This document shows, in pieces, positions 1 through 64,000 of a stretch of DNA of 64,000 nucleotides. The notes beneath the pieces are model-generated. The model saw only the letters and a program-made list of their open reading frames with translations, did not search any database and was not told the origin of the DNA. How positions within the stretch are numbered: position 1 is the stretch's first letter; every line of letters starts with the position of its first letter. The position numbers and the translations under genes were made by a program. The DNA is from an uncultured beta proteobacterium (GTDB taxonomy: Bacteria; Pseudomonadota; Gammaproteobacteria; Burkholderiales; Burkholderiaceae_C). The stretch covers positions 1-64,000 of the forward strand of contig CAIJRK010000078.1 in NCBI GenBank assembly GCA_903823025.1. Reading direction: 5' to 3'.

Positions 1-126
1 CCTGATGCGAAGACCTTCACATCGACCATCAAGGACTTTTTTCAGACCCGCTGGCGCAAACTTTCCAAATCACTCACTAACCGATTTCTAGATAACTTTC
101 AGGTCATCAAAAAACCTGCATTTTGA
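1..126 (+). CDS. C-terminal end of a probable IS630-type transposase (cut by window edge)
   Basis: Frame 1 is open from the window edge to a TGA at 124-126, giving the last 41 residues of a protein. It reads DAKTFTSTIKDFF, then a basic stretch, then DNFQVIKKPAF. A TIKDFF-like block followed by a basic stretch and a closing DNF(R/Q)VI motif is how I remember the C-termini of IS630/Tc1-type DDE transposases, but only the tail is visible and no catalytic residue can be seen. No inverted repeat is recognisable downstream. The next gene starts about 20 bases later. It could be another protein family. Confidence 0.4.
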   Translation, partial: PDAKTFTSTIKDFFQTRWRKLSKSLTNRFLDNFQVIKKPAF

Positions 127-145
127 TTCGCGATTGCTATACGCT

Positions 146-940
146 ATGAAATTAATTGAGCCACTAACAGCGGAAAGTCAGCCGAACCTAGAGGCTTCGC
201 CGGGCTGCAACCGCTGCAAGAATCTTGACGATCTGGATTTCGAGTTCACCTTTGCCTATCAGCCTATTGTCGATTTCCACGCACGCGCCATTTTTGCCCA
301 CGAGGCGTTGGTGCGCGGTGTCAACAATGAGTCCGCCGAATCGATACTGGCGCAAGTCAACGACAAAAACCGTTATCGCTTCGATCAAGCCTGCCGTGTC
401 GAGGCCGTCAAAGGGGCCGCGCAGTTGGGTATTCAGGAATTCTTGTCGATCAATTTTTTACCCAATGCCGTCTATGAACCCGCAGCGTGCATTCGCTCAA
501 CGTTCGAGGCAGCGCGCAAATTCAATTTCCCGAAAGAACGGATTATTTTTGAAGTCATCGAAGGCGAGAAAGTGACCGACCGCCCTCATTTGATCAACGT
601 CTTTGAGGAATACAGGCGCTTTGGCTTTCAGACGGCGATTGATGATTTCGGCGCTGGCTATGCAGGCCTGAATCTGTTGGCCGATTTTCAGCCCGACATC
701 CTCAAAATCGACATGGATTTAATACGCGGCATCAACCACAGCAAGCCCAAGCAGGCCATTGTTGAAGGTGTTGTTCACATCAGTCGTCAACTCGGCATCA
801 AAGTTTTGGCAGAGGGCATCGAAACCAAAGCAGAACGTGACTTTTTGCTCACCAGCGGCATCACACTGATGCAGGGCTATTTGTTTTGCAGGCCAACGTT
901 CAAAGCCATCGGCAAGATTAACGCTGACGCGTGGGTTTGA
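146..940 (+). CDS. EAL-domain c-di-GMP phosphodiesterase
   Basis: This is a 264-residue stand-alone EAL domain, predicted to cut cyclic-di-GMP to pGpG in the cytoplasm. The signature series is present in order: HEALVRG (EAL motif), SINFLP (metal-binding Asn), FEVIEGE, AIDDFGAGYAG (the DDFGTG loop that binds the metals), LKIDMDLI (Lys-Ile-Asp), LAEGIE and GYLFCRP. All residues expected of an active phosphodiesterase appear kept. I chose the ATG at 146; a TTG at 134 in the same frame is less likely. There is no sensory or GGDEF domain, so partner control or expression level probably sets its activity. A GGDEF cyclase lies at 40-41 kb but is not linked. Confidence 0.9.
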   Translation: MKLIEPLTAESQPNLEASPGCNRCKNLDDLDFEFTFAYQPIVDFHARAIFAHEALVRGVNNESAESILAQVNDKNRYRFDQACRVEAVKGAAQLGIQEFLSINFLPNAVYEPAACIRSTFEAARKFNFPKERIIFEVIEGEKVTDRPHLINVFEEYRRFGFQTAIDDFGAGYAGLNLLADFQPDILKIDMDLIRGINHSKPKQAIVEGVVHISRQLGIKVLAEGIETKAERDFLLTSGITLMQGYLFCRPTFKAIGKINADAWV

Positions 941-1453
941 CGTTGACCGGGCGCTGATTCGGCCAAAGTTTTGCGGCCACCAGCAACCCGCCATTCGCTT
1001 GTGTCGCAGGTCGCCCGTGTTGAGGGCCTAGCCGCTTCGTCCCACGCGTGCTGTCAAACCGCCTCCGAGCATGGCGGTAAGGCGATCAGGGCTGTGTAGC
1101 TTGAGTGCGGGGCATGAGGGGATGTTGCGCTGGCTGGGGCACAATCGCACCTGCGGTGTCCCAAGTGCCCGGCTATCCTGCCTATGCCGCGTAGCTCAGA
1201 ACACGCGGTGTGCTTCGGTACGATGCCCCTGTGACACACCGACTCATCCCGTGTGCCCCAAGCAGTTCGGGCGGCATTTCTCCTATCCACATGTTTGGGC
1301 TACTTTGATTTAAAAACAAGGATCGGGTCACCCATGGCATCCGGATTTTGATAAAAACCAGCCCTGCTGGAATTCTCGGGTCGCCCCGAGAGAATGCTGA
1401 TTCCGGAAAGTTGTTTTTGGCTATTCCTTTAGTTCGTTCTTTTTGGTTCTTGC
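941..1453. other. 513-bp gap without a recognisable gene
   Basis: Short open frames occur on both strands but none looks like a protein: they are rich in Cys, Arg, His and Ser, as expected of noncoding GC-rich DNA. A 7-bp perfect hairpin (TCTCGGG, 4-base loop, CCCGAGA) lies at 1374-1391 without a T-run. The last 50 bases before the penicillin-binding protein gene are T-rich (around 1410-1450) and could hold its promoter, but I cannot place boxes reliably. No tRNA, rRNA or known riboswitch pattern was found. Confidence 0.5.
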
Positions 1454-3607
1454 ATGTTGACGCTCTCCCAACTCAAACCCCTTCTTGCCGACCGACTTCG
1501 CCGCTTTCGCCGCCCTACCCTGCGCGGTGTGGCGTGGACGCTGGCGGCCGTGCCGGTGCTTTTTTTGCTTTACGTGCTGGCGCTGATTCCGTTTACGCCC
1601 GGCATCAGCGACATCCGAAAAGCCAAGCAGGAGCAGCCGGCACAAATTCTTTCGGCGGACGGCAAACGGCTCACTGAATTCAAGTGGGCCAACCGCGTCT
1701 GGGTGCCACTGAACCAGATCGCGCCCTCGGTGGTGACGGCGCTGATTGCCACCGAAGACCATCGCTTTTATACGCATCACGGTCTGGACTGGCGGCGCAC
1801 GGCCTCGGCGGCTTTGCGCACTTTTTCAGGGGATCGGCAAGGCGGCTCGACGCTGACGCAACAACTGGCACGCAACCTCTACCCGGAAGAAGTCGGGCGC
1901 GCGCCCACGCTCAACCGCAAGCTCAAAGAAGCCATCACCGCGTTCAAAATCGAGGCGCTCTACACCAAGGATGAAATCCTGGAGACCTACCTCAACACCG
2001 TGCCGTTTCTCTACAACGCCTTCGGCATCGAGATGGCAGCGCGCACCTATTTCGATAAATCAGCCCAGCAGCTCGACCTGTTGCAAAGTGCCACGCTGGT
2101 CGGAATGCTCAAGGGCAACAGCTACTACAACCCGGTGCTCAACCCCGAGCGTGCCATGCAGCGCCGCAACACCGTATTGGCGCAAATGGTCAAGCGCGAA
2201 AAGCTGGATTCAGCCAACTATGAAGTGCTGAAAAAGCGGCCCCTGCGGATCGAATTCGAGCGGCAATTGGAACCGATGGGCGTGGCCCCCCACTTTACCC
2301 AACAACTACGAAAATGGCTGATTTCCTGGGCCGATAGCAACGACTACAACATCTACACCGATGGTTTGGTGGTGCGCACCACGCTCGACTCGCGCCTGCA
2401 AAACGCGGCCAACCAAGCAGTCGCACGTCAAGGGCGGCAACTGCAAGGCGTGGCCGATAGCGCGTGGCGACCCCGCACGGTGTGGGGTGCCAGTAGTGCG
2501 TTGGTGCAAGCTTTTGTACGCGAAACGCCTGAGTACCGTCGCGCCCTCAACACGGGCGTCATGGCAGAAGATGCCTTGAAAAAACTGATGACGGATGCCT
2601 CCTTCATGCGTGCCCTGCGCGAACAAAAAACCCGCGTGCAAGTCAGTTTTATGGCCATAGACCCGCGCAATGGCCAAATCCGCGCCTGGGTTGGTAGCCG
2701 CGATTTTGGGCAAGACCCGTTTGACCATGTGCAGCAATCGCGCCGCCAGCCCGGCTCCACTTTCAAACCTTTTGTGTATGGCGCCGCGTTTGAAAATGGG
2801 GCCAAGTCCGACGATACCTTCATCGACCAGGCGATAGAAATCCCCCTGCCCGGCGGTGACGTCTGGCGCCCCACCGATGACACGCCGCCCAGTGGGCGCA
2901 CGGTCAGTCTGCGCGACGGCCTCGCCTATTCCAAAAACACCATCACCGCCCAACTCATGCAAACCGTCGGCCCGGCCAAGGTCGCCAAACTGGCCCGCGC
3001 CATGGGCGTGCGGCAAAGCAAGCTTGACTTGGTGCCCTCGCTGGCATTGGGCACCAGCCCGGTCAGCCTGAAAGAAATGGTCAGCGCTTACGGCACGATG
3101 GCCAATGAGGGCGGTTATCTGGAGCCGATGCTGGTAACCCGCATTGAAAACAGCCAAGGCACCGTGCTGGCCGAGTTTCAACCCTTGGCGGCTGAACCCG
3201 CGCTGTCAGCGCAAGCCAACTACCGGCTGCTTGACGCCATGCGCGGCGTAGTGGATCGGGGCACGGGCAGCGCCATTCGCAGTCGCTTTGGCATCCGCGC
3301 CGACGTGGCGGGAAAAACCGGCACCACGCAAGACAACGCCGACGGCTGGTTCATCCTGATGCATCCGCAGTTAGTGGCAGGCGCTTGGGTCGGTTTTAAC
3401 GACAGTCGCGTGACCTTGCGAAGCGACTATTGGGGTCAGGGCGCACACAGCGCGTTGCCGATTGTGGGCGACTTCACCGCGCAAGCCTTACGCTCGCGCG
3501 TCATCGACGCCCAGGCCAAGTTTTTAGCGCCGCAAGACACCGGCTTTTTCAGCCAGTGGCAAAACCGCCTGCGTGATTGGGTTGGCCGTGTGTTCAACCG
3601 TTCATAA
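1454..3607 (+). CDS. Class A penicillin-binding protein (bifunctional transglycosylase/transpeptidase)
   Basis: The 717-residue protein polymerises and cross-links peptidoglycan on the outer face of the inner membrane. A basic N-terminus is followed by one membrane anchor (about residues 27-48). The GT51 glycosyltransferase domain shows EDHRFYTHHG (Glu101) and GGSTLTQQLARNL (from about 130). The transpeptidase domain shows the nucleophile box STFK (435-438), SKN (493-495) and KTGTT (621-625), so both active sites look intact. Length and organisation fit PBP1A/1B/1C-type enzymes; I cannot tell which. The start is ATG at 1454 with a poor Shine-Dalgarno. The stop lies 33 bases from the end of the IS607 tnpB gene, which converges on it. 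Confidence 0.9.
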   Translation: MLTLSQLKPLLADRLRRFRRPTLRGVAWTLAAVPVLFLLYVLALIPFTPGISDIRKAKQEQPAQILSADGKRLTEFKWANRVWVPLNQIAPSVVTALIATEDHRFYTHHGLDWRRTASAALRTFSGDRQGGSTLTQQLARNLYPEEVGRAPTLNRKLKEAITAFKIEALYTKDEILETYLNTVPFLYNAFGIEMAARTYFDKSAQQLDLLQSATLVGMLKGNSYYNPVLNPERAMQRRNTVLAQMVKREKLDSANYEVLKKRPLRIEFERQLEPMGVAPHFTQQLRKWLISWADSNDYNIYTDGLVVRTTLDSRLQNAANQAVARQGRQLQGVADSAWRPRTVWGASSALVQAFVRETPEYRRALNTGVMAEDALKKLMTDASFMRALREQKTRVQVSFMAIDPRNGQIRAWVGSRDFGQDPFDHVQQSRRQPGSTFKPFVYGAAFENGAKSDDTFIDQAIEIPLPGGDVWRPTDDTPPSGRTVSLRDGLAYSKNTITAQLMQTVGPAKVAKLARAMGVRQSKLDLVPSLALGTSPVSLKEMVSAYGTMANEGGYLEPMLVTRIENSQGTVLAEFQPLAAEPALSAQANYRLLDAMRGVVDRGTGSAIRSRFGIRADVAGKTGTTQDNADGWFILMHPQLVAGAWVGFNDSRVTLRSDYWGQGAHSALPIVGDFTAQALRSRVIDAQAKFLAPQDTGFFSQWQNRLRDWVGRVFNRS

Positions 3608-3640
3608 AACCATAGACAACTATTCCAAGGCAGGTTTTCA

Positions 3641-3800
3641 CTACCAAGGAACGTCATCCAGTACGTCAGCAGAACAGTTTTGCTGACGATTCGCACCACG
3701 GGATCGCACCGTGGAAGACCAGATAGCACCCAATGGCCGCGTCGGCGGGGCCAAAGGTGGCGGAGGTCTTTGATGATCTCCGCACCGGTAGTGCGCTACA
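3641..3800 (-). ncRNA. Candidate omega-RNA scaffold overlapping the 3' end of tnpB
   Basis: TnpB proteins are normally guided by an RNA made from the 3' end of their own gene and the element's right end. Here the last ~50 codons of tnpB encode low-complexity sequence and the DNA holds two strong hairpins. One is at 3664-3688 (CGTCAGCA, 9-base loop, TGCTGACG). The other is at 3696-3714 (CCACGG, 7-base loop, CCGTGG). This is what a structured RNA overlapping the coding end would look like. The exact RNA ends and guide cannot be read from sequence alone, so the coordinates are a guess at the structured part. Confidence 0.35.
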
Positions 3801-5272
3801 TGCGCTGCTTTCAGATTCGTCCTGACCTTCGACCAAAACGTCCATACATGCTTCGAGCGATTCCTTGCAGGTAGCTCAAAGGTGACATGGTCGCCATTCG
3901 CCGTGGGCACCAGCCCGCCAGCCACAGCCGAACGCTCAGACAAACCCAAACCTCGACGGGCGATGACCAATGCCGCGCCCTGATGAACCGATATGCCCTG
4001 TCTCTGTGCGTGGTTCACCGCACCGATCACCGACGTGTACGCCGGATTGACTTCAATCACCTCGACGCCTGCCCGAAAGGCGGCAGCCAAGATGGTGCTC
4101 GCCACCTTGTTGCAAGAGAAGCTCGACAGCATCCGCGCCTGCTTGCGATTGACAGCCTCCAGTTCAGCCTTCTTTTTCTGGAAATTGAGTTTTTCGATCA
4201 CAACCGGTTTCCCGGCTTGACGCGCTTGCCGGGCGATGGAGACCGCCGCATCCCCGATCAGCGCTTTGGCCTGCTCACTTGATTTGCCATAGGTGTGCAG
4301 ATCAATTCTGCGAGTGCCCACCAGATTGCCAAACCGGTCTATTTCAGACACCGCCAGGTGATCCGCGTTGACGTCCATGCCAACGGCACCCATCGACCAG
4401 TTGGTCTCGATGTTGACCGCTTGCGCTTGGCAACTGACAAACACACGCCAGCCTTTGGCATCCCGTACAAAGCGGTAACTCAATGCGGTGCCGGTGCGCT
4501 TGACCGTGGCAATCCCGGCTTTGGTGGTTGCTGTGATGCGTTGGCTGCTGTTCAGTGCGGCCACGATCTCTGCGTGACCATAGGCAAAGCGAATGCCGGT
4601 GAGGCTCAGGTATTTGTCCTGGCTGACCAAGGCGTCAGGCAGTCGCAGTGTCAGGGACAAACTGCCGTCCAATGCGACGACGGCCTGACAGCCTTGGCAT
4701 CCGGCGGATTCATCCTTGCTGCCCAACACAAAGAACTGGCTGGAGCGTTCGGCAAGCCAATCTTGTTTCCAGTCTTCGTGCGATGCGTAGCCGTTGGCTT
4801 GAAGGTCAAACTGGGCGTGAAATAGCTTTTTGGAGCCGAAGCACAAACGCACTTTGCCTGCAGCTTGGTCGGCTTGCATGGCCGACAGACGCGCTTGCAG
4901 CATGCCAAGGCGGCGTTTTTTCTGGTGCAACTTGTCAGCACGAGCCGATTTTTTTGAAGCCAGTTTGGCAATGACTTTGGCGGCTTTCTTGATTTTTGCT
5001 TGCGCCTCAATCATCAAATCGGGCCTGCGTTGCTTGATCGAATCCATCTTGCCATCCAAGCCGATACGCACCGCATTGAACTGGCGCGCAGTGATGCCAA
5101 AGCGGGGAAGAAAGTCGCGTTTGAGGTCGTTGAGTTTTCCGCCCGCTTGCAGCGCTGCAAAGAGACTGCGCTCGGTGCGGCCATACAACTCAGCATAAGC
5201 GTCCAGTACCGCAGCCTGCTCATCATCAAGGACGGGACGGGTTTGGTAAGTGAAAACGGGGCGCTCACTCAT
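3641..5272 (-). CDS. tnpB: TnpB-like RNA-guided nuclease family protein, zinc-ribbon-less, RuvC-III Asp replaced
   Basis: The protein has 543 residues from the ATG at 5272, which overlaps the tnpA stop by 8 bases (ATGAGTGA). RuvC-I is at VGMDVNADHLAV (Asp300) and RuvC-II at VVIEKLNF (Glu360). The C-terminal part reads NPAYTS (409-414) then GISVHQGAALVIARR (426-440). Where ordinary TnpB has RDxNAAxNI this protein has VHQGAAL, so His430 stands in for the third catalytic Asp. No paired CxxC zinc ribbon lies before it; the only CxxC is mid-protein (192-195). I recall this layout from proteins called TnpB-related accessory proteins. Whether it cuts, binds or is inactive is unknown. The last ~50 residues probably reflect an overlapping RNA rather than a folded domain. 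Confidence 0.85.
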   Translation of the reverse strand: MSERPVFTYQTRPVLDDEQAAVLDAYAELYGRTERSLFAALQAGGKLNDLKRDFLPRFGITARQFNAVRIGLDGKMDSIKQRRPDLMIEAQAKIKKAAKVIAKLASKKSARADKLHQKKRRLGMLQARLSAMQADQAAGKVRLCFGSKKLFHAQFDLQANGYASHEDWKQDWLAERSSQFFVLGSKDESAGCQGCQAVVALDGSLSLTLRLPDALVSQDKYLSLTGIRFAYGHAEIVAALNSSQRITATTKAGIATVKRTGTALSYRFVRDAKGWRVFVSCQAQAVNIETNWSMGAVGMDVNADHLAVSEIDRFGNLVGTRRIDLHTYGKSSEQAKALIGDAAVSIARQARQAGKPVVIEKLNFQKKKAELEAVNRKQARMLSSFSCNKVASTILAAAFRAGVEVIEVNPAYTSVIGAVNHAQRQGISVHQGAALVIARRGLGLSERSAVAGGLVPTANGDHVTFELPARNRSKHVWTFWSKVRTNLKAAHVAHYRCGDHQRPPPPLAPPTRPLGAIWSSTVRSRGANRQQNCSADVLDDVPW

Positions 5273-5837
5273 GATGAACCTCATGAATGGCATCAAGTGC
5301 TTTTTGCGCCCGATTCTTGGCCGAGCGTTTATCGTACAAACGAGCGCACATAGAGACAATCACCTCGTGCAAATCGCGCACGATATCGTCATTGAGTTCT
5401 TCAGCTTGCATCACAACAATCTTTCGGCCCTGAGCCGCCAGCGCAGATTCAACATACTCAAAACCGAACCGCATCAGCCGATCACGATGTTCGACCAGAA
5501 TCGTTTGCACCTGCGCATTACCCAACAGGCGCATCATGCCCTTGCGATGCCCGTTAAGGCCAGAACCAATTTCTTTAACCGAGTCCACGACCGGCATTTT
5601 CTGCGCAATGGCGAATTCCAATAGTCGGGCGAGTTGCCGATCTAAATCGGCTTTCTGGTCGGCGCTTGATACCCGCGCATAAAGCGCAACACCACCGCGA
5701 ATGACTTTGGGCTCATGAACGATAAAAGTGCCGCTTGGCATTTGCTCAACCGGCACCGGCATGGTTCCAGCCTTGCACCAACGCCACGCTGTTTTATACG
5801 AAATGCCTTGCTCCTTGGCCCAAATACTTAGCTTCAT
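5265..5837 (-). CDS. tnpA: IS607-family serine-recombinase transposase
   Basis: The 190-residue protein has a MerR-like helix-turn-helix at the N-terminus (about 1-40, with GISYKTAWRWCKAG) followed by a resolvase-type catalytic domain starting GVALYARVSSADQK. Ser57 is the likely nucleophile, and EHRDRLMRFG supplies the arginine cluster. It should excise and insert the element as a circular intermediate, using a tiny matched core instead of inverted repeats. I chose the ATG at 5837; another frame-consistent start at 5876 adds 13 residues that do not look like the family. All expected motifs are present, so the transposase looks intact. Confidence 0.92.
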   Translation of the reverse strand: MKLSIWAKEQGISYKTAWRWCKAGTMPVPVEQMPSGTFIVHEPKVIRGGVALYARVSSADQKADLDRQLARLLEFAIAQKMPVVDSVKEIGSGLNGHRKGMMRLLGNAQVQTILVEHRDRLMRFGFEYVESALAAQGRKIVVMQAEELNDDIVRDLHEVIVSMCARLYDKRSAKNRAQKALDAIHEVHHE

Positions 5838-6065
5838 AGATCGCGTGCCTGCCGCGCAAAGCACTGACGCCGACATTCAGGAGAAAACACAGACTCATCA
5901 AGCAATTTCACAAGCACGTCTTTAGACCACCCATGTCTGGCAAGTACGCTGGTTTGATTCATCATCGATTTCATGGAAAAATTATATTCTTTTCGTCTAT
6001 TAATGTCTATATTTGTGAATGCTTGTTAATGTTTTTTGTAACTGTTGGAAACCCCCCTTCCGCGC

Positions 6066-6109
6066 CTTAACGTCTTTAACGTCTTTAACGCCTTTAATGT
6101 CTTGACGCC
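6066..6109. repeat. Five short tandem 9-base units just after uvrA
   Basis: Reading the plus strand, units CTTAACGTC, TTTAACGTC, TTTAACGCC, TTTAATGTC and TTGACGCC follow each other immediately downstream of the uvrA stop codon (6110-6112). The units differ at one to three positions, and the last lacks a base. It is a small minisatellite between the IS607 element and the double uvrA gene. Confidence 0.8.
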
Positions 6110-9100
6110 TTAGCGCGCCAGCACTGCAGTCAGCGCCACGCCTGTCGGTGTGCCCAGTTTCACCACACCTTCCGGCGTCGTCTCGGCCACAATGCGACCC
6201 CCCGCATGGCCGCCGTCCGGCCCGAGATCAATCACCCAATCGGCCTCGGCAATCACGTCCAGATCATGCTCAATCACCACCACGCTGTGACCGCCGTCAA
6301 CCAGACGATGCAGCACTTGGATGAGTTTTTCCACATCAGCCATGTGCAGGCCCACCGTGGGTTCGTCCAGCACATACAAGGTGTGCGGCGCTTTCTGGCC
6401 GCGCCGCGTGATGTCGTCGCGCACTTTACTGAGTTCAGTCACCAGCTTGAGGCGCTGCGCCTCACCGCCACTGAGCGTGGGCGACGGTTGACCTAACGTC
6501 AAATAACCCAGCCCGACATCTTTCAGCAACTGCACGGGATGTGCAATATTGGGCAAAGCCGCAAAAAATTCAACCGCCTCATCCACCTCCATTTGCAGCA
6601 CATCACCGATGTTCTTGCCGCGCCAAGTCACCGCCAAAGTTTCAGGATTAAAGCGGGTACCTTTGCAGGTTTCGCACAACACTTTCACGTCCGGTAAAAA
6701 GCTCATGGCAATGGTGCGAATGCCCTGCCCTTCACACCCTGCACAACGCCCCTCGCCCGTATTAAAGCTAAAACGATTCGCCGCATAACCCCGCGCTTTG
6801 GCCTCCAGCGTGTCGGCAAACAACTTGCGAATGACATCCCAAAAGCCGATATAAGTCGCAGGACAAGAACGCGGCGTTTTGCCAATAGGCGTTTGATCCA
6901 CCTCCAACACACGGTCCACGGACTCAAACCCGGCCACCGACGCGCAACCCACCCAAGCCATTTTTTCGCCAGCGGCCAACGCATCACGGCCCGCTTTGGT
7001 GCTGCGTTTTTGAACGACCGAATGCACGTTAGCCAGCAACACATCGCGGGCCAACGTCGATTTACCAGAACCGGAAACACCCGTGACAGCCACCAGACGA
7101 CCCAAGGGAACTTGCGTCGTGACGTTTTGCAAGTTGTGCAAACTGGCCCCCGTAACAGTGAGCCAGCGTTGCACTTCGGGGGCCATGAAATTGGAGTCAG
7201 CATCCAATTTCACTTTAGATTTTTTCTTCTTCGGAGGTACGGGCACGAAAATGGAAGCCGACCCCAATGTCACGACCGCCGCAGCATTGCCCAACGCTGC
7301 AGCATCCAACGGAATCGCGGCTGAAGCCGGTTCGCCAACCACCACCGCATCAAAGACAACAGCCCGCCGCACCCGCAAAGGATGCTTCATCGCGTGCAAC
7401 AAATAGCGCCCCGTCTGCGACTCAGCCGCCCGCTCAATAGCAGCCACAGAACCTTCCGCCACCAGCCGTCCACCCCGCTTGCCCGCACTCGGCCCAATAT
7501 CAATAATGTGATCCGCATGACGAATCGTCTCCTCGTCGTGCTCCACCACCACCAGCGTATTCCCTTTGTCGCTCAAACTCTTCAGCGCACGCAACAAAAT
7601 CTGATTGTCCCGGGCGTGCAGGCCAATCGTCGGCTCATCCAGCACATAACACACGCCCTGCAAATTGCTCCCCAGTTGCGCCGCCAAACGAATCCGCTGC
7701 GCCTCCCCGCCACTGAGCGTCGGCGCGCCCCGATCCAGCGTGAGATAGCCCAGCCCCACCTGCTCCAAAAACGCCAGACGACTCTTGATCTCAGGCACCA
7801 AATCACGCGCAATCTCGGACTCACGCGCACTCATGCGACCCACACGCTGCAACGCCTCAACCCACTGACGTAAATCAGTCACACTCATACGCGCCAACTC
7901 GGTGATGGCCACCTCACTGAACTTCACCGCGCGGGCCGTTGGATTCAAACGCGCGCCCAAACAAGCCGGACAAGCCGTGTCCAGCACGGCATCCACATCC
8001 GGCTCGGCAAAGGTTTGTTCACGACCTTTGTTCTCCTCATCACGCACCGAATCATCAAACACCGTGCGTTGCTCCCGCGTCAATTTCACGCCGGTTCCTA
8101 CGCACTCGGGACACCAGCCATGCTTGCTGTTGTAGGAGAACAAACGCGGGTCCAACTCGGCATAACTGGTGCTGCACACCGGGCAAGCGCGCTGGGTAGA
8201 AAACGCCGCCAGCGTCCCAATAGCCGCCGTCGCCGTGCCGCTCAACAGGGCCTCTTTCAAACCATTCAAATGACTCAACACATGCACCACGCCTTTGCCG
8301 TGCATCAACGCCAATGCCAACGCCTCACGCAACGCTTTTTCATTAGCAGGCGACACATCAAGACTGATCACCGGCAACTCAATCGTGTGCTCTTTGAAAC
8401 GGTCAATACGCGGGAACCCGGTTGTCGGCAAAAAGTTGCCATCGACCCGCAAATGCGTAAAACCACGAGGCCGCGCCCAATCAGCCAACTCGGTATAAAC
8501 GCCCTTGCGGTTCATCACCAAAGGTGCCAACAAACCAATGTGCTGCCCCCGAAAGTTTTTCATCAACTGCGCGGCAATACTGTCCGGCGTTTGCGGGGCC
8601 ACAGCAGCGCCGTCATGAATGCAATGCTGCGTGCCCAACTTGACATACAGCAGCCGCAAGAAATGCCAAACCTCCGTCGTCGTGCCCACCGTCGATTTAC
8701 GCCCGCCTCTTGAGAGCCGCTGCTCAATCGCCACCGTCGGCGGAATGCCATAAACCGCATCCACCTCAGGCCGCCCCGCCGGTTGCACGATAGAACGGGC
8801 ATAAGCATTGAGCGACTCCAGATAACGCCGCTGCCCCTCGTTAAACAAAATATCAAACGCCAACGTCGATTTACCCGACCCAGAAACCCCCGTCACCACG
8901 GTCAATTGGCCACGCGGAATGTTCACACTCAACGACTTCAAGTTGTGCTCCCTCGCATTAACAATCTGAATGCAATCGTCAACCGTCTGCAAATCACGGT
9001 TCGCGGTGGATGGGGTCACGCCGGACAACGATGTTGAGCCTGCGTCTGAGGCGGCCGGCGTGACCCCATCCACCGCAGCACGCACCAGATAACGCCCCGA

Positions 9101-12100
9101 AGACTCCTGCACAGAGAACCCTTCACCCAAAGCCGAAACGTAATCCCGCAAAGCCTGCCCCGTATGAGAAGCCGGATGCTGACGCATCTCCTCCGGCGTC
9201 CCAAAAGCTACCACCTCGCCCCCCGCATCCCCCCCTTCCGGCCCTAAGTCAATCAACCAATCACTCGCCCGAATCACGTCCAGATTGTGCTCAATCACCA
9301 CCACCGAATGCCCCGCATCCAGCAACTTGCGCATGGCCCGCATGAGCTTGGCAATGTCGTCAAAATGCAAGCCGGTCGTTGGCTCGTCAAACATAAACAG
9401 CGTGCCGCGTTTAGCCGTGGCTTGACGGCTGGCCGTGGTGCTTTTAGCTGCGTCCGCCAAAAACCCCGCCAACTTGAGACGCTGCGCTTCGCCCCCCGAT
9501 AACGTCGGCACCGGCTGCCCCAACTTCACATAATCCAGCCCCACATCCATGATCGGCTGCAACGCACGAATCACCTCGCGGTCATCTGCAAAAAGAAGCG
9601 CCGCCTCGCTCACCGTCAAATTCAACACATCAGCCACACTCAGCAACCGACCCACCCGCTCAATCGTGACCTCCAGAATTTCTGGCCGGTAACGCTGGCC
9701 ATCGCAATCCGGGCAACGCAAATACACGTCGCTCAAAAACTGCATTTCAACGTGCTCAAAACCCGAACCGCCACACGTCGCGCAACGCCCATCGCCATGG
9801 TTAAAACTGAATTTGGATGCGGTGTAACTGCGTTGCCGCGACAACGGTGCCGTCGCAAAAATCTCCCGAATCGCATCCCACGCGCCGACATAACTGGCCG
9901 GATTGGAACGCGCCGTTTTACCAATCGGCGACTGATCCACAAACACCACATCACTCAATTGCTCGGCTCCCAGCAAGCGATCAAATGCGCCGGGTGCCTC
10001 AGTCGATTTACCAAAATGGCGCAACAAAGCCGGGGCCAAAATATCCTGAATCAACGTTGATTTACCAGAGCCGCTCACCCCCGTCACACACACCAACCGT
10101 TGCAACGGAAACTCAACCGTGATGTTCTTCAAATTGTGGTCGCGCGCCCCTTGCACCACCAGACGCGGCGTGCTGGCATCCACCAACCGCTTGAACCCCA
10201 TGCCCACTTGTTTGCGCCCGCCCAGATAAGCGCCCGTCAACGTATCGGCGTGACGCAAATCAGCAGTCGATCCATCAAACACAATTTGCCCACCGCGCTC
10301 GCCCGGCCCCGGCCCCATGTCAATCATGCGGTCAGCCGCGAACATCACAGCCGGGTCATGCTCCACCACCACCAGCGTATTGCCCGCATCCCGCAGGCGC
10401 TGCATCGCCACAATAATCCGGTGCATATCACGCGGATGCAGGCCAATACTTGGCTCATCCAACACAAACAAGGTGTTCACCAATGACGTGCCCAAAGCCG
10501 TGGTGAGATTGATGCGCTGCACCTCACCGCCCGACAACGTGCGACTTTGACGATCCAACGTCAAATACCCAATGCCCACCTCACACAAATATTGAAGCCG
10601 CGTGCTGATCTCCCCAAACAAAAGCGTCAACGTCTTGACATCTGCCGAAGAATGTCTGAGAGGCGCGGGGTTGGGCAAAGCAGGGGCGCCAGAGGCCTTG
10701 GACGCAGAGGCAGACGCAACCGCGTTGCCCGGCAGTCCCGCCTGTAGTGTGTCAAAAAACTTTCTGAGCCGTTCCAGCGGCAACAGCATCAAATCATGCA
10801 AACACAAGCCTGGCAAAGCCTCAAGCTGCACCCGTGTCCACGGCACGCCCACCGGCATAAACCGTTGGGCAGACGCGAGCACCGCATCAGCCTGCGTCTT
10901 GGTGCCGATGCGCCACAGCAAACTCTCCAGCTTCAAGCGCGCGCCGCCACAAACCCCGCACGGCGTGTAACTGCGGTACTTGGACAGCAGCACACGAATG
11001 TGCATTTTGTAGGACTTGGTTTCCAGATAGTCAAAAAACCGCTTGATGCCGAACCAGTGCTGCGCCCACTTGCCGTTCCAGTCAGGCGAGCCGTTAATCA
11101 CCCAAGCTTGCTGCGCGGCGGTCAGTTCAGACCAGGGCGTGTCACGCGGAATGCCAGCCACCTCAGCGTGACGCATCAAATCATCCTGCGCTTCTTTCCA
11201 GGCCGGAGTTTGCATTGGCTTGATGGCACCGGCGCGCAACGTGAGCTTGTCATTCGGAATCACCAGCCCGTAATCGACGCCAATCACTCGACCAAAACCG
11301 CGACAGGTGTCGCACGCGCCCACCGCCGAATTGAAGGAGAACGCTGACGCAATCGGATCGGCATAACGCACATCGCTTTCCGGGCAATGCAGACCGGTCG
11401 AGAACTTCCAGATCGCCAACGGCTCGGCCTCTGCGCCTAACGGATACACCGCCAAACTGCCGCTGCCGTGTTTCAGCGCCACCTCAATCGCCTCCAGCAC
11501 GCGGGCACGCTCGACGCTGCCCAGCCGAAAACGATCCGCCACCACATCCAGCACTTGACGCGGCCCGGTCAGTGTCGCCATCTCGCGCTGGGCCTGCACT
11601 TTGGTAAAACCGCTGACCGACAGCCATTGCTCAACCTCTTGCGGCGGCGTGTTGGCGGGCAACTCGACCGAGAAAGTCACCACCAGACGTGAATTGTTGG
11701 CCCCATCGCGCTCCAGCAACTGCGCATAAATACTCTCCGCCGAGTCATGCCGCACGGCTTGCGCGGTCTCGCGGTCAAACAAATAACCAGCCCGCGAAAA
11801 CAACAACTTCAAGTGATCATTGAGTTCCGTCATCGTGCCCACCGTGGAGCGCGACGAGCGCACCGGGTTGGTCTGGTCGATGGCAATCGCGGGCGGCACG
11901 CCTTCGACCTTGTCCACGGCAGGCTTGTCCATCCGATCCAAAAATTGGCGAGCGTAGGCCGAGAAGGTTTCCACATAACGCCGCTGCCCTTCGGCATAAA
12001 GCGTGTCAAACACCAGGCTCGATTTGCCCGACCCGCTGGGACCGGTGACCACCGTCAGTTCGCCAGTGCGAATATCGAGGTCAATGTTTTTGAGGTTGTG

Positions 12101-12139
12101 CTGGCGTGCGCCGCGAATGCGGATGAGACCGTGTGGCAT
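6110..12139 (-). CDS. uvrA: Tandem-fused double UvrA (excinuclease ABC subunit A-like, 2009 aa)
   Basis: Normal UvrA is about 940-1000 residues; this protein is two of them end to end. Four Walker A motifs are seen: GPSGSGKSS (about 33) and GVSGSGKST at about 687, 1084 and 1687. Four signatures are present (LSGGEVQR once, LSGGEAQR three times) and four DEP(S/T)xGLH Walker B boxes. Each half keeps the damage-recognition zinc finger before its second signature (CATC...CPDC near 786-815; CAGC...CETC near 1800). The seam is a Ser/Thr/Ala-rich linker near 1010-1050. It should act in DNA damage recognition as a covalent equivalent of the UvrA dimer. The ATG at 12139 starts the conserved [17 protein letters not shown]. 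Long fused UvrA proteins are known to me from Burkholderiales, so this is not an assembly artefact by itself. Confidence 0.93.
9003..9076. repeat. 22-bp perfect inverted repeat inside the uvrA linker
   Basis: Arms at 9003-9024 and 9055-9076 are exact reverse complements (22 of 22), separated by 30 bases. Each arm contains GGATGGGGTCACGCCGG or its complement. It lies in the segment encoding the linker between the two UvrA units and is translated in frame, giving the repeated tetrapeptide GVTP on both sides of a Ser/Ala/Gly stretch. Nothing about protein function requires a DNA palindrome, so it looks like an inserted palindromic element tolerated in a flexible linker. Confidence 0.9.
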
Positions 12140-12342
12140 AGGTGAATTGCTTTCTGTAGAGGCCAGATATTCTAGGCACTTCAACCTGAATGAGCGTCCA
12201 GCAAGGCCAAAAAACCAAGGGTTTCCCCTAGGGTTTGTCCTTGTACTTTCGTAAGGGATTGGTCAGCAGTTTTTAGCATCATCCTGCCATGTGTTGTAGG
12301 CACAGTTTTTAATTTACTTCAACCCATTTTGAGGAGGTTCAC
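12140..12342. promoter_or_regulatory. Intergenic region between uvrA and DUF485-actP with CCCTAGGG palindrome
   Basis: This region must hold the divergent promoters of uvrA (minus) and the acetate-transport genes (plus). It contains GGGTTTCCCCTAGGG around 12219-12233, with the perfect 8-bp palindrome CCCTAGGG at 12226-12233. A strong Shine-Dalgarno (GAGGAGG, 12331-12337) precedes the DUF485 ATG. A related motif occurs at 59405-59416. No regulator can be named. Confidence 0.35.
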
Positions 12343-12651
12343 ATGAGTGATCCAATAGTCAACAAAATCCAGAAGAATCCAAAGTATTTGGAACTTCGGA
12401 AAAAACGCAACGTGTTTGGCTGGGGCCTGACCGTGTTGATGATGGTCGTGTATTACGGCTACATCGCCTTAATCGCCTTCAACAAGCCTTTCCTGGCGCA
12501 ACCCATTGGCACCGGGGTTACCTCATTGGGAATTCCAATTGGCATGGGCATCATCGTGTTCACCATTTTGATCACCGCACTTTATGTGCGCCGGGCCAAC
12601 AGCGAATTTGACGCGTTGACAGCCGAAATTTTGAAGGATGCCGCTAAATGA
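12343..12651 (+). CDS. DUF485 family inner-membrane protein (YjcH-like)
   Basis: The 102-residue protein has two membrane segments (about 27-47 and 61-82) separated by a short loop containing [11 protein letters not shown]. Small DUF485 proteins almost always precede an ActP-type acetate symporter, as here; the stop overlaps the actP ATG by four bases (ATGA). A helper role for the transporter is commonly supposed but unproven. The GAGGAGG ribosome site seven bases ahead makes the start secure. Confidence 0.9.
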
Positions 12652-14378
12652 AAACGGTTAAAGCAACGCTTTCAGCACTCATGCTGATGCTGGTGGCGGG
12701 CACCGCGCTGGCCGCAGGCGCCGACCTCGGCCAAGTCGAGAAGCAGCCTATCAATTTGGTGGCGATCAGCATGTTTGCCGGCTTTGTCCTGCTGACCCTG
12801 TTCATCACCAAATGGGCGGCGGCCAAAACCAAATCAGCCGCTGACTTTTATACCGGCGGTGGTGGCATTACCGGCTTCCAAAACGGTTTGGCGATTGCCG
12901 GCGACTACATGTCAGCGGCCTCCTTTCTGGGCATTTCTGCGGCGGTGATGGCCTCCGGCTATGACGGCCTGATTTACTCCATCGGCTTCCTGGTCGGCTG
13001 GCCCGTGGTCACCTTCCTGATGGCAGAACGCCTGCGCAATCTGGGCAAATTCACGTTTGCCGACGTTGCCGGTTACCGCTTCCAACAAAAACCCATCCGC
13101 ATTTTTGCTGCCTCCGGCACGCTGGTGGTGGTCGCTTTTTACCTGATCGCTCAAATGGTGGGTGCTGGTGCCCTGATCAAACTGTTGTTTGGTCTGGACT
13201 ACTGGCTGGCCGTGGTGTTGGTGGGCGCGTTGATGATGATCTATGTGTTGTTTGGCGGTATGACCGCAACCACTTGGGTGCAGATCATCAAGGCTGTGTT
13301 GCTACTGGCAGGCGTGACCTTCATGGCCTTCATGGTGATGTCACATTACGGTTTCAGCTTTGAAGCATTGTTTGCCGCCGGCGTTAAGGTGAAAGCCCAA
13401 TTGGCCGTCAACGGGGGTAAAACCCAAGTCGATGCTGACGCTATCGGTCTAGCGATCATGGGTCCAGGGGGCTTTATTAAAGATCCGATTTCAGCCATCT
13501 CTTTGGGTATGGCCCTGATGTTCGGCACCGCTGGTTTGCCCCACATTTTGATGCGCTTCTTTACCGTGCCGGATGCCAAACAAGCGCGTAAATCCGTGCT
13601 GTGGGCCACCACCTGGATTGGCTACTTCTATGTGCTGATTTTCATCATCGGCTTTGGCGCGATTACGCTGGTTTTGACCAACCCTGAATTTGCTGATACC
13701 GCTAAAGGCATCATCAAAGGCGGTGGCGGCTCTTCCAACATGGCAGCGGTGCTGGTGGCTAAAGCCGTGGGCGGCAATGTCTTCTTCGGCTTTATCTCGG
13801 CAGTCGCTTTTGCTACGATTCTGGCTGTGGTCGCCGGCCTGACGTTGTCAGGCGCCTCTGCGGTGTCGCATGACATCTATGCCACCATCATCAAAAATGG
13901 CAAGGCTGACAGTGACTCCGAGCTGAAGGTCTCGCGCATCACAACGCTGGCCCTGGGCGTCATTGCAGTGGTTCTCGGCATTGCGTTCGAGAAGCAAAAC
14001 ATTGCGTTCATGGTGTCACTGGCTTTTGCGATTGCTGCTTCGGCCAACTTCCCCGTGCTGTTCATGGCCGTGTTGTGGAAAGATTGCACAACCAAGGGTG
14101 CCGTGATTGGCGGCTTTTTGGGACTGGTCTCTTCGGTTGCCTTGACCGTCGTGTCTCCCTCAGTTTGGGAAGCCACTCTGGGTAACCCTAAAGGCTCGGC
14201 CTGGTTCCCCTACTCCTCACCGGCGCTGTTCTCCATGACCATCGCTTTCGTGGGTATCTGGTTGTTCTCCAAACTCGATAACAGCCCCAACGCCGTGCAA
14301 GAACGTGCCGCCTTCCCGGCACAGCAAGTGCGCTCTGAAACCGGTTACGGCGCCTCGACAGCTTCAAGCGGCCACTAA
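12648..14378 (+). CDS. actP: Cation/acetate symporter ActP
   Basis: The 576-residue sodium:solute symporter has an N-terminal signal-like hydrophobic stretch ending LAAGADLGQ and about 13 membrane helices. The early motif [21 protein letters not shown] is typical of ActP, as is the helix around [20 protein letters not shown]. It imports acetate and related short carboxylates with Na+. It is translationally coupled to the DUF485 gene. A DUF294 nucleotidyltransferase-like gene that often accompanies actP elsewhere lies at 20.4 kb, separated here by the kai cluster. Confidence 0.95.
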
Positions 14379-14388
14379 GAGCCAACCC

Positions 14389-14413
14389 GAATGCAGGCTT
14401 TTGGCCTGCATTC
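14389..14413 (+). terminator. Hairpin after actP
   Basis: GAATGCAGGC (14389-14398), loop TTTTG, GCCTGCATTC (14404-14413), then TTTAAAG. The 10-bp stem is perfect. It lies 11 bases after the actP stop and forms the first of two stacked terminator-like hairpins. Confidence 0.75.
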
Positions 14414-14423
14414 TTTAAAGTTT

Positions 14424-14450
14424 AAACCGGGCCTTGTGCCCGGTTTTTTT
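14424..14450. terminator. Rho-independent terminator shared by actP and the hybrid kinase
   Basis: AAACCGGGC (14424-14432), loop CTTGT, GCCCGGTTT (14438-14446), continuing as a run of T to 14450. The T-run follows for plus-strand transcripts and A residues precede the stem, so it can also work for the convergent histidine kinase gene. The kinase's TAA stop (14449-14451) overlaps the T-run. Confidence 0.85.
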
Positions 14451-17031
14451 ATGACTGGACAGCGCGCAAAGTTTGCAGCGCCTCGTCAAACGCAAACGCA
14501 TTGATCTGCTGAGCCAGTGTCTCGCAGGGCGCGCCGAGTGCGGCCCGTAGCGTCGCCCTGTGTTCCTGAAAATAGGTAATCGCAGCGGTGTCGCTGTGGG
14601 CCAGCAAAACAGCCAATTGATCAAGAATCGCCTGTTGTGTGGCAGGGTCTGGCTGCACCGTGTCAAGCATCGGGGGCGCGGCCAGCGGCAACGGCAACGC
14701 GGCGGCTAAACGCATCAACTCCTGGTTAATCGCTTCCATCTCAACGCGCCATTCAGCGGCCTGAAGCGGGGCGGTCGGCGTAGCTATTTTTTCAGGGGCA
14801 GGCAAATGCATCAACAAAGCGGCCGCTAATTCGGCCAGACGATTGGCGCCCAGCGTGCCCGCCGTGCCTTTGAGCGTGTGCACCACACGCCGGGCACTCA
14901 CCCCGTCACCGGCATCGAGGTGGCGCGCGAGTTGCCCCATGTCGTCGGCGTGATTCGCTACAAAACGACCCATCAGATCCAGGTATTGATCCGCATCGCC
15001 GCGCAAAACTGCCAAGCCGCGCGCCACATCCAGACCGGCAAAATCAGTCAGCGCCGCCAAAGCCGCCTGCGCACGCAAAGAGGCCGCCGGGCGGGCCAGC
15101 ACCAACTTGCCAGCCTCTTGATGAAGGGCGCCCGGCGCTTGAGCGGGCAACCATTTCAGCAATACGGCATACAGCACCTTCGGCTCAACGGGCTTGGGCA
15201 CAAAGTCGTTCATGCCAGCCCCCAGACAGGTTCGCCGGTCTTCTTCAAAAACATTGGCGGTCATCGCCAGAATGGGTTTGTCGGCCCAACCCGGCAAGGC
15301 ACGAATCGCGCGGGTGGCTTGCAGGCCGTCCATGCGTGGCATTTGAATGTCCATCAAAATCAGGTCGTAGGCGGTGCCAGCGGCTTGCACTTTGTTCAGC
15401 GCGTCGAGTCCGTCGATGGCCGTGTCCACCGCCATCCCCACCGCGTGCAACAACTCGGCTGCAACCTCGCTGTTAATGGCGTTGTCTTCAACCAGCAGCA
15501 GGCGGGCGCCCGCGTGTTGGGTGCGCAATTGCGCCTCTGCATCTGTGATGAACGTTGACAAGGCCGAGGGCGCGTCCGGCATGACGCCTTGCCCGCGCTG
15601 CAACTGCACCGTAAACCAAAAGGTACTGCCCACCCCCGGCGTGCTGGACACGCCCACATCACCGCCCATTAATCGGGCCAGTTGGCGGGTAATGGGCAGA
15701 CCCAAACCGGTGCCCCCATATTGACGTGTGGTGGAGGTGTCACCCTGTTCAAAGACTTGAAACAAGCGACCCATTTGCGCCGGGGCAATGCCAATGCCCG
15801 TGTCTGACACCTCAAAGCGCACGCACAGCACACCATCACGCTCCTGAAGCAACTGGGCGCGCAACGTGACGCCCCCTTTTTCAGTAAATTTGATGGCATT
15901 GCCCACATAGTTCAGCAAGGCCTGACGCAGGCGCATCGGGTCGCCGCGCAACCACACGGGCACGGCGTCACTGTCCACCTCAAAACGAAGCCCTTTCGCC
16001 TGGGCCGACTCGCCCACGATGGAGGCCACATTGTCAAAAACCGACGACAGATGAAAGTCGCTGATGTCGAGTTGCAGCTTACCCGCCTCAATCTTGGAGA
16101 GGTCAAGAATGTCGTTAATGATGGCGAGCAGGTGCCGACTGGCGTTGTCTATTTTGTCCATCCAATTGGCTTGCTGCGGTGTCACACCGGCCCGGCGCAT
16201 CAGGTGATTGAGTCCAATAATGGCATTCATCGGGGTGCGGATTTCATGACTCATATTGGTCAAAAAAATGCTTTTGGCCTGATTGGCTGCCTCTGCCTGT
16301 TGGCGCGCCAGCATGAGTTCTTCGGTCCGCTGCGCCACCAGTTGCGCCAGGTTTTGACGGTGCTGCTCCAGCTCGGCATTCAAGCGTTGCTTCTCGGCGA
16401 TGTCATTTTGAATAATGTCCTGCGCCCGCTTTTGATCTTCAATCATGCTCAACAAGGCGCGCCGGGATTGGGTGGAGACGGCCAGCAACGCACGTGCGAG
16501 CTTTTCAGATTCGACTATGGCGGCATTGCGTTTTTGTTCAGTCAGGTCCGTGACCATCAAACAAAACGTCGTCATGTTTTTGTGGATCAACAGGCGGCTG
16601 GCCGAAAGAATCACAGGCACCCGTGTGGCATCCAAGGCCAGCAAGTCCAGTTGTACGCGGCGTTTTTCAACCGTATCGGGCCTGAGCAGGGTTTTCATAA
16701 GAGGGCGGCTAACCGGCTCAATCCAACGATCCAGCACAGCACCAATGACTTGCTCAAGCGGCATTTTGACCATCTCGGCAAAGCGCCGGTTGGCATACAA
16801 AATCAGCCCTTGGGCGGTCAGCGTCAGCGCGCCTTCGCTCATGTCTTCAATCAGAATTCGATAGGAATAGTCCGCGCCCTGAAGCGTGAATATCTGCTCG
16901 CCGTCTTCGCCCAGCACAATCAGGGCATCAACCTCGCCATGGTGAATGGCGTTCAAGGTCTCTTGGGCCTCACTCAGTTGCGCCCGCAAGGCTTCGTTTT
17001 CTGCAACAAGCTGGCGGTGTGACTGTTTCAT
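14449..17031 (-). CDS. Hybrid sensor histidine kinase (PAS-HisKA-HATPase-REC-HPt) of the kai cluster
   Basis: The 860-residue protein has a coiled coil (1-30), a PAS domain (about 56-165) and a second coiled coil (165-255). HisKA follows with [13 protein letters not shown] (His262), then an ATPase domain with NAIKFTEKG and DTGIGI. The receiver domain contains [13 protein letters not shown] (Asp561), and the C-terminal HPt domain contains [10 protein letters not shown] (His718). No membrane segment is visible, so it is probably cytosolic. All phosphorelay residues are present. Its ATG overlaps the stop of kaiB2 by four bases, so it is the last gene of the kaiC-kaiB-kaiB unit and is the likely output or partner kinase. 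The downstream response regulator is not in the window. Confidence 0.92.
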
Positions 17032-17393
17032 TTGCCAGCGCTGTGCATCATCGGTTTTTCAGGTCTTATATCCAGCCCCACCAGCACGCGCTCGGTGTTG
17101 GAGAGGTCGCCGACGATGTGGCGCAGGGGGAGCGGTAGTTTTTTGATGAGCGTCGGCACTGCAAAAATCTGTTCGCCGCGTGCCAGCTGCGGTTGCTGGT
17201 ACAGGTCAACCACCTGCAGCTGGTAGCGTCCATGCAGGTGTTCCTCGCATATTTTTTTAATATTGGCAATCGCACATAACGATTTTTCTGACGTTCCGAC
17301 GACATACAAACGCAGCACATATTTTTCAAAACCACGCAAAGCCAGTGCGGCATCTCTGGCCACAGTCGTCACAGAGGGTTTCGATTGAGACAC
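17028..17393 (-). CDS. kaiB: KaiB-domain protein, second copy
   Basis: The 121-residue protein carries a KaiB thioredoxin-like fold: [14 protein letters not shown] at the first strand, then [20 protein letters not shown], and the closing block [18 protein letters not shown] with ERVLVGLD. Compared with its neighbour it has about 20 extra residues at the N-terminus and a longer tail. KaiB binds KaiC after a fold switch in cyanobacteria; in other bacteria the partner is usually the adjacent KaiC. It overlaps the kinase gene by four bases and follows the first kaiB by nine. Confidence 0.92.
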
Positions 17394-17402
17394 TGGTTTT
17401 CC

Positions 17403-17705
17403 TTAAGGTCGGGGTATTAAATCCAGCCCGACCAGCACGCGCTCGGTGTTGGAGAGATCACCAATAATCTTGCGCATCGGCGCGGGTAATTTGCGCACCA
17501 GCGTTGGAATAGCGAGTATCTGGTCGCCCCGCGCCAGCTGGGGGTTCTCCAGCAAGTCAATGACTTTGATCACGTAGCGCCCCGTCAGATTTTCTTCACA
17601 TATTTTTTTAAGATTGGCAAAAGCCAACAACGATTTCGGGGTTTGCCCCGCCACGTATAAATGCAATTCAAACTCGGCGACCGGTGATTTGGGCGGCATA
17701 TTCAT
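17403..17705 (-). CDS. kaiB: KaiB-domain protein, first copy
   Basis: The 100-residue minimal KaiB contains [34 protein letters not shown], then [18 protein letters not shown] and ERVLVGLDL. Length and motifs match ordinary KaiB. Its ATG overlaps the kaiC stop by four bases, so the two are co-translated. The two kaiB genes differ over most variable positions, so they are not a recent duplication and may have different partners (KaiC and the kinase). Confidence 0.94.
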
Positions 17706-19450
17706 GGCGTCTTCTTTTGAGCAGGGGCATCCTCTTGACGGCTGACGCCCATTTCAGCGCGTTCTTGCGCCAGCTGAATGGCTTGTGCCTGCTCTTGCCC
17801 AATGATCTTTAAAGCCTCGGCTTCTTGCACCTGAAACTCGGCGTTCATCTCGGCAATCTTGGCCGCCAGAAAATCGCGCTTGCGCTCCAGCGCCAGTTGC
17901 TGACGCTCCACTTGCTGCATATGAAGCACCTGCGCGGCCCGCTCCTGCGCGACTTGCACGAGGCGGGCAGACCCCATCAGAACGCCCCCAGCGCCCACAT
18001 AAACATCGCGCAGCTCCACACCCTGATCACTTAACAAGAACTCACGCGTCTGGTTCGAGTGCGCCATGCCGCGCGATTTCAGAATATTCAAACTGCGGTT
18101 GCGCTCGCCGCCCAGCTCCATATCCCGCAACAACAGCCAAGTGTCCATCAGGGAGGAGATAGCCACCTCGGTATGTTCAGGCGCATTGCCATTGGTGAGC
18201 AAACTGGTGAGCAAGCTGGTGATCTGGTTGGTTTTCAAAAAATCGACCAGGCGCATCACCATCCCCTTGACCTCGATTTCGTTACCGCCGACCACAAAAC
18301 TGGTGAGCGGGTCCACCACCACCACCTGCGGTTTAAAAATGCTGATGGCTTTATGCATCGTTGTTAAATGCACCTCCAGCCCCATGGACGAAGGACGCGC
18401 GGAATGAAATTGAAGCAAGCCTTGCGTCACCCAAGGCGCCAGGTCAATGCCGACAGACGCCATGTTGCGCAAAATCTGACTGGGCGACTCCTCGAATGAA
18501 AAGTAGATGGCACGCTCGCCACGCCGACAAGCAGCATCCACAAAGTGCGCCGCCAGACTGCTCTTGCCGGTGCCCGCCGTGCCGGACACTAGCACGCTGC
18601 TGCCCCGGTAATAACCGGCGTTGCCCAGCATGGTGTCGAGCCGCACCACACCGGTCGGCACGCGCTCAGTGGTGACAACGTGTTGCAGACCTAGCGAGGT
18701 CACCGGCAATACCGAGATGCCGTCCTCGTCAATCAAAAACGGGTACTCGTTGGTGCCATGCAGCGAACCCCGGTACTTGACCACCCGCAAGCGCCGCGAA
18801 GAAACTTGTTCACGCACCCGGTGGTCCAGCACGATGACGCAGTCCGAGACGTATTCCTCCAGACCTTGACGCGTTAGCGTCTCGTTGCCGCGCTCACCCG
18901 TGATGATGGCGGTGACGCCTTTTTGTTTGAGCCAGCGAAACAGGCGACGCAGTTCAGCCCGCAAAATAAGCGGATTGGGCAAGCCTGCAAACAGCGACTC
19001 AATGGTGTCGAGCACGACCCGCTTGGCGCCAATGGAATCAATGGCGTAACCGAGACGGATAAACAAACCCTCCAGGTCGTACTCCCCTGACTCTTCAATC
19101 TCGCTGCGTTCGATATAGACAAAGTCGAGCACCATTTTTTGGCGCGCTACCAGGTCGTCCAGATCAAACCCCAGCGAGGCCACGTTTTTGGTCAGGTCTT
19201 GCACTGTTTCCTCAAACGCCATAAAAACGCCCGGCTCGTTGAACTGCATGGCCCCCCGCACCAAAAACTCCATCGCCAGCAGCGTCTTGCCACAACCGGC
19301 GCTACCGCACACCAGCGTTGTGCGCCCGGTGGGCAGGCCACCATTGGTGATTTCGTCCAGCCCTTGAATGCCGGTTAGTGATTTGGGCAGTTGCGGTCTG
19401 ACGCCAGAGACCGGTACAGGCGACGGTGTCGTCGGGGGGTGTTTCATCAC
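17702..19450 (-). CDS. kaiC: KaiC-family double-domain ATPase with C-terminal coiled coil
   Basis: The 582-residue protein has two RecA/KaiC domains. CI has Walker A GSAGCGKT (49-56) and catalytic FEE (79-81); CII has GTAGTGKS (290-297) and FEE (319-321). The position of the Ser431-Thr432 phosphorylation pair of cyanobacterial KaiC corresponds to ISSLMDT (431-437), so Ser432-Ser433 could be phosphorylated. After about 490 the KaiA-binding tail is replaced by a long charged coiled coil (495-570). No KaiA is present. Start is GTG 19450 or ATG 19447. The Shine-Dalgarno GGAG (19461-19458 on the minus strand) is supplied by the conserved end of dispersed repeat A. Confidence 0.93.
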
Positions 19451-19455
19451 AAACT

Positions 19456-19555
19456 AACTCCGGTTTGAAACCTCCCCCTTCAGGGGGATAGGACTCATTT
19501 GCGAGAGGGGTAAGCTCTTCCAAATTCGCTCCGAAAGGGGCGTGGATTGAAACAT
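19456..19555 (-). repeat. Dispersed repeat, copy A (100 bp)
   Basis: Copy A aligns without gaps to copy B (20175-20274), both exactly 100 bp, with about 77 identical positions. Ends are the most alike: AACTCCGGTTTGAAA on one side and GGCGTGGATTGAAACAT on the other (plus strand). It fills nearly the whole gap between the PAS gene stop and kaiC. On the minus strand it begins ATGTTTCAATCC and is open for 33 codons to a TAG. Confidence 0.85.
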
Positions 19556-19557
19556 CA

Positions 19558-20065
19558 TCAAGCCTTTGGGATAGCTTCGTTGTCGGCGCTGGGGTAACGC
19601 AGGGGTTGACCGGCCTGCACCAGCAGTTGATTAACCTCTTGTTTGAGGTCAAGAATGCGCATCTCTCGGCCCAGCATGACATCGTGCCAGCGACGTAGTT
19701 CTTCAAGCTGTTCGGTCAGATTGAACTGCGCTTGCTTGATCTCGGTGATGTTGCTCAAAATATGCAGGGAGTAGCTGGGTTGACCCGATTCAACACGCAC
19801 CGCATAACCCCGCGAGAGATAAATCTTGCCCCCGGCGCGCACCTCTTCCAGACTGCTAGCCCCGTTTCGCTCATGCACGACCGCATCACATCCGGGCAAC
19901 GGCCCCTTGCCCAACGGAAAGACTTCCCAGTAGAGATTGCCTAACGCTTGCGCCTCCGACAAACCCGCTTCATGACAATAAGCCCGGTTGGCCAAGCGCA
20001 CCCGAAACTCAGCGTCATGCAGAAAGATAGGATCCTCAATCGCATCAAAAACATAACGCCAGATG

Positions 20066-20091
<26 letters not shown>
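19558..20091 (-). CDS. PAS-domain protein upstream of kaiC
   Basis: This 177-residue protein (172 if translation starts at the second ATG, 20076) is essentially one PAS domain. It runs YVFDAIEDPIFLHDAEFRVRLANRAYC, GNLYWEVFPLGKGPLPGCDAV and YSLHILSNITEIKQAQ, followed by a short coiled coil (about 120-160). It has no kinase or output domain, so it probably senses a ligand or acts as an adaptor for the kai proteins downstream. The codon before the first ATG region is preceded by an in-frame TAA (20097-20095), so the GA tract in front is not part of this protein. It is flanked by direct repeats A and B. Confidence 0.8.
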
Positions 20092-20167
<76 letters not shown>

Positions 20168-20174
20168 ATAAGCC

Positions 20175-20274
20175 AACTCCGGTTTGAAATCGCTCGCTTG
20201 AGGGGCATAGGATTTATTTGGGAGAAGGGTGACTTCTTCCAAATTTGTCTTTTTCAGGGCGTGGATTGAAACAT
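20175..20274 (-). repeat. Dispersed repeat, copy B (100 bp)
   Basis: This is the direct repeat partner of copy A, in the same orientation, on the other side of the PAS gene. It ends 20 bases from the GA tract. Its reading frame matches copy A's (Ile-Trp-Lys, Ser-Gln, Pro-Leu-Lys and Ser-Asn-Arg-Ser align) but an early TGA interrupts it. Confidence 0.85.
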
Positions 20275-20401
20275 ATAAAAGCCTCTGGCTTGCCTCTAGT
20301 CCAACGTGCCAAGAGGATTAGAGAAAAATAACGTAGCGCTGAGTAGAGAGCAAGCCCATCGCGTTGACCTTGCGTTTTGTCATGCGCGACCACACCGCAA
20401 A

Positions 20402-21436
20402 TCAAGCGTCCAGATGAAAACGCGGGCGCAACCAGACCTTGAATTGCCTGACTCCGTCTAACGCGACTTTGAGCTGAGCCTGATCTGCCGGGCTGAGTTG
20501 GTCGGTGTTCACCATGCCGGTTACGGGCTGCTGGCTGGCCCGTTCAACCAGCCCTGACTGGAGCTTGAGCGCCATCAAAAAGTGCAAACTCTCGATTAGG
20601 TTTTGCCCCATAGCGGCGCCCAGATGTCCGTCTTGCACCAAACGCTCAAGGCGGGCGGTGGTGCTGCTGGCCAGCACATGATGTGCCAGCGCCAAACTGC
20701 GAACCCCATGCACCAGCGGAAAAATGCCGGCCTTCTTAAGATTAAGTAGCGGGTGCGCGTCGCCCAAATGCAACCACTGGGGCCACCAAGGCGCCCAGTC
20801 CGGCGCATCGCCAAAGGTGTCAACCGCTGCCGCAAAACGACTAAGCATGATGTCGTTGTCCGTGGCTAAACAGCGCAGGCCGTGCTGCACCTCCTGCAGC
20901 AGCCGGGCATCGCCGCAGACCGTTTGAGCATCCATAAAAATAGCCAGATTCATCAAACTATCGGTGTCGGGCATGATCAGCCACTGGCGCGTGATCTGGC
21001 CCCATTCGCGGGCCTGTCGGCGCCACTGCGGATTGCTCACCATGATGTGTCCCGGACACATGGGGTAACCAAAATCAGCCAACGCGCGGGAGAAGTGTTG
21101 AGAAATAGCGGCCAGATCAGCGGGGGGTGCGTAGTCGTCATGCAGGATCAGCGCGTTGTCCTGATCGGTCTTGAGGAGTTGCTCGCCCCGGCCTTCGCTG
21201 CCCATCACCAACAAACAACTGTGCGCCACCAAGTCGGCAGGTGCGACCAGATGCCAAGCCCGTTCAAATAAGCGGGCATTGAGGTGCTGCACTTGCTGAG
21301 CCAACAACGCAATGGGCGTGCCGCTGTGATGCTGGGCCGCCATCAAGCCGGTGATCTGGCTGGCCGCCTGACTCAGGGCCGCGAGATCGTGGGCCGCTTC
21401 TATTTGCTGCGTAAGGGTCGGTAACACAATAGACAC
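20402..21436 (-). CDS. DUF294-type putative nucleotidyltransferase
   Basis: The 344-residue protein has the GlnD-like nucleotidyltransferase block SCLLVMGSEGRGEQLLKTDQDNA at about 72-94 (GS-x-GR-EQ then DQDN) followed by the helical DUF294 C-terminal domain. Family members usually start with cyclic-nucleotide-binding and CBS domains; this one has only about 70 residues before the catalytic block, so the sensory half is absent or on another protein. In related bacteria such genes sit beside actP. The substrate is unknown. Between it and repeat B (20275-20401) I see no further gene. Confidence 0.85.
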   Translation of the reverse strand: MSIVLPTLTQQIEAAHDLAALSQAASQITGLMAAQHHSGTPIALLAQQVQHLNARLFERAWHLVAPADLVAHSCLLVMGSEGRGEQLLKTDQDNALILHDDYAPPADLAAISQHFSRALADFGYPMCPGHIMVSNPQWRRQAREWGQITRQWLIMPDTDSLMNLAIFMDAQTVCGDARLLQEVQHGLRCLATDNDIMLSRFAAAVDTFGDAPDWAPWWPQWLHLGDAHPLLNLKKAGIFPLVHGVRSLALAHHVLASSTTARLERLVQDGHLGAAMGQNLIESLHFLMALKLQSGLVERASQQPVTGMVNTDQLSPADQAQLKVALDGVRQFKVWLRPRFHLDA

Positions 21437-21451
21437 GGCACCAGCATCCCG

Positions 21452-22087
21452 CTAAAGACGAACGGGCGAACGCCCCACGCGGGCTGCGGCATGGCTCTCC
21501 GCCTCCAGCAAGGCATCGCCCGACAAGTAGGCTTGCAGCATAGGCAGCGCGTCAAAGCCCCAAAATAATTGGTCGTCCACCCCATATGTCGGCACGCCAA
21601 AAACACCCAAAGCGATGGCCTTGTCGGTGTGTGCTTTCAGCGCAGCTTTGACCTCGTCGCTGTCAGGCAAGCGGGGTGGATTCAGTTGTTCTGTCAGAGC
21701 TTGCAGACGCACCGGATCCGCTGCTTCGGCGCCGCCTAACCACACATGCTTGAACAGCGTTTCAACAACGTAACGATTAGGCGTGCCCTGCGACTGGCAC
21801 GCCACGGCCAAGCGCAACAAGGGCAACGGGTTAAACGGATGGCTGGCGGGCATTTGCAAGTCATGGCCGTGGGTACGCGCCAGCCACTGCACCTGACGCA
21901 ATGTCCAGTCGCGCTTGGGCGCAATATCAGCCGGCCCAAGTTGACCGTGGTGCTTGAGCAGCGCGGGTAACAAAATAGGTTGATACGTCACGCTGTAACT
22001 GTGCCCCATCAACGCTTGGGGCAATTGCTCAAACGCAAGCCACGCAAACGGCGAGATGAAATCCAGATAAAAGGTGATGTGTTTCAT
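21452..22087 (-). CDS. 2-hydroxychromene-2-carboxylate isomerase-like DsbA-family protein
   Basis: The 211-residue protein opens with ITFYLDFISPFAWLAFEQLP, the thioredoxin-like start of HCCA isomerase/GST-kappa proteins (Ser where DsbA has its first Cys). The central helical part includes KRDW and SHPFNPLPLLRLA, and the end contains GVFGVPTYGVDDQLFWG, with the cis-proline typical of the fold. It would use glutathione in isomerising aromatic ring-cleavage products, or be a general GSH-dependent isomerase. No aromatic pathway genes are near. It overlaps the following ybaK-like gene by four bases. Confidence 0.88.
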   Translation of the reverse strand: MKHITFYLDFISPFAWLAFEQLPQALMGHSYSVTYQPILLPALLKHHGQLGPADIAPKRDWTLRQVQWLARTHGHDLQMPASHPFNPLPLLRLAVACQSQGTPNRYVVETLFKHVWLGGAEAADPVRLQALTEQLNPPRLPDSDEVKAALKAHTDKAIALGVFGVPTYGVDDQLFWGFDALPMLQAYLSGDALLEAESHAAARVGRSPVRL

Positions 22088-22830
22088 GCGCCGGAAAATG
22101 CCAACAAAGGCGGGTTAGCGTGCAGGCGCTGCTCAATGTGCGTCCACAGCACGCGCTTGGCCGAATCGTCAGCGCGACTCCACTGGCGAATCTCGTCAAT
22201 CGAGCGGTAGCAGCCTTCGCACCAGCCCGTTATGGGACTCATGCGGCAAACCGAAATGCAGGGCGATGGCACGTTGTCAATCGCCGCGTGCGCCAGGACA
22301 GCCCGTGCGGTCAACAATTCGGCCACGTTGACGGGCGCCTGCACCACATCCACCACGGGCGCCGCCGACATTTGAATCAGTGCCTGCGGATGCAATTTGA
22401 AAACGCCATGCGGATGCCCGGCCGCAGCCCAGATTTCTTCAAAACGAAAAAGCGTCTGATCAACCAGCGTGACGCAAGGCGTTGCATGGGCAATCGGGGG
22501 CACACCACCGATAGAAAAGCCTGTTTTGGCTTTGACAAAGGCCGCATCAGCCCGCGCCAGCGGCCCCACCAGCGCCGCTACTTTTTTCTCATCGACGCGG
22601 TGGTCTCCGGCGGTTACCACCAACACCGCCGCATCGTCTGATGAACGCCGAAAGATGATGCTTTTGGCAATTTGACCCAACGCAACCCCCAACGCATCCG
22701 CCGCTTGCCGGGCGGTGCGGGCTGCACCATCAAGCATCACCGGAAGATGAGGATGATCATGGGTTTGCAGGACAGCGGCGACGCGCTGAACACCCTCTGG
22801 CAAAAGTTTTAATTCGGCACCACACATCAT
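22084..22830 (-). CDS. YbaK/EbsC aminoacyl-tRNA deacylase fused to DUF1289
   Basis: This 248-residue protein has two parts. Residues 1 to about 165 are a YbaK/ProX-type editing domain (LGVALGQIAKSIIFR, VTAGDHRVDEKKVAAL, FSIGGVPPIAH), which hydrolyses mischarged tRNA. Residues about 190-236 are a DUF1289 domain (SPCISVCRM, GWCEGCYRSIDEI, W) with the family's four cysteines, probably a small metal-binding module. The fusion implies they act together. Start codons overlap: ATG 22830 or 22827. It lies in a run with HMG-CoA lyase (four-base overlap) and the isomerase (four-base overlap), so all three are one transcript. Confidence 0.88.
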   Translation of the reverse strand: MMCGAELKLLPEGVQRVAAVLQTHDHPHLPVMLDGAARTARQAADALGVALGQIAKSIIFRRSSDDAAVLVVTAGDHRVDEKKVAALVGPLARADAAFVKAKTGFSIGGVPPIAHATPCVTLVDQTLFRFEEIWAAAGHPHGVFKLHPQALIQMSAAPVVDVVQAPVNVAELLTARAVLAHAAIDNVPSPCISVCRMSPITGWCEGCYRSIDEIRQWSRADDSAKRVLWTHIEQRLHANPPLLAFSGA

Positions 22831-23747
22831 GAGTTAAGTCGCTTGTTAAGAAGCGCCATCGCGGCGCGGGAGTTAGGTTTTCGTTCCAGAAAATCGCTGA
22901 TAAATTGGCCGGCATCTATCAATTGATTGAGATCAATTCCGGTCTCAATGCCCATGCCGTGCAGCAAGTACACCACGTCTTCAGTCGCCACATTGCCGGT
23001 AGCGCCTTTGGCATAAGGACACCCCCCCAACCCCGCCACCGAGGTATCAAACTGCCAGACGCCCATTTGCAAACTGATGAGCGTGTTGGCCAAGGCCTGA
23101 CCGTAGGTGTCATGAAAATGACCTGACACGTCGTTGATGTCGTAGTGTTTTAAGGTCGCTTCTATCGCCCGTTGAACTTTCAGCGGCGTCCCCACGCCGA
23201 TGGTGTCCGCCACGCCAACATGCTGCACGCCGATGCCTTTCATGAGACCCGCCAAGTAGCTCACCCGTTCGGGCGCAATGTCGCCTTCGTAGGGACAGCC
23301 CACCGTGCAAGACATCGCGCCACGCACGTAAATGCCAGCCGCGCGAGCGGCCTGCACGACCGGCGCAAAACGCGCCATGCTTTCGGCAATCGAGCAATTG
23401 ATATTCTTCTGACTGAACGCTTCGCTGGCCGCGCCAAACACCACAATCTCATCCGGCTGGCACTTAAGCGCCGCTTCAAACCCTTGCAAATTGGGCGTGA
23501 GCACTGAATAGCGCACGCCCGCTTTACGCTGGATGCCCGCCATCACCTGTGCGTTGTCCGCCATTTGTGGCACCCATTTAGGCGAGACAAAACTGGTGAC
23601 CTCGATCTCAGTCAAACCCGCCGCTTGCAGCCGATGAATCAGTTCAATTTTGACGGCGGCAGGCACCGGTTGTTTTTCATTTTGCAAGCCGTCACGCGGA
23701 CCGACTTCGACCAGTTTGACGCGAGAGGGGAGATTGTTGAAGTTCAT
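22827..23747 (-). CDS. mvaB: Hydroxymethylglutaryl-CoA lyase
   Basis: The 306-residue TIM-barrel enzyme cleaves HMG-CoA to acetoacetate and acetyl-CoA, the last step of leucine breakdown. Motifs are VEVGPRDGLQNEKQPV at the N-terminus (metal and substrate binding), GHFHDTYGQALANT (metal His residues) and the signature GGCPYAKGATGNVATED with the catalytic Cys. Length is normal. It starts at ATG 23747, nine bases upstream of the ATP-binding protein's stop region. Methylcrotonyl-CoA carboxylase genes lie 3.5 kb upstream, separated by the AT-rich island and ghrA, suggesting the leucine block was once contiguous. Confidence 0.95.
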   Translation of the reverse strand: MNFNNLPSRVKLVEVGPRDGLQNEKQPVPAAVKIELIHRLQAAGLTEIEVTSFVSPKWVPQMADNAQVMAGIQRKAGVRYSVLTPNLQGFEAALKCQPDEIVVFGAASEAFSQKNINCSIAESMARFAPVVQAARAAGIYVRGAMSCTVGCPYEGDIAPERVSYLAGLMKGIGVQHVGVADTIGVGTPLKVQRAIEATLKHYDINDVSGHFHDTYGQALANTLISLQMGVWQFDTSVAGLGGCPYAKGATGNVATEDVVYLLHGMGIETGIDLNQLIDAGQFISDFLERKPNSRAAMALLNKRLNS

Positions 23748-23755
23748 AGAAATTT

Positions 23756-24601
23756 TTATAGAGGTGTTTCTGAAACAGGTTTGATACTTGCGCCAGAAAT
23801 CACCAGCAGCAACTCCGACTCATCAATCAACCGATAGGACGGTCGCACGCCTGACAAGCGTTCACTGAGATCAAGAATAATCTGAACCCCCTCGCCGCGC
23901 TTGTCCATCATGGCGCTTCTGTCGGTGATAGATCGGTCTTGTTCTGTGATCGAACACTTCGCCAGCAAACTGGTAATGGCTTCATTGCGCGCCGCTTGTC
24001 GGTAGGGCAAGCTGTCCACCGTCATCGTGTTGGGAATGGCACCGGGCGAATACAACTCCAGCCGGTCGGCAAACATTCGCAAGCGAATTTTGGCCCCATA
24101 GATTGAATAATCGCGGTGCGCCACGGTATTCACCATCGCCTCAAAAACTGCCGTCAGGTCAAACTGCGGCAAATCGCGCCGCCCTGTCTGTTTACTCGCC
24201 GCCACCCGCATGTTCTTTTTGACGAAATGGCAGGCCGCCAGAACTTGCTGATCAAGTGGCCCGGTGATGTCCTGGGCATCTATCTGGTAGGCATCATCAC
24301 CTTGCGGCAGCACAGTCGTTCCCCGGTAAGCCACGGCCTGAATATAGGCGTTAGGCAACCAGCGGCGCGGGTCTGAACTGGCCATCAAAACGCCCGCAAT
24401 AGCGGGGCGAATGACGCCATCAACATCCAGACGCGCCATCGCTAATTTGTCCAGCAAAACCTCTCGGCTGTCCTTGGCACGCGCCGTGCCAAACCGTTGC
24501 CAAAGTTCAGGCTGCAAGTTGTCCAGCACCGCGCCGGGCACAGGTTGCTCGTCAAAACGGGGTTTTATTTTTTCAATCAAATCGACAACGTTGTCAAACA
24601 T
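23756..24601 (-). pseudogene. ATP-binding (RecG-C/AlbA_2-type) protein lacking its N-terminal domain
   Basis: The 281-residue product matches the C-terminal two thirds of ATP-binding proteins with an AlbA_2 (Schlafen-like) N-terminal domain, as I know the family: VPGAVLDNLQPELWQRF, AGVLMASSDPRRWLPNA, FEAMVNTVAHRDYSIYGAKIR (ATPase N-box) and MDKRGEGVQIIL. The usual first ~120 residues with the AlbA_2 fold are missing. The frame starts at ATG 24601 with a fair GAGG ribosome site, and the DNA turns abruptly AT-rich just beyond it, so the 5' part was probably lost when the island came in. It may still be translated. It could also be a genuinely short homologue. Confidence 0.65.
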
Positions 24602-24729
24602 CAGGCTGCCTCATATAAATTATTAAGTTATAGGTACTTACAAGGCTTAAAATTTAATAAAATTAACGGTATATATTCGATGAACTCCGCATTATAAATT
24701 TCAAATTAATTTTTCCTTCAAATAAATAC

Positions 24730-25758
24730 TTATATAGTGAACTGATTATCGGCGTCTGACTTAGAAAACTCAGCAATCCATTTTTCAATAGTCTCTGGTA
24801 AATAACCCCTATGGAAATGCCTGCGCCACGGGTAAGCATTTAAGCCAGAACCATCTTTTAATTTTATTTTACTTGTTTCACAAAGATATTGTGCGGGAGA
24901 GCCAGCAACAACAGTATTTTTCTCAACATCTCGTGAAACTGAACTATGTGCACCAACGAGAGACCCTTCTTTTAAAGTTACACCTGGCAATATTATTGAC
25001 ATTGTTGCGATAACAACGTAATCCTCTACTGTGACACCTATTGCTATATCACTTGGGGGATGGGGATCATTAGTTAGTACAACATAAGGAAACATCCAAA
25101 CATAATTATTTATTTTTGAATTTTTTCCAATATGAACATTACTATGAAACTTAACGAAATCACCAATTTCGCAATGCCCCTGTATATCACTTAAAGTTCC
25201 GATTTGAAAAGCTCTGCCAGTTTTCGTTTTCTCTCTAACAGTTACATGATGCCCAGTAATTAAATTATCACCAAAATATGATCCCTCATAAAATATACTG
25301 TGCGAACGAATATAACTATTTTTCCCAATAATTAGTATCCCGCTGTCAGATGAATTTTGTGCAGGATGTCCAATCTCGCAATGAGATCCAATAATAGTTC
25401 CATCTCCAATATCTACGTTTTTGTGAATAATTGTATAAGCACCAACTATCACATTTTTCCCTATTTTTGCATATTTATTAATAATAGATGTAGGATGAAT
25501 AGAAATAATAGATATTTCAGATTCATATCTCTTGCTTAAACTTCCCGTAACCCAGGAACTGGAGTCTTTACTCAAAATATCTATTATATTACGGGGAGTT
25601 GATGTATTTAAAGCAACAGCGACACGGATAAACTCATCAGCGGAGCGAGAAAGTTCGGCCAAAACTTCTGGTGGTGTATCTTTGTTTTCAGCAACTTTTA
25701 GCAAAAGTTTATTCTCATCGGAGAATTTTATAGCATTACTAAATTTAGAATAAGGCAT
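24730..25758 (-). CDS. LRV-like repeat protein fused to a left-handed beta-helix acyltransferase
   Basis: This is a 342-residue protein from AT-rich DNA. Residues about 15-70 look like leucine-rich-variant/HEAT-like repeats (NKLLLKVAENKDTPPEVLAEL, then FIRVAVALNTSTP). From about 85 to 290 hexapeptide repeats of the LbH acyltransferase class follow (IHPTSIINKYAKIGKNVIVG, IIGSHCEIGHP, GHCEIGDFVKFHSNVHIGKN, GVTLKEGSLVGAHSSVSRDV), ending VVAGSPAQYL. It most resembles sugar O/N-acetyltransferases of surface polysaccharide pathways, but the substrate is unknown and no glycan genes are adjacent. The LRV-like start is unusual for this family. Probably acquired by transfer. Confidence 0.8.
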   Translation of the reverse strand: MPYSKFSNAIKFSDENKLLLKVAENKDTPPEVLAELSRSADEFIRVAVALNTSTPRNIIDILSKDSSSWVTGSLSKRYESEISIISIHPTSIINKYAKIGKNVIVGAYTIIHKNVDIGDGTIIGSHCEIGHPAQNSSDSGILIIGKNSYIRSHSIFYEGSYFGDNLITGHHVTVREKTKTGRAFQIGTLSDIQGHCEIGDFVKFHSNVHIGKNSKINNYVWMFPYVVLTNDPHPPSDIAIGVTVEDYVVIATMSIILPGVTLKEGSLVGAHSSVSRDVEKNTVVAGSPAQYLCETSKIKLKDGSGLNAYPWRRHFHRGYLPETIEKWIAEFSKSDADNQFTI

Positions 25759-25916
25759 TTAATTTTTCAAAAAGTTAATAATATAACTTACCATAAGAAA
25801 TTTGCATTTTTTGAATTTATTTACGTCATCAATTCATTAGTAAGCACAATGAAATTAAATATTTAAAAAAATAATTATTACTGATTTATATAAATTAATA
25901 CTTATGTATACGCGAT

Positions 25917-25925
25917 GATTTAACT
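25917..25925. repeat. Left target-site duplication of MITE-1
   Basis: GATTTAACT is found immediately before the element and repeated exactly at 26083-26091 immediately after it. Confidence 0.93.
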
Positions 25926-26082
25926 CATTGCGTTATACACAACTTTTTTCTTGTTTTAAATCAACAACTTACGAGTCGATGTTTTTCAGGCCCTGTTCTG
26001 GTTGAACCTATATGAATCAACAACTTAGCGCTGCTGCCGAAATTCGGAAACCTCTGCTGAGTGACTTGTGTATAACGAAATG
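25926..26082. mobile_element. MITE-1 (157 bp) with Tn5-like 19-bp ends
   Basis: The left end is CATTGCGTTATACACAACT and the right end, read inward, CATTTCGTTATACACAAGT. The inner 12 bases of the right end (TTATACACAAGT) equal those of the Tn5/IS50 outside end, which is also 19 bp long and also gives a 9-bp duplication. The inside has two copies of a short motif ATCAACAACTTA and no coding capacity. It is flanked by a perfect GATTTAACT duplication. It is a non-autonomous element that needs an IS4-family (IS50-like) transposase from elsewhere. Confidence 0.9.
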
Positions 26083-26091
26083 GATTTAACT
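26083..26091. repeat. Right target-site duplication of MITE-1
   Basis: GATTTAACT, identical to 25917-25925. Confidence 0.93.
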
Positions 26092-26195
26092 GGGTCAGTT
26101 TCTAATATTAAGCACTCTCCAATAAATAAAGAAATCGGCAAAGTACCTCTTTGTTTAGTGCAGCAGTCCTCCAAACCAACAACACAACACCCGCA

Positions 26196-27122
26196 TCAAT
26201 ACCCACGCCCAGTATCCACAACCCCGGCCACGCCATCACCGCGCTCCAGCGCCATGATCTTGCCTGCAATCTGCGCGATAGATTCATCGCGCAAGGTACG
26301 CGCTGATGCATGTGGCGTCATCGTGATTTTGGGGTGCGTCCAGAACGGATGATCAGCGGGCAAGGGTTCAACGCGAAACACGTCCAGCGTGGCCCCGGCG
26401 AGACGCCCGCTGTCGATGAGCGCGATCAAATCATCGTCCACCAAATGCGCGCCGCGTGCGACGTTGATGACATAACCGTCCGGTTTCAGTTGGGACAAGG
26501 TGGCGTGATTCATGATGTTTTGCGTCTCCGGCGTGAGCGGCAGCAGGTTGACCAGCACTTGGGTGTTGGCCAGAAAGTCGTTGAACTGCGCGGCCCCTAC
26601 AAAGCCGTTGACACCGTCAATCGCTTTGGCGCTGCGGCTCCAGCCGTTCACCGGAAACTCGAACGTCTGCAGTGCCCGCGCCACGCGCTCGCCTAAAACG
26701 CCTAGCCCCATCACGCCGACTGAAAAGTCAGCCCGGCGACGAGGTTTGCGGTCAGACCATAGGCCAGCTTCCATGTCAGCCGCGTAACCCTCAAATTCCC
26801 GAAAATGCCGAATCACGGCATGGCAAACGTATTCCGCCATTTGCACCGCCATACCTGCGTCATCCAAACGCACCACGGTAGCCTGCGGCGGCAAGCGAAG
26901 CTCAAGCAGCGCGTCAACGCCAGCACCCATGTTGAAAATACCTTTGAGCTGCGCCTGTTCATCAAAAAAAGCTTGGGGCGGCGCCCACACCACGGCGTGA
27001 TCGGCGGGCAGCGCGCCGGGTTGCCAAACGCTGATCTCAGCGTCAGGCAAGGCGGCTTTCAGACCGGCCAACCAAGGGCCAGCGGGGAGGCTGGGGCAAC
27101 AAAAAGTAATGTTCATAGTCAT
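26196..27122 (-). CDS. D-2-hydroxyacid dehydrogenase, glyoxylate/hydroxypyruvate reductase type
   Basis: The 308-residue NAD(P)-dependent reductase has an N-terminal catalytic part (FNMGAGVDALL, VRLDDAGMAVQMAEYV) and a Rossmann part with GVMGLGVLGERVA. The substrate-binding INVARGAHLVDDDLIALIDSG is followed by TLDVFRVEPLPADHPFW and the catalytic His in ITMTPHASA. It is most like GhrA-type enzymes that reduce glyoxylate or hydroxypyruvate. Start is ATG 27122, or ATG 27116 two codons on. It lies between the AT-rich island and the MCC genes; the function is not obviously tied to leucine breakdown. Confidence 0.88.
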   Translation of the reverse strand: MTMNITFCCPSLPAGPWLAGLKAALPDAEISVWQPGALPADHAVVWAPPQAFFDEQAQLKGIFNMGAGVDALLELRLPPQATVVRLDDAGMAVQMAEYVCHAVIRHFREFEGYAADMEAGLWSDRKPRRRADFSVGVMGLGVLGERVARALQTFEFPVNGWSRSAKAIDGVNGFVGAAQFNDFLANTQVLVNLLPLTPETQNIMNHATLSQLKPDGYVINVARGAHLVDDDLIALIDSGRLAGATLDVFRVEPLPADHPFWTHPKITMTPHASARTLRDESIAQIAGKIMALERGDGVAGVVDTGRGY

Positions 27123-27180
27123 AGCGTTTGAGCGTAACCCGTAATGCGCAAACCCCGGCGTCAGTCCGGGTCTGGCAATT

Positions 27181-29202
27181 TCACGCCACCAGCTTGAGCA
27201 ACTCAGCGCCTTCTGTCACCTGGTCGCCGGGCGCGTAGAGCAACTCGGCGACTACGCCGTCCATCGGGGCGGCAATGGTGTGTTCCATTTTCATGGCGTC
27301 CATCACGGCCAGCGCCTGGCCTTTGATCACTTGGTCGCCCGCCTTGACCGAGAACGACACGACCTTGCCCGGCATCGGTGCCGTCAAACGTCCGCCTTCA
27401 ATTTGGGTATCACCCGCATGGGCCAGCGCGTCAATCGCGGTGAGGTATGTCGCGCCTTGGGCGGTAAAAATATGCGCGACGGCCTTGTTGATATAGACGT
27501 GAACGATCTGACGTTGCGCGGCAAAACGCACATCCACACCGTTGATGACCGGCATAAATGAGAACTCGCCGACCTCGCCCGCCACGTCCAATTGCAGCGC
27601 GCCATCGTGCCGCGTGGTCAGGGTGACGACGTGAACGACGCCTTGAAACTCGAAGTCAAACCGGCGCGTGCTCGGCCCATGCGAGCGCCAGCCGTCGCGT
27701 CTGGCCCACGGGTCCAGCCACACGGCTTGTTGACTCACCCGCGCTTCATTCGCTTTTTCTTGCAGCAACGTGTGGGCAATGGCTCCGGCGACGGCCAGCG
27801 CCAGCCCTACTTTTTCCTGCTTGAACAACACGGCCTCTTCGCGTGGAATCAACCCAGTATCCAAATCGGCTTGCATGAATGAGCGGCTTTGCACCACGTT
27901 GCGCAAAAACTGCACGTTGGTGTTCAGCCCGACGATGTGGGTTTGCGCCAGCGCCGTGTCCAGCCTTGAGAGCGCCTGTTCGCGAGTGTCGCCCTGCACG
28001 ATCAGCTTGGCGACCATCGAGTCGTAGAACGGTGAAATCACATCGCCCTCGCGCACACCGGAATCGACCCGCACACCGCCGCTGTTGCGGGCAAAAGTCA
28101 CACAATCGGGCAAGCCGTAAACGTGCAGCGTGCCGGTCGCGGGCAAGAAGTTGTTGTCCGGGTTTTCGGCACAAATGCGGGCCTCAATGGCGTGGCCGGT
28201 GATTTTGAGTTGATCTTGCGCCAGCGGCAACGGCTCACCACTGGCGACACGCAACTGCCATTCCACCAAGTCTTGCCCGGTGATCGCTTCGGTCACGGGA
28301 TGCTCCACTTGCAAGCGCGTGTTCATTTCCATGAAGAAAAAGATCATCGACCCATCCGGCTTTTGCTCGACGATGAATTCCACCGTGCCCGCGCCCACAT
28401 AGTTCACCGCACGGGCCGCCGCCACCGCCGCCGCGCCCATTTGCTGACGAAATTCTTCGGTGATGCCGGGCGCTGGCGCTTCTTCCAAGACCTTTTGGTG
28501 GCGGCGTTGCACCGAACAATCGCGCTCAAACAGATAGACGTAGTTGCCCAGCGTGTCGCCAAACACCTGAATCTCGATGTGGCGTGGCCGCTGCACGTAC
28601 TTCTCAATCAGCACGGCGTCATCACCAAAACTGTTGATGGCTTCGCGTTGGCAGCTGGCCAAGGCGGCCGCAAAATCTTCCGACTTGTCCACCGCGCGCA
28701 TTCCCTTGCCGCCGCCGCCCGCACTGGCTTTGATCAGCACCGGGTAACCGATGCTGTCGGCCTCGCGCTGGAGTAGCGCCGGGTCTTGATCAGTGCCGTG
28801 GTAACCCGGCACCAGCGGCACGCCCGCCAGATTCATCAACCGCTTGGATTCGGCTTTCAGCCCCATGGCTTTGATGGCCGAGGCGGGCGGGCCAATGAAC
28901 ACCAGACCGGCGTTCGCACAAGCCTGCGCAAACTCTTCGTTTTCGCTCAAAAAGCCGTAGCCCGGATGGATGGCTTGGGCGCCCGTCGCCTGAGCCGCTT
29001 CGATGATTTTTTGCCAGCGCAAGTAGCTGTCCTTGGGCGCGCTGCCGCCGATATAAACCGCCTCGTCGCACACGCTAACGTGTTTGGCGTTGGCATCGGC
29101 ATCGGAATAAACCGCGACGGTTTTGATCGCCAAACGGCGAGCGGTGGCGGCCACGCGGCAGGCGATTTCGCCCCGGTTGGCAATGAGTATTTTGTTAAAC
29201 AT
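27181..29202 (-). CDS. liuD: Methylcrotonyl-CoA carboxylase alpha (biotin-carboxylase/biotin-carrier) subunit
   Basis: The 673-residue enzyme subunit starts FNKILIANRGEIACRVAATARRL, the biotin carboxylase N-domain. The ATP-grasp glycine loop is KASAGGGGKGMRAV (about residues 160-173), and EMNTRLQVEHPVTE is the conserved catalytic block. The C-terminal biotinyl domain carries AMKMEHTIAAPMDG with the biotin Lys at 638. With the beta subunit 15 bases upstream it should carboxylate 3-methylcrotonyl-CoA in leucine breakdown. Acyl-CoA carboxylases are hard to tell apart by sequence, so geranyl-CoA or propionyl-CoA are alternatives; the nearby HMG-CoA lyase and Ivd favour MCC. Confidence 0.9.
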   Translation of the reverse strand: MFNKILIANRGEIACRVAATARRLAIKTVAVYSDADANAKHVSVCDEAVYIGGSAPKDSYLRWQKIIEAAQATGAQAIHPGYGFLSENEEFAQACANAGLVFIGPPASAIKAMGLKAESKRLMNLAGVPLVPGYHGTDQDPALLQREADSIGYPVLIKASAGGGGKGMRAVDKSEDFAAALASCQREAINSFGDDAVLIEKYVQRPRHIEIQVFGDTLGNYVYLFERDCSVQRRHQKVLEEAPAPGITEEFRQQMGAAAVAAARAVNYVGAGTVEFIVEQKPDGSMIFFFMEMNTRLQVEHPVTEAITGQDLVEWQLRVASGEPLPLAQDQLKITGHAIEARICAENPDNNFLPATGTLHVYGLPDCVTFARNSGGVRVDSGVREGDVISPFYDSMVAKLIVQGDTREQALSRLDTALAQTHIVGLNTNVQFLRNVVQSRSFMQADLDTGLIPREEAVLFKQEKVGLALAVAGAIAHTLLQEKANEARVSQQAVWLDPWARRDGWRSHGPSTRRFDFEFQGVVHVVTLTTRHDGALQLDVAGEVGEFSFMPVINGVDVRFAAQRQIVHVYINKAVAHIFTAQGATYLTAIDALAHAGDTQIEGGRLTAPMPGKVVSFSVKAGDQVIKGQALAVMDAMKMEHTIAAPMDGVVAELLYAPGDQVTEGAELLKLVA

Positions 29203-29217
29203 GAGAGTGCCTTTTCA

Positions 29218-30840
29218 TTACATCCGAAACACGCCAAATTGCGTATCCGGTATCGGCGCGTTCAGCGACGCGCTCAATCCCAGCGCCAGCACGCGGCGAG
29301 TGTCAACGGGGTCGATGATGCCGTCGTCCCACAGGCGGGCGGTGGCGAAATAGGGGTGGCCTTGTTCTTCGTATTGGCGGCGAATCGGCGCTTTGAAAGC
29401 ATCTTCTTCCTCCAAGCTCCATTGCCCGCCTTTCAGTTCGATGCCATCACGTTTAACCGTCGCCAGCACGCTGGCCGCTTGTTCGCCACCCATGACCGAG
29501 ATGCGGGCGTTCGGCCACATCCACAAAAAGCGTGGGCTGAAAGCGCGACCACACATGCCGTAATTGCCCGCCCCAAAACTGCCGCCGATGATGATCGTGA
29601 ATTTGGGCACGGCGGCTGTGGCGACCGCCGTCACCATCTTGGCGCCGTTGCGCGCAATGCCTTCGTTCTCGTACTTGCGCCCGACCATGAAGCCGGTGAT
29701 GTTCTGCAAAAACACCAGCGGAATTTTGCGCTGGCAGCACAGCTCGATAAAGTGCGCGCCCTTCAACGCCGACTCGCTGAACAAAATGCCGTTGTTGGCG
29801 ATGATGCCAACCGGCATCCCTTCAATATTCGCAAAACCCGTCACCAGCGTGGCCCCATAACGCGGCTTGAACTCGTGAAAATCCGAGCCATCAACGATGC
29901 GGGCAATGATCTCGCGCACGTCAAACGGTTTGCGCGTATCGGTTGGAATCACGCCGTACAACTCTTGGGCTGCAAACTTGGGCGCAACGCACGCCAACAA
30001 CGCAGGGGCTAACGGCTTTTGATGGTTCAAATGCGCCACCGCTTGCCGCGCCAGCGCCAACGCGTGCAAGTCGTTTTGCGCCAGATGATCGGCCACGCCC
30101 GACAAGCGCGTATGCACATCACCGCCGCCCAAATCTTCCGCCGTCACGACCTCGCCGGTGGCGGCTTTCACCAACGGCGGGCCACCCAAAAAGATGGTTC
30201 CCTGGTTCTTGACGATGATGGCCTCGTCGCTCATGGCAGGTACATAGGCACCGCCCGCCGTGCAACTGCCCATGACGACGGCGATCTGAGAAATGCCCTG
30301 CGCGCTCATGCTGGCCTGGTTGAAAAAGATGCGTCCGAAATGATCGCGGTCTGGAAACACCTCGTCCTGATTGGGCAAATTGGCGCCGCCCGAGTCCACC
30401 AGATAAATGCAGGGCAAGCGGTTTTGCTGCGCAATCTCCTGTGCCCGCAAATGCTTTTTGACCGTCATCGGGTAATAGGTGCCGCCTTTGACGGTGGCGT
30501 CGTTGCACACAATCATGCAGTCCACGCCTTCGATGCGCCCGATGCCCACAATCAGCCCGGCGCTAGGGGCGCTGTCGGTGCCGTCGCGGTCGGGATAAAG
30601 CCCTAGGGCGGCCAGCGGCGACAACTCCAGAAACGGCGTACCGGGGTCGAGCAGCATTTGCACGCGCTCACGCGGCAGCAATTTGCCGCGTCCGGTGTGC
30701 CTGGCGCGGGCTGCTTCACCGCCGCCCAAAGAAGCTTTGGCGATCTGGGCGTTGAGGTCGTCCACCAGCGCGTGCATGGCCGCGGCGTTGGCGAGGAAGT
30801 CCGCAGAGCGGGCGTTGAGTTGGGTTTCAAGAATGGACAT
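29218..30840 (-). CDS. liuB: Methylcrotonyl-CoA carboxylase beta (carboxyltransferase) subunit
   Basis: The 540-residue carboxyltransferase has crotonase-like N and C halves: [23 protein letters not shown] near the start, [15 protein letters not shown] and [19 protein letters not shown], then [18 protein letters not shown] and [15 protein letters not shown]. These match MCC beta rather than acetyl-CoA carboxylase. I chose ATG 30840, preceded by GAAAGAAG; a further 13 upstream codons overlap the ligase gene. It sits 10 bases after the acyl-CoA ligase stop and 15 before the alpha subunit, clearly one operon. Confidence 0.93.
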
Positions 30841-30850
30841 CAGGCTTCTT

Positions 30851-32587
30851 TCAGGCGGGTTTGTCTTGTTGTTGTGCAAGCTGCAACTTCATTTCTTCAC
30901 GGATTTTGAACTTTTGAATCTTGCCGGTGACGGTCATCGGAAACGCTGACACAAAGCGGATGTAGCGGGGTACTTTGTAGTGCGCAATTTGGCCTTTGCA
31001 GAAAGCTTTGATGTCGTCTTCGCTCAAAGTCTGGCCGGGTTTGACAATGACCCAGGCGCACAGTTCTTCGCCAAACTTGGCATCGGGAATCCCCACCACC
31101 TGAACATCCTGAATCTGGGGATGGCGGTAGAGAAATTCCTCAATCTCGCGCGGGTAAATGTTTTCGCCACCCCGAATCACCATGTCCTTGATGCGTCCGA
31201 CGATGCTCACATAACCTTGCGCGTCCATGGTCGCCAGATCACCGGTGTGCATCCAGCCCTCGGCGTCAATCGCCTCGTTCGTGCGGCTCGGGTCTTCCCA
31301 ATAACCGTGCATGACTGAGTAACCTCGGGTACACAGTTCGCCCGACACCTCGGGGGCCACGATGTCGCCGGTGACGGGATCAATCATCTTGACTTCTAAA
31401 TGAGGCTGCACCAAGCCGACCGTCGCCACCCGTTTTTCGAGGGGCGTGGTGGTGGTGCTTTGGCAGCTCACCGGGCTGGTTTCGGTCATGCCGTAGGCGA
31501 TGGTGATCTCCGACAAATGCATGTCGCGCATCACGCGTTTCATGATTTCGGTCGGGCAGGGTGAACCGGCCATGATGCCGGTGCGCAAGCTGGACAAATC
31601 AAACTCACTGAAGCGCGGATGATCCAGCTCGGCGATGAACATGGTGGGCACGCCGTGCAAGCCCGTGCATTTTTCGTCTTGCACGGTTTGCAGCACGCTC
31701 AAGGCGTCAAAACCATCGTTCGGATAAACAATCGTGGCGCCGTGCGTGAGGCAAGCCAAGTTGCCCAGCACCATGCCAAAGCAGTGGTACAGCGGCACGG
31801 GAATGCACAGGCGGTCCGCCGGGGTGAGTTTCATGGCTTCGCCAATGAAGAAGCCGTTGTTCAGAATATTGCGGTGCGTCAGCGTGGCGCCTTTGGGAAA
31901 GCCGGTCGTGCCGCTGGTGAACTGGATGTTGATCGGGTCTTTGGGATGCAGCAGTTTGGCCACGGTGCCAATGCGCGGATCAGTCGGATCACCCGCCGCC
32001 AGCAAACTTGAGAAGCGCATCAGACCTGGCACATCATCCGCTTGACCCGGCTCGTCGAGCCACACGACGGTGCGCAAATGCGGCAAGCGAGCCGACTGCA
32101 AAGCGCCCGGCTGCGCGTTGTTCAACTCGGGCGCCAACTCTCGCAACATGCCGACGTAATCGCTGGTTTTAAAGCGGGCCATCGTCACCAAAACCTTGCA
32201 GCCCACTTTGTTGAGGGCGTAGTCCAACTCGGCCACGCGATAAGCGGGATTGATGTTGACCAGAATCAGGCCCACTTTGGCGGTGGCCAGTTGCATCAGC
32301 AGCCATTGCGCGTTGTTATGCGACCAAATACCAACCCGGGCACCCGGCTGCAAGCCGACTCCCAGCAAGGCACTGGCCAGTTGGTTGCTGGCACGTTGCA
32401 ATTCGCGGTAGGTGTAGCGCTGGCGCTGGTGCGCGCTGACCAGCGCCTCATGATCCGGCTGGCGCTCAACCATGGCGTCAAAGAACGCGCCCAGCGTTTG
32501 CTCGATCAGCGGCACAGTGGTGGCGCCACTGGAAAAACTGCGCGTTAATGCGGGTTTTGTTAAAAAGTCGGTCAGTGATGTTGTCAT
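30851..32587 (-). CDS. AMP-forming acyl-CoA synthetase
   Basis: The 578-residue ANL-family ligase activates a carboxylic acid to its CoA thioester through an acyl-AMP. ATP loop: [18 protein letters not shown]; core motifs: [48 protein letters not shown]-terminal catalytic Lys in [11 protein letters not shown]. It is first in the operon with MCC, so a branched-chain acid such as isovalerate or 3-methylcrotonate, or a medium-chain fatty acid, is a reasonable substrate. ATG 32587 follows a strong GGGGAGA site. The AraC-family regulator at 32730 is divergent and may control it. Confidence 0.9.
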
Positions 32588-32729
32588 GTTTGTCTCCCCA
32601 ATAGGCACCAGGCCCAAGCAACCTTCTCAATTCAGAGCATAGAGGCAGGTCATCATCCGTGTCGGCCACATCAGTTGCAAATCGTGCCATCTGACGCATA
32701 CTCTTGAACGACTTGTTGACAAAATTACC

Positions 32730-33809
32730 ATGCCTATGACGTCCTCTCCATCCTCGTTAACCCAGCCCCCCAGTCGTGTGATTACTGGCCTCGCTCTAAC
32801 ACCCATTGCTTTTATCAAGGCGATTGTGCAGGCCTATGCCGATCAAGGAAAAAGCCCGGCACAAGCGCTGGCACTGGCACAAATTACGCCAACTGATTTA
32901 GCCGATCCGACGGCCCGCATCACCGCTTTACAAATGGAGCGCATCTCGGGCGCGGCCATGCAAGAGCTGGACGACGAGGCGCTGGGCTGGTTCAGCCGTC
33001 GCCTGCCTTGGGGTAGTTATGGCATGTTGGCGCGGGCGTCTCTGAGTGCGCCGACGTTGGGCGTGGCGCTCAAACGCTGGTGTCGCCACCACGGGTTAAT
33101 CACTGATGACATCACGCTGCAACTGACGGTGGTGGGCGACACGGCCACGCTAACACTGACCGAGCACCGCGATTTAGGGACGTTGCGCGAGTTTTGTCTG
33201 GTCTCGGTGCTGCGCAATATCCACGGTCTGGCCTGCTGGCTGATTGACTCACGCGTTCCGTTGCAGGGTGTGCAATTTCCATTTGCAGCGCCGGCGCACG
33301 CCGATGTTTATCGCGTGTTGTTCTCCGGCCCAACTGCATTTGAGACGCCGCCCGCCAGCTTTCACTTTGATGCGCGTTATCTCACGCTGCCGCTGCGCCG
33401 CGATGAGCCTGCGTTACAACAGATGCTCAAACGCGCCCTGCCGCTCACCGTGCTGCCCTACCGGCGCGACCGTTTGCTGGTGCAGCGCGTGCGCCAAACA
33501 CTGGCCGCCCACCCGACGCTGACCCACAACGCCGAAGCGCTGGCCGCGTTGCTCAACGTCTCCACCCGCACGTTGCACCGCCAACTCAAAGAAGAAGGCG
33601 CATCACTGCAAGCGTTAAAAGACGACGTGCGCCAAAGCCGGGCGCTGGACTTGCTGCTGCGCACCTCACGCCCGATCAAGCAGGTGGCGGCGGCGGCAGG
33701 GTTTCAAAATGAAAAGAGTTTTATCCGGGCATTTAGGGGCTGGACGGGCACCTCGCCCGCAGAGTTCAGGCGGCGCCCAGCCGCTGTGGCAACTCAGCCA
33801 TGTGGCTGA
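32730..33809 (+). CDS. AraC-family transcriptional regulator
   Basis: The 359-residue protein has an N-terminal Arabinose_bd-type domain (about 20-215) of the ornithine/virulence regulator class. The C-terminal HTH_18 pair follows: AEALAALLNVSTRTLHRQLKEEG for the first helix-turn-helix and IKQVAAAAGFQNEKSFIRAFRGWTGTSPAEFR for the second. It is transcribed away from the acyl-CoA ligase/MCC operon across 142 bases, so it is a candidate activator of that operon. Its last 44 bases overlap, tail to tail, the HAD phosphatase gene. Confidence 0.92.
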   Translation: MPMTSSPSSLTQPPSRVITGLALTPIAFIKAIVQAYADQGKSPAQALALAQITPTDLADPTARITALQMERISGAAMQELDDEALGWFSRRLPWGSYGMLARASLSAPTLGVALKRWCRHHGLITDDITLQLTVVGDTATLTLTEHRDLGTLREFCLVSVLRNIHGLACWLIDSRVPLQGVQFPFAAPAHADVYRVLFSGPTAFETPPASFHFDARYLTLPLRRDEPALQQMLKRALPLTVLPYRRDRLLVQRVRQTLAAHPTLTHNAEALAALLNVSTRTLHRQLKEEGASLQALKDDVRQSRALDLLLRTSRPIKQVAAAAGFQNEKSFIRAFRGWTGTSPAEFRRRPAAVATQPCG

Positions 33810-34425
33810 ACAAACGACTGGCACCCGCTTGCAACAAAGCCGGGCCGTGCTCGGGCAACGGGCAATAAGCCCAAACCGTCGCGCCCGCCGCCACGCCAGC
33901 GGTGACGCCGGTGGTCGAATCCTCAATCACCAGACACTGTGCCGCAGGCGCATTGAGATGCAGCGCCGCCGCCAGATACACGTCAGGCGCGGGTTTGGAA
34001 CGTGCCATTTCTTGTCCGCTAAAAATGTGGCCTTCAAAGAAGTCCATCAGCCCGACTTTGGTCAACTGCATGTTCACCTTGAACCGATCCGCCCCCGACG
34101 CACAAGCGATGCGTTGCCGGGTGTGTGCGTGGGCCGCTTGCACGGCGTCATGGGCACCCGTAATAATTTCCAGCCGGGCATCAAGCGCGTGGTTGCGACG
34201 CTCGTAAAAACGCTGCATCCAGTCCTCGGTGAGCGGCTGACCGGTGCGCGCCTCAATTGCAACACGCTCGTCGCGCACCGCTTTGCCGACAAAAAAACGC
34301 ATACAGTCGGCGGACGTCATCGCCCAGCCTGATTCGTCGAGCATGTCGCGCAGAACGCCGTTGGTAATCAGCTCGCTGTCCACCAGCACGCCGTCACAGT
34401 CAAACAAAATGGCTTCAAATTTCAT
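33766..34425 (-). CDS. HAD-superfamily phosphatase (phosphoglycolate/beta-phosphoglucomutase type)
   Basis: The 219-residue protein shows HAD motif I FDCDGVLVDSE (7-17), a helical cap, motif II in RIACASGADRFK, and motifs III/IV in SKPAPDVYLAAALHL and CLVIEDSTTGVTAGVAAG. It dephosphorylates a small phosphorylated metabolite; the substrate cannot be named. The 3' end overlaps the AraC gene by 44 bases antisense. No operon partner is apparent. Confidence 0.88.
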   Translation of the reverse strand: MKFEAILFDCDGVLVDSELITNGVLRDMLDESGWAMTSADCMRFFVGKAVRDERVAIEARTGQPLTEDWMQRFYERRNHALDARLEIITGAHDAVQAAHAHTRQRIACASGADRFKVNMQLTKVGLMDFFEGHIFSGQEMARSKPAPDVYLAAALHLNAPAAQCLVIEDSTTGVTAGVAAGATVWAYCPLPEHGPALLQAGASRLFSHMAELPQRLGAA

Positions 34426-34467
34426 AGATGTTCAAAGTTATTTTTTAGAAGTTAGAGGTCAATTTGA

Positions 34468-34752
34468 CTACCGCTGATCGACCAGATAACCGCTCACATA
34501 CTTATGTAAAAGACTGGCAGCCAGGGTTTGATACGGAATACCTTCTTGTAGCGCACGGGCTTGAAGGCTTTTTAAATCACGCGAAGAAATGCGGATGTTG
34601 AGCCGCTTGTCTTTTTTAAAAGTCGCCTCGGCTGCGACCTTGTGAGCCTTGAGCTGCTGAGCCATATCCACCACCGGCTTGAGCCGACCGGACTCCCAAG
34701 CCTGCAGAATTTCCAACTCTTCGTCATCGTCGTTAGGTGTTTTCTGATTCAT
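34468..34752 (-). CDS. CopG/BrnA-type antitoxin
   Basis: The 94-residue protein has an acidic N-terminal half (DDDEELEILQAWESGRL) that would wrap the toxin. Its C-terminal half is of ribbon-helix-helix type (KDKRLNIRISSRDLKSLQARALQEGIPYQTLAASLLHKYVSG), the pattern of COG5304/BrnA-like antitoxins. It overlaps the toxin gene by four bases and is second in the unit, the BrnTA order. The RHH part probably binds the palindrome over the toxin start. Confidence 0.88.
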   Translation of the reverse strand: MNQKTPNDDDEELEILQAWESGRLKPVVDMAQQLKAHKVAAEATFKKDKRLNIRISSRDLKSLQARALQEGIPYQTLAASLLHKYVSGYLVDQR

Positions 34753-35033
34753 TTTGGGCTCCTGTAGTGCTTGGTGGCCTTGCGGCTTGGAATGATGGTT
34801 TTAAAAAAAATTTCGTCGTCTGTTTCGACAAAAGGTACGGCGTACACATAGTCATCGACTTGCACCATCGAAATTTTTTGGCCGGGATACCTGTCCTGAT
34901 TTGGATGCGCCAGCACGGCAACCTCGTTTCCAGCGCCAATCTCGGCGACGATCCGCTCGAACGAAATCCCCCGCTCCCGAATCAGCAGCTGGTTTTTATC
35001 GGGATTCCACGCAAAATATTTGGCATCGCTCAT
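34749..35033 (-). CDS. BrnT-like toxin
   Basis: This 94-residue basic protein has the BrnT-style opening FAWNPDKNQLLIRERGISFERIVAEI, a middle DRYPGQKISMVQVDDYVYAVPFVE and an end IFFKTIIPSRKATKHY. BrnT toxins are RelE-fold ribonucleases that stop translation; the spaced Lys/Arg residues and Tyr near the end suit this. Toxin first, antitoxin second, four-base overlap. The start codon lies inside a 9-bp inverted repeat. Whether the toxin is active is unknown. Confidence 0.85.
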   Translation of the reverse strand: MSDAKYFAWNPDKNQLLIRERGISFERIVAEIGAGNEVAVLAHPNQDRYPGQKISMVQVDDYVYAVPFVETDDEIFFKTIIPSRKATKHYRSPK

Positions 35034-35055
35034 GTGTGCATTCTAGGCACACATG
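35031..35055. promoter_or_regulatory. Palindromic operator over the toxin start
   Basis: CATGTGTGC (35031-35039), 7-base spacer, GCACACATG (35047-35055): perfect 9-bp arms. The first three bases are the complement of the brnT ATG. It is probably the autoregulatory site of the antitoxin. Confidence 0.65.
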
Positions 35056-35100
35056 AGAAAGCCGATTTTAATGTGTGAAAGGGCGAATTCTAGGGGTCGT

Positions 35101-35523
35101 TCAGACCTTCTTTTGCCGCCGCACTTTTTGTTCTTCCAGCGTCTCCGTGGGCGCACCGACCTTGACCCACTCGGCATAACCGCCGTCGATATGGGCTACG
35201 TTGGTCATGCCCATGTCTTGCAAAGTTTTGGCGGCTAGCGCACTGCGCCAGCCAGCGCCGCAGAACAAGATAAACGCCTTGGACTCGTCGGCAAACAGGG
35301 GTTTGTGGTAGGGCGACGCGGGGTCAACCCAGAATTCGAGCATCCCGCGTGGCGCATGAAAAGCGCCGACCACGGTGCCCTCGGCCAACTCACGGATGTC
35401 GCGAATATCAATGAATTGCGTCTCGGGTTCGCTCAACAAAAGCACGGCCTCATCGACCGAATAGGTTTTAACCTGGGCCATGGCTTCCTCAACGAGGGCT
35501 TGGTATCCTTTGGTAATCGGCAT
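35101..35523 (-). CDS. Rhodanese-like sulfurtransferase domain protein
   Basis: The 140-residue single rhodanese domain has the active-site loop FILFCGAGWRSALAAKTL (catalytic Cys) and the closing DMGMTNVAHIDGGYAEWVK. It carries sulfane sulfur or serves in a redox or tRNA-thiolation role; nothing nearby identifies the partner. ATG at 35523. It diverges from the glycine riboswitch/dadA unit, with a 14-bp palindrome between them. Confidence 0.9.
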   Translation of the reverse strand: MPITKGYQALVEEAMAQVKTYSVDEAVLLLSEPETQFIDIRDIRELAEGTVVGAFHAPRGMLEFWVDPASPYHKPLFADESKAFILFCGAGWRSALAAKTLQDMGMTNVAHIDGGYAEWVKVGAPTETLEEQKVRRQKKV

Positions 35524-35563
35524 GGTGTTTTCCTTTGTGGGTACGAGTCTTGCATCGTAGTGG

Positions 35564-35577
35564 AGTCTTTAAAGACT
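35564..35577. promoter_or_regulatory. 14-bp perfect palindrome between rhodanese gene and riboswitch
   Basis: AGTCTTTAAAGACT reads the same on both strands. It lies 41 bases ahead of the rhodanese start and about 40 ahead of the riboswitch, where divergent promoters are expected. Confidence 0.5.
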
Positions 35578-35605
35578 TACGCCAGAAATGCCATAATTTC
35601 AGGAT

Positions 35606-35803
35606 GATATCGGGAGAGACTTTTGCAACACCGTTGACAAAGGCGCCGAAGGAGCAACCGCCCCGGAAACTCTCAGGCAAAAGGACCGGCATCAGTCAGT
35701 GCAAACTCTGAAGAGTGATTGGGTTTCGTCATCCAGTCCACCGCAGGAGCAAGCGACGTGCATCCATGCACCGTCGTGAATCTCTCAGGTCCAAAACAGA
35801 GGG
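35606..35803 (+). ncRNA. Tandem glycine riboswitch (two gcvT-type aptamers)
   Basis: Aptamer 1 (from about 35611) has GGGAGAG, GGCGCCGAAGGAGCAA and the core AACTCTCAGGCAAAAGGACCG. Aptamer 2 (35706-35801) has P1 arms CTCTG and CAGAG, CCGCAGGAGCAAGCG and ATCTCTCAGGTCCAAAACAGAG. Two aptamers joined by a short linker are the classic glycine sensor. The leader ends about 60 bases before dadA. A GC hairpin (35811-35831, GCGCG/CGCGG arms) could be the expression platform that controls dadA translation or termination. Confidence 0.93.
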
Positions 35804-35862
35804 GGCGATAGCAGCGCGTTGTGCGCGGCTGTCTCAACCTTCGACGTTTTTAGACTTGATAT

Positions 35863-37083
35863 ATGAAAAAAGTAGCAATTATTGGTGGCGGCATTACGGG
35901 CGTGACCACGGCTTATGCGCTGGCCAAACGCGGTTTCTCGGTGACGCTGTTTGAGAAACATCGCTACGCCGCCATGGAAACCTCGTTTGCCAACGGCGGG
36001 CAACTGTCCGCCTCCAATGCCGAGGTTTGGAACAGTTGGGCCACTATCGTCAAAGGACTCAAGTGGATGCTCACCAGCGATGCGCCTTTGCTAGTCAACC
36101 CCAAGCCCAGCTGGCACAAAATTTCGTGGTTTGCCGAGTTCATCGCCGCCATGCCGCATTACGAAAAAAACACGATTGAAACGGTTCGCTTGTCCATCGC
36201 CGCCCGCCAACATCTGTTTGACTGGGCAGCCAAAGAAGGCATTGACTTCGACTACAAAGACAAAGGTATTTTGCACATTTACCGTGACAAAGCAGGCTTT
36301 GAGCAAGCGGGCAAAGTGTCGCTGCTGCTGGCCAAAGGCGGGCTGGAACGCCGAGCCGTAGGCCCGGAAGAAATGTCCAGCATTGAGCCGACCTTGGCGG
36401 GCGAATACTACGGTGGCTACTTCACGCCGAGCGATTCCACTGGCGACATTCACAAGTTCACCAGCGGTTTGGCGGCAGCAGCCGAACGCTTGGGCGTGCG
36501 CACTTTGTATGGACAGGACATCAGCGCCGTTCGCACCGATGGCAAGCAAGTCACCTTGACGGTCAGCGACGCGACAGGCGTGACAACCAGCGTGTTTGAC
36601 GGCGTAGTGGTTTGCGCGGGCACGGCCAGCCGTGACATCGCCGCCCAGTTGGGCGACCGGGTCAACATTTACCCGGTCAAGGGTTATTCCATCACCATTG
36701 ATCTCGACGATGCACAAAGTCAGGCGTCCGCGCCCAACGTGAGTTTGCTTGACGACGAAACCAAACTGGTCACCAGCCGACTCGGCATCAACCGGCTGCG
36801 CGTGGCGGGCACGGCTGAATTCAATGGCGTCAACCGGGACATCCGCGCCGACCGCATACGCCCGCTGGTGGAATGGGTGCAAACCTGTTTTCCGGGCGTG
36901 CGCACTGAAAACGTGGTGCCCTGGGCTGGTTTGCGTCCCATGATGCCCAACATGCTGCCGCGTGTCGGGCGTGGCAAATCTCCTTGCGTGTTTTACAACA
37001 CGGGCCACGGCCACTTGGGTTGGACGCTGTCGGCCATGACGGCAGACATGATCGGCAATGTGGTTGAAAGCAACTTGGTCTAA
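35863..37083 (+). CDS. dadA: D-amino-acid dehydrogenase (FAD-dependent DadA type)
   Basis: The 406-residue flavoenzyme has the FAD Rossmann loop VAIIGGGITGVTTAYALAKRG (residues 4-24). The remaining DAO-fold blocks are SFANGGQLSASNAEVWN, FDGVVVCAGTASRDIA, YPVKGYSITIDL and, near the end, PWAGLRPMMPNMLPRVG then YNTGHGHLGWTLS. It oxidises D-amino acids (D-alanine and others, possibly glycine) at the inner membrane, passing electrons to quinone. The glycine riboswitch directly upstream suggests that glycine or a related amino acid is the relevant substrate or signal. Confidence 0.93.
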   Translation: MKKVAIIGGGITGVTTAYALAKRGFSVTLFEKHRYAAMETSFANGGQLSASNAEVWNSWATIVKGLKWMLTSDAPLLVNPKPSWHKISWFAEFIAAMPHYEKNTIETVRLSIAARQHLFDWAAKEGIDFDYKDKGILHIYRDKAGFEQAGKVSLLLAKGGLERRAVGPEEMSSIEPTLAGEYYGGYFTPSDSTGDIHKFTSGLAAAAERLGVRTLYGQDISAVRTDGKQVTLTVSDATGVTTSVFDGVVVCAGTASRDIAAQLGDRVNIYPVKGYSITIDLDDAQSQASAPNVSLLDDETKLVTSRLGINRLRVAGTAEFNGVNRDIRADRIRPLVEWVQTCFPGVRTENVVPWAGLRPMMPNMLPRVGRGKSPCVFYNTGHGHLGWTLSAMTADMIGNVVESNLV

Positions 37084-37092
37084 CCCGCCACG

Positions 37093-37114
37093 AACCGGCA
37101 TGACAACCGGTTTA
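37093..37114. terminator. Weak convergent terminator between dadA and trkH
   Basis: AACCGG (37093-37098), 8-base loop, CCGGTT (37107-37112) followed by TATTT for the plus strand. The right arm overlaps the trkH stop codon. Confidence 0.4.
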
Positions 37115-38572
37115 TTTGCGCCAGAACTGGGGTAGAAAAAGCACCATGACGGCCAGCAACTCCAGCCGTCCCATCAACATACCGACAGTGCAAACCCAGG
37201 TTTGAAAGTCGGTCAGCACACCAAAATTGGCTGCCGGACCGACTTGTCCCAGACCCGGCCCAATGTTGTTCACGGTGGCGACAACGGCTGAAAGCGCCGT
37301 CACAACGTCCAAACCCGAGAGCAGCATCAAAATAGTCAACCCCACAATCGTGGCCCCATAAATCAGCATATAGGCCATGACGGAGGCGATCACCGTGGCC
37401 GGAATCGTCGCCTGTCCCATGATCACCGGGTTGACAATGCGCGGATGGATGGTGCGCACCAGTTCGCGCCGCGCCTGCTTGATCAGCAGCACCATGCGCA
37501 CCATCTTGATGCCGCCGCCGGTAGAACCGGCACACGACACAAAGCAGCCCAAAAACATCAACCACACCGGCGCAAAGACCGGCCACAGCGCGTAATCTGC
37601 CGAGGCGTAACCCGTCGTTGTCGCCACCGACACCACATGAAAAGCGGCCGCCCGCAAGGCCTCCATCCCATCGGAATAAGTGTCGTGCGCCACCAGTACG
37701 ATGCTTAAAACCAGCACGGAGGCGACCAGCACAAAAGCGTAGGCCCGCACCTCCACATCGCGCAGCAAAGACATCAGCGAGCGCGCTCGCCAGACAATAA
37801 AGTAGCGTGCAAAGCTAATGCCCGCCAGCGCCATGAACACAATCGCCACGCCCTCCACCCGCGCCGAATTCCAGTAGCCAAAGCTGGCATCGTGGGATGA
37901 AAATCCGCCCAAACCCATGGTGGTGCAGGTGTGCATAAAAGCGTCCGGCCAGCTCATGCCCGCCCAGCGGTACGCCAACATGCAGGCCACAGAAAACACA
38001 AAATACACGCTCCACAGGCCACGCGCGGTCTCCGCAATGCGCGGCGTCAAGCGGGCGTCTTTCATGGGGCCGGGGGTTTCGGCCTTGTAGAGTTGCACGC
38101 CGCCCAAGCCCAACAGCGGCAGCACCGCCACCACCAGCAACATGATGCCCAAGCCACCGATGAGTTGCAAAAAGCAGCGCCAGACGTTGACTGACGTTGG
38201 CAAGTCATCCAGTCCGCTCAACACCGTGGCCCCGGTGGCCGTCAACGCGCTCATGGACTCGAAATAAGCATCCGTCCAACTCAAGCCGTCGATGGACAGC
38301 ATCAACGGCACGGCAGAAAACGCAGGCAACACCAGCCACACCAAATTGACGAGTAGAAAGCCGTCACGCGGTTGCAACTCGCGCCGATGCCGGGTCGTCA
38401 GCAACAAAATCAGGAGACCCGCACAAAACGTCAGCGCCATGCCGGTTAACCAGACGTTACGCAGAGCCACACTGTCAAGTGACCAAGCCCAGGACAGCGG
38501 CACTAAAAACGCAAAAGAAAAGCCCAACATGATGCGGGCCAGCACATTCAAAACCGGCGCAAAACCATTCAT
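37112..38572 (-). CDS. trkH: Trk system potassium transporter TrkH
   Basis: The 486-residue membrane protein is made of four MPM repeats typical of SKT channels. Selectivity-filter regions are visible as ALTATGATVLSG, TCTTMGLGGFSSHDAS, SVATTTGYASADY and TVNNIGPGLGQVGPA, each with the conserved Gly. The last lines the K+ path near the C-terminus. It pairs with the TrkA gate gene located six bases upstream in the same orientation (stop 38579, ATG 38572). Confidence 0.95.
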   Translation of the reverse strand: MNGFAPVLNVLARIMLGFSFAFLVPLSWAWSLDSVALRNVWLTGMALTFCAGLLILLLTTRHRRELQPRDGFLLVNLVWLVLPAFSAVPLMLSIDGLSWTDAYFESMSALTATGATVLSGLDDLPTSVNVWRCFLQLIGGLGIMLLVVAVLPLLGLGGVQLYKAETPGPMKDARLTPRIAETARGLWSVYFVFSVACMLAYRWAGMSWPDAFMHTCTTMGLGGFSSHDASFGYWNSARVEGVAIVFMALAGISFARYFIVWRARSLMSLLRDVEVRAYAFVLVASVLVLSIVLVAHDTYSDGMEALRAAAFHVVSVATTTGYASADYALWPVFAPVWLMFLGCFVSCAGSTGGGIKMVRMVLLIKQARRELVRTIHPRIVNPVIMGQATIPATVIASVMAYMLIYGATIVGLTILMLLSGLDVVTALSAVVATVNNIGPGLGQVGPAANFGVLTDFQTWVCTVGMLMGRLELLAVMVLFLPQFWRK

Positions 38573-38578
38573 AGCGTG

Positions 38579-39967
38579 TCAGAAAAAAGTGGCGCTGACG
38601 TGAAACAGCTTCTCAACGGCTTTTAGCAACCGTTTGTCCGGGATGAAAAAGATCAGGTGGTCACCTTCTTGAATCATTCTGTCGCGGTGTGGCATCAGCA
38701 CCTCGCAAAACCCGTCTGCGCTGCGCACGATGGCGCCAAAGCGTGCCCCCGTGGGCAAGGCAATCTGATCGACCCGACGACCCACCAGCCGCGAAGTCCG
38801 GGCATCCCCACGCGCCACACCCTCGATGGCTTCCGCCGCGCCCCGACGCAGACTGTGCACCGCCGCCATGTCGCCCCCGCGCACATGCACCAACAATTCG
38901 CCAATCACGGTTTGCGCGGGCGAGATGGTGATGTCAATCGCGCTGCCTTGCATCATCTCGGCGTAAATGCGCCGGTTGATCAGCGCAATCACGCGCCGGG
39001 CACCGAGGCGTTTGGCCAGCATGGCCGAGAGAATGTTGTCCTCGTCATCATTAGTCAGGGCGATAAACAGATCCATCTCGCCCACGTTTTCTTCAATCAG
39101 CAGGTCTTCATCTGCCGCATCGCCGCCGAGCACCAGCATTTCGCTGGGCAGTTCACCGGCGAGGTACTTGCAACGCTTGATGTCGCGGTCAATGATCTTG
39201 ACCTCGCACTGTCCTTCCAGACTACGCGCCAACCGCAACCCCACCCGCCCGCCGCCTGCAATCATGACGCGGCGCACTGGCCGGTCGTCGCTGTGAATAG
39301 CCCCCAGCACATGACGAATGTTTTCTTTATCCGCCAGCACAAACACCTCGTCTCCGGGCAACACACGGGTGCCTGGCTCAACCGGATATTCAGCATCTTG
39401 CCGGTACACCGCCACCACACGCATGGACGCGCCCGGAAACAACTCCCGAAACTCGCTGATGGTGTGGTTAGCCAGCGCGCTGCCAGCGGTCACGCGCACG
39501 GCAATCAAATGCGCCCGCCCTTGCGAAAACTCCAGCACTTGCAGCGCCTCGGGAAACTCGATGAGTTTGTGGATGTAGCGCATCACCGACTCTTCGGGGC
39601 AAATGACGTGATCCACGGCAAAGCCGGTCTTGCCCAGCAGTTCATCCCCTTCCTCGAACTCGGGCGAACGCAGGCGCGCCACCGTGGTCGGAATGTGAAA
39701 CACGTCATGCGCGATTTTGCAGGCGGCCAGATTGGTCTCGTCCAGCGAGGCGCAGGCGATAAACAAATCGGCATCTTCTGCACCGGCACGGCGCAGCACC
39801 GAGGGCTGAATGCCATTGCCCACCACGCCGCGCAAGTCGAGGCGGTCTTCCAGATCACGCAGGCGATCTGGATCAGGGTCAATGAGGGTGATGTCGTTTT
39901 GCTCGGATACCAGACTCTCGGCCACACTCTCGCCAACCCGCCCGGCACCCAAAATAATGATGCGCAT
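38579..39967 (-). CDS. trkA: Trk system NAD-binding regulatory subunit TrkA
   Basis: The 462-residue cytosolic protein has two RCK units. Each has a Rossmann domain (MRIIILGAGRVGESVAESL at 1-19; VRRVMIAGGGRVGLRLARSL near 235) followed by a TrkA-C subdomain (TISEFRELFPGASMRVVAVYR; VGRRVDQIALPTGARFGAIVR). It binds NADH/NAD and ATP and gates TrkH. It is first in the trkAH pair. Confidence 0.95.
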   Translation of the reverse strand: MRIIILGAGRVGESVAESLVSEQNDITLIDPDPDRLRDLEDRLDLRGVVGNGIQPSVLRRAGAEDADLFIACASLDETNLAACKIAHDVFHIPTTVARLRSPEFEEGDELLGKTGFAVDHVICPEESVMRYIHKLIEFPEALQVLEFSQGRAHLIAVRVTAGSALANHTISEFRELFPGASMRVVAVYRQDAEYPVEPGTRVLPGDEVFVLADKENIRHVLGAIHSDDRPVRRVMIAGGGRVGLRLARSLEGQCEVKIIDRDIKRCKYLAGELPSEMLVLGGDAADEDLLIEENVGEMDLFIALTNDDEDNILSAMLAKRLGARRVIALINRRIYAEMMQGSAIDITISPAQTVIGELLVHVRGGDMAAVHSLRRGAAEAIEGVARGDARTSRLVGRRVDQIALPTGARFGAIVRSADGFCEVLMPHRDRMIQEGDHLIFFIPDKRLLKAVEKLFHVSATFF

Positions 39968-39991
39968 GATTAAACCTTGTAAGGGTCGAAA

Positions 39992-41461
39992 TCATAACGG
40001 GGTGGCCAAGCAAACCCGGTTACGCCCGCCTTGCTTGGCGCGATAAAGCGCAGCGTCGGCGCGGCTGATGGTCTGCTCAGTCGGCTCGTCGCCGCTGAAC
40101 TGGCTTACGCCCAAGCTCACCGTGATAGGAATGGCGATGTTTTGGTCTTCCTCCATCAGGCTGTATTGGGCAATGCGTTGGCGAATTTTTTCAGCAATCT
40201 GACGGGCCTCATCTAGGCTGCATTTATCGAGCACGACCAAAAACTCCTCGCCGCCCCAGCGCACGGCAATATCGGACTTGCGCAGCGCTTGCTGAATTTG
40301 TTCGGCAACCCGGCATAGCACCCGGTCGCCGGTGGCGTGACCATGTTCATCATTAACCAACTTGAAATGATCCACATCCAGCAGCAACATGGAAACGGGG
40401 CGCGGCTGGCGAACGTACTCGGCCAGCAGTTTGTCCATCAGGATGGTGAAAGCCTGACGGTTGAGCATCCCGGTGAGTTTGTCGGTGGAGGCCATCTCCT
40501 CAAGGCGGCGCTGGTAGCGCGACAACGACACATTCATCAGCAGCACCACAAACACGGTGACGATCAAACAAACACCCAGGTTGATGTAGAGCGCATGGCG
40601 CACTCCGGCCAAGGCCTCGGCCTCATCTTTTTCAACAAACAAATACCAATCAAGCTCCGGGATGTAATGCACGTTAAGCAGGTAATTGACGCCTTGCGAT
40701 GCATATTGGTAGCCGCCATTTTTTTCCAGCAAGATGTTGTCGATGAGATCACGCATCCCGGGGCGCTCATGCAAATCAAGCGACGCCTGCCCGATCTCGT
40801 TGCCAAAGAGAACCACCAATCCCTTGGCATCGACAAAGTAAATGGTGCGCTGGTAGCGTTGTTGGTAGTCCTTGATGCGCAGGTGCATGGCATCCAGCGT
40901 CATGCCAATGCCGGTGGCGCCCATCAACTTCCCGGCAAAATCAAACACTTGGTAGTTAATGAAAATAGTCATGGCATCTTGATTCGCCATGTCAATATCC
41001 ACATTAATCTCATAAGGTTCTTTGAGGTCGCGCAAGCGGTAATACCAGGCATCACGCGGCTCTTGGGGCGAAACTTGTTTAAGCAGACCGTCCCCGGTGT
41101 AGTAGTTTGAACTGTGCTCGGAGATAAAAAAACTGCTGAAGGCGCCGTAACGAAGTTTGATTTCCTGCAAGTAGCGATTCATCTCCTCGATATTTTTTTC
41201 ACCTTTGAGCGCCCAGTCACGTAAAAACGTGTCGTGCGCCATGGTGGAGGCAATCAAAACCGGTTGCACCAGATCTTTTTGAAACTCAACGTAGATGTTG
41301 TTGGCCGCCAAAGGCAACTCACGCCCGATGATGGCTTGGCGAATGGCGTTTTTAGAAACGAAGTAACTGCCCAATGTGGTGGCAAAAAACCCCGCCGAGA
41401 GCAAAAGACTGAGAAAGATCAGCAAACGCCGACCGTCGAAAATACGATGGGAAGAAACCAT
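39992..41461 (-). CDS. Membrane diguanylate cyclase with Cache-like periplasmic sensor
   Basis: The 489-residue protein has a membrane helix at 13-33, a periplasmic double-Cache-type domain (about 40-285, containing YYRLRDLKEPYEINVDID), and a second helix at 290-310. The GGDEF domain follows with TDKLTGMLNRQAF, LDVDHFKLVND and the active loop RWGGEEF (GGEEF at 403-407). An RxxD inhibition site (RKSD, 394-397) stands five residues before it, so product feedback is expected. It makes c-di-GMP in response to an extracellular small molecule. No operon partner; the gene starts ATG 41461. Confidence 0.92.
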   Translation of the reverse strand: MVSSHRIFDGRRLLIFLSLLLSAGFFATTLGSYFVSKNAIRQAIIGRELPLAANNIYVEFQKDLVQPVLIASTMAHDTFLRDWALKGEKNIEEMNRYLQEIKLRYGAFSSFFISEHSSNYYTGDGLLKQVSPQEPRDAWYYRLRDLKEPYEINVDIDMANQDAMTIFINYQVFDFAGKLMGATGIGMTLDAMHLRIKDYQQRYQRTIYFVDAKGLVVLFGNEIGQASLDLHERPGMRDLIDNILLEKNGGYQYASQGVNYLLNVHYIPELDWYLFVEKDEAEALAGVRHALYINLGVCLIVTVFVVLLMNVSLSRYQRRLEEMASTDKLTGMLNRQAFTILMDKLLAEYVRQPRPVSMLLLDVDHFKLVNDEHGHATGDRVLCRVAEQIQQALRKSDIAVRWGGEEFLVVLDKCSLDEARQIAEKIRQRIAQYSLMEEDQNIAIPITVSLGVSQFSGDEPTEQTISRADAALYRAKQGGRNRVCLATPL

Positions 41462-41563
41462 AAATGATGATGAAATTTATTGTTATTTGTCATCAAACCC
41501 TGACACAAGTCATTGTTGCATGGAACTCAAATTGACAATTTTCTCCATCTTATAGCCCGACTA

Positions 41564-41618
41564 CCGGAGGCGGCTAAAAAACAACCTCCGGGATGCCTGA
41601 TGCGACAAGCGTGTCGCA
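41564..41618 (-). terminator. Two hairpins downstream of the acyl-CoA dehydrogenase gene
   Basis: CCGGAGG/CCTCCGG (41564-41570 and 41585-41591, 14-base loop) and TGCGACA/TGTCGCA (41601-41607 and 41612-41618, 4-base loop) lie just after the dehydrogenase stop (41628). The stems are perfect but there is no clean T-run, so factor-independent termination is uncertain. Confidence 0.4.
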
Positions 41619-41627
41619 CGCAAAGAT

Positions 41628-42758
41628 TCAGGCCAACGCGCGCTGAATGATGATTTTCTGCACGTCAGAGGTGCCTTCGTAAATCTGACAAACGCGCACA
41701 TCGCGGTAAATGCGTTCCACCGGAAAGTCGTTCACATAGCCGTAGCCGCCCAGTGTTTGAATCGCTACGCTGCACACTTGTTCAGCCATTTCGCTGGCAA
41801 ACAACTTAGCCATGGCGGCTTCTTTTAAACACGGGCGACCGGCATCGCGCAAGGCGGCGGCGTGCCAGATGAGTTGACGGGCCGCTTCAATCTGGGTCGC
41901 GCAATCAGCCAATCGGAAACCGACTGCTTGGTGATTAAAGATAGCGGTGCCAAAGCTTTGGCGGTCTTTGGAATAAGCCAGCGCCACCTCAAACGCGCTG
42001 CGTGCCATGCCCACGCTTTGCGCGGCAATGCCGATGCGGCCACCCTCTAACGCGCCCAAGGCAATCTTGTAGCCTTCGCCTTCGGCACCAATCAGGTTCT
42101 CGGCGGGAATGCGGCAATCGTCAAAGTTGATCTGCGCGGTGTCGCTGCTGTGCTGGCCCAGCTTGTCTTCCAGACGCGCCACCACGTAACCGGGCGCGTT
42201 GGTTGGCACGATGAAAGCGCTCATGCCTTTCTTGCCCGCGCCTTTGTCGGTGACGGCAATCACGATGGCAACATCGCCGTTTTTACCGCTGGTGATGAAC
42301 TGCTTGACGCCGTTAATGACGTAGCCGTCCGCGTCTTTCACCGCCGTGGTGCGCAGGCTGGAGGCGTCCGAGCCGACGTGCGGTTCGGTCAGGCAAAACG
42401 CGCCCAACATTTGACCTTGCGCCAGCGGCGTGAGCCACTGTTTCTTTTGCGCCGGGTTGCCGTAGCGCATCAAGATAGCGTTAACCGGACAATTGGTGAC
42501 AGAAATCGCCGTGCTGGTGCCGCCGTCGCCGGCTGCAATTTCTTCCAGCACCAGCGCCACGGTGACGTAGTCGAGATTAGCGCCGCCGAATTCTTCCGGC
42601 ACGCAAATGCCGTAAGCGCCCAAGGCGGCCAAGCCTTTGTGCGCTTCTTTGGGGAAGGTGTGTTCTTTGTCCCATTTGGCGGCGTGCGGCCAGAGTTCGG
42701 CTTGGGCAAAGTCGCGCACGGCGTCGCGGATCATTTCTTGGTCTGGGGTGAGTAACAT
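41628..42758 (-). CDS. Acyl-CoA dehydrogenase (short/branched-chain type)
   Basis: The 376-residue flavoenzyme shows [62 protein letters not shown] (FAD/substrate loop) and a C-terminal IYEGTSDVQKIIIQ with the catalytic Glu of short-chain enzymes. It forms a double bond in butyryl-, isobutyryl- or 2-methylbutyryl-CoA; which one is not certain. I chose ATG 42758; the longer frame upstream runs into the PIN gene and is not homologous. It probably serves valine/isoleucine breakdown beside the leucine genes. Confidence 0.92.
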   Translation of the reverse strand: MLLTPDQEMIRDAVRDFAQAELWPHAAKWDKEHTFPKEAHKGLAALGAYGICVPEEFGGANLDYVTVALVLEEIAAGDGGTSTAISVTNCPVNAILMRYGNPAQKKQWLTPLAQGQMLGAFCLTEPHVGSDASSLRTTAVKDADGYVINGVKQFITSGKNGDVAIVIAVTDKGAGKKGMSAFIVPTNAPGYVVARLEDKLGQHSSDTAQINFDDCRIPAENLIGAEGEGYKIALGALEGGRIGIAAQSVGMARSAFEVALAYSKDRQSFGTAIFNHQAVGFRLADCATQIEAARQLIWHAAALRDAGRPCLKEAAMAKLFASEMAEQVCSVAIQTLGGYGYVNDFPVERIYRDVRVCQIYEGTSDVQKIIIQRALA

Positions 42759-42786
42759 AAAAATAATCAGTTCATTAAAGTTTGGT

Positions 42787-43314
42787 TTATAGCAATCCAG
42801 CAGCTTCACGCATATGCGTGAAATTAATCGACGGTGCCCCTTTAGCCATGGCGGCAAGGTGCAAATCCAAGTCATCCGTCAGAAGCAATCTGTTGACGCC
42901 GAGGGTCGCCACAAGAGAGGCATCGGTGAGTCCGAGTCGCACGAAAATGGCCGCATCAACGTCTGACGCCTTCAACTCGCAGGGGTGAAGTGCCTCTTCA
43001 GTATCCGTGCAAAACAAGGGGAACAATTGACTGAAAAACTCAGCCTTCCACTTGCCCGTCAGAACTTGCGCGGCGAGATTACTGGTTTCCGCCAGGACGT
43101 GCGCCGTGGTCAGAATGCGGTTGAAACGGCTCACATACCCGGCCAGTAACGCAGCATCTTCAAGCGCATATTTCTCAAGCCGTTTACCGCCAATCATCGA
43201 CGGTTGAAAGTTCGCAAACAACAGCAGAAGCAACACGTTGGTGTCCAAAAGAATGCCGTCGCTTCGGTGACGATGGGCATACGCGGTCAGTTGCTCCTCG
43301 AAGGCGGAACTCAT
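42787..43314 (-). CDS. PIN-domain-like protein
   Basis: In this 175-residue protein a PIN nuclease pattern can be seen: GILLDTNVLLLLLFANF (first catalytic Asp), TTAHVLAETSNLA (Glu), and acidic TDASLVATLGVNRLLLTDDLDLHLAA near the end. The fold is commonly a toxin RNase. It overlaps the 102-residue gene by four bases (ATGA), as toxin-antitoxin pairs often do. It is longer than typical VapC (about 130 residues). An RNase or DNase role is inferred. Confidence 0.7.
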   Translation of the reverse strand: MSSAFEEQLTAYAHRHRSDGILLDTNVLLLLLFANFQPSMIGGKRLEKYALEDAALLAGYVSRFNRILTTAHVLAETSNLAAQVLTGKWKAEFFSQLFPLFCTDTEEALHPCELKASDVDAAIFVRLGLTDASLVATLGVNRLLLTDDLDLHLAAMAKGAPSINFTHMREAAGLL

Positions 43315-43619
43315 TGAACTTGTCGCATGTCCATCTTCACAAACTCACCGGTGCTGGCGTCGATAAACACGGTTTTGTAAACACGGTTCTCGATCTGAGG
43401 CACTGGCCTCAAATCAGCCAGACTAAGGACGCCACCACTGACTGCAGAGAGACTTTTGGCACGATGAAAGCCTAACGTCACCGACCATAAGTCACGGCCC
43501 CCCTCTGTCACCAACTCAATCTCTTCCAGCGCCAATTGTTTGAGCGGATCATCTTGGTACAGCTCTTCCAACGATTTTTTGGCATGTGACACCGCTTCTT
43601 TGACAGAAATAAGCGACAT
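43311..43619 (-). CDS. Hypothetical 102-residue partner of the PIN protein
   Basis: I do not recognise the family. The start MSLISVKEAVSHAKKSLEELYQDDPLKQLALEEIELV is helical and charged. The later part (WSVTLGFHRAKSLS, VYKTVFIDASTGEFVKMDM) looks like a small alpha/beta fold. A strong GAAGGAG site precedes ATG 43619, and the gene overlaps the PIN gene by four bases, so it could be its antitoxin or cognate factor. MITE-2 ends 46 bases upstream, so its original promoter region has been altered. Confidence 0.65.
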   Translation of the reverse strand: MSLISVKEAVSHAKKSLEELYQDDPLKQLALEEIELVTEGGRDLWSVTLGFHRAKSLSAVSGGVLSLADLRPVPQIENRVYKTVFIDASTGEFVKMDMRQVQ

Positions 43620-43655
43620 TTGAATCTCCTTCAATGGAATTAACAATGGACAGGG

Positions 43656-43664
43656 CGCTAGACC
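43656..43664. repeat. Left target-site duplication of MITE-2
   Basis: CGCTAGACC occurs directly before the element and again at 43834-43842 directly after it. Confidence 0.93.
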
Positions 43665-43833
43665 CATTACGTTATACACAAGTCAAAAACTCTTTTTAAA
43701 TCAATCACTTACACGTACCTAAAAATTTAGCAATGAGACAATTGCGGATTACGAGAATCCTTATGAATCAATGACTTAGAAGTGTCAGCTGGAACGGCCA
43801 GAAATCGGATTCCGACTTGTGTATAACGAAATG
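43665..43833. mobile_element. MITE-2 (169 bp), same family as MITE-1
   Basis: Ends read inward are CATTACGTTATACACAAGT and CATTTCGTTATACACAAGT (18 of 19 alike), the second equal to MITE-1's right end. The short motifs AAATCAATCACTTA and GAATCAATGACTTA inside match those of MITE-1, although the rest has drifted. Perfect 9-bp duplication. It interrupts the loop of a hairpin between the thiolase and PIN genes. Confidence 0.93.
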
Positions 43834-43842
43834 CGCTAGACC
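43834..43842. repeat. Right target-site duplication of MITE-2
   Basis: CGCTAGACC, identical to 43656-43664. Confidence 0.93.
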
Positions 43843-43872
43843 CTGTCGGCATTGCACAAGAAACTATTTAAT

Positions 43873-45054
43873 TCAGAGCATTTCAATCGCTACGGCCGTA
43901 CCTTCGCCACCGCCAATGCACAAGGTCGCCACGCCTTTTTTCAGGCCACGGGCCTGCAGGGCGTATAGCAAAGTGACCATGATGCGGGCACCGCTGCAGC
44001 CAATCGGATGGCCCAGCGCACAAGCGCCGCCGTTCACATTGACGATGTCGTGACTCAAGGCCAAGTCGTGCATCAGCGCCATCGGCACCACGGCAAAGGC
44101 TTCGTTGACTTCCCACAAATCCACGTCTTTCACGCTCCAACCCGCTTTGTCCAGCGCCTTGTTCACGGCACCAATCGGGGCGGTGGCGAACCAGTTCGGT
44201 TCTTGCGCATGGACGGCGTGGCTGACGATGCGCGCCAACGGTTTGAGGCCGAGTTTGGCGGCAGTCGAGGCCCGCATCATCACCAACGCCGCCGCGCCAT
44301 CGCTGATGCTGGAGCTGCTGGCGGCGGTGATGGTGCCGTCTTTTTTGAACGCCGGTTTGAGCGTGGGAATTTTCTCCAGCTTGACTTTGCCGGGCGCTTC
44401 GTCAATCGAAATCACCTTGTCACCGGCACGGCCCTTGATCGTCACGGGCGTGATTTCTGCGGCAAACGCGCCGGATTGAGTCGCCGCTTGCGCGCGCTGC
44501 ACGCTGGTGATGGCAAAGCTGTCTTGCTGCTCGCGGGTGAAGCCGTATTTGGCGGCGCAGTCTTCGCCAAAAGTGCCCATGGAACGACCGGCTTCGTAGG
44601 CGTCTTCCAAGCCATCTAACATCATGTGATCCATCACGCGGTCATGGCCAATGCGGTAGCCGCCCCGCGCTTTTTGCAACAAATAGGGCGCGTTGGTCAT
44701 GCTTTCCATACCGCCGGCCACGACCACGTCCGCGCTGCCCGCCAGCAACATATCGTGGCCGAACATGGCGGCGCGCATCCCAGAGCCGCACATTTTGGAC
44801 AACGTCACCGCGCCCGCGCTAATCGGCAAACCGCCCTTGAACGCGGCTTGGCGTGCTGGAGCTTGGCCTTGGCCCGCCATCAGGCAATTGCCAAACAGCA
44901 CTTCGTTCACCGAGTCGCCGGCAATACCGGCGCGCTCCACGGCGGCCTTGATGGCAGCACCGCCCAAATCATGGGCAGCCAGAGAAGAAAACTCGCCTTG
45001 AAAGCTCCCCATAGGGGTGCGAGCGGCGCTAACGATAACGATGGAATCGGTCAT
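43873..45054 (-). CDS. phaA: Acetyl-CoA C-acetyltransferase (thiolase)
   Basis: The 393-residue thiolase has the nucleophile block TLSKMCGSGMRAAMFGHDM (Cys near 89), then WEVNEAFAVVPMALMHDL, NVNGGACALGHPIGCSGAR (His and second Cys). It joins or splits acetoacetyl-CoA, so it can take the acetoacetate branch of leucine breakdown to acetyl-CoA or start PHB synthesis. It is 22 bases after aceK and probably the last gene of the liuR-ivd-can-aceK run. Confidence 0.94.
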   Translation of the reverse strand: MTDSIVIVSAARTPMGSFQGEFSSLAAHDLGGAAIKAAVERAGIAGDSVNEVLFGNCLMAGQGQAPARQAAFKGGLPISAGAVTLSKMCGSGMRAAMFGHDMLLAGSADVVVAGGMESMTNAPYLLQKARGGYRIGHDRVMDHMMLDGLEDAYEAGRSMGTFGEDCAAKYGFTREQQDSFAITSVQRAQAATQSGAFAAEITPVTIKGRAGDKVISIDEAPGKVKLEKIPTLKPAFKKDGTITAASSSSISDGAAALVMMRASTAAKLGLKPLARIVSHAVHAQEPNWFATAPIGAVNKALDKAGWSVKDVDLWEVNEAFAVVPMALMHDLALSHDIVNVNGGACALGHPIGCSGARIMVTLLYALQARGLKKGVATLCIGGGEGTAVAIEML

Positions 45055-45076
45055 TTTTGAGTCCTTTTAATGAAAA

Positions 45077-46894
45077 TTAGTGGGGGTGAAATCGCTTGTC
45101 CTGGTCGTAGGGAAACACGTCGTACACATGGCCTTGCTGGATGCGTTCTTTGTGACTTTGCCAAAAGGCCACGTCCAGTAAATCGGCATGGTGTTTCATA
45201 AATACTTCGCGCACCGCCGGATTGCCCAGCAAGAAAGGGGCGAAGGTTTCGGGGAACACGTCTTTGGCACCGACGCTGTACCAAATCTCGCCCGACATTT
45301 CTTCTTCTTCGTTGCGCGGTTCGGGCACGCGGCGAAACGTGCAATCGGTGATGTATTCAATCTCGTCGTAGTCATAAAACACGACCTTGCCGTGGCGCAT
45401 GATGCCGAAGTTTTTCCAGAGCATGTCGCCGGGAAAAATATTGGCGGCGACCAAATCCTTGATGGCGTTGCCGTACTCAATCACGCCGCGCTCAATCTGC
45501 TCATGCGCCTGCACGGCAGCGGGTTCTGTCGGATTCGGCGTGGTGCCACCGGCATCAAAAGCCTCTTGCAAATAGATGTTGAGCGGGATCATGCGCCGCT
45601 CGATATAGACGTGTTTGATGATGACTTCAATGCGGCCATCGCCATCGCGGTCGCTGATTTCCAGCTGGCTGGGCGCGAACTTTTGAATCTCGGCAATCAG
45701 CTCGTCGTTAAAACGATCACGCGGAAAACCTACCTCGCTGTACTCCAGCGTGTCAGCCATGCGGCCCACGCGGTCGTGCTGTTTAACCAGCAAATACTTG
45801 CCGCTAATTTGCTCGCGTGTGGTGTCTTTGGGCGGTGGGTAAAAGTCTTTGATAACTTTGAAAACGTAGGGAAAAGACGGCAAATCAAACACCAGCATCA
45901 CCATGCCTTTGATGCCGGGCGCAATGCGAAATTGGTCGGTGGAGTGGCGCAGGTGGTGCAGAAAGTCGCGGTAAAAAAGCGTCTTGCCTTGCTTGGCCAA
46001 ACCGAGCGCGTTGTAGATTTCGTTGCGCGGTTTGCGCGGCATCATGCTGCGCAAAAAATGCACATAGGCCGATGGAATTTCCATATCAACCATGAAGTAA
46101 GCGCGGGCAAAGCTGAACAACATCAGCAAGTCGTCCTCGCCAAACAGGGCTGCATCAATCACCAGTTTCTCGGTCGGGTTATGCAGTATCGGCAGCGCAA
46201 AGGCAAATTCATTAAAGCCGTTGATCAGCTTGCCAACGATGTACGCGCCTTTGTTGCGAAAGAACAGACTGGTCAGCACCTGAATCTGGAAGTTGGCGCG
46301 CAACTTGGCATCCCCCAGCCGCTCGGCCATCGCAGCTTGCACCCAGGCGGCATCGCGTGGCAGGTTCTCGAACGGACGACGCAAGTCAAAGTCGCTCACC
46401 ATCTGGGTCAGCACCTCGCCCATGGACTCGCGTGTCGGGTAATAGGAGCGGTAGGTAGGACGCGCCTCGGACTCACCGTTTTCGATGTACTCGGTGCTCA
46501 CCGCGGGGCGCACAAAAATAAAGTCGTTCTGAAAATAGCTGCGGTGCAGAATTTTGGTGGTGACCGAGTTGAAAAAAGTCTCCGCCAGTTCGGGCTGGTG
46601 GTGGTTCACCAGCAAGCCGATGTAATGCAGCTTGACCTGCTGCCAAATGTCCATCGGCTGCTCACCCGCCTTGAATTCATGCTCCAGCCGGTTGGAGCAT
46701 TCGCGCACCCGCAAGTCATAAAACTCGATGCGCTCACGCTGGGCGCGTTGCTGGCCGTGCCAGTCCAGGGTTTCAAAACGATGTTTGGCGCGGGCGGATT
46801 CGGTTCTGAACAGCCGGTAGTGGCGGTTAAAGCCATCCATCATGGCTTTGGCAATGTCGTAGGCGATGGAGGAGTCGAGGCGGGTGGGAAACAT
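45077..46894 (-). CDS. aceK: Isocitrate dehydrogenase kinase/phosphatase
   Basis: The 605-residue AceK has the N-terminal regulatory half ([31 protein letters not shown]) and kinase half ([30 protein letters not shown] for the P-loop/Lys region, [35 protein letters not shown] for the catalytic Asp). It phosphorylates isocitrate dehydrogenase to push carbon into the glyoxylate shunt, and reverses this. Its place with isovaleryl-CoA genes fits growth on acetyl-CoA-yielding substrates. A hexanucleotide repeat tract lies 15 bases before its ATG. Confidence 0.95.
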
Positions 46895-46909
46895 GTCAGG
46901 TCTGTCTCT

Positions 46910-46951
46910 GGATTTGGATTTGGATTTGGGTTTGGGTTTGGGTTTGGGTTT
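46910..46951. repeat. Hexanucleotide tract (GGATTT)3(GGGTTT)4 in front of aceK
   Basis: Seven perfect 6-base units fill 42 bases, three GGATTT then four GGGTTT on the plus strand. The tract sits between the can stop (46970) and the aceK start (46894), i.e. in the aceK leader. Confidence 0.95.
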
Positions 46952-46969
46952 CAGAAAGTACGCTCGGCA

Positions 46970-47626
46970 TCAACGCCGCGTAGCCGAAATACCCGCAATG
47001 GCCGCGCGGTACAGGGACGCCATGCCCTCCTCGCCGTCCAGCGTGATGTGCAGGTCTTGCAGGAGCCCGTCCTTGAGACCATAAACCCAGCCATGCAAGG
47101 CCACACGCTGCCCGCGTGCCCAGGCATCTTGCAGCACCGTGGTGTGGGCCACGTTCATCACTTGCTCGATGACATTGAGTTCGCACAGAATATCGAGGCG
47201 ATCAGCGGGGGGTGCTGCCTCAAGGATGGCCGCATGGCGGTCACGCACATCCTTGATATGGCGCAGCCAGTTGTCGGCCAGCCCGACGCGCAAATTGTTC
47301 AGGGCCGCATTGACGCCGCCGCAACCGTAGTGACCCACGACCATCAAATGCGCCACCTTGAGCTGATCCACGGCAAATTGAATGGTGGACAGGCAATTAA
47401 GGTCGGTCGGCACCACCACATTAGCGACGTTGCGGTGAACAAACACCTCGCCCGGCTCCAACCCGGTAATCTGATTGGCGGGCACGCGGCTGTCAGAGCA
47501 GCCGATCCACATATAACGCGGGTTTTGCTGGCTTTTCAGGTTGGTGAAAAAGCCAGGGCGCTCACGCTCCATTTGAGCAGCCCAGGCACGGTTGTGGGTG
47601 AAGAGGTCTTGTAGGGATGTAGTCAT
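46970..47626 (-). CDS. can: Beta-class carbonic anhydrase
   Basis: The 218-residue protein has the zinc ligands and surroundings IGCSDSRVPANQI (Cys, Asp-Arg dyad), FVHRNVANVV and VVGHYGCGGVNAAL (His and Cys), as in the E. coli Can type. It interconverts CO2 and bicarbonate, which biotin-dependent MCC needs; its position in the leucine run supports that link. ATG 47626 chosen; a longer upstream frame begins inside the preceding gap. Confidence 0.94.
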   Translation of the reverse strand: MTTSLQDLFTHNRAWAAQMERERPGFFTNLKSQQNPRYMWIGCSDSRVPANQITGLEPGEVFVHRNVANVVVPTDLNCLSTIQFAVDQLKVAHLMVVGHYGCGGVNAALNNLRVGLADNWLRHIKDVRDRHAAILEAAPPADRLDILCELNVIEQVMNVAHTTVLQDAWARGQRVALHGWVYGLKDGLLQDLHITLDGEEGMASLYRAAIAGISATRR

Positions 47627-47690
47627 GGCGTGCATCTTAAACAGTTGCGAAACGCGCTTTGAAAGGCGCGTCTCCCGGGCATTAACGCGA

Positions 47691-48869
47691 TCAGCAGGTC
47701 TCTGCAAACAGCTCACGGCCAATCAACATACGGCGGATTTCGCTGGTGCCCGCGCCGATTTCGTACAGCTTGGCATCGCGCCACAAACGGCCTAATGGGT
47801 AGTCGTTGATGTAGCCATTGCCGCCAAAGATTTGCACGCCCTCGCCGGCCATCCAGGTCGCTTTTTCAGCGCACCACAAAATCACTGAAGCACAGTCTTT
47901 GCGCACTTGGCGCACATGCTCAACGCCCAACAGATCCAGGTTTTTGGCCACGGTGTAGGCAAACGAGCGACCCGCCTGCAGCACGGTGTACATATCGGCG
48001 ACTTTGCCCTGAATCAACTGGAATTCGCCGATGCTTTGACCAAACTGCTTGCGGTCGTGAATGTAGGGAATGACGCTGTCCATGACCGATTGCATGATGC
48101 CCAGCGGCCCGCCAGTGAGCACGGCACGTTCGTAATCCAGGCCGCTCATCAACACTTTGGACCCCATATTGAGGCTGCCCAAAATGTTTTGCTCAGGCAC
48201 TTCAACATTGTTAAATACCAGCTCGCCGGTGTGGCTGCCGCGCATTCCCAGCTTGTCGAGCTTTTGCGCGACTGAAAAACCTTTCATGCCTTTTTCAATC
48301 AAAAAAGCGGTGACGCCGCGTGCGCCCAGTTCGGGTTCGCTCTTGGCATAAACCACCAGTGTGTCGGCGTCCGGGCCGTTGGTGATCCACATCTTGCTAC
48401 CGTTGAGCAAGTAGTAGCCGCCTTTGTCTTCGGCCTTGAGTTTCATGCTGAGCACGTCGCTGCCTGCGCCGGGTTCGCTCATCGCCAACGCACCGACGTG
48501 TTCACCGGAGATCAGTTTGGGCAGGTATTTTTGACGCTGTGCTTCGGTGCCGTTGCGCTTGATCTGGTTCACGCACAAATTGCTGTGTGCGCCGTAGCTC
48601 AGGCCGACCGAGGCCGAGGCGCGCGAGATTTCTTCCATGGCAATCATGTGCGCCAGATAGCCCATGTTGGCGCCGCCGTATTCCTCGCCGACCGTGATGC
48701 CGAGCACACCCAAGTCGCCCATCTTGCGCCACAAGTCCATGGGGAATTGGTCAGTTTTGTCGATCTCGGCGGCACGCGGCGCGATCTCGGCTTGGGCAAA
48801 GTCGCGCACGGCGTCGCGCAGGGCGTCAATGTCTTCACCGAGTTGAAAGTTAAGTCCTGGCATGTTCAT
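47691..48869 (-). CDS. liuA: Isovaleryl-CoA dehydrogenase
   Basis: The 392-residue flavoenzyme has [58 protein letters not shown] and the characteristic [18 protein letters not shown], where the Glu in YERAVL is the catalytic base of isovaleryl-CoA dehydrogenases (it is at the C-terminus in short-chain enzymes). It oxidises isovaleryl-CoA to 3-methylcrotonyl-CoA, substrate of MccAB. A TTTATATAAA block (48915-48924) in the 108-base upstream gap may be a promoter -10 region. Confidence 0.95.
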
Positions 48870-48977
48870 TGGTTTGTCTCCTCATGGATTGGGCAAGCTC
48901 CGCCCGTTCGGGCCTTTATATAAACGAGGCACCCCGAGCTTGTCCAAGAGCGGGCGACTCTCTTTCCGTCTCGGAAA

Positions 48978-49412
48978 TCAGTAGGTGCGGGGCACGGCCA
49001 TCAGTGTTTGCTGCATCACGGCGCAGGCACTTTCGCGGCCATCGGCGGCGATGTGAACGACGTTGGCCGTGGTCACGATCAGGCGTCGCCCGGCCTTGAT
49101 GACGTGTCCGGTGGCGTGCAACTCACCATCTTGGAACGCCGCCATAAAGTTGATTTTGTATTCCACGCTAGTGACTTCCATGCCCTCTGGCGCCTGCGTC
49201 AGACCGGCATAGCCGCCCGCAATATCGGCCAACGCCCCGATGGCGCCGCCATGAAAACCGCCTTGTTGCTGCGTCACTTTGTCCGAGAACGGCAGCGCGA
49301 TCACGCACAAGCCTGACTCGACCCGCACCAATCGGGCACCCAAGTGCTGCATCAAACCTTGACGGTCAAAGCTTTGTTGCACGCGGTTCAAGAGGATTTC
49401 TTTAGAGGACAT
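48978..49412 (-). CDS. PaaI-type hotdog thioesterase
   Basis: The 144-residue hotdog protein has QQGGFHGGAIGALADIAGGYAGL, the conserved substrate-site helix, VTSVEYKINFMAAFQDGELHATGHVIKAG and a final ACAVMQQTLMAV. It hydrolyses acyl-CoA thioesters, probably recycling CoA from stalled branched-chain intermediates. Its ATG at 49412 overlaps the end of liuR by 11 bases, so it is co-translated with the regulator. The exact substrate is unknown. Confidence 0.88.
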   Translation of the reverse strand: MSSKEILLNRVQQSFDRQGLMQHLGARLVRVESGLCVIALPFSDKVTQQQGGFHGGAIGALADIAGGYAGLTQAPEGMEVTSVEYKINFMAAFQDGELHATGHVIKAGRRLIVTTANVVHIAADGRESACAVMQQTLMAVPRTY

Positions 49413-49842
49413 CGGTTTTATCTCTTTGGATTGCGTTGGTTTTAACCGCACTTTTGCTGATACTTTTAACCAGCAAGGCTTTGGCATCGCGTTGGTGAAT
49501 TTTGAGTTCGTCGAGGTTTTCCTGCAAGTCGGCCATTTGCGCTTCAAGCTGTTGTTGATGCACGGCAATCACGAGTAAAAACTTCTCAAGTTGTGGCCCG
49601 GTGTCACGCGGACTCTCGTATATATCAATGATTTCTTTGGCTTCAATCAGGCTCAAGCCCAGCCGTTTGGCCCGCAGCGTCAGCTTCAGGCGGGTGCGAT
49701 CACGCCCCCGATAAATGCGCGTGCGCCCACCTGGACCCGCGTGCTCCGGATGTAGCAGCCCCATGTCTTCATAAAAGCGAATAGCCCGTGTGGTCAGGTC
49801 AAACTCGCGCGCCAAGTCGCTAATGCTGTAGGTAATGCCCAT
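49402..49842 (-). CDS. liuR: MerR-family regulator of leucine/isovalerate catabolism (LiuR type)
   Basis: The 146-residue MerR protein opens ITYSISDLAREFDLTTRAIRFYEDMGLLHP, the classic winged helix-turn-helix, then GRTRIYRGRDRTRLKLTLRAKRLGLSLIEAKEIIDIYE, followed by a coiled coil. Cys metal ligands are absent. The neighbouring ivd and thioesterase genes and the AACGT-rich palindrome 62 bases upstream make LiuR very likely. It probably represses its own operon until a branched-chain acyl-CoA is present. The ATG is 49842. Confidence 0.9.
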   Translation of the reverse strand: MGITYSISDLAREFDLTTRAIRFYEDMGLLHPEHAGPGGRTRIYRGRDRTRLKLTLRAKRLGLSLIEAKEIIDIYESPRDTGPQLEKFLLVIAVHQQQLEAQMADLQENLDELKIHQRDAKALLVKSISKSAVKTNAIQRDKTDVL

Positions 49843-49903
49843 AAAGTTGTGCTCAAAAAATAAACAATGCCAGAGCCTACGCTGACTGGCCTTGTTTATT
49901 TTG

Positions 49904-49927
49904 ATTGACGTTAACGTAAACGTCAAT
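49904..49927. promoter_or_regulatory. Predicted LiuR operator
   Basis: ATTGACGTTAACGTAAACGTCAAT-type 24-bp palindrome: arms ATTGACGTT and AACGTCAAT are perfect, and only the inner positions around ACGT break the symmetry. Such ACGT-rich dyads are typical of MerR-type LiuR sites. It lies upstream of liuR. Confidence 0.75.
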
Positions 49928-49963
49928 TATGTCGCAAATCAAAGGGCGATCATCGGTCTGAAG

Positions 49964-50009
49964 ATGTTTCAAGCCTCGCCCATGAAGGGAGAGGTTTCAA
50001 ACCGGCGTT
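49964..50009 (+). repeat. Dispersed repeat, copy C (46 bp, inverted and shortened)
   Basis: On the plus strand it begins ATGTTTCAAGCCTCGCC and ends GGTTTCAAACCGGCGTT, i.e. the two ends of copies A and B joined, with 54 bases (18 codons' worth) missing from the middle. Its reading frame is open as in copy A. The ends also form an imperfect palindrome with each other. Confidence 0.8.
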
Positions 50010-50053
50010 GGTTTTAGCTGAAGTGACGGCGACCGTGGCCGCCGTTTCAAAAG

Positions 50054-50920
50054 TTAAAAGTGGTATTCGGCGCGAATCATGGGCGTGCGGGCGGTGGCGC
50101 CTTGACCGGCTGGACCTGCCGTGTCGTTACCGAACTTGTTTTTCCAGTATTGGTATTGCACACCTAACTTGAAGGTGTTTTTGCTGGCACCCACCGCCGC
50201 GCTGAGGTCGTACATGACTTGCATGTCGATATTGGTTTCGGCTGCCGTTTCCAAACCGAATTCATTTTTGCCCTTGGACGCAATGAAATTGGCAAACCCC
50301 TCAAAGGACAACGGCAAGGCACCGATATTGAAAGGAATCCCCCAAGCCAGGTTGATCATCGGATGCACGTCGTAGCTGTAACGGTCAGTCGAAACGCGGG
50401 TGAAGCCGCTATAGGGCGCATTGCTTTCCCACATCGCCAGCAGACTCACATTCAGGAAACCGGGCACATCCATCATCAGCGTGGGACCAGCCACCAACAT
50501 GCGTTTTTTGGAGTTATAACCCGCGTCGTTCTTGGTGTTGACGTCAAACCCAGCGGTGACACCGACGCCACGCACGGGACCAAATTTGAAGGACTTGCCG
50601 CTGACTTTTTCCAGATCAAGCGTGTGACGATAAACCACATAAATCTCTTGTGCACCGCTGGTCGAACCGACCGCTGAGGGATCTTTGTCGTTGGAGAGAA
50701 GCACATCGGCGTTGAAGAAGTTGGTGCCGTATTTGTAGCCACTGACGTGCGTCAGATTGAGAATGTTTTTGGTGATGTCGTTAGGGTTGAACGGTTCGGC
50801 ATAGTGGGTGCCGTAGCGGTAACCCATCGAGGTATCGCTCCAGTCTGCGGCTTGGGCGGCAAGGCCGCAAGCGGCAAGGGCGGCGAAAACAGCGGCGCGT
50901 TTAAAGGTGGGGTGCGTCAT
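50054..50920 (-). CDS. Tsx-like outer membrane channel protein
   Basis: The 288-residue protein has a signal peptide (KRAAVFAALAACGLAAQAADW, cut near 24) and alternating strand pattern ending in the outer-membrane signature RAEYHF (C-terminal Phe). WSDTSMGYRYGTHYAEP and NLTHVSGYKYGTNFFNADVLLS resemble the nucleoside-specific channel family (Tsx/OmpK). The substrate is not certain. I chose ATG 50920 because a signal peptide follows directly; longer starts exist. The gene is single. Confidence 0.85.
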   Translation of the reverse strand: MTHPTFKRAAVFAALAACGLAAQAADWSDTSMGYRYGTHYAEPFNPNDITKNILNLTHVSGYKYGTNFFNADVLLSNDKDPSAVGSTSGAQEIYVVYRHTLDLEKVSGKSFKFGPVRGVGVTAGFDVNTKNDAGYNSKKRMLVAGPTLMMDVPGFLNVSLLAMWESNAPYSGFTRVSTDRYSYDVHPMINLAWGIPFNIGALPLSFEGFANFIASKGKNEFGLETAAETNIDMQVMYDLSAAVGASKNTFKLGVQYQYWKNKFGNDTAGPAGQGATARTPMIRAEYHF

Positions 50921-51014
50921 GGCAGGTCCTGGGTTGAATTGGTGCATGGATTGATTCCAGTCAATTCTTAGCAAGGAGCACGCCAGTCGTTTGCTGACTG
51001 AAAACCTTAAACCT

Positions 51015-51779
51015 TTATGCCCAGCGCGACACCGATTCGCCCTTGAGCTGGCCCCGCAAAAGCGCGTAATCCGGCACCACGGAGCGCACCGTATCCCAAA
51101 AGCGCGGGCTGTGATTCATCACCCGCAAATGGCTGAGTTCATGCGCCACCACATAGTCAATCACGGACGGCTTGAAATGAATCAGTCGCCAGTTCAGACG
51201 AATAGCACCATCCATGCGGGCGCTGCCCCAGCGGGTCGTCGCGTGGCTGAGTGACAGCTTGTGCCACTGAACTTGCAGCAACGGCGCAAAGTGATCAAGC
51301 CGCTCAATAAAGCGTTGCCGCGCTTGGCGCATCAGCCAAAGCTGCACCGCGTCACGAATTTGATCGGGCGTGGCGGCCAGCGGCAAACCGAGACGCAAGG
51401 TTCGACTCGGCTGGGAGGGTTCCGGCTCAAACGCTTGGCTTTCTACACTTGCAAAACCCACAGCGCACTGCGGATCGAGCCGCACGTCAACCGATTCACC
51501 CAGAAAAGGAAGCGTCGCGCCGTCGCACCACGCCATGCATTGAGCCGCCACGCGCGCTTGGCGGGCCTGCGACTCGCCCAGCTTTTTGAGAATCCAGAGC
51601 GACTTTTCCTGCAACGCGGTGTCCACCTCCGCCAGAGAGACCCACGTTGGCGCACGCACCGCCAGACCCTTCGGGCCAATCAAAAAACCAATCGTGCGCC
51701 GCTGGCCACGTTTGAATTCATACGCCACCACGGCGCCCTGCAACGTGACTTCGCGATTGGCAAGCGGATGGCGAAACAT
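51015..51779 (-). CDS. YgjP/SprT-like zinc metallopeptidase (DUF45)
   Basis: The 254-residue protein has a basic N-terminal domain (VVAYEFKRGQRRTIGFLIGPKG) and a C-terminal metalloprotease motif VVAHELSHLRVMNHSPRFWDTV with HExxH and a following His. The domain before it includes LSHATTRWGSARMDGAIRLNWRL, typical of this UTP-pyrophosphatase-associated DUF45 family. The role is unknown. Its ATG is adjacent to the stop of plsC (no gap), so it is co-transcribed. Confidence 0.88.
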   Translation of the reverse strand: MFRHPLANREVTLQGAVVAYEFKRGQRRTIGFLIGPKGLAVRAPTWVSLAEVDTALQEKSLWILKKLGESQARQARVAAQCMAWCDGATLPFLGESVDVRLDPQCAVGFASVESQAFEPEPSQPSRTLRLGLPLAATPDQIRDAVQLWLMRQARQRFIERLDHFAPLLQVQWHKLSLSHATTRWGSARMDGAIRLNWRLIHFKPSVIDYVVAHELSHLRVMNHSPRFWDTVRSVVPDYALLRGQLKGESVSRWA

Positions 51780-52514
51780 TCAGAGATAGGCCTCAGGGTC
51801 AATGCGGCGCATCTCAGCCTCAATCCACGCCTCCACCTCACGCATTAACTCTTTAGGCTCGCGGCCCACGCTGGGAATCACTGGGCCAATCGAGACTTGC
51901 ACCACGCCGGGGTACTTGATAAATCCTTTGCGCGGCCAACATTTACCCGACGACACCGCAATTGGAATCACCGGTGCGCCCGCCTCCACCGCCAGTCGGG
52001 TGCCTGCGGTTTGATAGGTGCCTTTTTGCCCGCGAGGAATGCGCGTGCCCTCGGGAAACATAATCACCCAAGTGCCCTGTGCCAGCAGCCTTTTGCCCTG
52101 CGCGACCACATGTTTGAGTGCGGCAGCCCGGGACTCGCGGTCGATGTGAATCATGTCCAGGCGCGCCATCGACCAGCCAAAAAACGGAATCCGCAACAGC
52201 TCGCGTTTAAACACAAAGGCCAGCGGATGCGCCATCAAGGTCGGCAGCAGCAAGGTCTCCAGTGTGGACTGGTGTTTGGACAACAAAATGGCGGGCGTGG
52301 TCGCGCCTACCGGTAAATTTTCCATGCCACTCACGCGCACCTGAATGCCCAAAATAACGCGCGTGCCCCAAATCACCAAGCGAAACCAGTTGACGGCAAA
52401 CCACCACAGCGGCGTGCGCCGCACCCCTATTGAAATAACGACCAGCGTGAGTCCCCACGGAATGACCGTGATCAACAGCCAGATCATGTGCAAAATTGAA
52501 CGAATCAGTAGCAT
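51780..52514 (-). CDS. plsC: 1-acyl-sn-glycerol-3-phosphate acyltransferase
   Basis: The 244-residue membrane-bound acyltransferase has an N-terminal hydrophobic segment, the catalytic block LLSKHQSTLETLLLP (His-x4-Glu in place of the usual His-x4-Asp), then FVFKRELLRIPFFGWSM and WVIMFPEGTRIPRG (EGTR motif) and VIPIAVSSG. The H-x4-E form occurs in many Burkholderiales PlsC proteins as I remember them. It makes phosphatidic acid. Downstream of gmhB in the usual cluster. Confidence 0.92.
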   Translation of the reverse strand: MLLIRSILHMIWLLITVIPWGLTLVVISIGVRRTPLWWFAVNWFRLVIWGTRVILGIQVRVSGMENLPVGATTPAILLSKHQSTLETLLLPTLMAHPLAFVFKRELLRIPFFGWSMARLDMIHIDRESRAAALKHVVAQGKRLLAQGTWVIMFPEGTRIPRGQKGTYQTAGTRLAVEAGAPVIPIAVSSGKCWPRKGFIKYPGVVQVSIGPVIPSVGREPKELMREVEAWIEAEMRRIDPEAYL

Positions 52515-52523
52515 TTTTATAAT

Positions 52524-53099
52524 TTAAACGTCAGCGGCTTCACGGGTAATCAAAAAATCGGCAAACGCCGACAAGTTGGCATGAACCTGTGTTTCTTTGG
52601 GGAACGTGTCAGGCAATTGGCCTCCCGCATAAGCCACGCCTTTACCGGTCAGCACCAGATGCGGCTCGCAACCTGCGGCTAAACCAGCAAGCACATCGCG
52701 CGCCGAGTCGCCCAACGTGGGCACACCTTTGAGGTCAATGCCATAACGATCCCCGATTTGCTCGAACAAGCCCGGTTCCGGCTTGCGACAGCGGCAACCC
52801 TCGCTAGCGGAATGCGGACAGTAAAACACGGCATCCACCCGCCCGCCAACCGCTGCCAGCATTTTGTGCATCTTGGCGTGCATGGCGTTGAGACTGGAGA
52901 CATCAAACAAGCCGCGCCCCAAGCCGGACTGGTTGGAGGCGATCACCACATGCCAACCCGCATGGTTAAGCCGGGCAATGGCCTCCAGCGCGCCCGGCAT
53001 AGGTCGCCATTCCTCCGGCGTTTTAACGTAGTCAAGGCTGTCTTCGTTGATGGTGCCATCGCGGTCGAGAATGACAAGTTTAATGTCGGTCATATTCAA
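52524..53099 (-). CDS. gmhB: D-glycero-beta-D-manno-heptose-1,7-bisphosphate 7-phosphatase
   Basis: The 191-residue HAD enzyme has LVILDRDGTINEDSLDYVKTPEEW (motif I), IASNQSGLGRGLFD (motif II), the zinc site CPHSASEGCRCRKPEPGLF (with motif III Lys) and TLGDSARDVLAG (motif IV). It removes the 7-phosphate from heptose bisphosphate for LPS core. It overlaps the preceding membrane-protein gene by four bases and leads to plsC. Confidence 0.95.
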   Translation of the reverse strand: MNMTDIKLVILDRDGTINEDSLDYVKTPEEWRPMPGALEAIARLNHAGWHVVIASNQSGLGRGLFDVSSLNAMHAKMHKMLAAVGGRVDAVFYCPHSASEGCRCRKPEPGLFEQIGDRYGIDLKGVPTLGDSARDVLAGLAAGCEPHLVLTGKGVAYAGGQLPDTFPKETQVHANLSAFADFLITREAADV

Positions 53100-53692
53100 A
53101 GTGAACTCTCGGGCAAGTTGGGCCTGATTTGCCAGGCAGTCACAAAAAAACCACTAAAACGACCTTGCGCCAAACTCAGCGACAGCGTGTCGCCGGGCTT
53201 GAGCGTGGCCACTTGCGGATCGTCAATCAACACCGTGTGCGGCACAGGCATTCCGGGCACTTGCAAATAAAGCTGCGTGCCGCCCGGCCCGCGTGAGCTA
53301 GGGGGTTTGAACTGAAGCGTCAGGGTTTGCGCCACCACGTCCGGCAGCGCTTGTAAATCCAGCTGATTGAGGTGACGCTGAATCAACGTTGCGCTCCCGG
53401 CCAGCCAAAGCAGCACCCACACCAAGGCCACAGAGGGCACCACGCGACGCCAGCCCAGTTTGAACAAGGTCAAAATGACGAGGACGAGGGCGGTTAATAG
53501 CGCCAGACCGGGCCACAACAGGCCCAGCATACTGCCTGGTATGGGCACAGGGGTGAGCGGCAAAGCCAACATCTGTGGCTCACGGCTGGCCAGAAACTCC
53601 AGCACCGAACGCAAACCCACCATAAAAATGGGCGGCGCCAGCACCAGCCAAGCCGTGCGTTGCTGCACCCATGCCGACAGCGTGAGAGACAT
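53096..53692 (-). CDS. Uncharacterised inner-membrane protein between glyS and gmhB
   Basis: I do not recognise this 198-residue protein. Three hydrophobic stretches are apparent: about 12-32 (TAWLVLAPPIFMVGL), 48-70 (PGSMLGLLWPGLALLTALVLVIL) and 79-97. A soluble second half follows (LNQLDLQALPDVVAQTLTLQFK, YLQVPGMPVPHTVLIDDPQVA). Its first codon directly follows the stop side of glyS (53692 and 53693) and it overlaps gmhB by four bases, so it is a real operon member. Confidence 0.65.
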   Translation of the reverse strand: MSLTLSAWVQQRTAWLVLAPPIFMVGLRSVLEFLASREPQMLALPLTPVPIPGSMLGLLWPGLALLTALVLVILTLFKLGWRRVVPSVALVWVLLWLAGSATLIQRHLNQLDLQALPDVVAQTLTLQFKPPSSRGPGGTQLYLQVPGMPVPHTVLIDDPQVATLKPGDTLSLSLAQGRFSGFFVTAWQIRPNLPESSL

Positions 53693-55828
53693 TTAAGCGA
53701 CCAGCCGCGACAAATCAGCCACGCGGTTCATGGCGTCGTGCAGACTTTTCAGGAGGCCTTGGCGGTTCAGGCGCAAATCGAGTTCCTCGGCATTGACCAT
53801 AACGCCGTCAAAGAAAGCATCCACCGGCGCACGCAGGGCGGCCAGAGTTTGCAACGAGGCGGTGTAGTCGCCTGCGTCAAATTGCGTATTGGCCTTGGGC
53901 ACCACGTCTTTCATCGCCGCAAACAGAGCGATTTCGGCGGGCTCTTTGAGCAGCACTTCACTGACATGGGCGTCAACGTCTTGCGCTTTTTTGAGGATGT
54001 TGCTGATGCGCTTGTTAGCCGCCGCCAAAGCGGGTGCTTCAGGCAAAGCCGCGAACGCACGCACAGCAGCGAGGCGTTTGGCCACGTCGCCCAGACGTTG
54101 CGGTTGCAGCGCCAGCACCGCATCCACTTCTTGCGCGCTGTAACCCTGCTCGCGCAGGGAGCCTGCAAGGCGGTCGAAGATAAAGGCGGCCAGCGCTGGC
54201 GAAGCGTCGCTGATTTTGTCGCCAAAGGCAGGCGCCGCACTGGCTAACAGCACACCCAAATCAAGCGGCAAGTCTTTTTCAACCAGCATCCGAATCACGC
54301 CCAGCGCATGACGACGCAGCGCAAACGGATCTTTGTCGCCCGTGGGCAGGTTGCCGATGCCAAACATGCCGACCAGCGTTTCCAGCTTGTCGGCCAGCGC
54401 CACGACCACGCCTGTGGTGTTGCGCGGCAGTTCATCGCCTGCAAAACGGGGTTTGTAATGGTCTTCGATGGAGATGGCAATGTCGTCGCTCAGGCCGTCG
54501 TGACGGGCGTAATAGCCGCCCATGATGCCTTGCAATTCGGGGAATTCACCGACCATATCGGTTAGCAAATCAGTCTTGGCCAGACGCGCCGCCGTGTCAG
54601 CCGCCTGCGCCAGCGTGCCCGCGCTGTCGAGTTGCTGGCCGATGGCCTTGGCAATGGCGCGCACACGCTCCACGCGCTCGCCTTGAGTGCCCAGTTTGTT
54701 GTGATAAACCACTTTATCCAAACCGCCCACACGCGATTCAAGCGTCTTTTTACGATCCTGGTCAAAGAAAAACTTGGCATCGGCCAAACGCGGACGCACC
54801 ACGCGCTCGTTGCCCCCAATCACGGCGCTCGCATCTTCGGGGCTGATGTTGCTCACCACCAGAAACTGGTGGCTCAACTTGCCTTGCGCATCCAGCAACG
54901 GAAAATACTTTTGATTGGCCTTCATCGTGAGGATCAGGCATTCTTGCGGCACATCCAGAAACTGTGCCTCAAACTCGCAAACCAGCACGTTCGGGCGTTC
55001 GACCAAGCCGGTGACTTCGTCCAGTAAAGCATCGTCGTCAATCACTTGCGCACCGCCACCCACCTTGGCGGCTGCGGCGGCCAACTGGCGCACGATCTCG
55101 GCACGGCGTTCGGCAAAGCTGGCAATCACTGCGCCGTCTTGGGTCAGCGTGTCGGCGTAGTGGTCGGCGTGGGCAATCACCACGGGCGACACTTTGGCTT
55201 CAAAACGGTGGCCTTGGGTGGTGTTGCCCGCGTTCAACCCCAGCAGTTTGACCGGCACCACGGTGTTGCCGTGTAGCGCGATCAAACCATGCGCCGGACG
55301 CACAAAATGCACGCTGGTCCAGCCGGGCAATTCGCAATCGGTCGCCAACTGGTAGCTCATGACTTTGGGAATCGGCAATTTGGTGATCGTTTCTTCCAGC
55401 GCTTTTTGCAAACCGGTGTCCAACGTCGCGCCGGTGACCAAGCTGTCATAGAACAAGGATTCAGCCTTGCCGTCGGGCGCTTGTCTGAGCGCTGCAACGG
55501 CGGCCGCCGGGTCGGTGACATCGGCCCCCAGCGCTTGCAATTTTTTGAGCAGCGCGGGCGTGGCCTGACCCGCCGCGTTCAGCCCCACGCTCACCGGCAT
55601 GAGTTTTTGTTGCACCGCTTTGTCCGCCGCCTTGAGCCAGACGTGCGTGATGTGCGCGGCCAGACGGCGCGGTGAGGCATACGCCGTCACAAAGGATTCG
55701 GCGGTGGTCAGTCCCTGGGTGCGCAGTTGGTCAGCCAGTTGACTGGCAAACGCCTCGCCCAGCTTTTTGAGCGCCTTGGGCGGCAGCTCTTCTACAAATA
55801 ATTCAACCAGCAGGTTTTGGGTCGTCAT
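53693..55828 (-). CDS. glyS: Glycine-tRNA ligase beta subunit
   Basis: The 711-residue protein starts TQNLLVELFVEELPPKALKKLG and includes SPRRLAAHITHVWLKA, PIPKVMSYQLATDCELPGWTSVHFVRPAHGLIALHG and VPQECLILTMKANQKYF, all typical GlyS. The C-terminal anticodon-binding part (HVSEVLLKEPAEIALF, NAEELDLRLNRQGLLKSLHDAMNRVADLS) is complete. With GlyQ it charges tRNA-Gly as an alpha2-beta2 enzyme. ATG 55828 is two bases after glyQ. Confidence 0.96.
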   Translation of the reverse strand: MTTQNLLVELFVEELPPKALKKLGEAFASQLADQLRTQGLTTAESFVTAYASPRRLAAHITHVWLKAADKAVQQKLMPVSVGLNAAGQATPALLKKLQALGADVTDPAAAVAALRQAPDGKAESLFYDSLVTGATLDTGLQKALEETITKLPIPKVMSYQLATDCELPGWTSVHFVRPAHGLIALHGNTVVPVKLLGLNAGNTTQGHRFEAKVSPVVIAHADHYADTLTQDGAVIASFAERRAEIVRQLAAAAAKVGGGAQVIDDDALLDEVTGLVERPNVLVCEFEAQFLDVPQECLILTMKANQKYFPLLDAQGKLSHQFLVVSNISPEDASAVIGGNERVVRPRLADAKFFFDQDRKKTLESRVGGLDKVVYHNKLGTQGERVERVRAIAKAIGQQLDSAGTLAQAADTAARLAKTDLLTDMVGEFPELQGIMGGYYARHDGLSDDIAISIEDHYKPRFAGDELPRNTTGVVVALADKLETLVGMFGIGNLPTGDKDPFALRRHALGVIRMLVEKDLPLDLGVLLASAAPAFGDKISDASPALAAFIFDRLAGSLREQGYSAQEVDAVLALQPQRLGDVAKRLAAVRAFAALPEAPALAAANKRISNILKKAQDVDAHVSEVLLKEPAEIALFAAMKDVVPKANTQFDAGDYTASLQTLAALRAPVDAFFDGVMVNAEELDLRLNRQGLLKSLHDAMNRVADLSRLVA

Positions 55829-55830
55829 GG

Positions 55831-56736
55831 TTAGGTACTCTTCTTCGTCATCTGTTCCACCCATTCGCGGGGCGCCATCGGGAATCCCAGGCGCTCGCGG
55901 CTTTCAAAATAACTCTGCGCTACGGCGCGGGATACGTTCCGAATGCGGCCCATATAAGCGGCCCGTTCGGTCACGCTGATGGCACCGCGCGCATCCAGCA
56001 GATTGAAACTGTGGGCGGCTTTCAAGACTTGCTCGTAAGCGGGCAGCGCGAGTTGCTGCTCGATGAGGTTTTTAGCCTGCTTTTCATGCGCGGAGAAAGC
56101 GGTGAACAAGAAGTCCACGTCGCTGTGCTCAAAGTTGTAGGCCGACTGCTCTTTTTCATTTTGCAGGTACACATCGCCATAGCTCAGGGTGTCGGTCCAC
56201 TTGAGGTTATAGACGCTGTCCACGCCTTGCAAATACATCGCCAGCCGCTCCAGACCGTAGGTGATTTCGCCGGTGATGGGCTTGCAGTCAATGCCGCCGA
56301 CTTGCTGAAAATAGGTGAACTGCGTCACTTCCATGCCGTTCAGCCAGACTTCCCAGCCCAGACCCCAAGCGCCTAGCGTCGGGTTCTCCCAATCGTCTTC
56401 GACAAAGCGGATGTCGTTCTTTTTCAGATCAAAACCGAGGGCTTCGAGCGACCCTAAATACAACGCCAGAATGTTGCTGGGAGCGGGTTTCAAAACCACT
56501 TGGTATTGGTAATAGTGCTGCAGACGATTGGGGTTTTCCCCATAACGGCCATCTTTGGGGCGACGGCTTGGCTGCACGTAAGCGGCCTTCCACGGTTCCG
56601 GCCCAAGTGCCCGCAAAAACGTGGCGGTGTGCGAGGTGCCCGCGCCGACTTCCATGTCGTAGGGCTGCAATAACGCGCAGCCTTGGGCATCCCAGTAGGA
56701 CTGCAGTTTCAAAATAATTTGCTGGAAGGTCAACAT
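55831..56736 (-). CDS. glyQ: Glycine-tRNA ligase alpha subunit
   Basis: The 301-residue catalytic subunit starts [45 protein letters not shown] and contains [29 protein letters not shown] and [23 protein letters not shown], the class II synthetase motifs. I chose ATG 56736; the 15 codons before it are not conserved in this family. It precedes glyS in the same transcript. Confidence 0.96.
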
Positions 56737-56858
56737 AGCTTGGGGGGCATCGACGGGCGACACCCGATAGTTTGAAAACAAACACGCTGTTTAACGTGTT
56801 AAACAATGATTCTACGGGCTACAAATGCGTCAGCGTAGAGCAACGCCAGTGCTAGGGA

Positions 56859-58517
56859 CTAGCGTTTTCGCAAGGTACGGCGCACAGCCAGCCACACAAG
56901 GCCACCCGCAAACACCCAAAACGGCCACAGGCCGAAACGCGCCATCCACCCGGCGTAGGGCGTCATGCCGGTGCGCCCCTCCACCTCACCCACCAAAACA
57001 CCGCGCGTATGACGGGCCAGACGACTCACCAAACGACCCCGATGATCCACGATGGCCGTCACGCCGGTATTGGTCGCCAGCAAAAACGGCCGCTCAAACT
57101 CCAGCGCCCGCATTCGCGCAATTTGAAGGTGCTGATCCATCGCCAGAGTCTGACCAAACCACGCAAGGTTGCTGATGTTGACAAAAATAGTGGGGGCCAG
57201 CGCCGGGTTCGAGAAATGCGGGGCCAATTCTTCACCAAACAAATCTTCATAACAAATGTTGGCCGACAGTCGCTGCTCCTGCCATTCAAAAGGCGCTTGC
57301 TGCAGACCGCCCCGGTTGAAGTCGCCCAGCGGGATGTTCATCATTTCAGTGAACCATTTGAAAAGCGGTGGAATGAATTCACCAAACGGCACCAGATGAT
57401 GTTTGTCGTACCGCCAGGGTTGCGGTTGATCCGGCTTGAGTCCAACGACTGAGTTGGTGTAACCCTCTTGAAAATTGCCCAGCGGCGTGCCAATCAGTGC
57501 GGCCTGTTGCCCCGTGGAAAAACGCTGTTGCAAGGCCATCCAATAGTCAGGTGGCAGTTGTTGGGGTAACACGGGAATAGCCGTCTCAGGCGCAATCACC
57601 AGCGCGGTGCGACTGTTCTGCAATTGCTCTGCGTACCACTGCAAAGCCAACGGTACGCCACTGCCCGTTTCAAACTTTTCATCCTGGGGAATATTGCCTT
57701 GCAACAACGTGACACTTAAACGACCCGCAGAGTTGGAGCGGTCAGAGGCATTTGTCCAGAGCTGTTGGGGGAGGATCAAGACCATCAACACCACAACCAG
57801 GCCCGCAACCCGATAGCGCCACAGCGACTGATTGATATGAAGCGCTTGCGCCAATATCATGGTCAGCCATGCCGTGATGGCGCACAACCCGTACATGCCG
57901 ACCCAAGGGACAAAGCTGGCCAGCGGCCCATCCACATGCGCGTAACCCACAGCGCCCCAGCCAAAGCCCGTCAACCAAGTCCCACGAGCCAATTCAGCCA
58001 GCAACCAAAGGGCGGCAAAAACAAGGGCTGACCACGCCTTGTTTATCGGCGCCAAAGCCACAAACAAGCCACAAACTGCTGCGTAGTACAAAGCCAGCAA
58101 TCCCGCCAGCCCCACCACCGCCAGCACCGCTAAAAGACTCGGCAAACCGCCGTAGGTGTGCAGCGCCACAAACGTCCAGCCAAATGTGCCCGCCAGCCAA
58201 GCCGTGCTGAACAACCAACCCAAAAACGCCGCCTGCCGCCATGCGCCACGCCGCAGTTGCCCGTCAGCTGGCGCGTGACAGTTCAGCAGCAACCACGCCA
58301 GCGTGGCTAACGCCAATAATTGAAGCCACCAAACCGGCTCTCCCTGGCGCAAGCCAAGCGCCATCCAAACCGGCGATTGAAGCCACCCCGGCCAAGCCAG
58401 GCTGGCCGCCTGCGCCCCCCCCGCAAGCAAGGCCAACATCGCTTGGATCACCGGAAAATTTTTTAATAGCCACACGGTTTGAACAGCCCCGCGCGTCTGG
58501 GTCTTAACAAAGGTCAT
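56859..58517 (-). CDS. lnt: Apolipoprotein N-acyltransferase
   Basis: The 552-residue protein has about six N-terminal membrane helices and a carbon-nitrogen hydrolase domain. The catalytic triad can be placed: VIAPETAIPVLP (Glu), YDKHHLVPFGEFIPP (Lys) and LSANICYEDLFGEELAP (Cys), followed by MRALEFERPFLLATNTGVTAIVDHRG. It adds the third acyl chain to lipoproteins. A 7-bp inverted repeat overlaps the ATG 58517. Confidence 0.95.
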   Translation of the reverse strand: MTFVKTQTRGAVQTVWLLKNFPVIQAMLALLAGGAQAASLAWPGWLQSPVWMALGLRQGEPVWWLQLLALATLAWLLLNCHAPADGQLRRGAWRQAAFLGWLFSTAWLAGTFGWTFVALHTYGGLPSLLAVLAVVGLAGLLALYYAAVCGLFVALAPINKAWSALVFAALWLLAELARGTWLTGFGWGAVGYAHVDGPLASFVPWVGMYGLCAITAWLTMILAQALHINQSLWRYRVAGLVVVLMVLILPQQLWTNASDRSNSAGRLSVTLLQGNIPQDEKFETGSGVPLALQWYAEQLQNSRTALVIAPETAIPVLPQQLPPDYWMALQQRFSTGQQAALIGTPLGNFQEGYTNSVVGLKPDQPQPWRYDKHHLVPFGEFIPPLFKWFTEMMNIPLGDFNRGGLQQAPFEWQEQRLSANICYEDLFGEELAPHFSNPALAPTIFVNISNLAWFGQTLAMDQHLQIARMRALEFERPFLLATNTGVTAIVDHRGRLVSRLARHTRGVLVGEVEGRTGMTPYAGWMARFGLWPFWVFAGGLVWLAVRRTLRKR

Positions 58518-58530
58518 GGATAAATGACCT
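58511..58530. promoter_or_regulatory. 7-bp inverted repeat over the lnt start codon
   Basis: AGGTCAT (58511-58517), 6-base loop, ATGACCT (58524-58530). The first arm contains the complement of the ATG, so an mRNA hairpin would hide the lnt start. Confidence 0.35.
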
Positions 58531-58658
58531 GTTTTGAAGCACTTTGCAGTGCCAGTTTTTGATGGAATCTGACACAGATGAAAGCGCAGGATATGCAATT
58601 AATGGATCACCTGGCAAGGATAGCGGATTGCACAGCCTCTTTTAGCGCCGGGCACGAC

Positions 58659-59312
58659 TTACTTGGGCGGAAGGTCTGGTGCCTCGTTGGTGGCACGACG
58701 CATGGCTTGCAAGCCGTTCAGCACAGTCCAAAACTGTTTGACCTGGACTTTGATACGGTAGTTCGTCTGGGCAAACTGTTCTTGAAACAGCTCATTTAAG
58801 CGCGTGTCAATGGTGGCGGGCAGCAAATGTAAATGGGCCTCGGACTCAGAGCCATCGCGTTCGACTTTGGCGCCTGCATTACGGGCAATTTTGAGCATGG
58901 TGGAGTTTTCGCTCAAGGCGTGAATAAACATCCGGCTCACGCCTTCATTGCGCGCGTGCATAGCGGCACGGTCAAACAAACGTGCCCCGTAGCCGCGCCC
59001 CCGGGCAGTTTTTGAAACGGACACACCAAACTCGGCGCAAGCGTCCAGTCTGCTGTCCGCCGAAAATGCCAAGTGCGCCATGGCAATCAATTCAAGCCGC
59101 CGGTTATAAATACCAAATATCTCATCACGCTCAAAATTCAGGCTATCGGCATAACGCTGAATTTGCGCATCATTAGCCAAAAAACCAAAGCGTAAATAAC
59201 GATCTTGCGGATCAAGCGCCAGCAAGTGAATAGCGATTCGCTCGCGGTGATTCGCCCCTAGCGAGCGAATCGGCACGAGCACCGATGATTTTTTGGAGAC
59301 AAATAGCGTCAT
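58659..59312 (-). CDS. GNAT-family N-acetyltransferase
   Basis: The 217-residue protein has a GNAT acetyl-CoA loop, SVSKTARGRGYGARLFDRAAMHARNEG (R/Q-x-x-G-x-G/A), after FGIYNRRLELIAMAHLAFS, and a final FIHALSENSTMLKIARNAGAKVERDG. The substrate is unknown. ATG 59312 chosen; an upstream start nine residues earlier is weaker. The gene is single; 58518-58658 shows only small hairpins. Confidence 0.85.
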   Translation of the reverse strand: MTLFVSKKSSVLVPIRSLGANHRERIAIHLLALDPQDRYLRFGFLANDAQIQRYADSLNFERDEIFGIYNRRLELIAMAHLAFSADSRLDACAEFGVSVSKTARGRGYGARLFDRAAMHARNEGVSRMFIHALSENSTMLKIARNAGAKVERDGSESEAHLHLLPATIDTRLNELFQEQFAQTNYRIKVQVKQFWTVLNGLQAMRRATNEAPDLPPK

Positions 59313-59404
59313 AAAACTCCCAATGGGACGTGCAACCAACCCTGGCCAAGGTTGATGGGCGTGTGGAACAAAACCCTGGTTTTAAATATGCGTTGCACTA
59401 TACG

Positions 59405-59455
59405 GGTTTTCCCTAGAATGCCCAACCCAAACTAACAACCCAAAATAGGGAAACC
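59405..59455. promoter_or_regulatory. GGTTTTCCCTA ... TAGGGAAACC inverted repeat upstream of the ABC-F gene
   Basis: The arms GGTTTTCCCTAG and TAGGGAAACC face each other with about 30 bases between. The same GGTTTCCCCTA-type motif is found once ahead of DUF485-actP (12219-12233). Both loci may share a DNA-binding factor. Confidence 0.35.
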
Positions 59456-59581
59456 AAAATCCCCATTTGGCATTAAACATCAGAGCAATGATTTGAAGAC
59501 TGCACCCTTGGCACAAACTTGACTGAAGGCTACAGCAACCCCCAAGCAAAAATAATCAGCGCAAAGGATAATCATGCCCCT

Positions 59582-61471
59582 ATGGCATTAATTACTTTTC
59601 TGAACGCCCAACTCGCTTTTGGGCATGTGGCTTTACTTGATCACACCGACTTCGCCCTTGAAACCGGCGAACGCGTCGGCATCATTGGTCGCAATGGCAC
59701 GGGCAAAACTTCATTTCTTAAAATTCTCGGCGGCATCGAAAAAGCCGATGACGGCACCTTGCAGCTGCAGCAAAATTTGCGCTTGGCTTATGTGGCGCAA
59801 GAACCCATTCTCGACCAGGACGCTACGGTGTTCACCGCCGCGAGCGCAGGCATTTCAGGCGTCATTGCGCTCATTGATCAATATTGTGAAGGCCTAGGTG
59901 ACCTTGATGCGTTGCAAAGCGCAATTGAAGCGCAAGACGGCTGGAACTGGGAACAGCGGGTCACCGAAACGCTGCACCGCCTGCACTTGGATGAAAACGC
60001 CATCGTCGGCACGCTATCAGGCGGCACCAAAAAACGCGTGGCACTGGCGCAGGCTTTAGTCGCCCAGCCTGATGTGTTGCTACTCGATGAGCCAACCAAC
60101 CACCTAGATCTGGACTCTATCGAATGGCTTGAAGATTTGCTGATTGCTTTCAAAGGCAGCGTCGTCACCATCACCCATGACCGGACTTTTCTGGACCGTG
60201 TCGCCACCCGAATTGTGGAATTGGATCGGGGCAAATTGCGCTCTTACGATGGCAACTTTGCGCAATACCTGATCCTGAAAGAAGATCAAATTGCCCAAGA
60301 AGCGGTGATCAGCGCCAAGGCCGACAAACTACTGGCGCAAGAAGAAATCTGGATCAGAAAAGGCGTTGAGGCCCGACGTACCCGCAGCCAAAGCCGCATT
60401 GGGCGACTCGAAGACCTGCGTGCGAGTCGCCGGGCGCACCGCGAAGCCGTCGGCACCGTGCGTATGGATGTGGCCTCTGGCGCTTTGGGCGGCAAACTGG
60501 TGTCCGAGTTAACGCAGGTCAGCAAATCCTTCGGCGACAAAGTCATCATCAAAGACTTCACGGGCACCATTGTGCGGGGCGACAAGATTGGCTTTATCGG
60601 CCCTAACGGCGCAGGTAAAACAACACTGCTCAAAATGATTTTGGGCGAATTGCAGCCCGACAGCGGCAAGATTCGACAAGGCACCAACCTGCAAGTGGCC
60701 TATTTTGATCAAATGCGCAATGCGCTGGATCTGGACGCCACGCTGGTGGATTTCATCAGTCCGGGTAGCGAGTGGATCGAGATTGGCAACCAGCGCAAAC
60801 ACGTTAAAAGCTATTTAGGCGATTTTCTGTTTTCACCCGCCCGCGCCAACTCGCCCGTGCGCTCCTTGTCAGGTGGTGAGCGCAATCGGTTGCTGCTCGC
60901 GCGCTTGTTTGCCCGCCCAGCAAACGTGCTGGTACTGGATGAGCCCACCAACGATTTGGATATTGAAACCCTGGAGTTGCTTGAAGAGTTGCTGCAAAGC
61001 TACGAAGGCACCGTGTTTCTGGTCAGCCATGACCGGACTTTTCTGGACAATGTGGTCACCAGCACGATTGCCTACGAAGGAGATGGCCTGTGGCGCGAAT
61101 ATGAAGGCGGCGTTCAGGACTGGTTGATTCAATCCAGACGCAGCAAAGAGATGCAACTGGCCGCCAATTCGGTAGCGGCCAGCGCGCAGCGAACTGTTGC
61201 TAAAGCTCGCAATGAAACTGAAGCCACTGCTCTCAAAAAAACACTGATACCCCAAAAACTCAGCAACAAAGAGCAACGTGAACTCGACGGTTTACAAGTC
61301 AAGATTGAGGCGCTTGAGCAAGAACAAGCCGCACTGAGAACGGCGCTGGCAGACACGAACCTCTATGCAAAAGATCCAGCCAAAGCCACTGAACTTTACG
61401 CCCGGGATGCGGCGATTGAGGCAGACATGCTGGTTGCGCTAGGACGTTGGGAGGCGCTGTCCGACCAATAA
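59582..61471 (+). CDS. ABC-F family ATPase (Uup-like)
   Basis: The 629-residue soluble protein has two ABC cassettes: GRNGTGKTS with SGGTKKRVALAQALVAQPDVLLLDEPTNHLD in the first, GPNGAGKTT with SGGERNRLLLARLFARPANVLVLDEPTNDLD in the second. A charged linker (about 235-295) joins them and a C-terminal coiled coil follows (KLSNKEQRELDGLQVKIEALEQEQAALR). No membrane segments. This matches Uup, which acts on ribosomes or branched DNA. I chose ATG 59582. Confidence 0.93.
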   Translation: MALITFLNAQLAFGHVALLDHTDFALETGERVGIIGRNGTGKTSFLKILGGIEKADDGTLQLQQNLRLAYVAQEPILDQDATVFTAASAGISGVIALIDQYCEGLGDLDALQSAIEAQDGWNWEQRVTETLHRLHLDENAIVGTLSGGTKKRVALAQALVAQPDVLLLDEPTNHLDLDSIEWLEDLLIAFKGSVVTITHDRTFLDRVATRIVELDRGKLRSYDGNFAQYLILKEDQIAQEAVISAKADKLLAQEEIWIRKGVEARRTRSQSRIGRLEDLRASRRAHREAVGTVRMDVASGALGGKLVSELTQVSKSFGDKVIIKDFTGTIVRGDKIGFIGPNGAGKTTLLKMILGELQPDSGKIRQGTNLQVAYFDQMRNALDLDATLVDFISPGSEWIEIGNQRKHVKSYLGDFLFSPARANSPVRSLSGGERNRLLLARLFARPANVLVLDEPTNDLDIETLELLEELLQSYEGTVFLVSHDRTFLDNVVTSTIAYEGDGLWREYEGGVQDWLIQSRRSKEMQLAANSVAASAQRTVAKARNETEATALKKTLIPQKLSNKEQRELDGLQVKIEALEQEQAALRTALADTNLYAKDPAKATELYARDAAIEADMLVALGRWEALSDQ

Positions 61472-61472
61472 C

Positions 61473-62567
61473 TCACACCCGGTAACGGTCAGTGGCGCCG
61501 CGCAGTCTGGCAATCAAGGCAGGCGCTATTTCGGAGAGCGGTAATACGTCATCCGCAGCGCCGTGCAAAATGGCTTCTTTAGGCATCCCAAAGACAATGC
61601 AGGAAGCCTCGTCTTGCACAAAGTTATAACTCCCGGCATCTTTCATTTCGCGCATGGCTTTGGCACCGTCATTGCCCATGCCCGTCAACATGACGCCCAC
61701 CGCATTGCGCCCCACCGCACTGGCCACAGAGAGAAACAACACCTCAACCGAAGGCTTGTGCCGATTGACCAACTCACCCTCTTCAACCACCGCCACATAA
61801 TTGGCACCACTGCGGTTGACGCGAAACTGCTTGCCACCCGGCGCAATATAAGCGTGACCGGGCAAGATACGCTCCCCATTAACAGCCTCTTGTACCGTGA
61901 TCTGACACAGACTGTTCAGACGCGCGGCAAAGCTGGTGGTAAAGCCTGGCGGCATGTGCTGGGTAATCACGATGCCAGGCGAGTCGGCAGGCAGGCGTAT
62001 CAATATTTCTTTGATCGCTTCAGTACCGCCGGTCGAGGCGCCAATGCAAATAAGCTTTTCGGTTGACACCCGGCCTAACGCGCTCATGGGTGCGCGAGCT
62101 AATGTCACGCCACTTTTACCTTTGGCAATAGCGCTGAAAGTGGGTGCGGCCACCATGCGTTTGATATGCGCCGTAGCGGCAATGCGCACTTTTTCGACGA
62201 TTTGAATCGACAACTCACTCAAACCATCGGCGACACCAATTCTGGGTTTAGCCACAAAATCAACAGCGCCTAACTCCAGAGCCTTCATCGTGACTTCAGC
62301 GCCACGCTCGGTCAAGGTTGAGATCATGACGACCGGCATGGGGCGCAAACGCATCAAGCGGCCCAAGAAGTCAATCCCGTCCATGCGGGGCATTTCAATA
62401 TCCAGGGTGAGAACATCAGGGTTTAATTCTCGGATCATTTCCCGGGCAATCAGGGGATCGTTGGCCGTGCCAATGCATTCCATGTCTGGCTGACGATTGA
62501 TGATCTCCGCCAACAAGCTTCTGACCAATGCAGAGTCATCCACCACCAAAACTCGAATTTTCTTCAA
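61473..62567 (-). CDS. cheB: Chemotaxis response regulator/methylesterase CheB
   Basis: The 364-residue protein has a receiver domain ([26 protein letters not shown]) and a methylesterase domain: [16 protein letters not shown] (Ser), [16 protein letters not shown] (His) and [12 protein letters not shown] (Asp). It removes methyl or amide groups from chemoreceptors and is activated by CheA. Start chosen: TTG 62567, since GAGGG (overlapping the cheD stop) precedes it by seven bases and the next conserved residue is almost immediate; the longer upstream frame runs through cheD. It converges on uup with one base between. Confidence 0.95.
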
Positions 62568-62577
62568 CTCAATTCCC

Positions 62578-63255
62578 TCAAAACAAATCGACAGAACCAC
62601 CAAAAGTTGCCTTGGCGACGGTGGCGGCATTGCCTTTTCGCTCCTCCACTGCAAGCGATTCCGGATGCGAATGTGCCAGACGCTTAACCAATGCTTTGCC
62701 GGATACCGGAAAAAAACAAACCTTCCGTGGATGAATATCCAGCACATCTTGCGAGACGATCGGAATACGCTCCGTGGCAAGGTAGTCGATAACAAACTTC
62801 GTATTACGCTCGCCCACATTCATCGTGGTAAATCCAGCCATGACCTGAGCACCGCCAAAAACTTTCGCCTGCATCGTCTCACGACGCGCTCCCTTTTTTA
62901 GCATCTCGTTAATCAATAACTCCATCGCGTAGGAGCCATAGCGGCCAAAACCATCCGCACTGTCGCCGTCGGGCAGCATAAAGTGATTCATTCCGCCTAC
63001 GCGCGCCTTGCTATCCCACAGGCACGCAGAGATACAAGAACCCAAGACAGTCATGATGACCAAGTCTTCGGCAGAAACATAATATTCACCCGGCAACACC
63101 TTGACAGCATCATATTGAAAATGATGATCATGGTAAAAAAATGACGCCTCACCCGGGCTTCGTGGCTGTGCCTTGAGCTGATCGATGCGCGACGACCGGC
63201 CACCGCCCAATACGCAAGATACCGTCAAGGGTTTGGTTAATTGAGATAAATTCAT
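62578..63255 (-). CDS. cheD: Chemoreceptor glutamine deamidase CheD
   Basis: The 225-residue enzyme has [12 protein letters not shown] (catalytic Cys) and GGMNHFMLP (His, Thr region) typical of CheD, and [12 protein letters not shown] in the C-terminal half. It deamidates receptor glutamines so that CheR and CheB can act. About 30 extra N-terminal residues precede the domain. ATG 63255 has GGAAGAG upstream. It lies between cheR and cheB in one run. Confidence 0.94.
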
Positions 63256-63313
63256 GTTTGCTCTTCCGTCAATTAGCGCGCTGATGCCTTATACCGCTTG
63301 GCAGTCTCTCAAT

Positions 63314-64000
63314 TTAGCGGCGCTCATAAACTGTTTTGCCTCGCAGAACAAATAAATCCCTCGACTCACTAAAATTTTCCGCATGTCCGACAAACAGCAA
63401 ACCGCCAGGCGCCATGACACGGTGAATGCGCTCAAGCACCTTGCGCTGTGTTGGCGCATCAAAATAAATCATGACATTACGACAAAAAACCACATCAAAC
63501 GGTTCACGAAATGGCCAATCATCCCGAATCAGGTTCACACGGATGAATGCAATCATGCGTTGCAGCTCAGGTTTGATGCGCGCCATGCCTTCGTTGGCGC
63601 CTTTACCGCGCATGAAAAAATGCTGCATCCGCTCCGCACTGACGCCTTTGAGTCCCTCTAGCCGGTAAACACCCTGTGCAGCTGATGCCAATACTTTGGA
63701 ATCAATGTCGCTGGCCGTCAAAGCAAAATTGGCCTTGGCACCCAGAGCTTCTATAGCGGTCATCACCAGCGAATAAGGTTCTTCGCCGGTTGAGGCAGCA
63801 TTGCACCAAACGCGCCATGTTGTGCTGGCTGGTTTGGATTTTAGATGGTTGGCGAGAATCTCGAAATGATGCTGTTCACGGAAAAAAGAGGTCAGATTTG
63901 TCGTTAAGGCATTAATAAATTCTTGCCACTCCGGGTCATCTTGCGTTTCCAGCCAATTGAGATAGTCTTTGAAACTTTGATGACCGGTATCGCGCAAACG
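63314..64000 (-). CDS. cheR: Chemotaxis protein methyltransferase CheR (N-terminus beyond window)
   Basis: About 229 residues are visible. NALTTNLTSFFREQHHFEILANHL is the methyltransferase entry, VWCNAASTGEEPYSLVMTAIEAL binds AdoMet, and VVFCRNVMIYFDAPTQRKVLERIHRVMAPGGLLFVGHAENF lines the rest of the fold. It methylates receptor glutamates. The N-terminal helical domain starts outside the window. It is first in the cheR-cheD-cheB minus-strand run here; other che genes are presumably upstream. Confidence 0.94.
   Translation of the reverse strand, partial: RLRDTGHQSFKDYLNWLETQDDPEWQEFINALTTNLTSFFREQHHFEILANHLKSKPASTTWRVWCNAASTGEEPYSLVMTAIEALGAKANFALTASDIDSKVLASAAQGVYRLEGLKGVSAERMQHFFMRGKGANEGMARIKPELQRMIAFIRVNLIRDDWPFREPFDVVFCRNVMIYFDAPTQRKVLERIHRVMAPGGLLFVGHAENFSESRDLFVLRGKTVYERR

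Follow-up and report, generated by a model that had tools for sequence, protein, structure and literature searches.

The closest described systems are transposons of the IS4 family and MITEs that carry sites for IHF, a DNA-bending protein of the host. Tn10 has one IHF site beside its outside end. MIC231, a mobile insertion cassette of the IS231 subgroup which carries passenger genes, is reportedly a non-autonomous IS4-family element, and constraints of length, bending and twisting on IS50 are said to have been described by Goryshin in 1994. For the IS50 subgroup, Table 1 of PMC2266710 gives the end consensus CW------Y---CA-A--W- and a direct repeat of 8–9 bp, and a passage of PMC3487940 gives a-GntYWRanC-t as the Tn5 target consensus. 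According to passages of the respective papers, the Tn10 transpososome needs IHF to assemble on linear fragments (PMC2705183), loops between transposon ends are sensitive to length and helical phase (PMC3464196), and mobile insertion cassettes are named as non-autonomous elements (PMC3281130). Among MITEs, IHF binds in vitro to the long form of the Correia element (PMC2229807) and the commonest Correia flanking duplication is TA (PMC9330008), as stated in passages of these sources. The IHF consensus is given as WATCAANNNNTTR in passages of both PMC5896051 and PMC3281130.

The window, the whole stretch of 64,000 nucleotides that was analysed, contains two short elements. On sequence comparison we consider them, with good confidence, to be MITEs of the Tn5 type with candidate IHF sites. 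The window belongs to a draft genome of 3.47 Mb in 89 contigs (G000). For a neighbouring gene, Rhodoferax and Acidovorax provide most of the best protein relatives, and we infer that the host is Rhodoferax-like.

Ends, target duplications and copies in the same genome

Copy 1 occupies positions 25926–26082 (157 bp) and copy 2 positions 43665–43833 (169 bp), exactly as given in the original prediction, and both are gene-less. The coding room inside them is at most 56 codons, and no ORF in the list of those with at least 90 aa lies inside either copy: Two ORFs, at 26068–26352 and 43311–43679, merely overlap an element end. In copy 1, the 19-bp terminal inverted repeats are CATTGCGTTATACACAACT on the left (25926–25944, + strand), which has all seven conserved positions of IS50-subgroup ends, and CATTTCGTTATACACAAGT on the right (26064–26082, − strand), recognised by the end pattern. 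The corresponding ends of copy 2, also recognised by their pattern, are CATTACGTTATACACAAGT (43665–43683, + strand) and again CATTTCGTTATACACAAGT (43815–43833, − strand). Comparison of the flanks confirms the exact 9-bp target duplications that had been predicted: GATTTAACT around copy 1 (25917–25925, with an identical right flank at 26083–26091) and CGCTAGACC around copy 2 (43656–43664 and 43834–43842).

The inner 12 end bases had been described as common to all ends. This is true of three of the four, which have TTATACACAAGT; the left end of copy 1 has TTATACACAACT, with ACAACT instead of ACAAGT. The outer seven bases of the MITE ends are CATTTCG, as against CTGACTC in IS50. When the pattern CATTTCGTTATACACAAGT is searched with up to three mismatches, the window contains four matches, all of them these ends, and 100 shuffled windows contain a mean of 0.04 and a maximum of 1.

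A search for ends in the whole genome finds 19 places, which fall into four sets (4 + 2 + 5 + 8), and further facing pairs are present among them, as had been anticipated. The window copies account for the first set, with four ends, and a third copy of the same family (family A), on contig C1 at positions 11953–12109, for the second, with two. This copy differs from copy 1 at a single base in 157 and has its own duplication, ACTCAAACC. The copy 1 type has therefore moved recently, so the old age proposed for the family is only half correct: It does not apply to this type. The family A copies are intergenic and 5' of the next gene, the C1 copy lying between ORFs which by eye are dxs-like and TRAP-type-binding-protein-like. 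Family B, another short family with four copies on contigs C36, C52, C58 and C85, supplies the five ends of the third set. The complete C52 copy has 106 bp; the central palindrome is identical in all four copies, and the left tips are altered on C36, C58 and C85. The last set belongs to a longer element: It contains eight single ends, each of them less than 400 bp from a contig end.

Exact 9-bp duplications are found around all three family A copies of the genome, each of them different, and around two of the four family B copies; those on C36 and C58 have no matching flanks. The duplication is 9 bp long wherever both sides are assembled and matching, both in this genome and on the Polaromonas plasmid pPNAP02 considered below. 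The elements are thus short and gene-less, with inverted ends, duplications, several dispersed copies and a partner with matching ends: These are the features by which MITEs are recognised.

Two family B copies have neighbours of some interest. The copy on C36 adjoins an ORF for an IscB-like RNA-guided nuclease (L119, 1504–2280, minus strand), which matches NF040563 with E=4.9e-22 and 78.5 bits, below the cut-off of 175, and is a fragment at the contig end. In this copy, whose left tip is altered and which lacks a matching duplication, the right end codes for the final residues of the ORF. The C52 copy (L120, 1467–1602) stops 27 bp 5' of the apparent start codon of a gene, named by eye, which we take to be argB (N-acetylglutamate kinase). 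Expression of argB must therefore pass the element or start within it.

Insertion, target preference and the partner insertion sequence

The site of copy 2 is empty in two members of the genus, as the original prediction had expected of relatives: The interval is 178 bp shorter in G066 and 177 bp shorter in G101, and 178 bp is the length expected for the element plus its duplication (169 + 9). Among the matches listed, these are the only genomes of the genus in which both genes flanking copy 2 lie side by side. The intergenic letters are poorly conserved, so the evidence for the empty site consists of length and gene order. An uninterrupted duplicated pair of the flanking 9-mers in genomes lacking the element, which had been named as evidence against insertion, was not found, because the relatives show the copy 2 site without the element. 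For copy 1, 80 loci were compared and none of them matches beyond the neighbouring gene.

Relatives of copy 2 are found on plasmid pPNAP02 of Polaromonas naphthalenivorans CJ2, so the family crosses genera. There are two copies, at 43330–43498 (L174) and 144490–144658 (L176, 44490–44658), each 169 bp long and approximately 89% identical to copy 2, with perfect 9-bp duplications GCTTCAGCC and GGTTGGCGC. Their interiors are identical and their tips are swapped (CATTTCG/CTTTGCG in L174, CTTTGCG/CATTTCG in L176), as if the interior had been inverted between the ends.

Other genomes gave no further copies. The end pattern detects no MITE in 88 other genomes of the genus; ends are present in three of them, on insertion sequences or their remnants. 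A lack of copies in relatives, which had been proposed as a refutation, is thus what these 88 genomes show, and the Polaromonas copies answer it. No MITE was detected in 59 relatives by DNA search, which gave two short matches of 29 and 32 bp without ends, in 398 other genomes of the family with an end-plus-IHF pattern, or in 368 other genomes of the class with facing ends, at a gap limit too short for copy 2 or for copies of the Polaromonas type. In the plasmid and phage collections nothing matches copy 1; copy 2 is without a match in phages, and family B in plasmids. Plasmid matches of 26–27 bp, in two Priestia records, one Peribacillus record and one Burkholderia record, have E values of 0.1–0.5, and the Burkholderia match (L178) has no transposon ends. 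The 29-bp match (L026, 1501–1529, in G033) has 93% similarity to the left arm of copy 2 and contains an exact IHF consensus, with no transposon ends. By eye, it lies directly 3' of a tRNA-Lys-like gene; it is possibly an integration site, or due to chance. On sequence comparison, the mobility of the MITEs is well supported.

The flanks of the MITEs and of the insertion sequence described below have the published Tn5 target preference in common. We have scored the flanking 9-mers of 11 sites in the genome by the seven specified positions of GNTYWRANC. These are five MITE sites, two insertion sequence sites with the duplication on both sides and four with one side assembled, whose 9-mer is therefore a flank and not a proven duplication; the two family B copies without duplication were left out. 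The mean score is 5.09 of 7 (5.2 for MITEs, n=5; 5.0 for the insertion sequence, n=6), and random 9-mers from the window have a mean of 2.44. The observed means were reached in none of 100000 draws and in none of 20000 letter shuffles. Both Polaromonas sites have a score of 5. Five flanks of ends of the insertion sequence type in relatives from the genus, some of them from rearranged elements and all kept outside the statistic, score 1, 3, 4, 6 and 3 of 7.

The genome contains an insertion sequence with ends CATCACGTTATACACAAGT at no fewer than six sites, two of them pairable and four further ones with single ends. The pairs, recognised across contig ends by their 9-bp duplications, are C3/C34 (CATATGAAG) and C26/C77 (CGTTAAAAG). 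The protein which starts just inside the left end has a Tnp_DNA_bind domain (PF14706, E=1e-25), and the same N terminus matches the NCBI IS4/Tn5 DNA-binding domain model and Tn5 transposase structures (PDB 1mus and others, E=2e-4). Inside the right end, the end of a protein matches the Tn5 dimerisation domain (PF02281, E=2.4e-41). The catalytic middle, where DDE and YREK motifs would lie, was not found in the draft assembly, as expected because a multi-copy insertion sequence breaks short-read assemblies; the Polaromonas relative has PF01609. Two related insertion sequences have lengths of 1416 bp (L132) and 1486 bp (L133).

The ends CATCACGTTATACACAAGT agree with the right ends of the MITEs at 17 of 19 bases. 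Two bases differ, so the true partner could be another insertion sequence, now lost. In three members of the genus (G085, G096 and G105), relatives or remnants of the insertion sequence have ends of this type, and in G085 the left end (contig C56) and the right end (C247) are both CATTTCGTTATACACAAGT, identical to both MITE right ends. The search for an insertion sequence with the same ends, which had been recommended, has thus given a Tn5-type one in the genome itself and CATTTCGTTATACACAAGT ends on the same type in G085. G085 also has two elements of approximately 0.5 kb bounded by left-end and right-end sequence of the IS50 type (L111, 813–1307, and L115, 1049–1519), which are likely internal-deletion derivatives of a related insertion sequence. 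All seven positions of the IS50-subgroup end consensus are found in eight of eight end sequences, a comparison which excludes the altered family B left tips on C36, C58 and C85, two of which start with T and would fail at position 1. Ends, duplication and the presence of Tn5-type transposase domains in the genome all agree with the IS50-type (IS4-family) transposition that had been proposed.

The doubled motif and a proposed folding of short elements

The interior of each window element contains a doubled motif, AATCAAYNACTTA. The original prediction was right that it is real, and overlooked both its agreement with the IHF consensus and the 106-bp family. The motif is an exact match to WATCAANNNNTTR and occurs twice per element, always on the + strand: at 25959–25971 and 26015–26027 in copy 1 (both AATCAACAACTTA), and at 43699–43711 (AATCAATCACTTA) and 43766–43778 (AATCAATGACTTA) in copy 2. 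The left candidate sites of both copies have an A/T-rich tract on their 5' side. Together with the four exact sites of the two Polaromonas copies, all eight candidate sites agree with the consensus.

Such matches are concentrated in the MITEs. Four of the seven exact matches in the window lie in the 326 bp of the two elements, and four of the 11 in pPNAP02 (190 kb) lie in its two copies. Shuffled windows have a mean of 1.75 matches and reach seven in one case of 100, and dinucleotide-shuffled interiors reach two or more in 2 and 4 of 5000 cases. Between copies 1 and 2, the specified bases are identical at 18 of 18 positions, the N4 gap at 4 of 8 and the rest of the interior at 35 of 93; the alignment is anchored on the motif, so the Fisher test (P 3e-7 for 18/18) is biased and overstates the difference. 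A gap-free alignment of copy 2 with the Polaromonas copies shows 17 interior changes, none in the 18 specified bases and one in an N4 gap (P=0.07 for this test by itself). Family B does not fit the consensus: Counted from either of its ends, an AATCAA half that faces inwards is found at bp 36, with two mismatches in the rest. The genome contains an IHF-alpha-like gene with 115.5 bits, below the curated family cut-off of 120.25; among 14 control genomes, a single one exceeds this value. The internal AATCAANNACTTA repeats would be binding sites for IHF.

We have looked for the same sites at the ends of insertion sequences. The scan covered 26 loci, each with a transposase or an end of the IS50 type, and 17 of them, including the insertion sequence of this genome, gave a left end next to the start of the transposase; two of these (L125 and L129) come from one genome and have nearly the same insertion sequence. 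Within the first 160 bp, and with at most one mismatch, 15 of the 17 left ends are without an IHF site. The other two are L133, from Paraburkholderia, with a one-mismatch site at bp 58, and L140, whose exact site at bp 82 falls within the transposase gene. None of nine right ends (five from this genome, two from G085, L132 and L133; 131–160 bp each) has a site. Simple shortening of the insertion sequence thus does not account for the MITE interiors, and we have rejected the idea that the IHF sites were inherited from the insertion sequence family. We should also note that L133, the insertion sequence of Paraburkholderia fungorum, has TCAATGACTTAG in its left end, before its transposase gene (361–372), 12 bases identical to a stretch over site 2 of copy 2.

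The positions of the candidate sites are very similar in both copies. Counted from the inner edge of the left end, the centre of site 1 lies at 21 bp in copy 1 and at 22 bp in copy 2, and 43 bp separate site 2 from the right end in both. The spacing between sites is 56 bp in copy 1 and 67 bp in copy 2, a difference of 11 bp, approximately one helical turn. The total lengths of 157, 169 and 106 bp correspond to 14.95, 16.1 and 10.1 turns of 10.5 bp, although three lengths cannot prove helical phasing. The persistence length of DNA is about 150 bp. The inner distance between the ends of the window elements, 119–131 bp, is below this value, so their pairing requires tight bending of the DNA.

We propose that an IS4-family transposase of the IS50 (Tn5) type, encoded now or recently in the same genome, would act in trans on the MITEs. 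It would bind the 19-bp ends, pair them, excise the element and insert it at a GNTYWRANC-like target with a 9-bp duplication. The MITEs and the insertion sequence share their type of ends, the duplication length and the target preference, and the chemistry of transposition is presumably that of Tn5. Two IHF bends would loop an element of 157–169 bp, about one persistence length, so that its ends synapse; the longer parent, which is without sites at its ends, would not need them. The IHF pair may be how such short DNA folds for transposition, and folding seems to be its most likely job; taken by itself, this role is held with far less confidence than the identity of the elements, at about the odds of the proposal that follows. 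A more general proposal, which we make tentatively and hold to be possible and somewhat short of probable, is that very short transposons carry their own host-bending sites: An IHF pair at fixed distances from the ends would form a pre-synaptic loop, a module for which the long parent insertion sequence had no need, and the lengths and the 11-bp difference would reflect selected helical phasing.

Other explanations should be weighed against this proposal. The elements could be simple internal-deletion derivatives of the resident insertion sequence, with which they share their 19-bp ends, and deletion-like elements do exist in G085 (L111 and L115). This is improbable, since their interiors are unlike either end of the resident insertion sequence or of its relatives in the genus when compared by eye, and IHF sites are absent from nearly all the insertion sequence ends counted above. 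We have rejected such a derivation for the resident insertion sequence, as nothing is visible in common beyond the ends. Chance inverted repeats, or a structured RNA or regulatory element unrelated to transposition, have practically no probability: The copies, duplications, empty sites and parent insertion sequence contradict them, and no point was found in their favour. As candidates in their own right, a structured RNA was discarded because folding is no better than for shuffles (z −1.09 and −0.03 for the first 150 bases of each element) and the copy 1 region has no Rfam match, and a promoter or terminator function because a simple consensus scan found none in either element.

The remaining alternatives concern the role of the pair. 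In IS50-type MITEs, it might serve gene regulation at the insertion site and not transposition. The intergenic location of the family A copies, 5' of the next gene, suits this reading, and a passage of PMC10969869 reports that a Correia IHF site regulates mtrCDE. We think it rather unlikely, as the three copies lie at unrelated genes, the copy 2 site is empty in both comparable relatives, the sites keep almost constant distances to the transposon ends, and the consensus scan gave no promoter or terminator candidate. It is also unlikely, to a similar degree, that some other protein binds the doubled motif, or that the motif is a neutral leftover of the founder. Only two independent interiors are present in the window and the Polaromonas test by itself gives P=0.07, which leaves some room for such a reading. 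Against it stand the exact match to a published consensus, the location of the sole Polaromonas change within the motif in the N4 gap, the variation of this gap between window copies at otherwise invariant sites, the A/T-rich tract beside the left sites in interiors which have diverged elsewhere, and the IHF-alpha-like gene.

Folding by a pair of IHF sites, our preferred reading, bears on a practical puzzle, namely how MITEs can be moved when they are far shorter than their parents and pairing needs tight bending. The recruitment of host bending proteins by short elements is directly testable, as there is a Tn5-type parent and purified Tn5 and IHF systems exist. If it is true, selection can act on the internal sequence of MITEs, which is usually regarded as filler.

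Comparison with described systems

The MITEs resemble IS50/Tn5 in their 19-bp ends with TTATACACAAGT, the DnaA-box-like core, the 9-bp duplication, the target preference and the domains of the partner transposase. They differ in being gene-less, in their size of 157–169 bp and in their two internal candidate IHF sites. The outside end of IS10/Tn10 also belongs to the IS4 family; on the other hand, this element is autonomous and is part of the IS10 subgroup. Correia elements (NEMIS, from Neisseria) are MITEs of approximately 105–155 bp, whose long form has an internal IHF site. Their ends differ from those of the MITEs described here. They also differ in that passages of the Correia papers describe one IHF site, compared with the two candidate sites of our elements. 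QMITE1 of Coxiella burnetii is a MITE with a conserved WATCAANNNNTTR site, but it has approximately 400 bp and 21-bp ends, it is transcribed, and the passages of PMC5896051 at hand describe no tie to an IS50-type insertion sequence.

In passages of the open-licence literature of PubMed Central we have found no Rhodoferax or Polaromonas MITE, no IS50-type MITE and no precedent for an IHF-site pair absent from the ends of the parent. In summary, as far as these passages go, MITEs with IHF sites were already known from Correia elements and QMITE1, and what appears to be new is a MITE of the IS50 subgroup with a pair of candidate IHF sites which the ends of its parent do not have.
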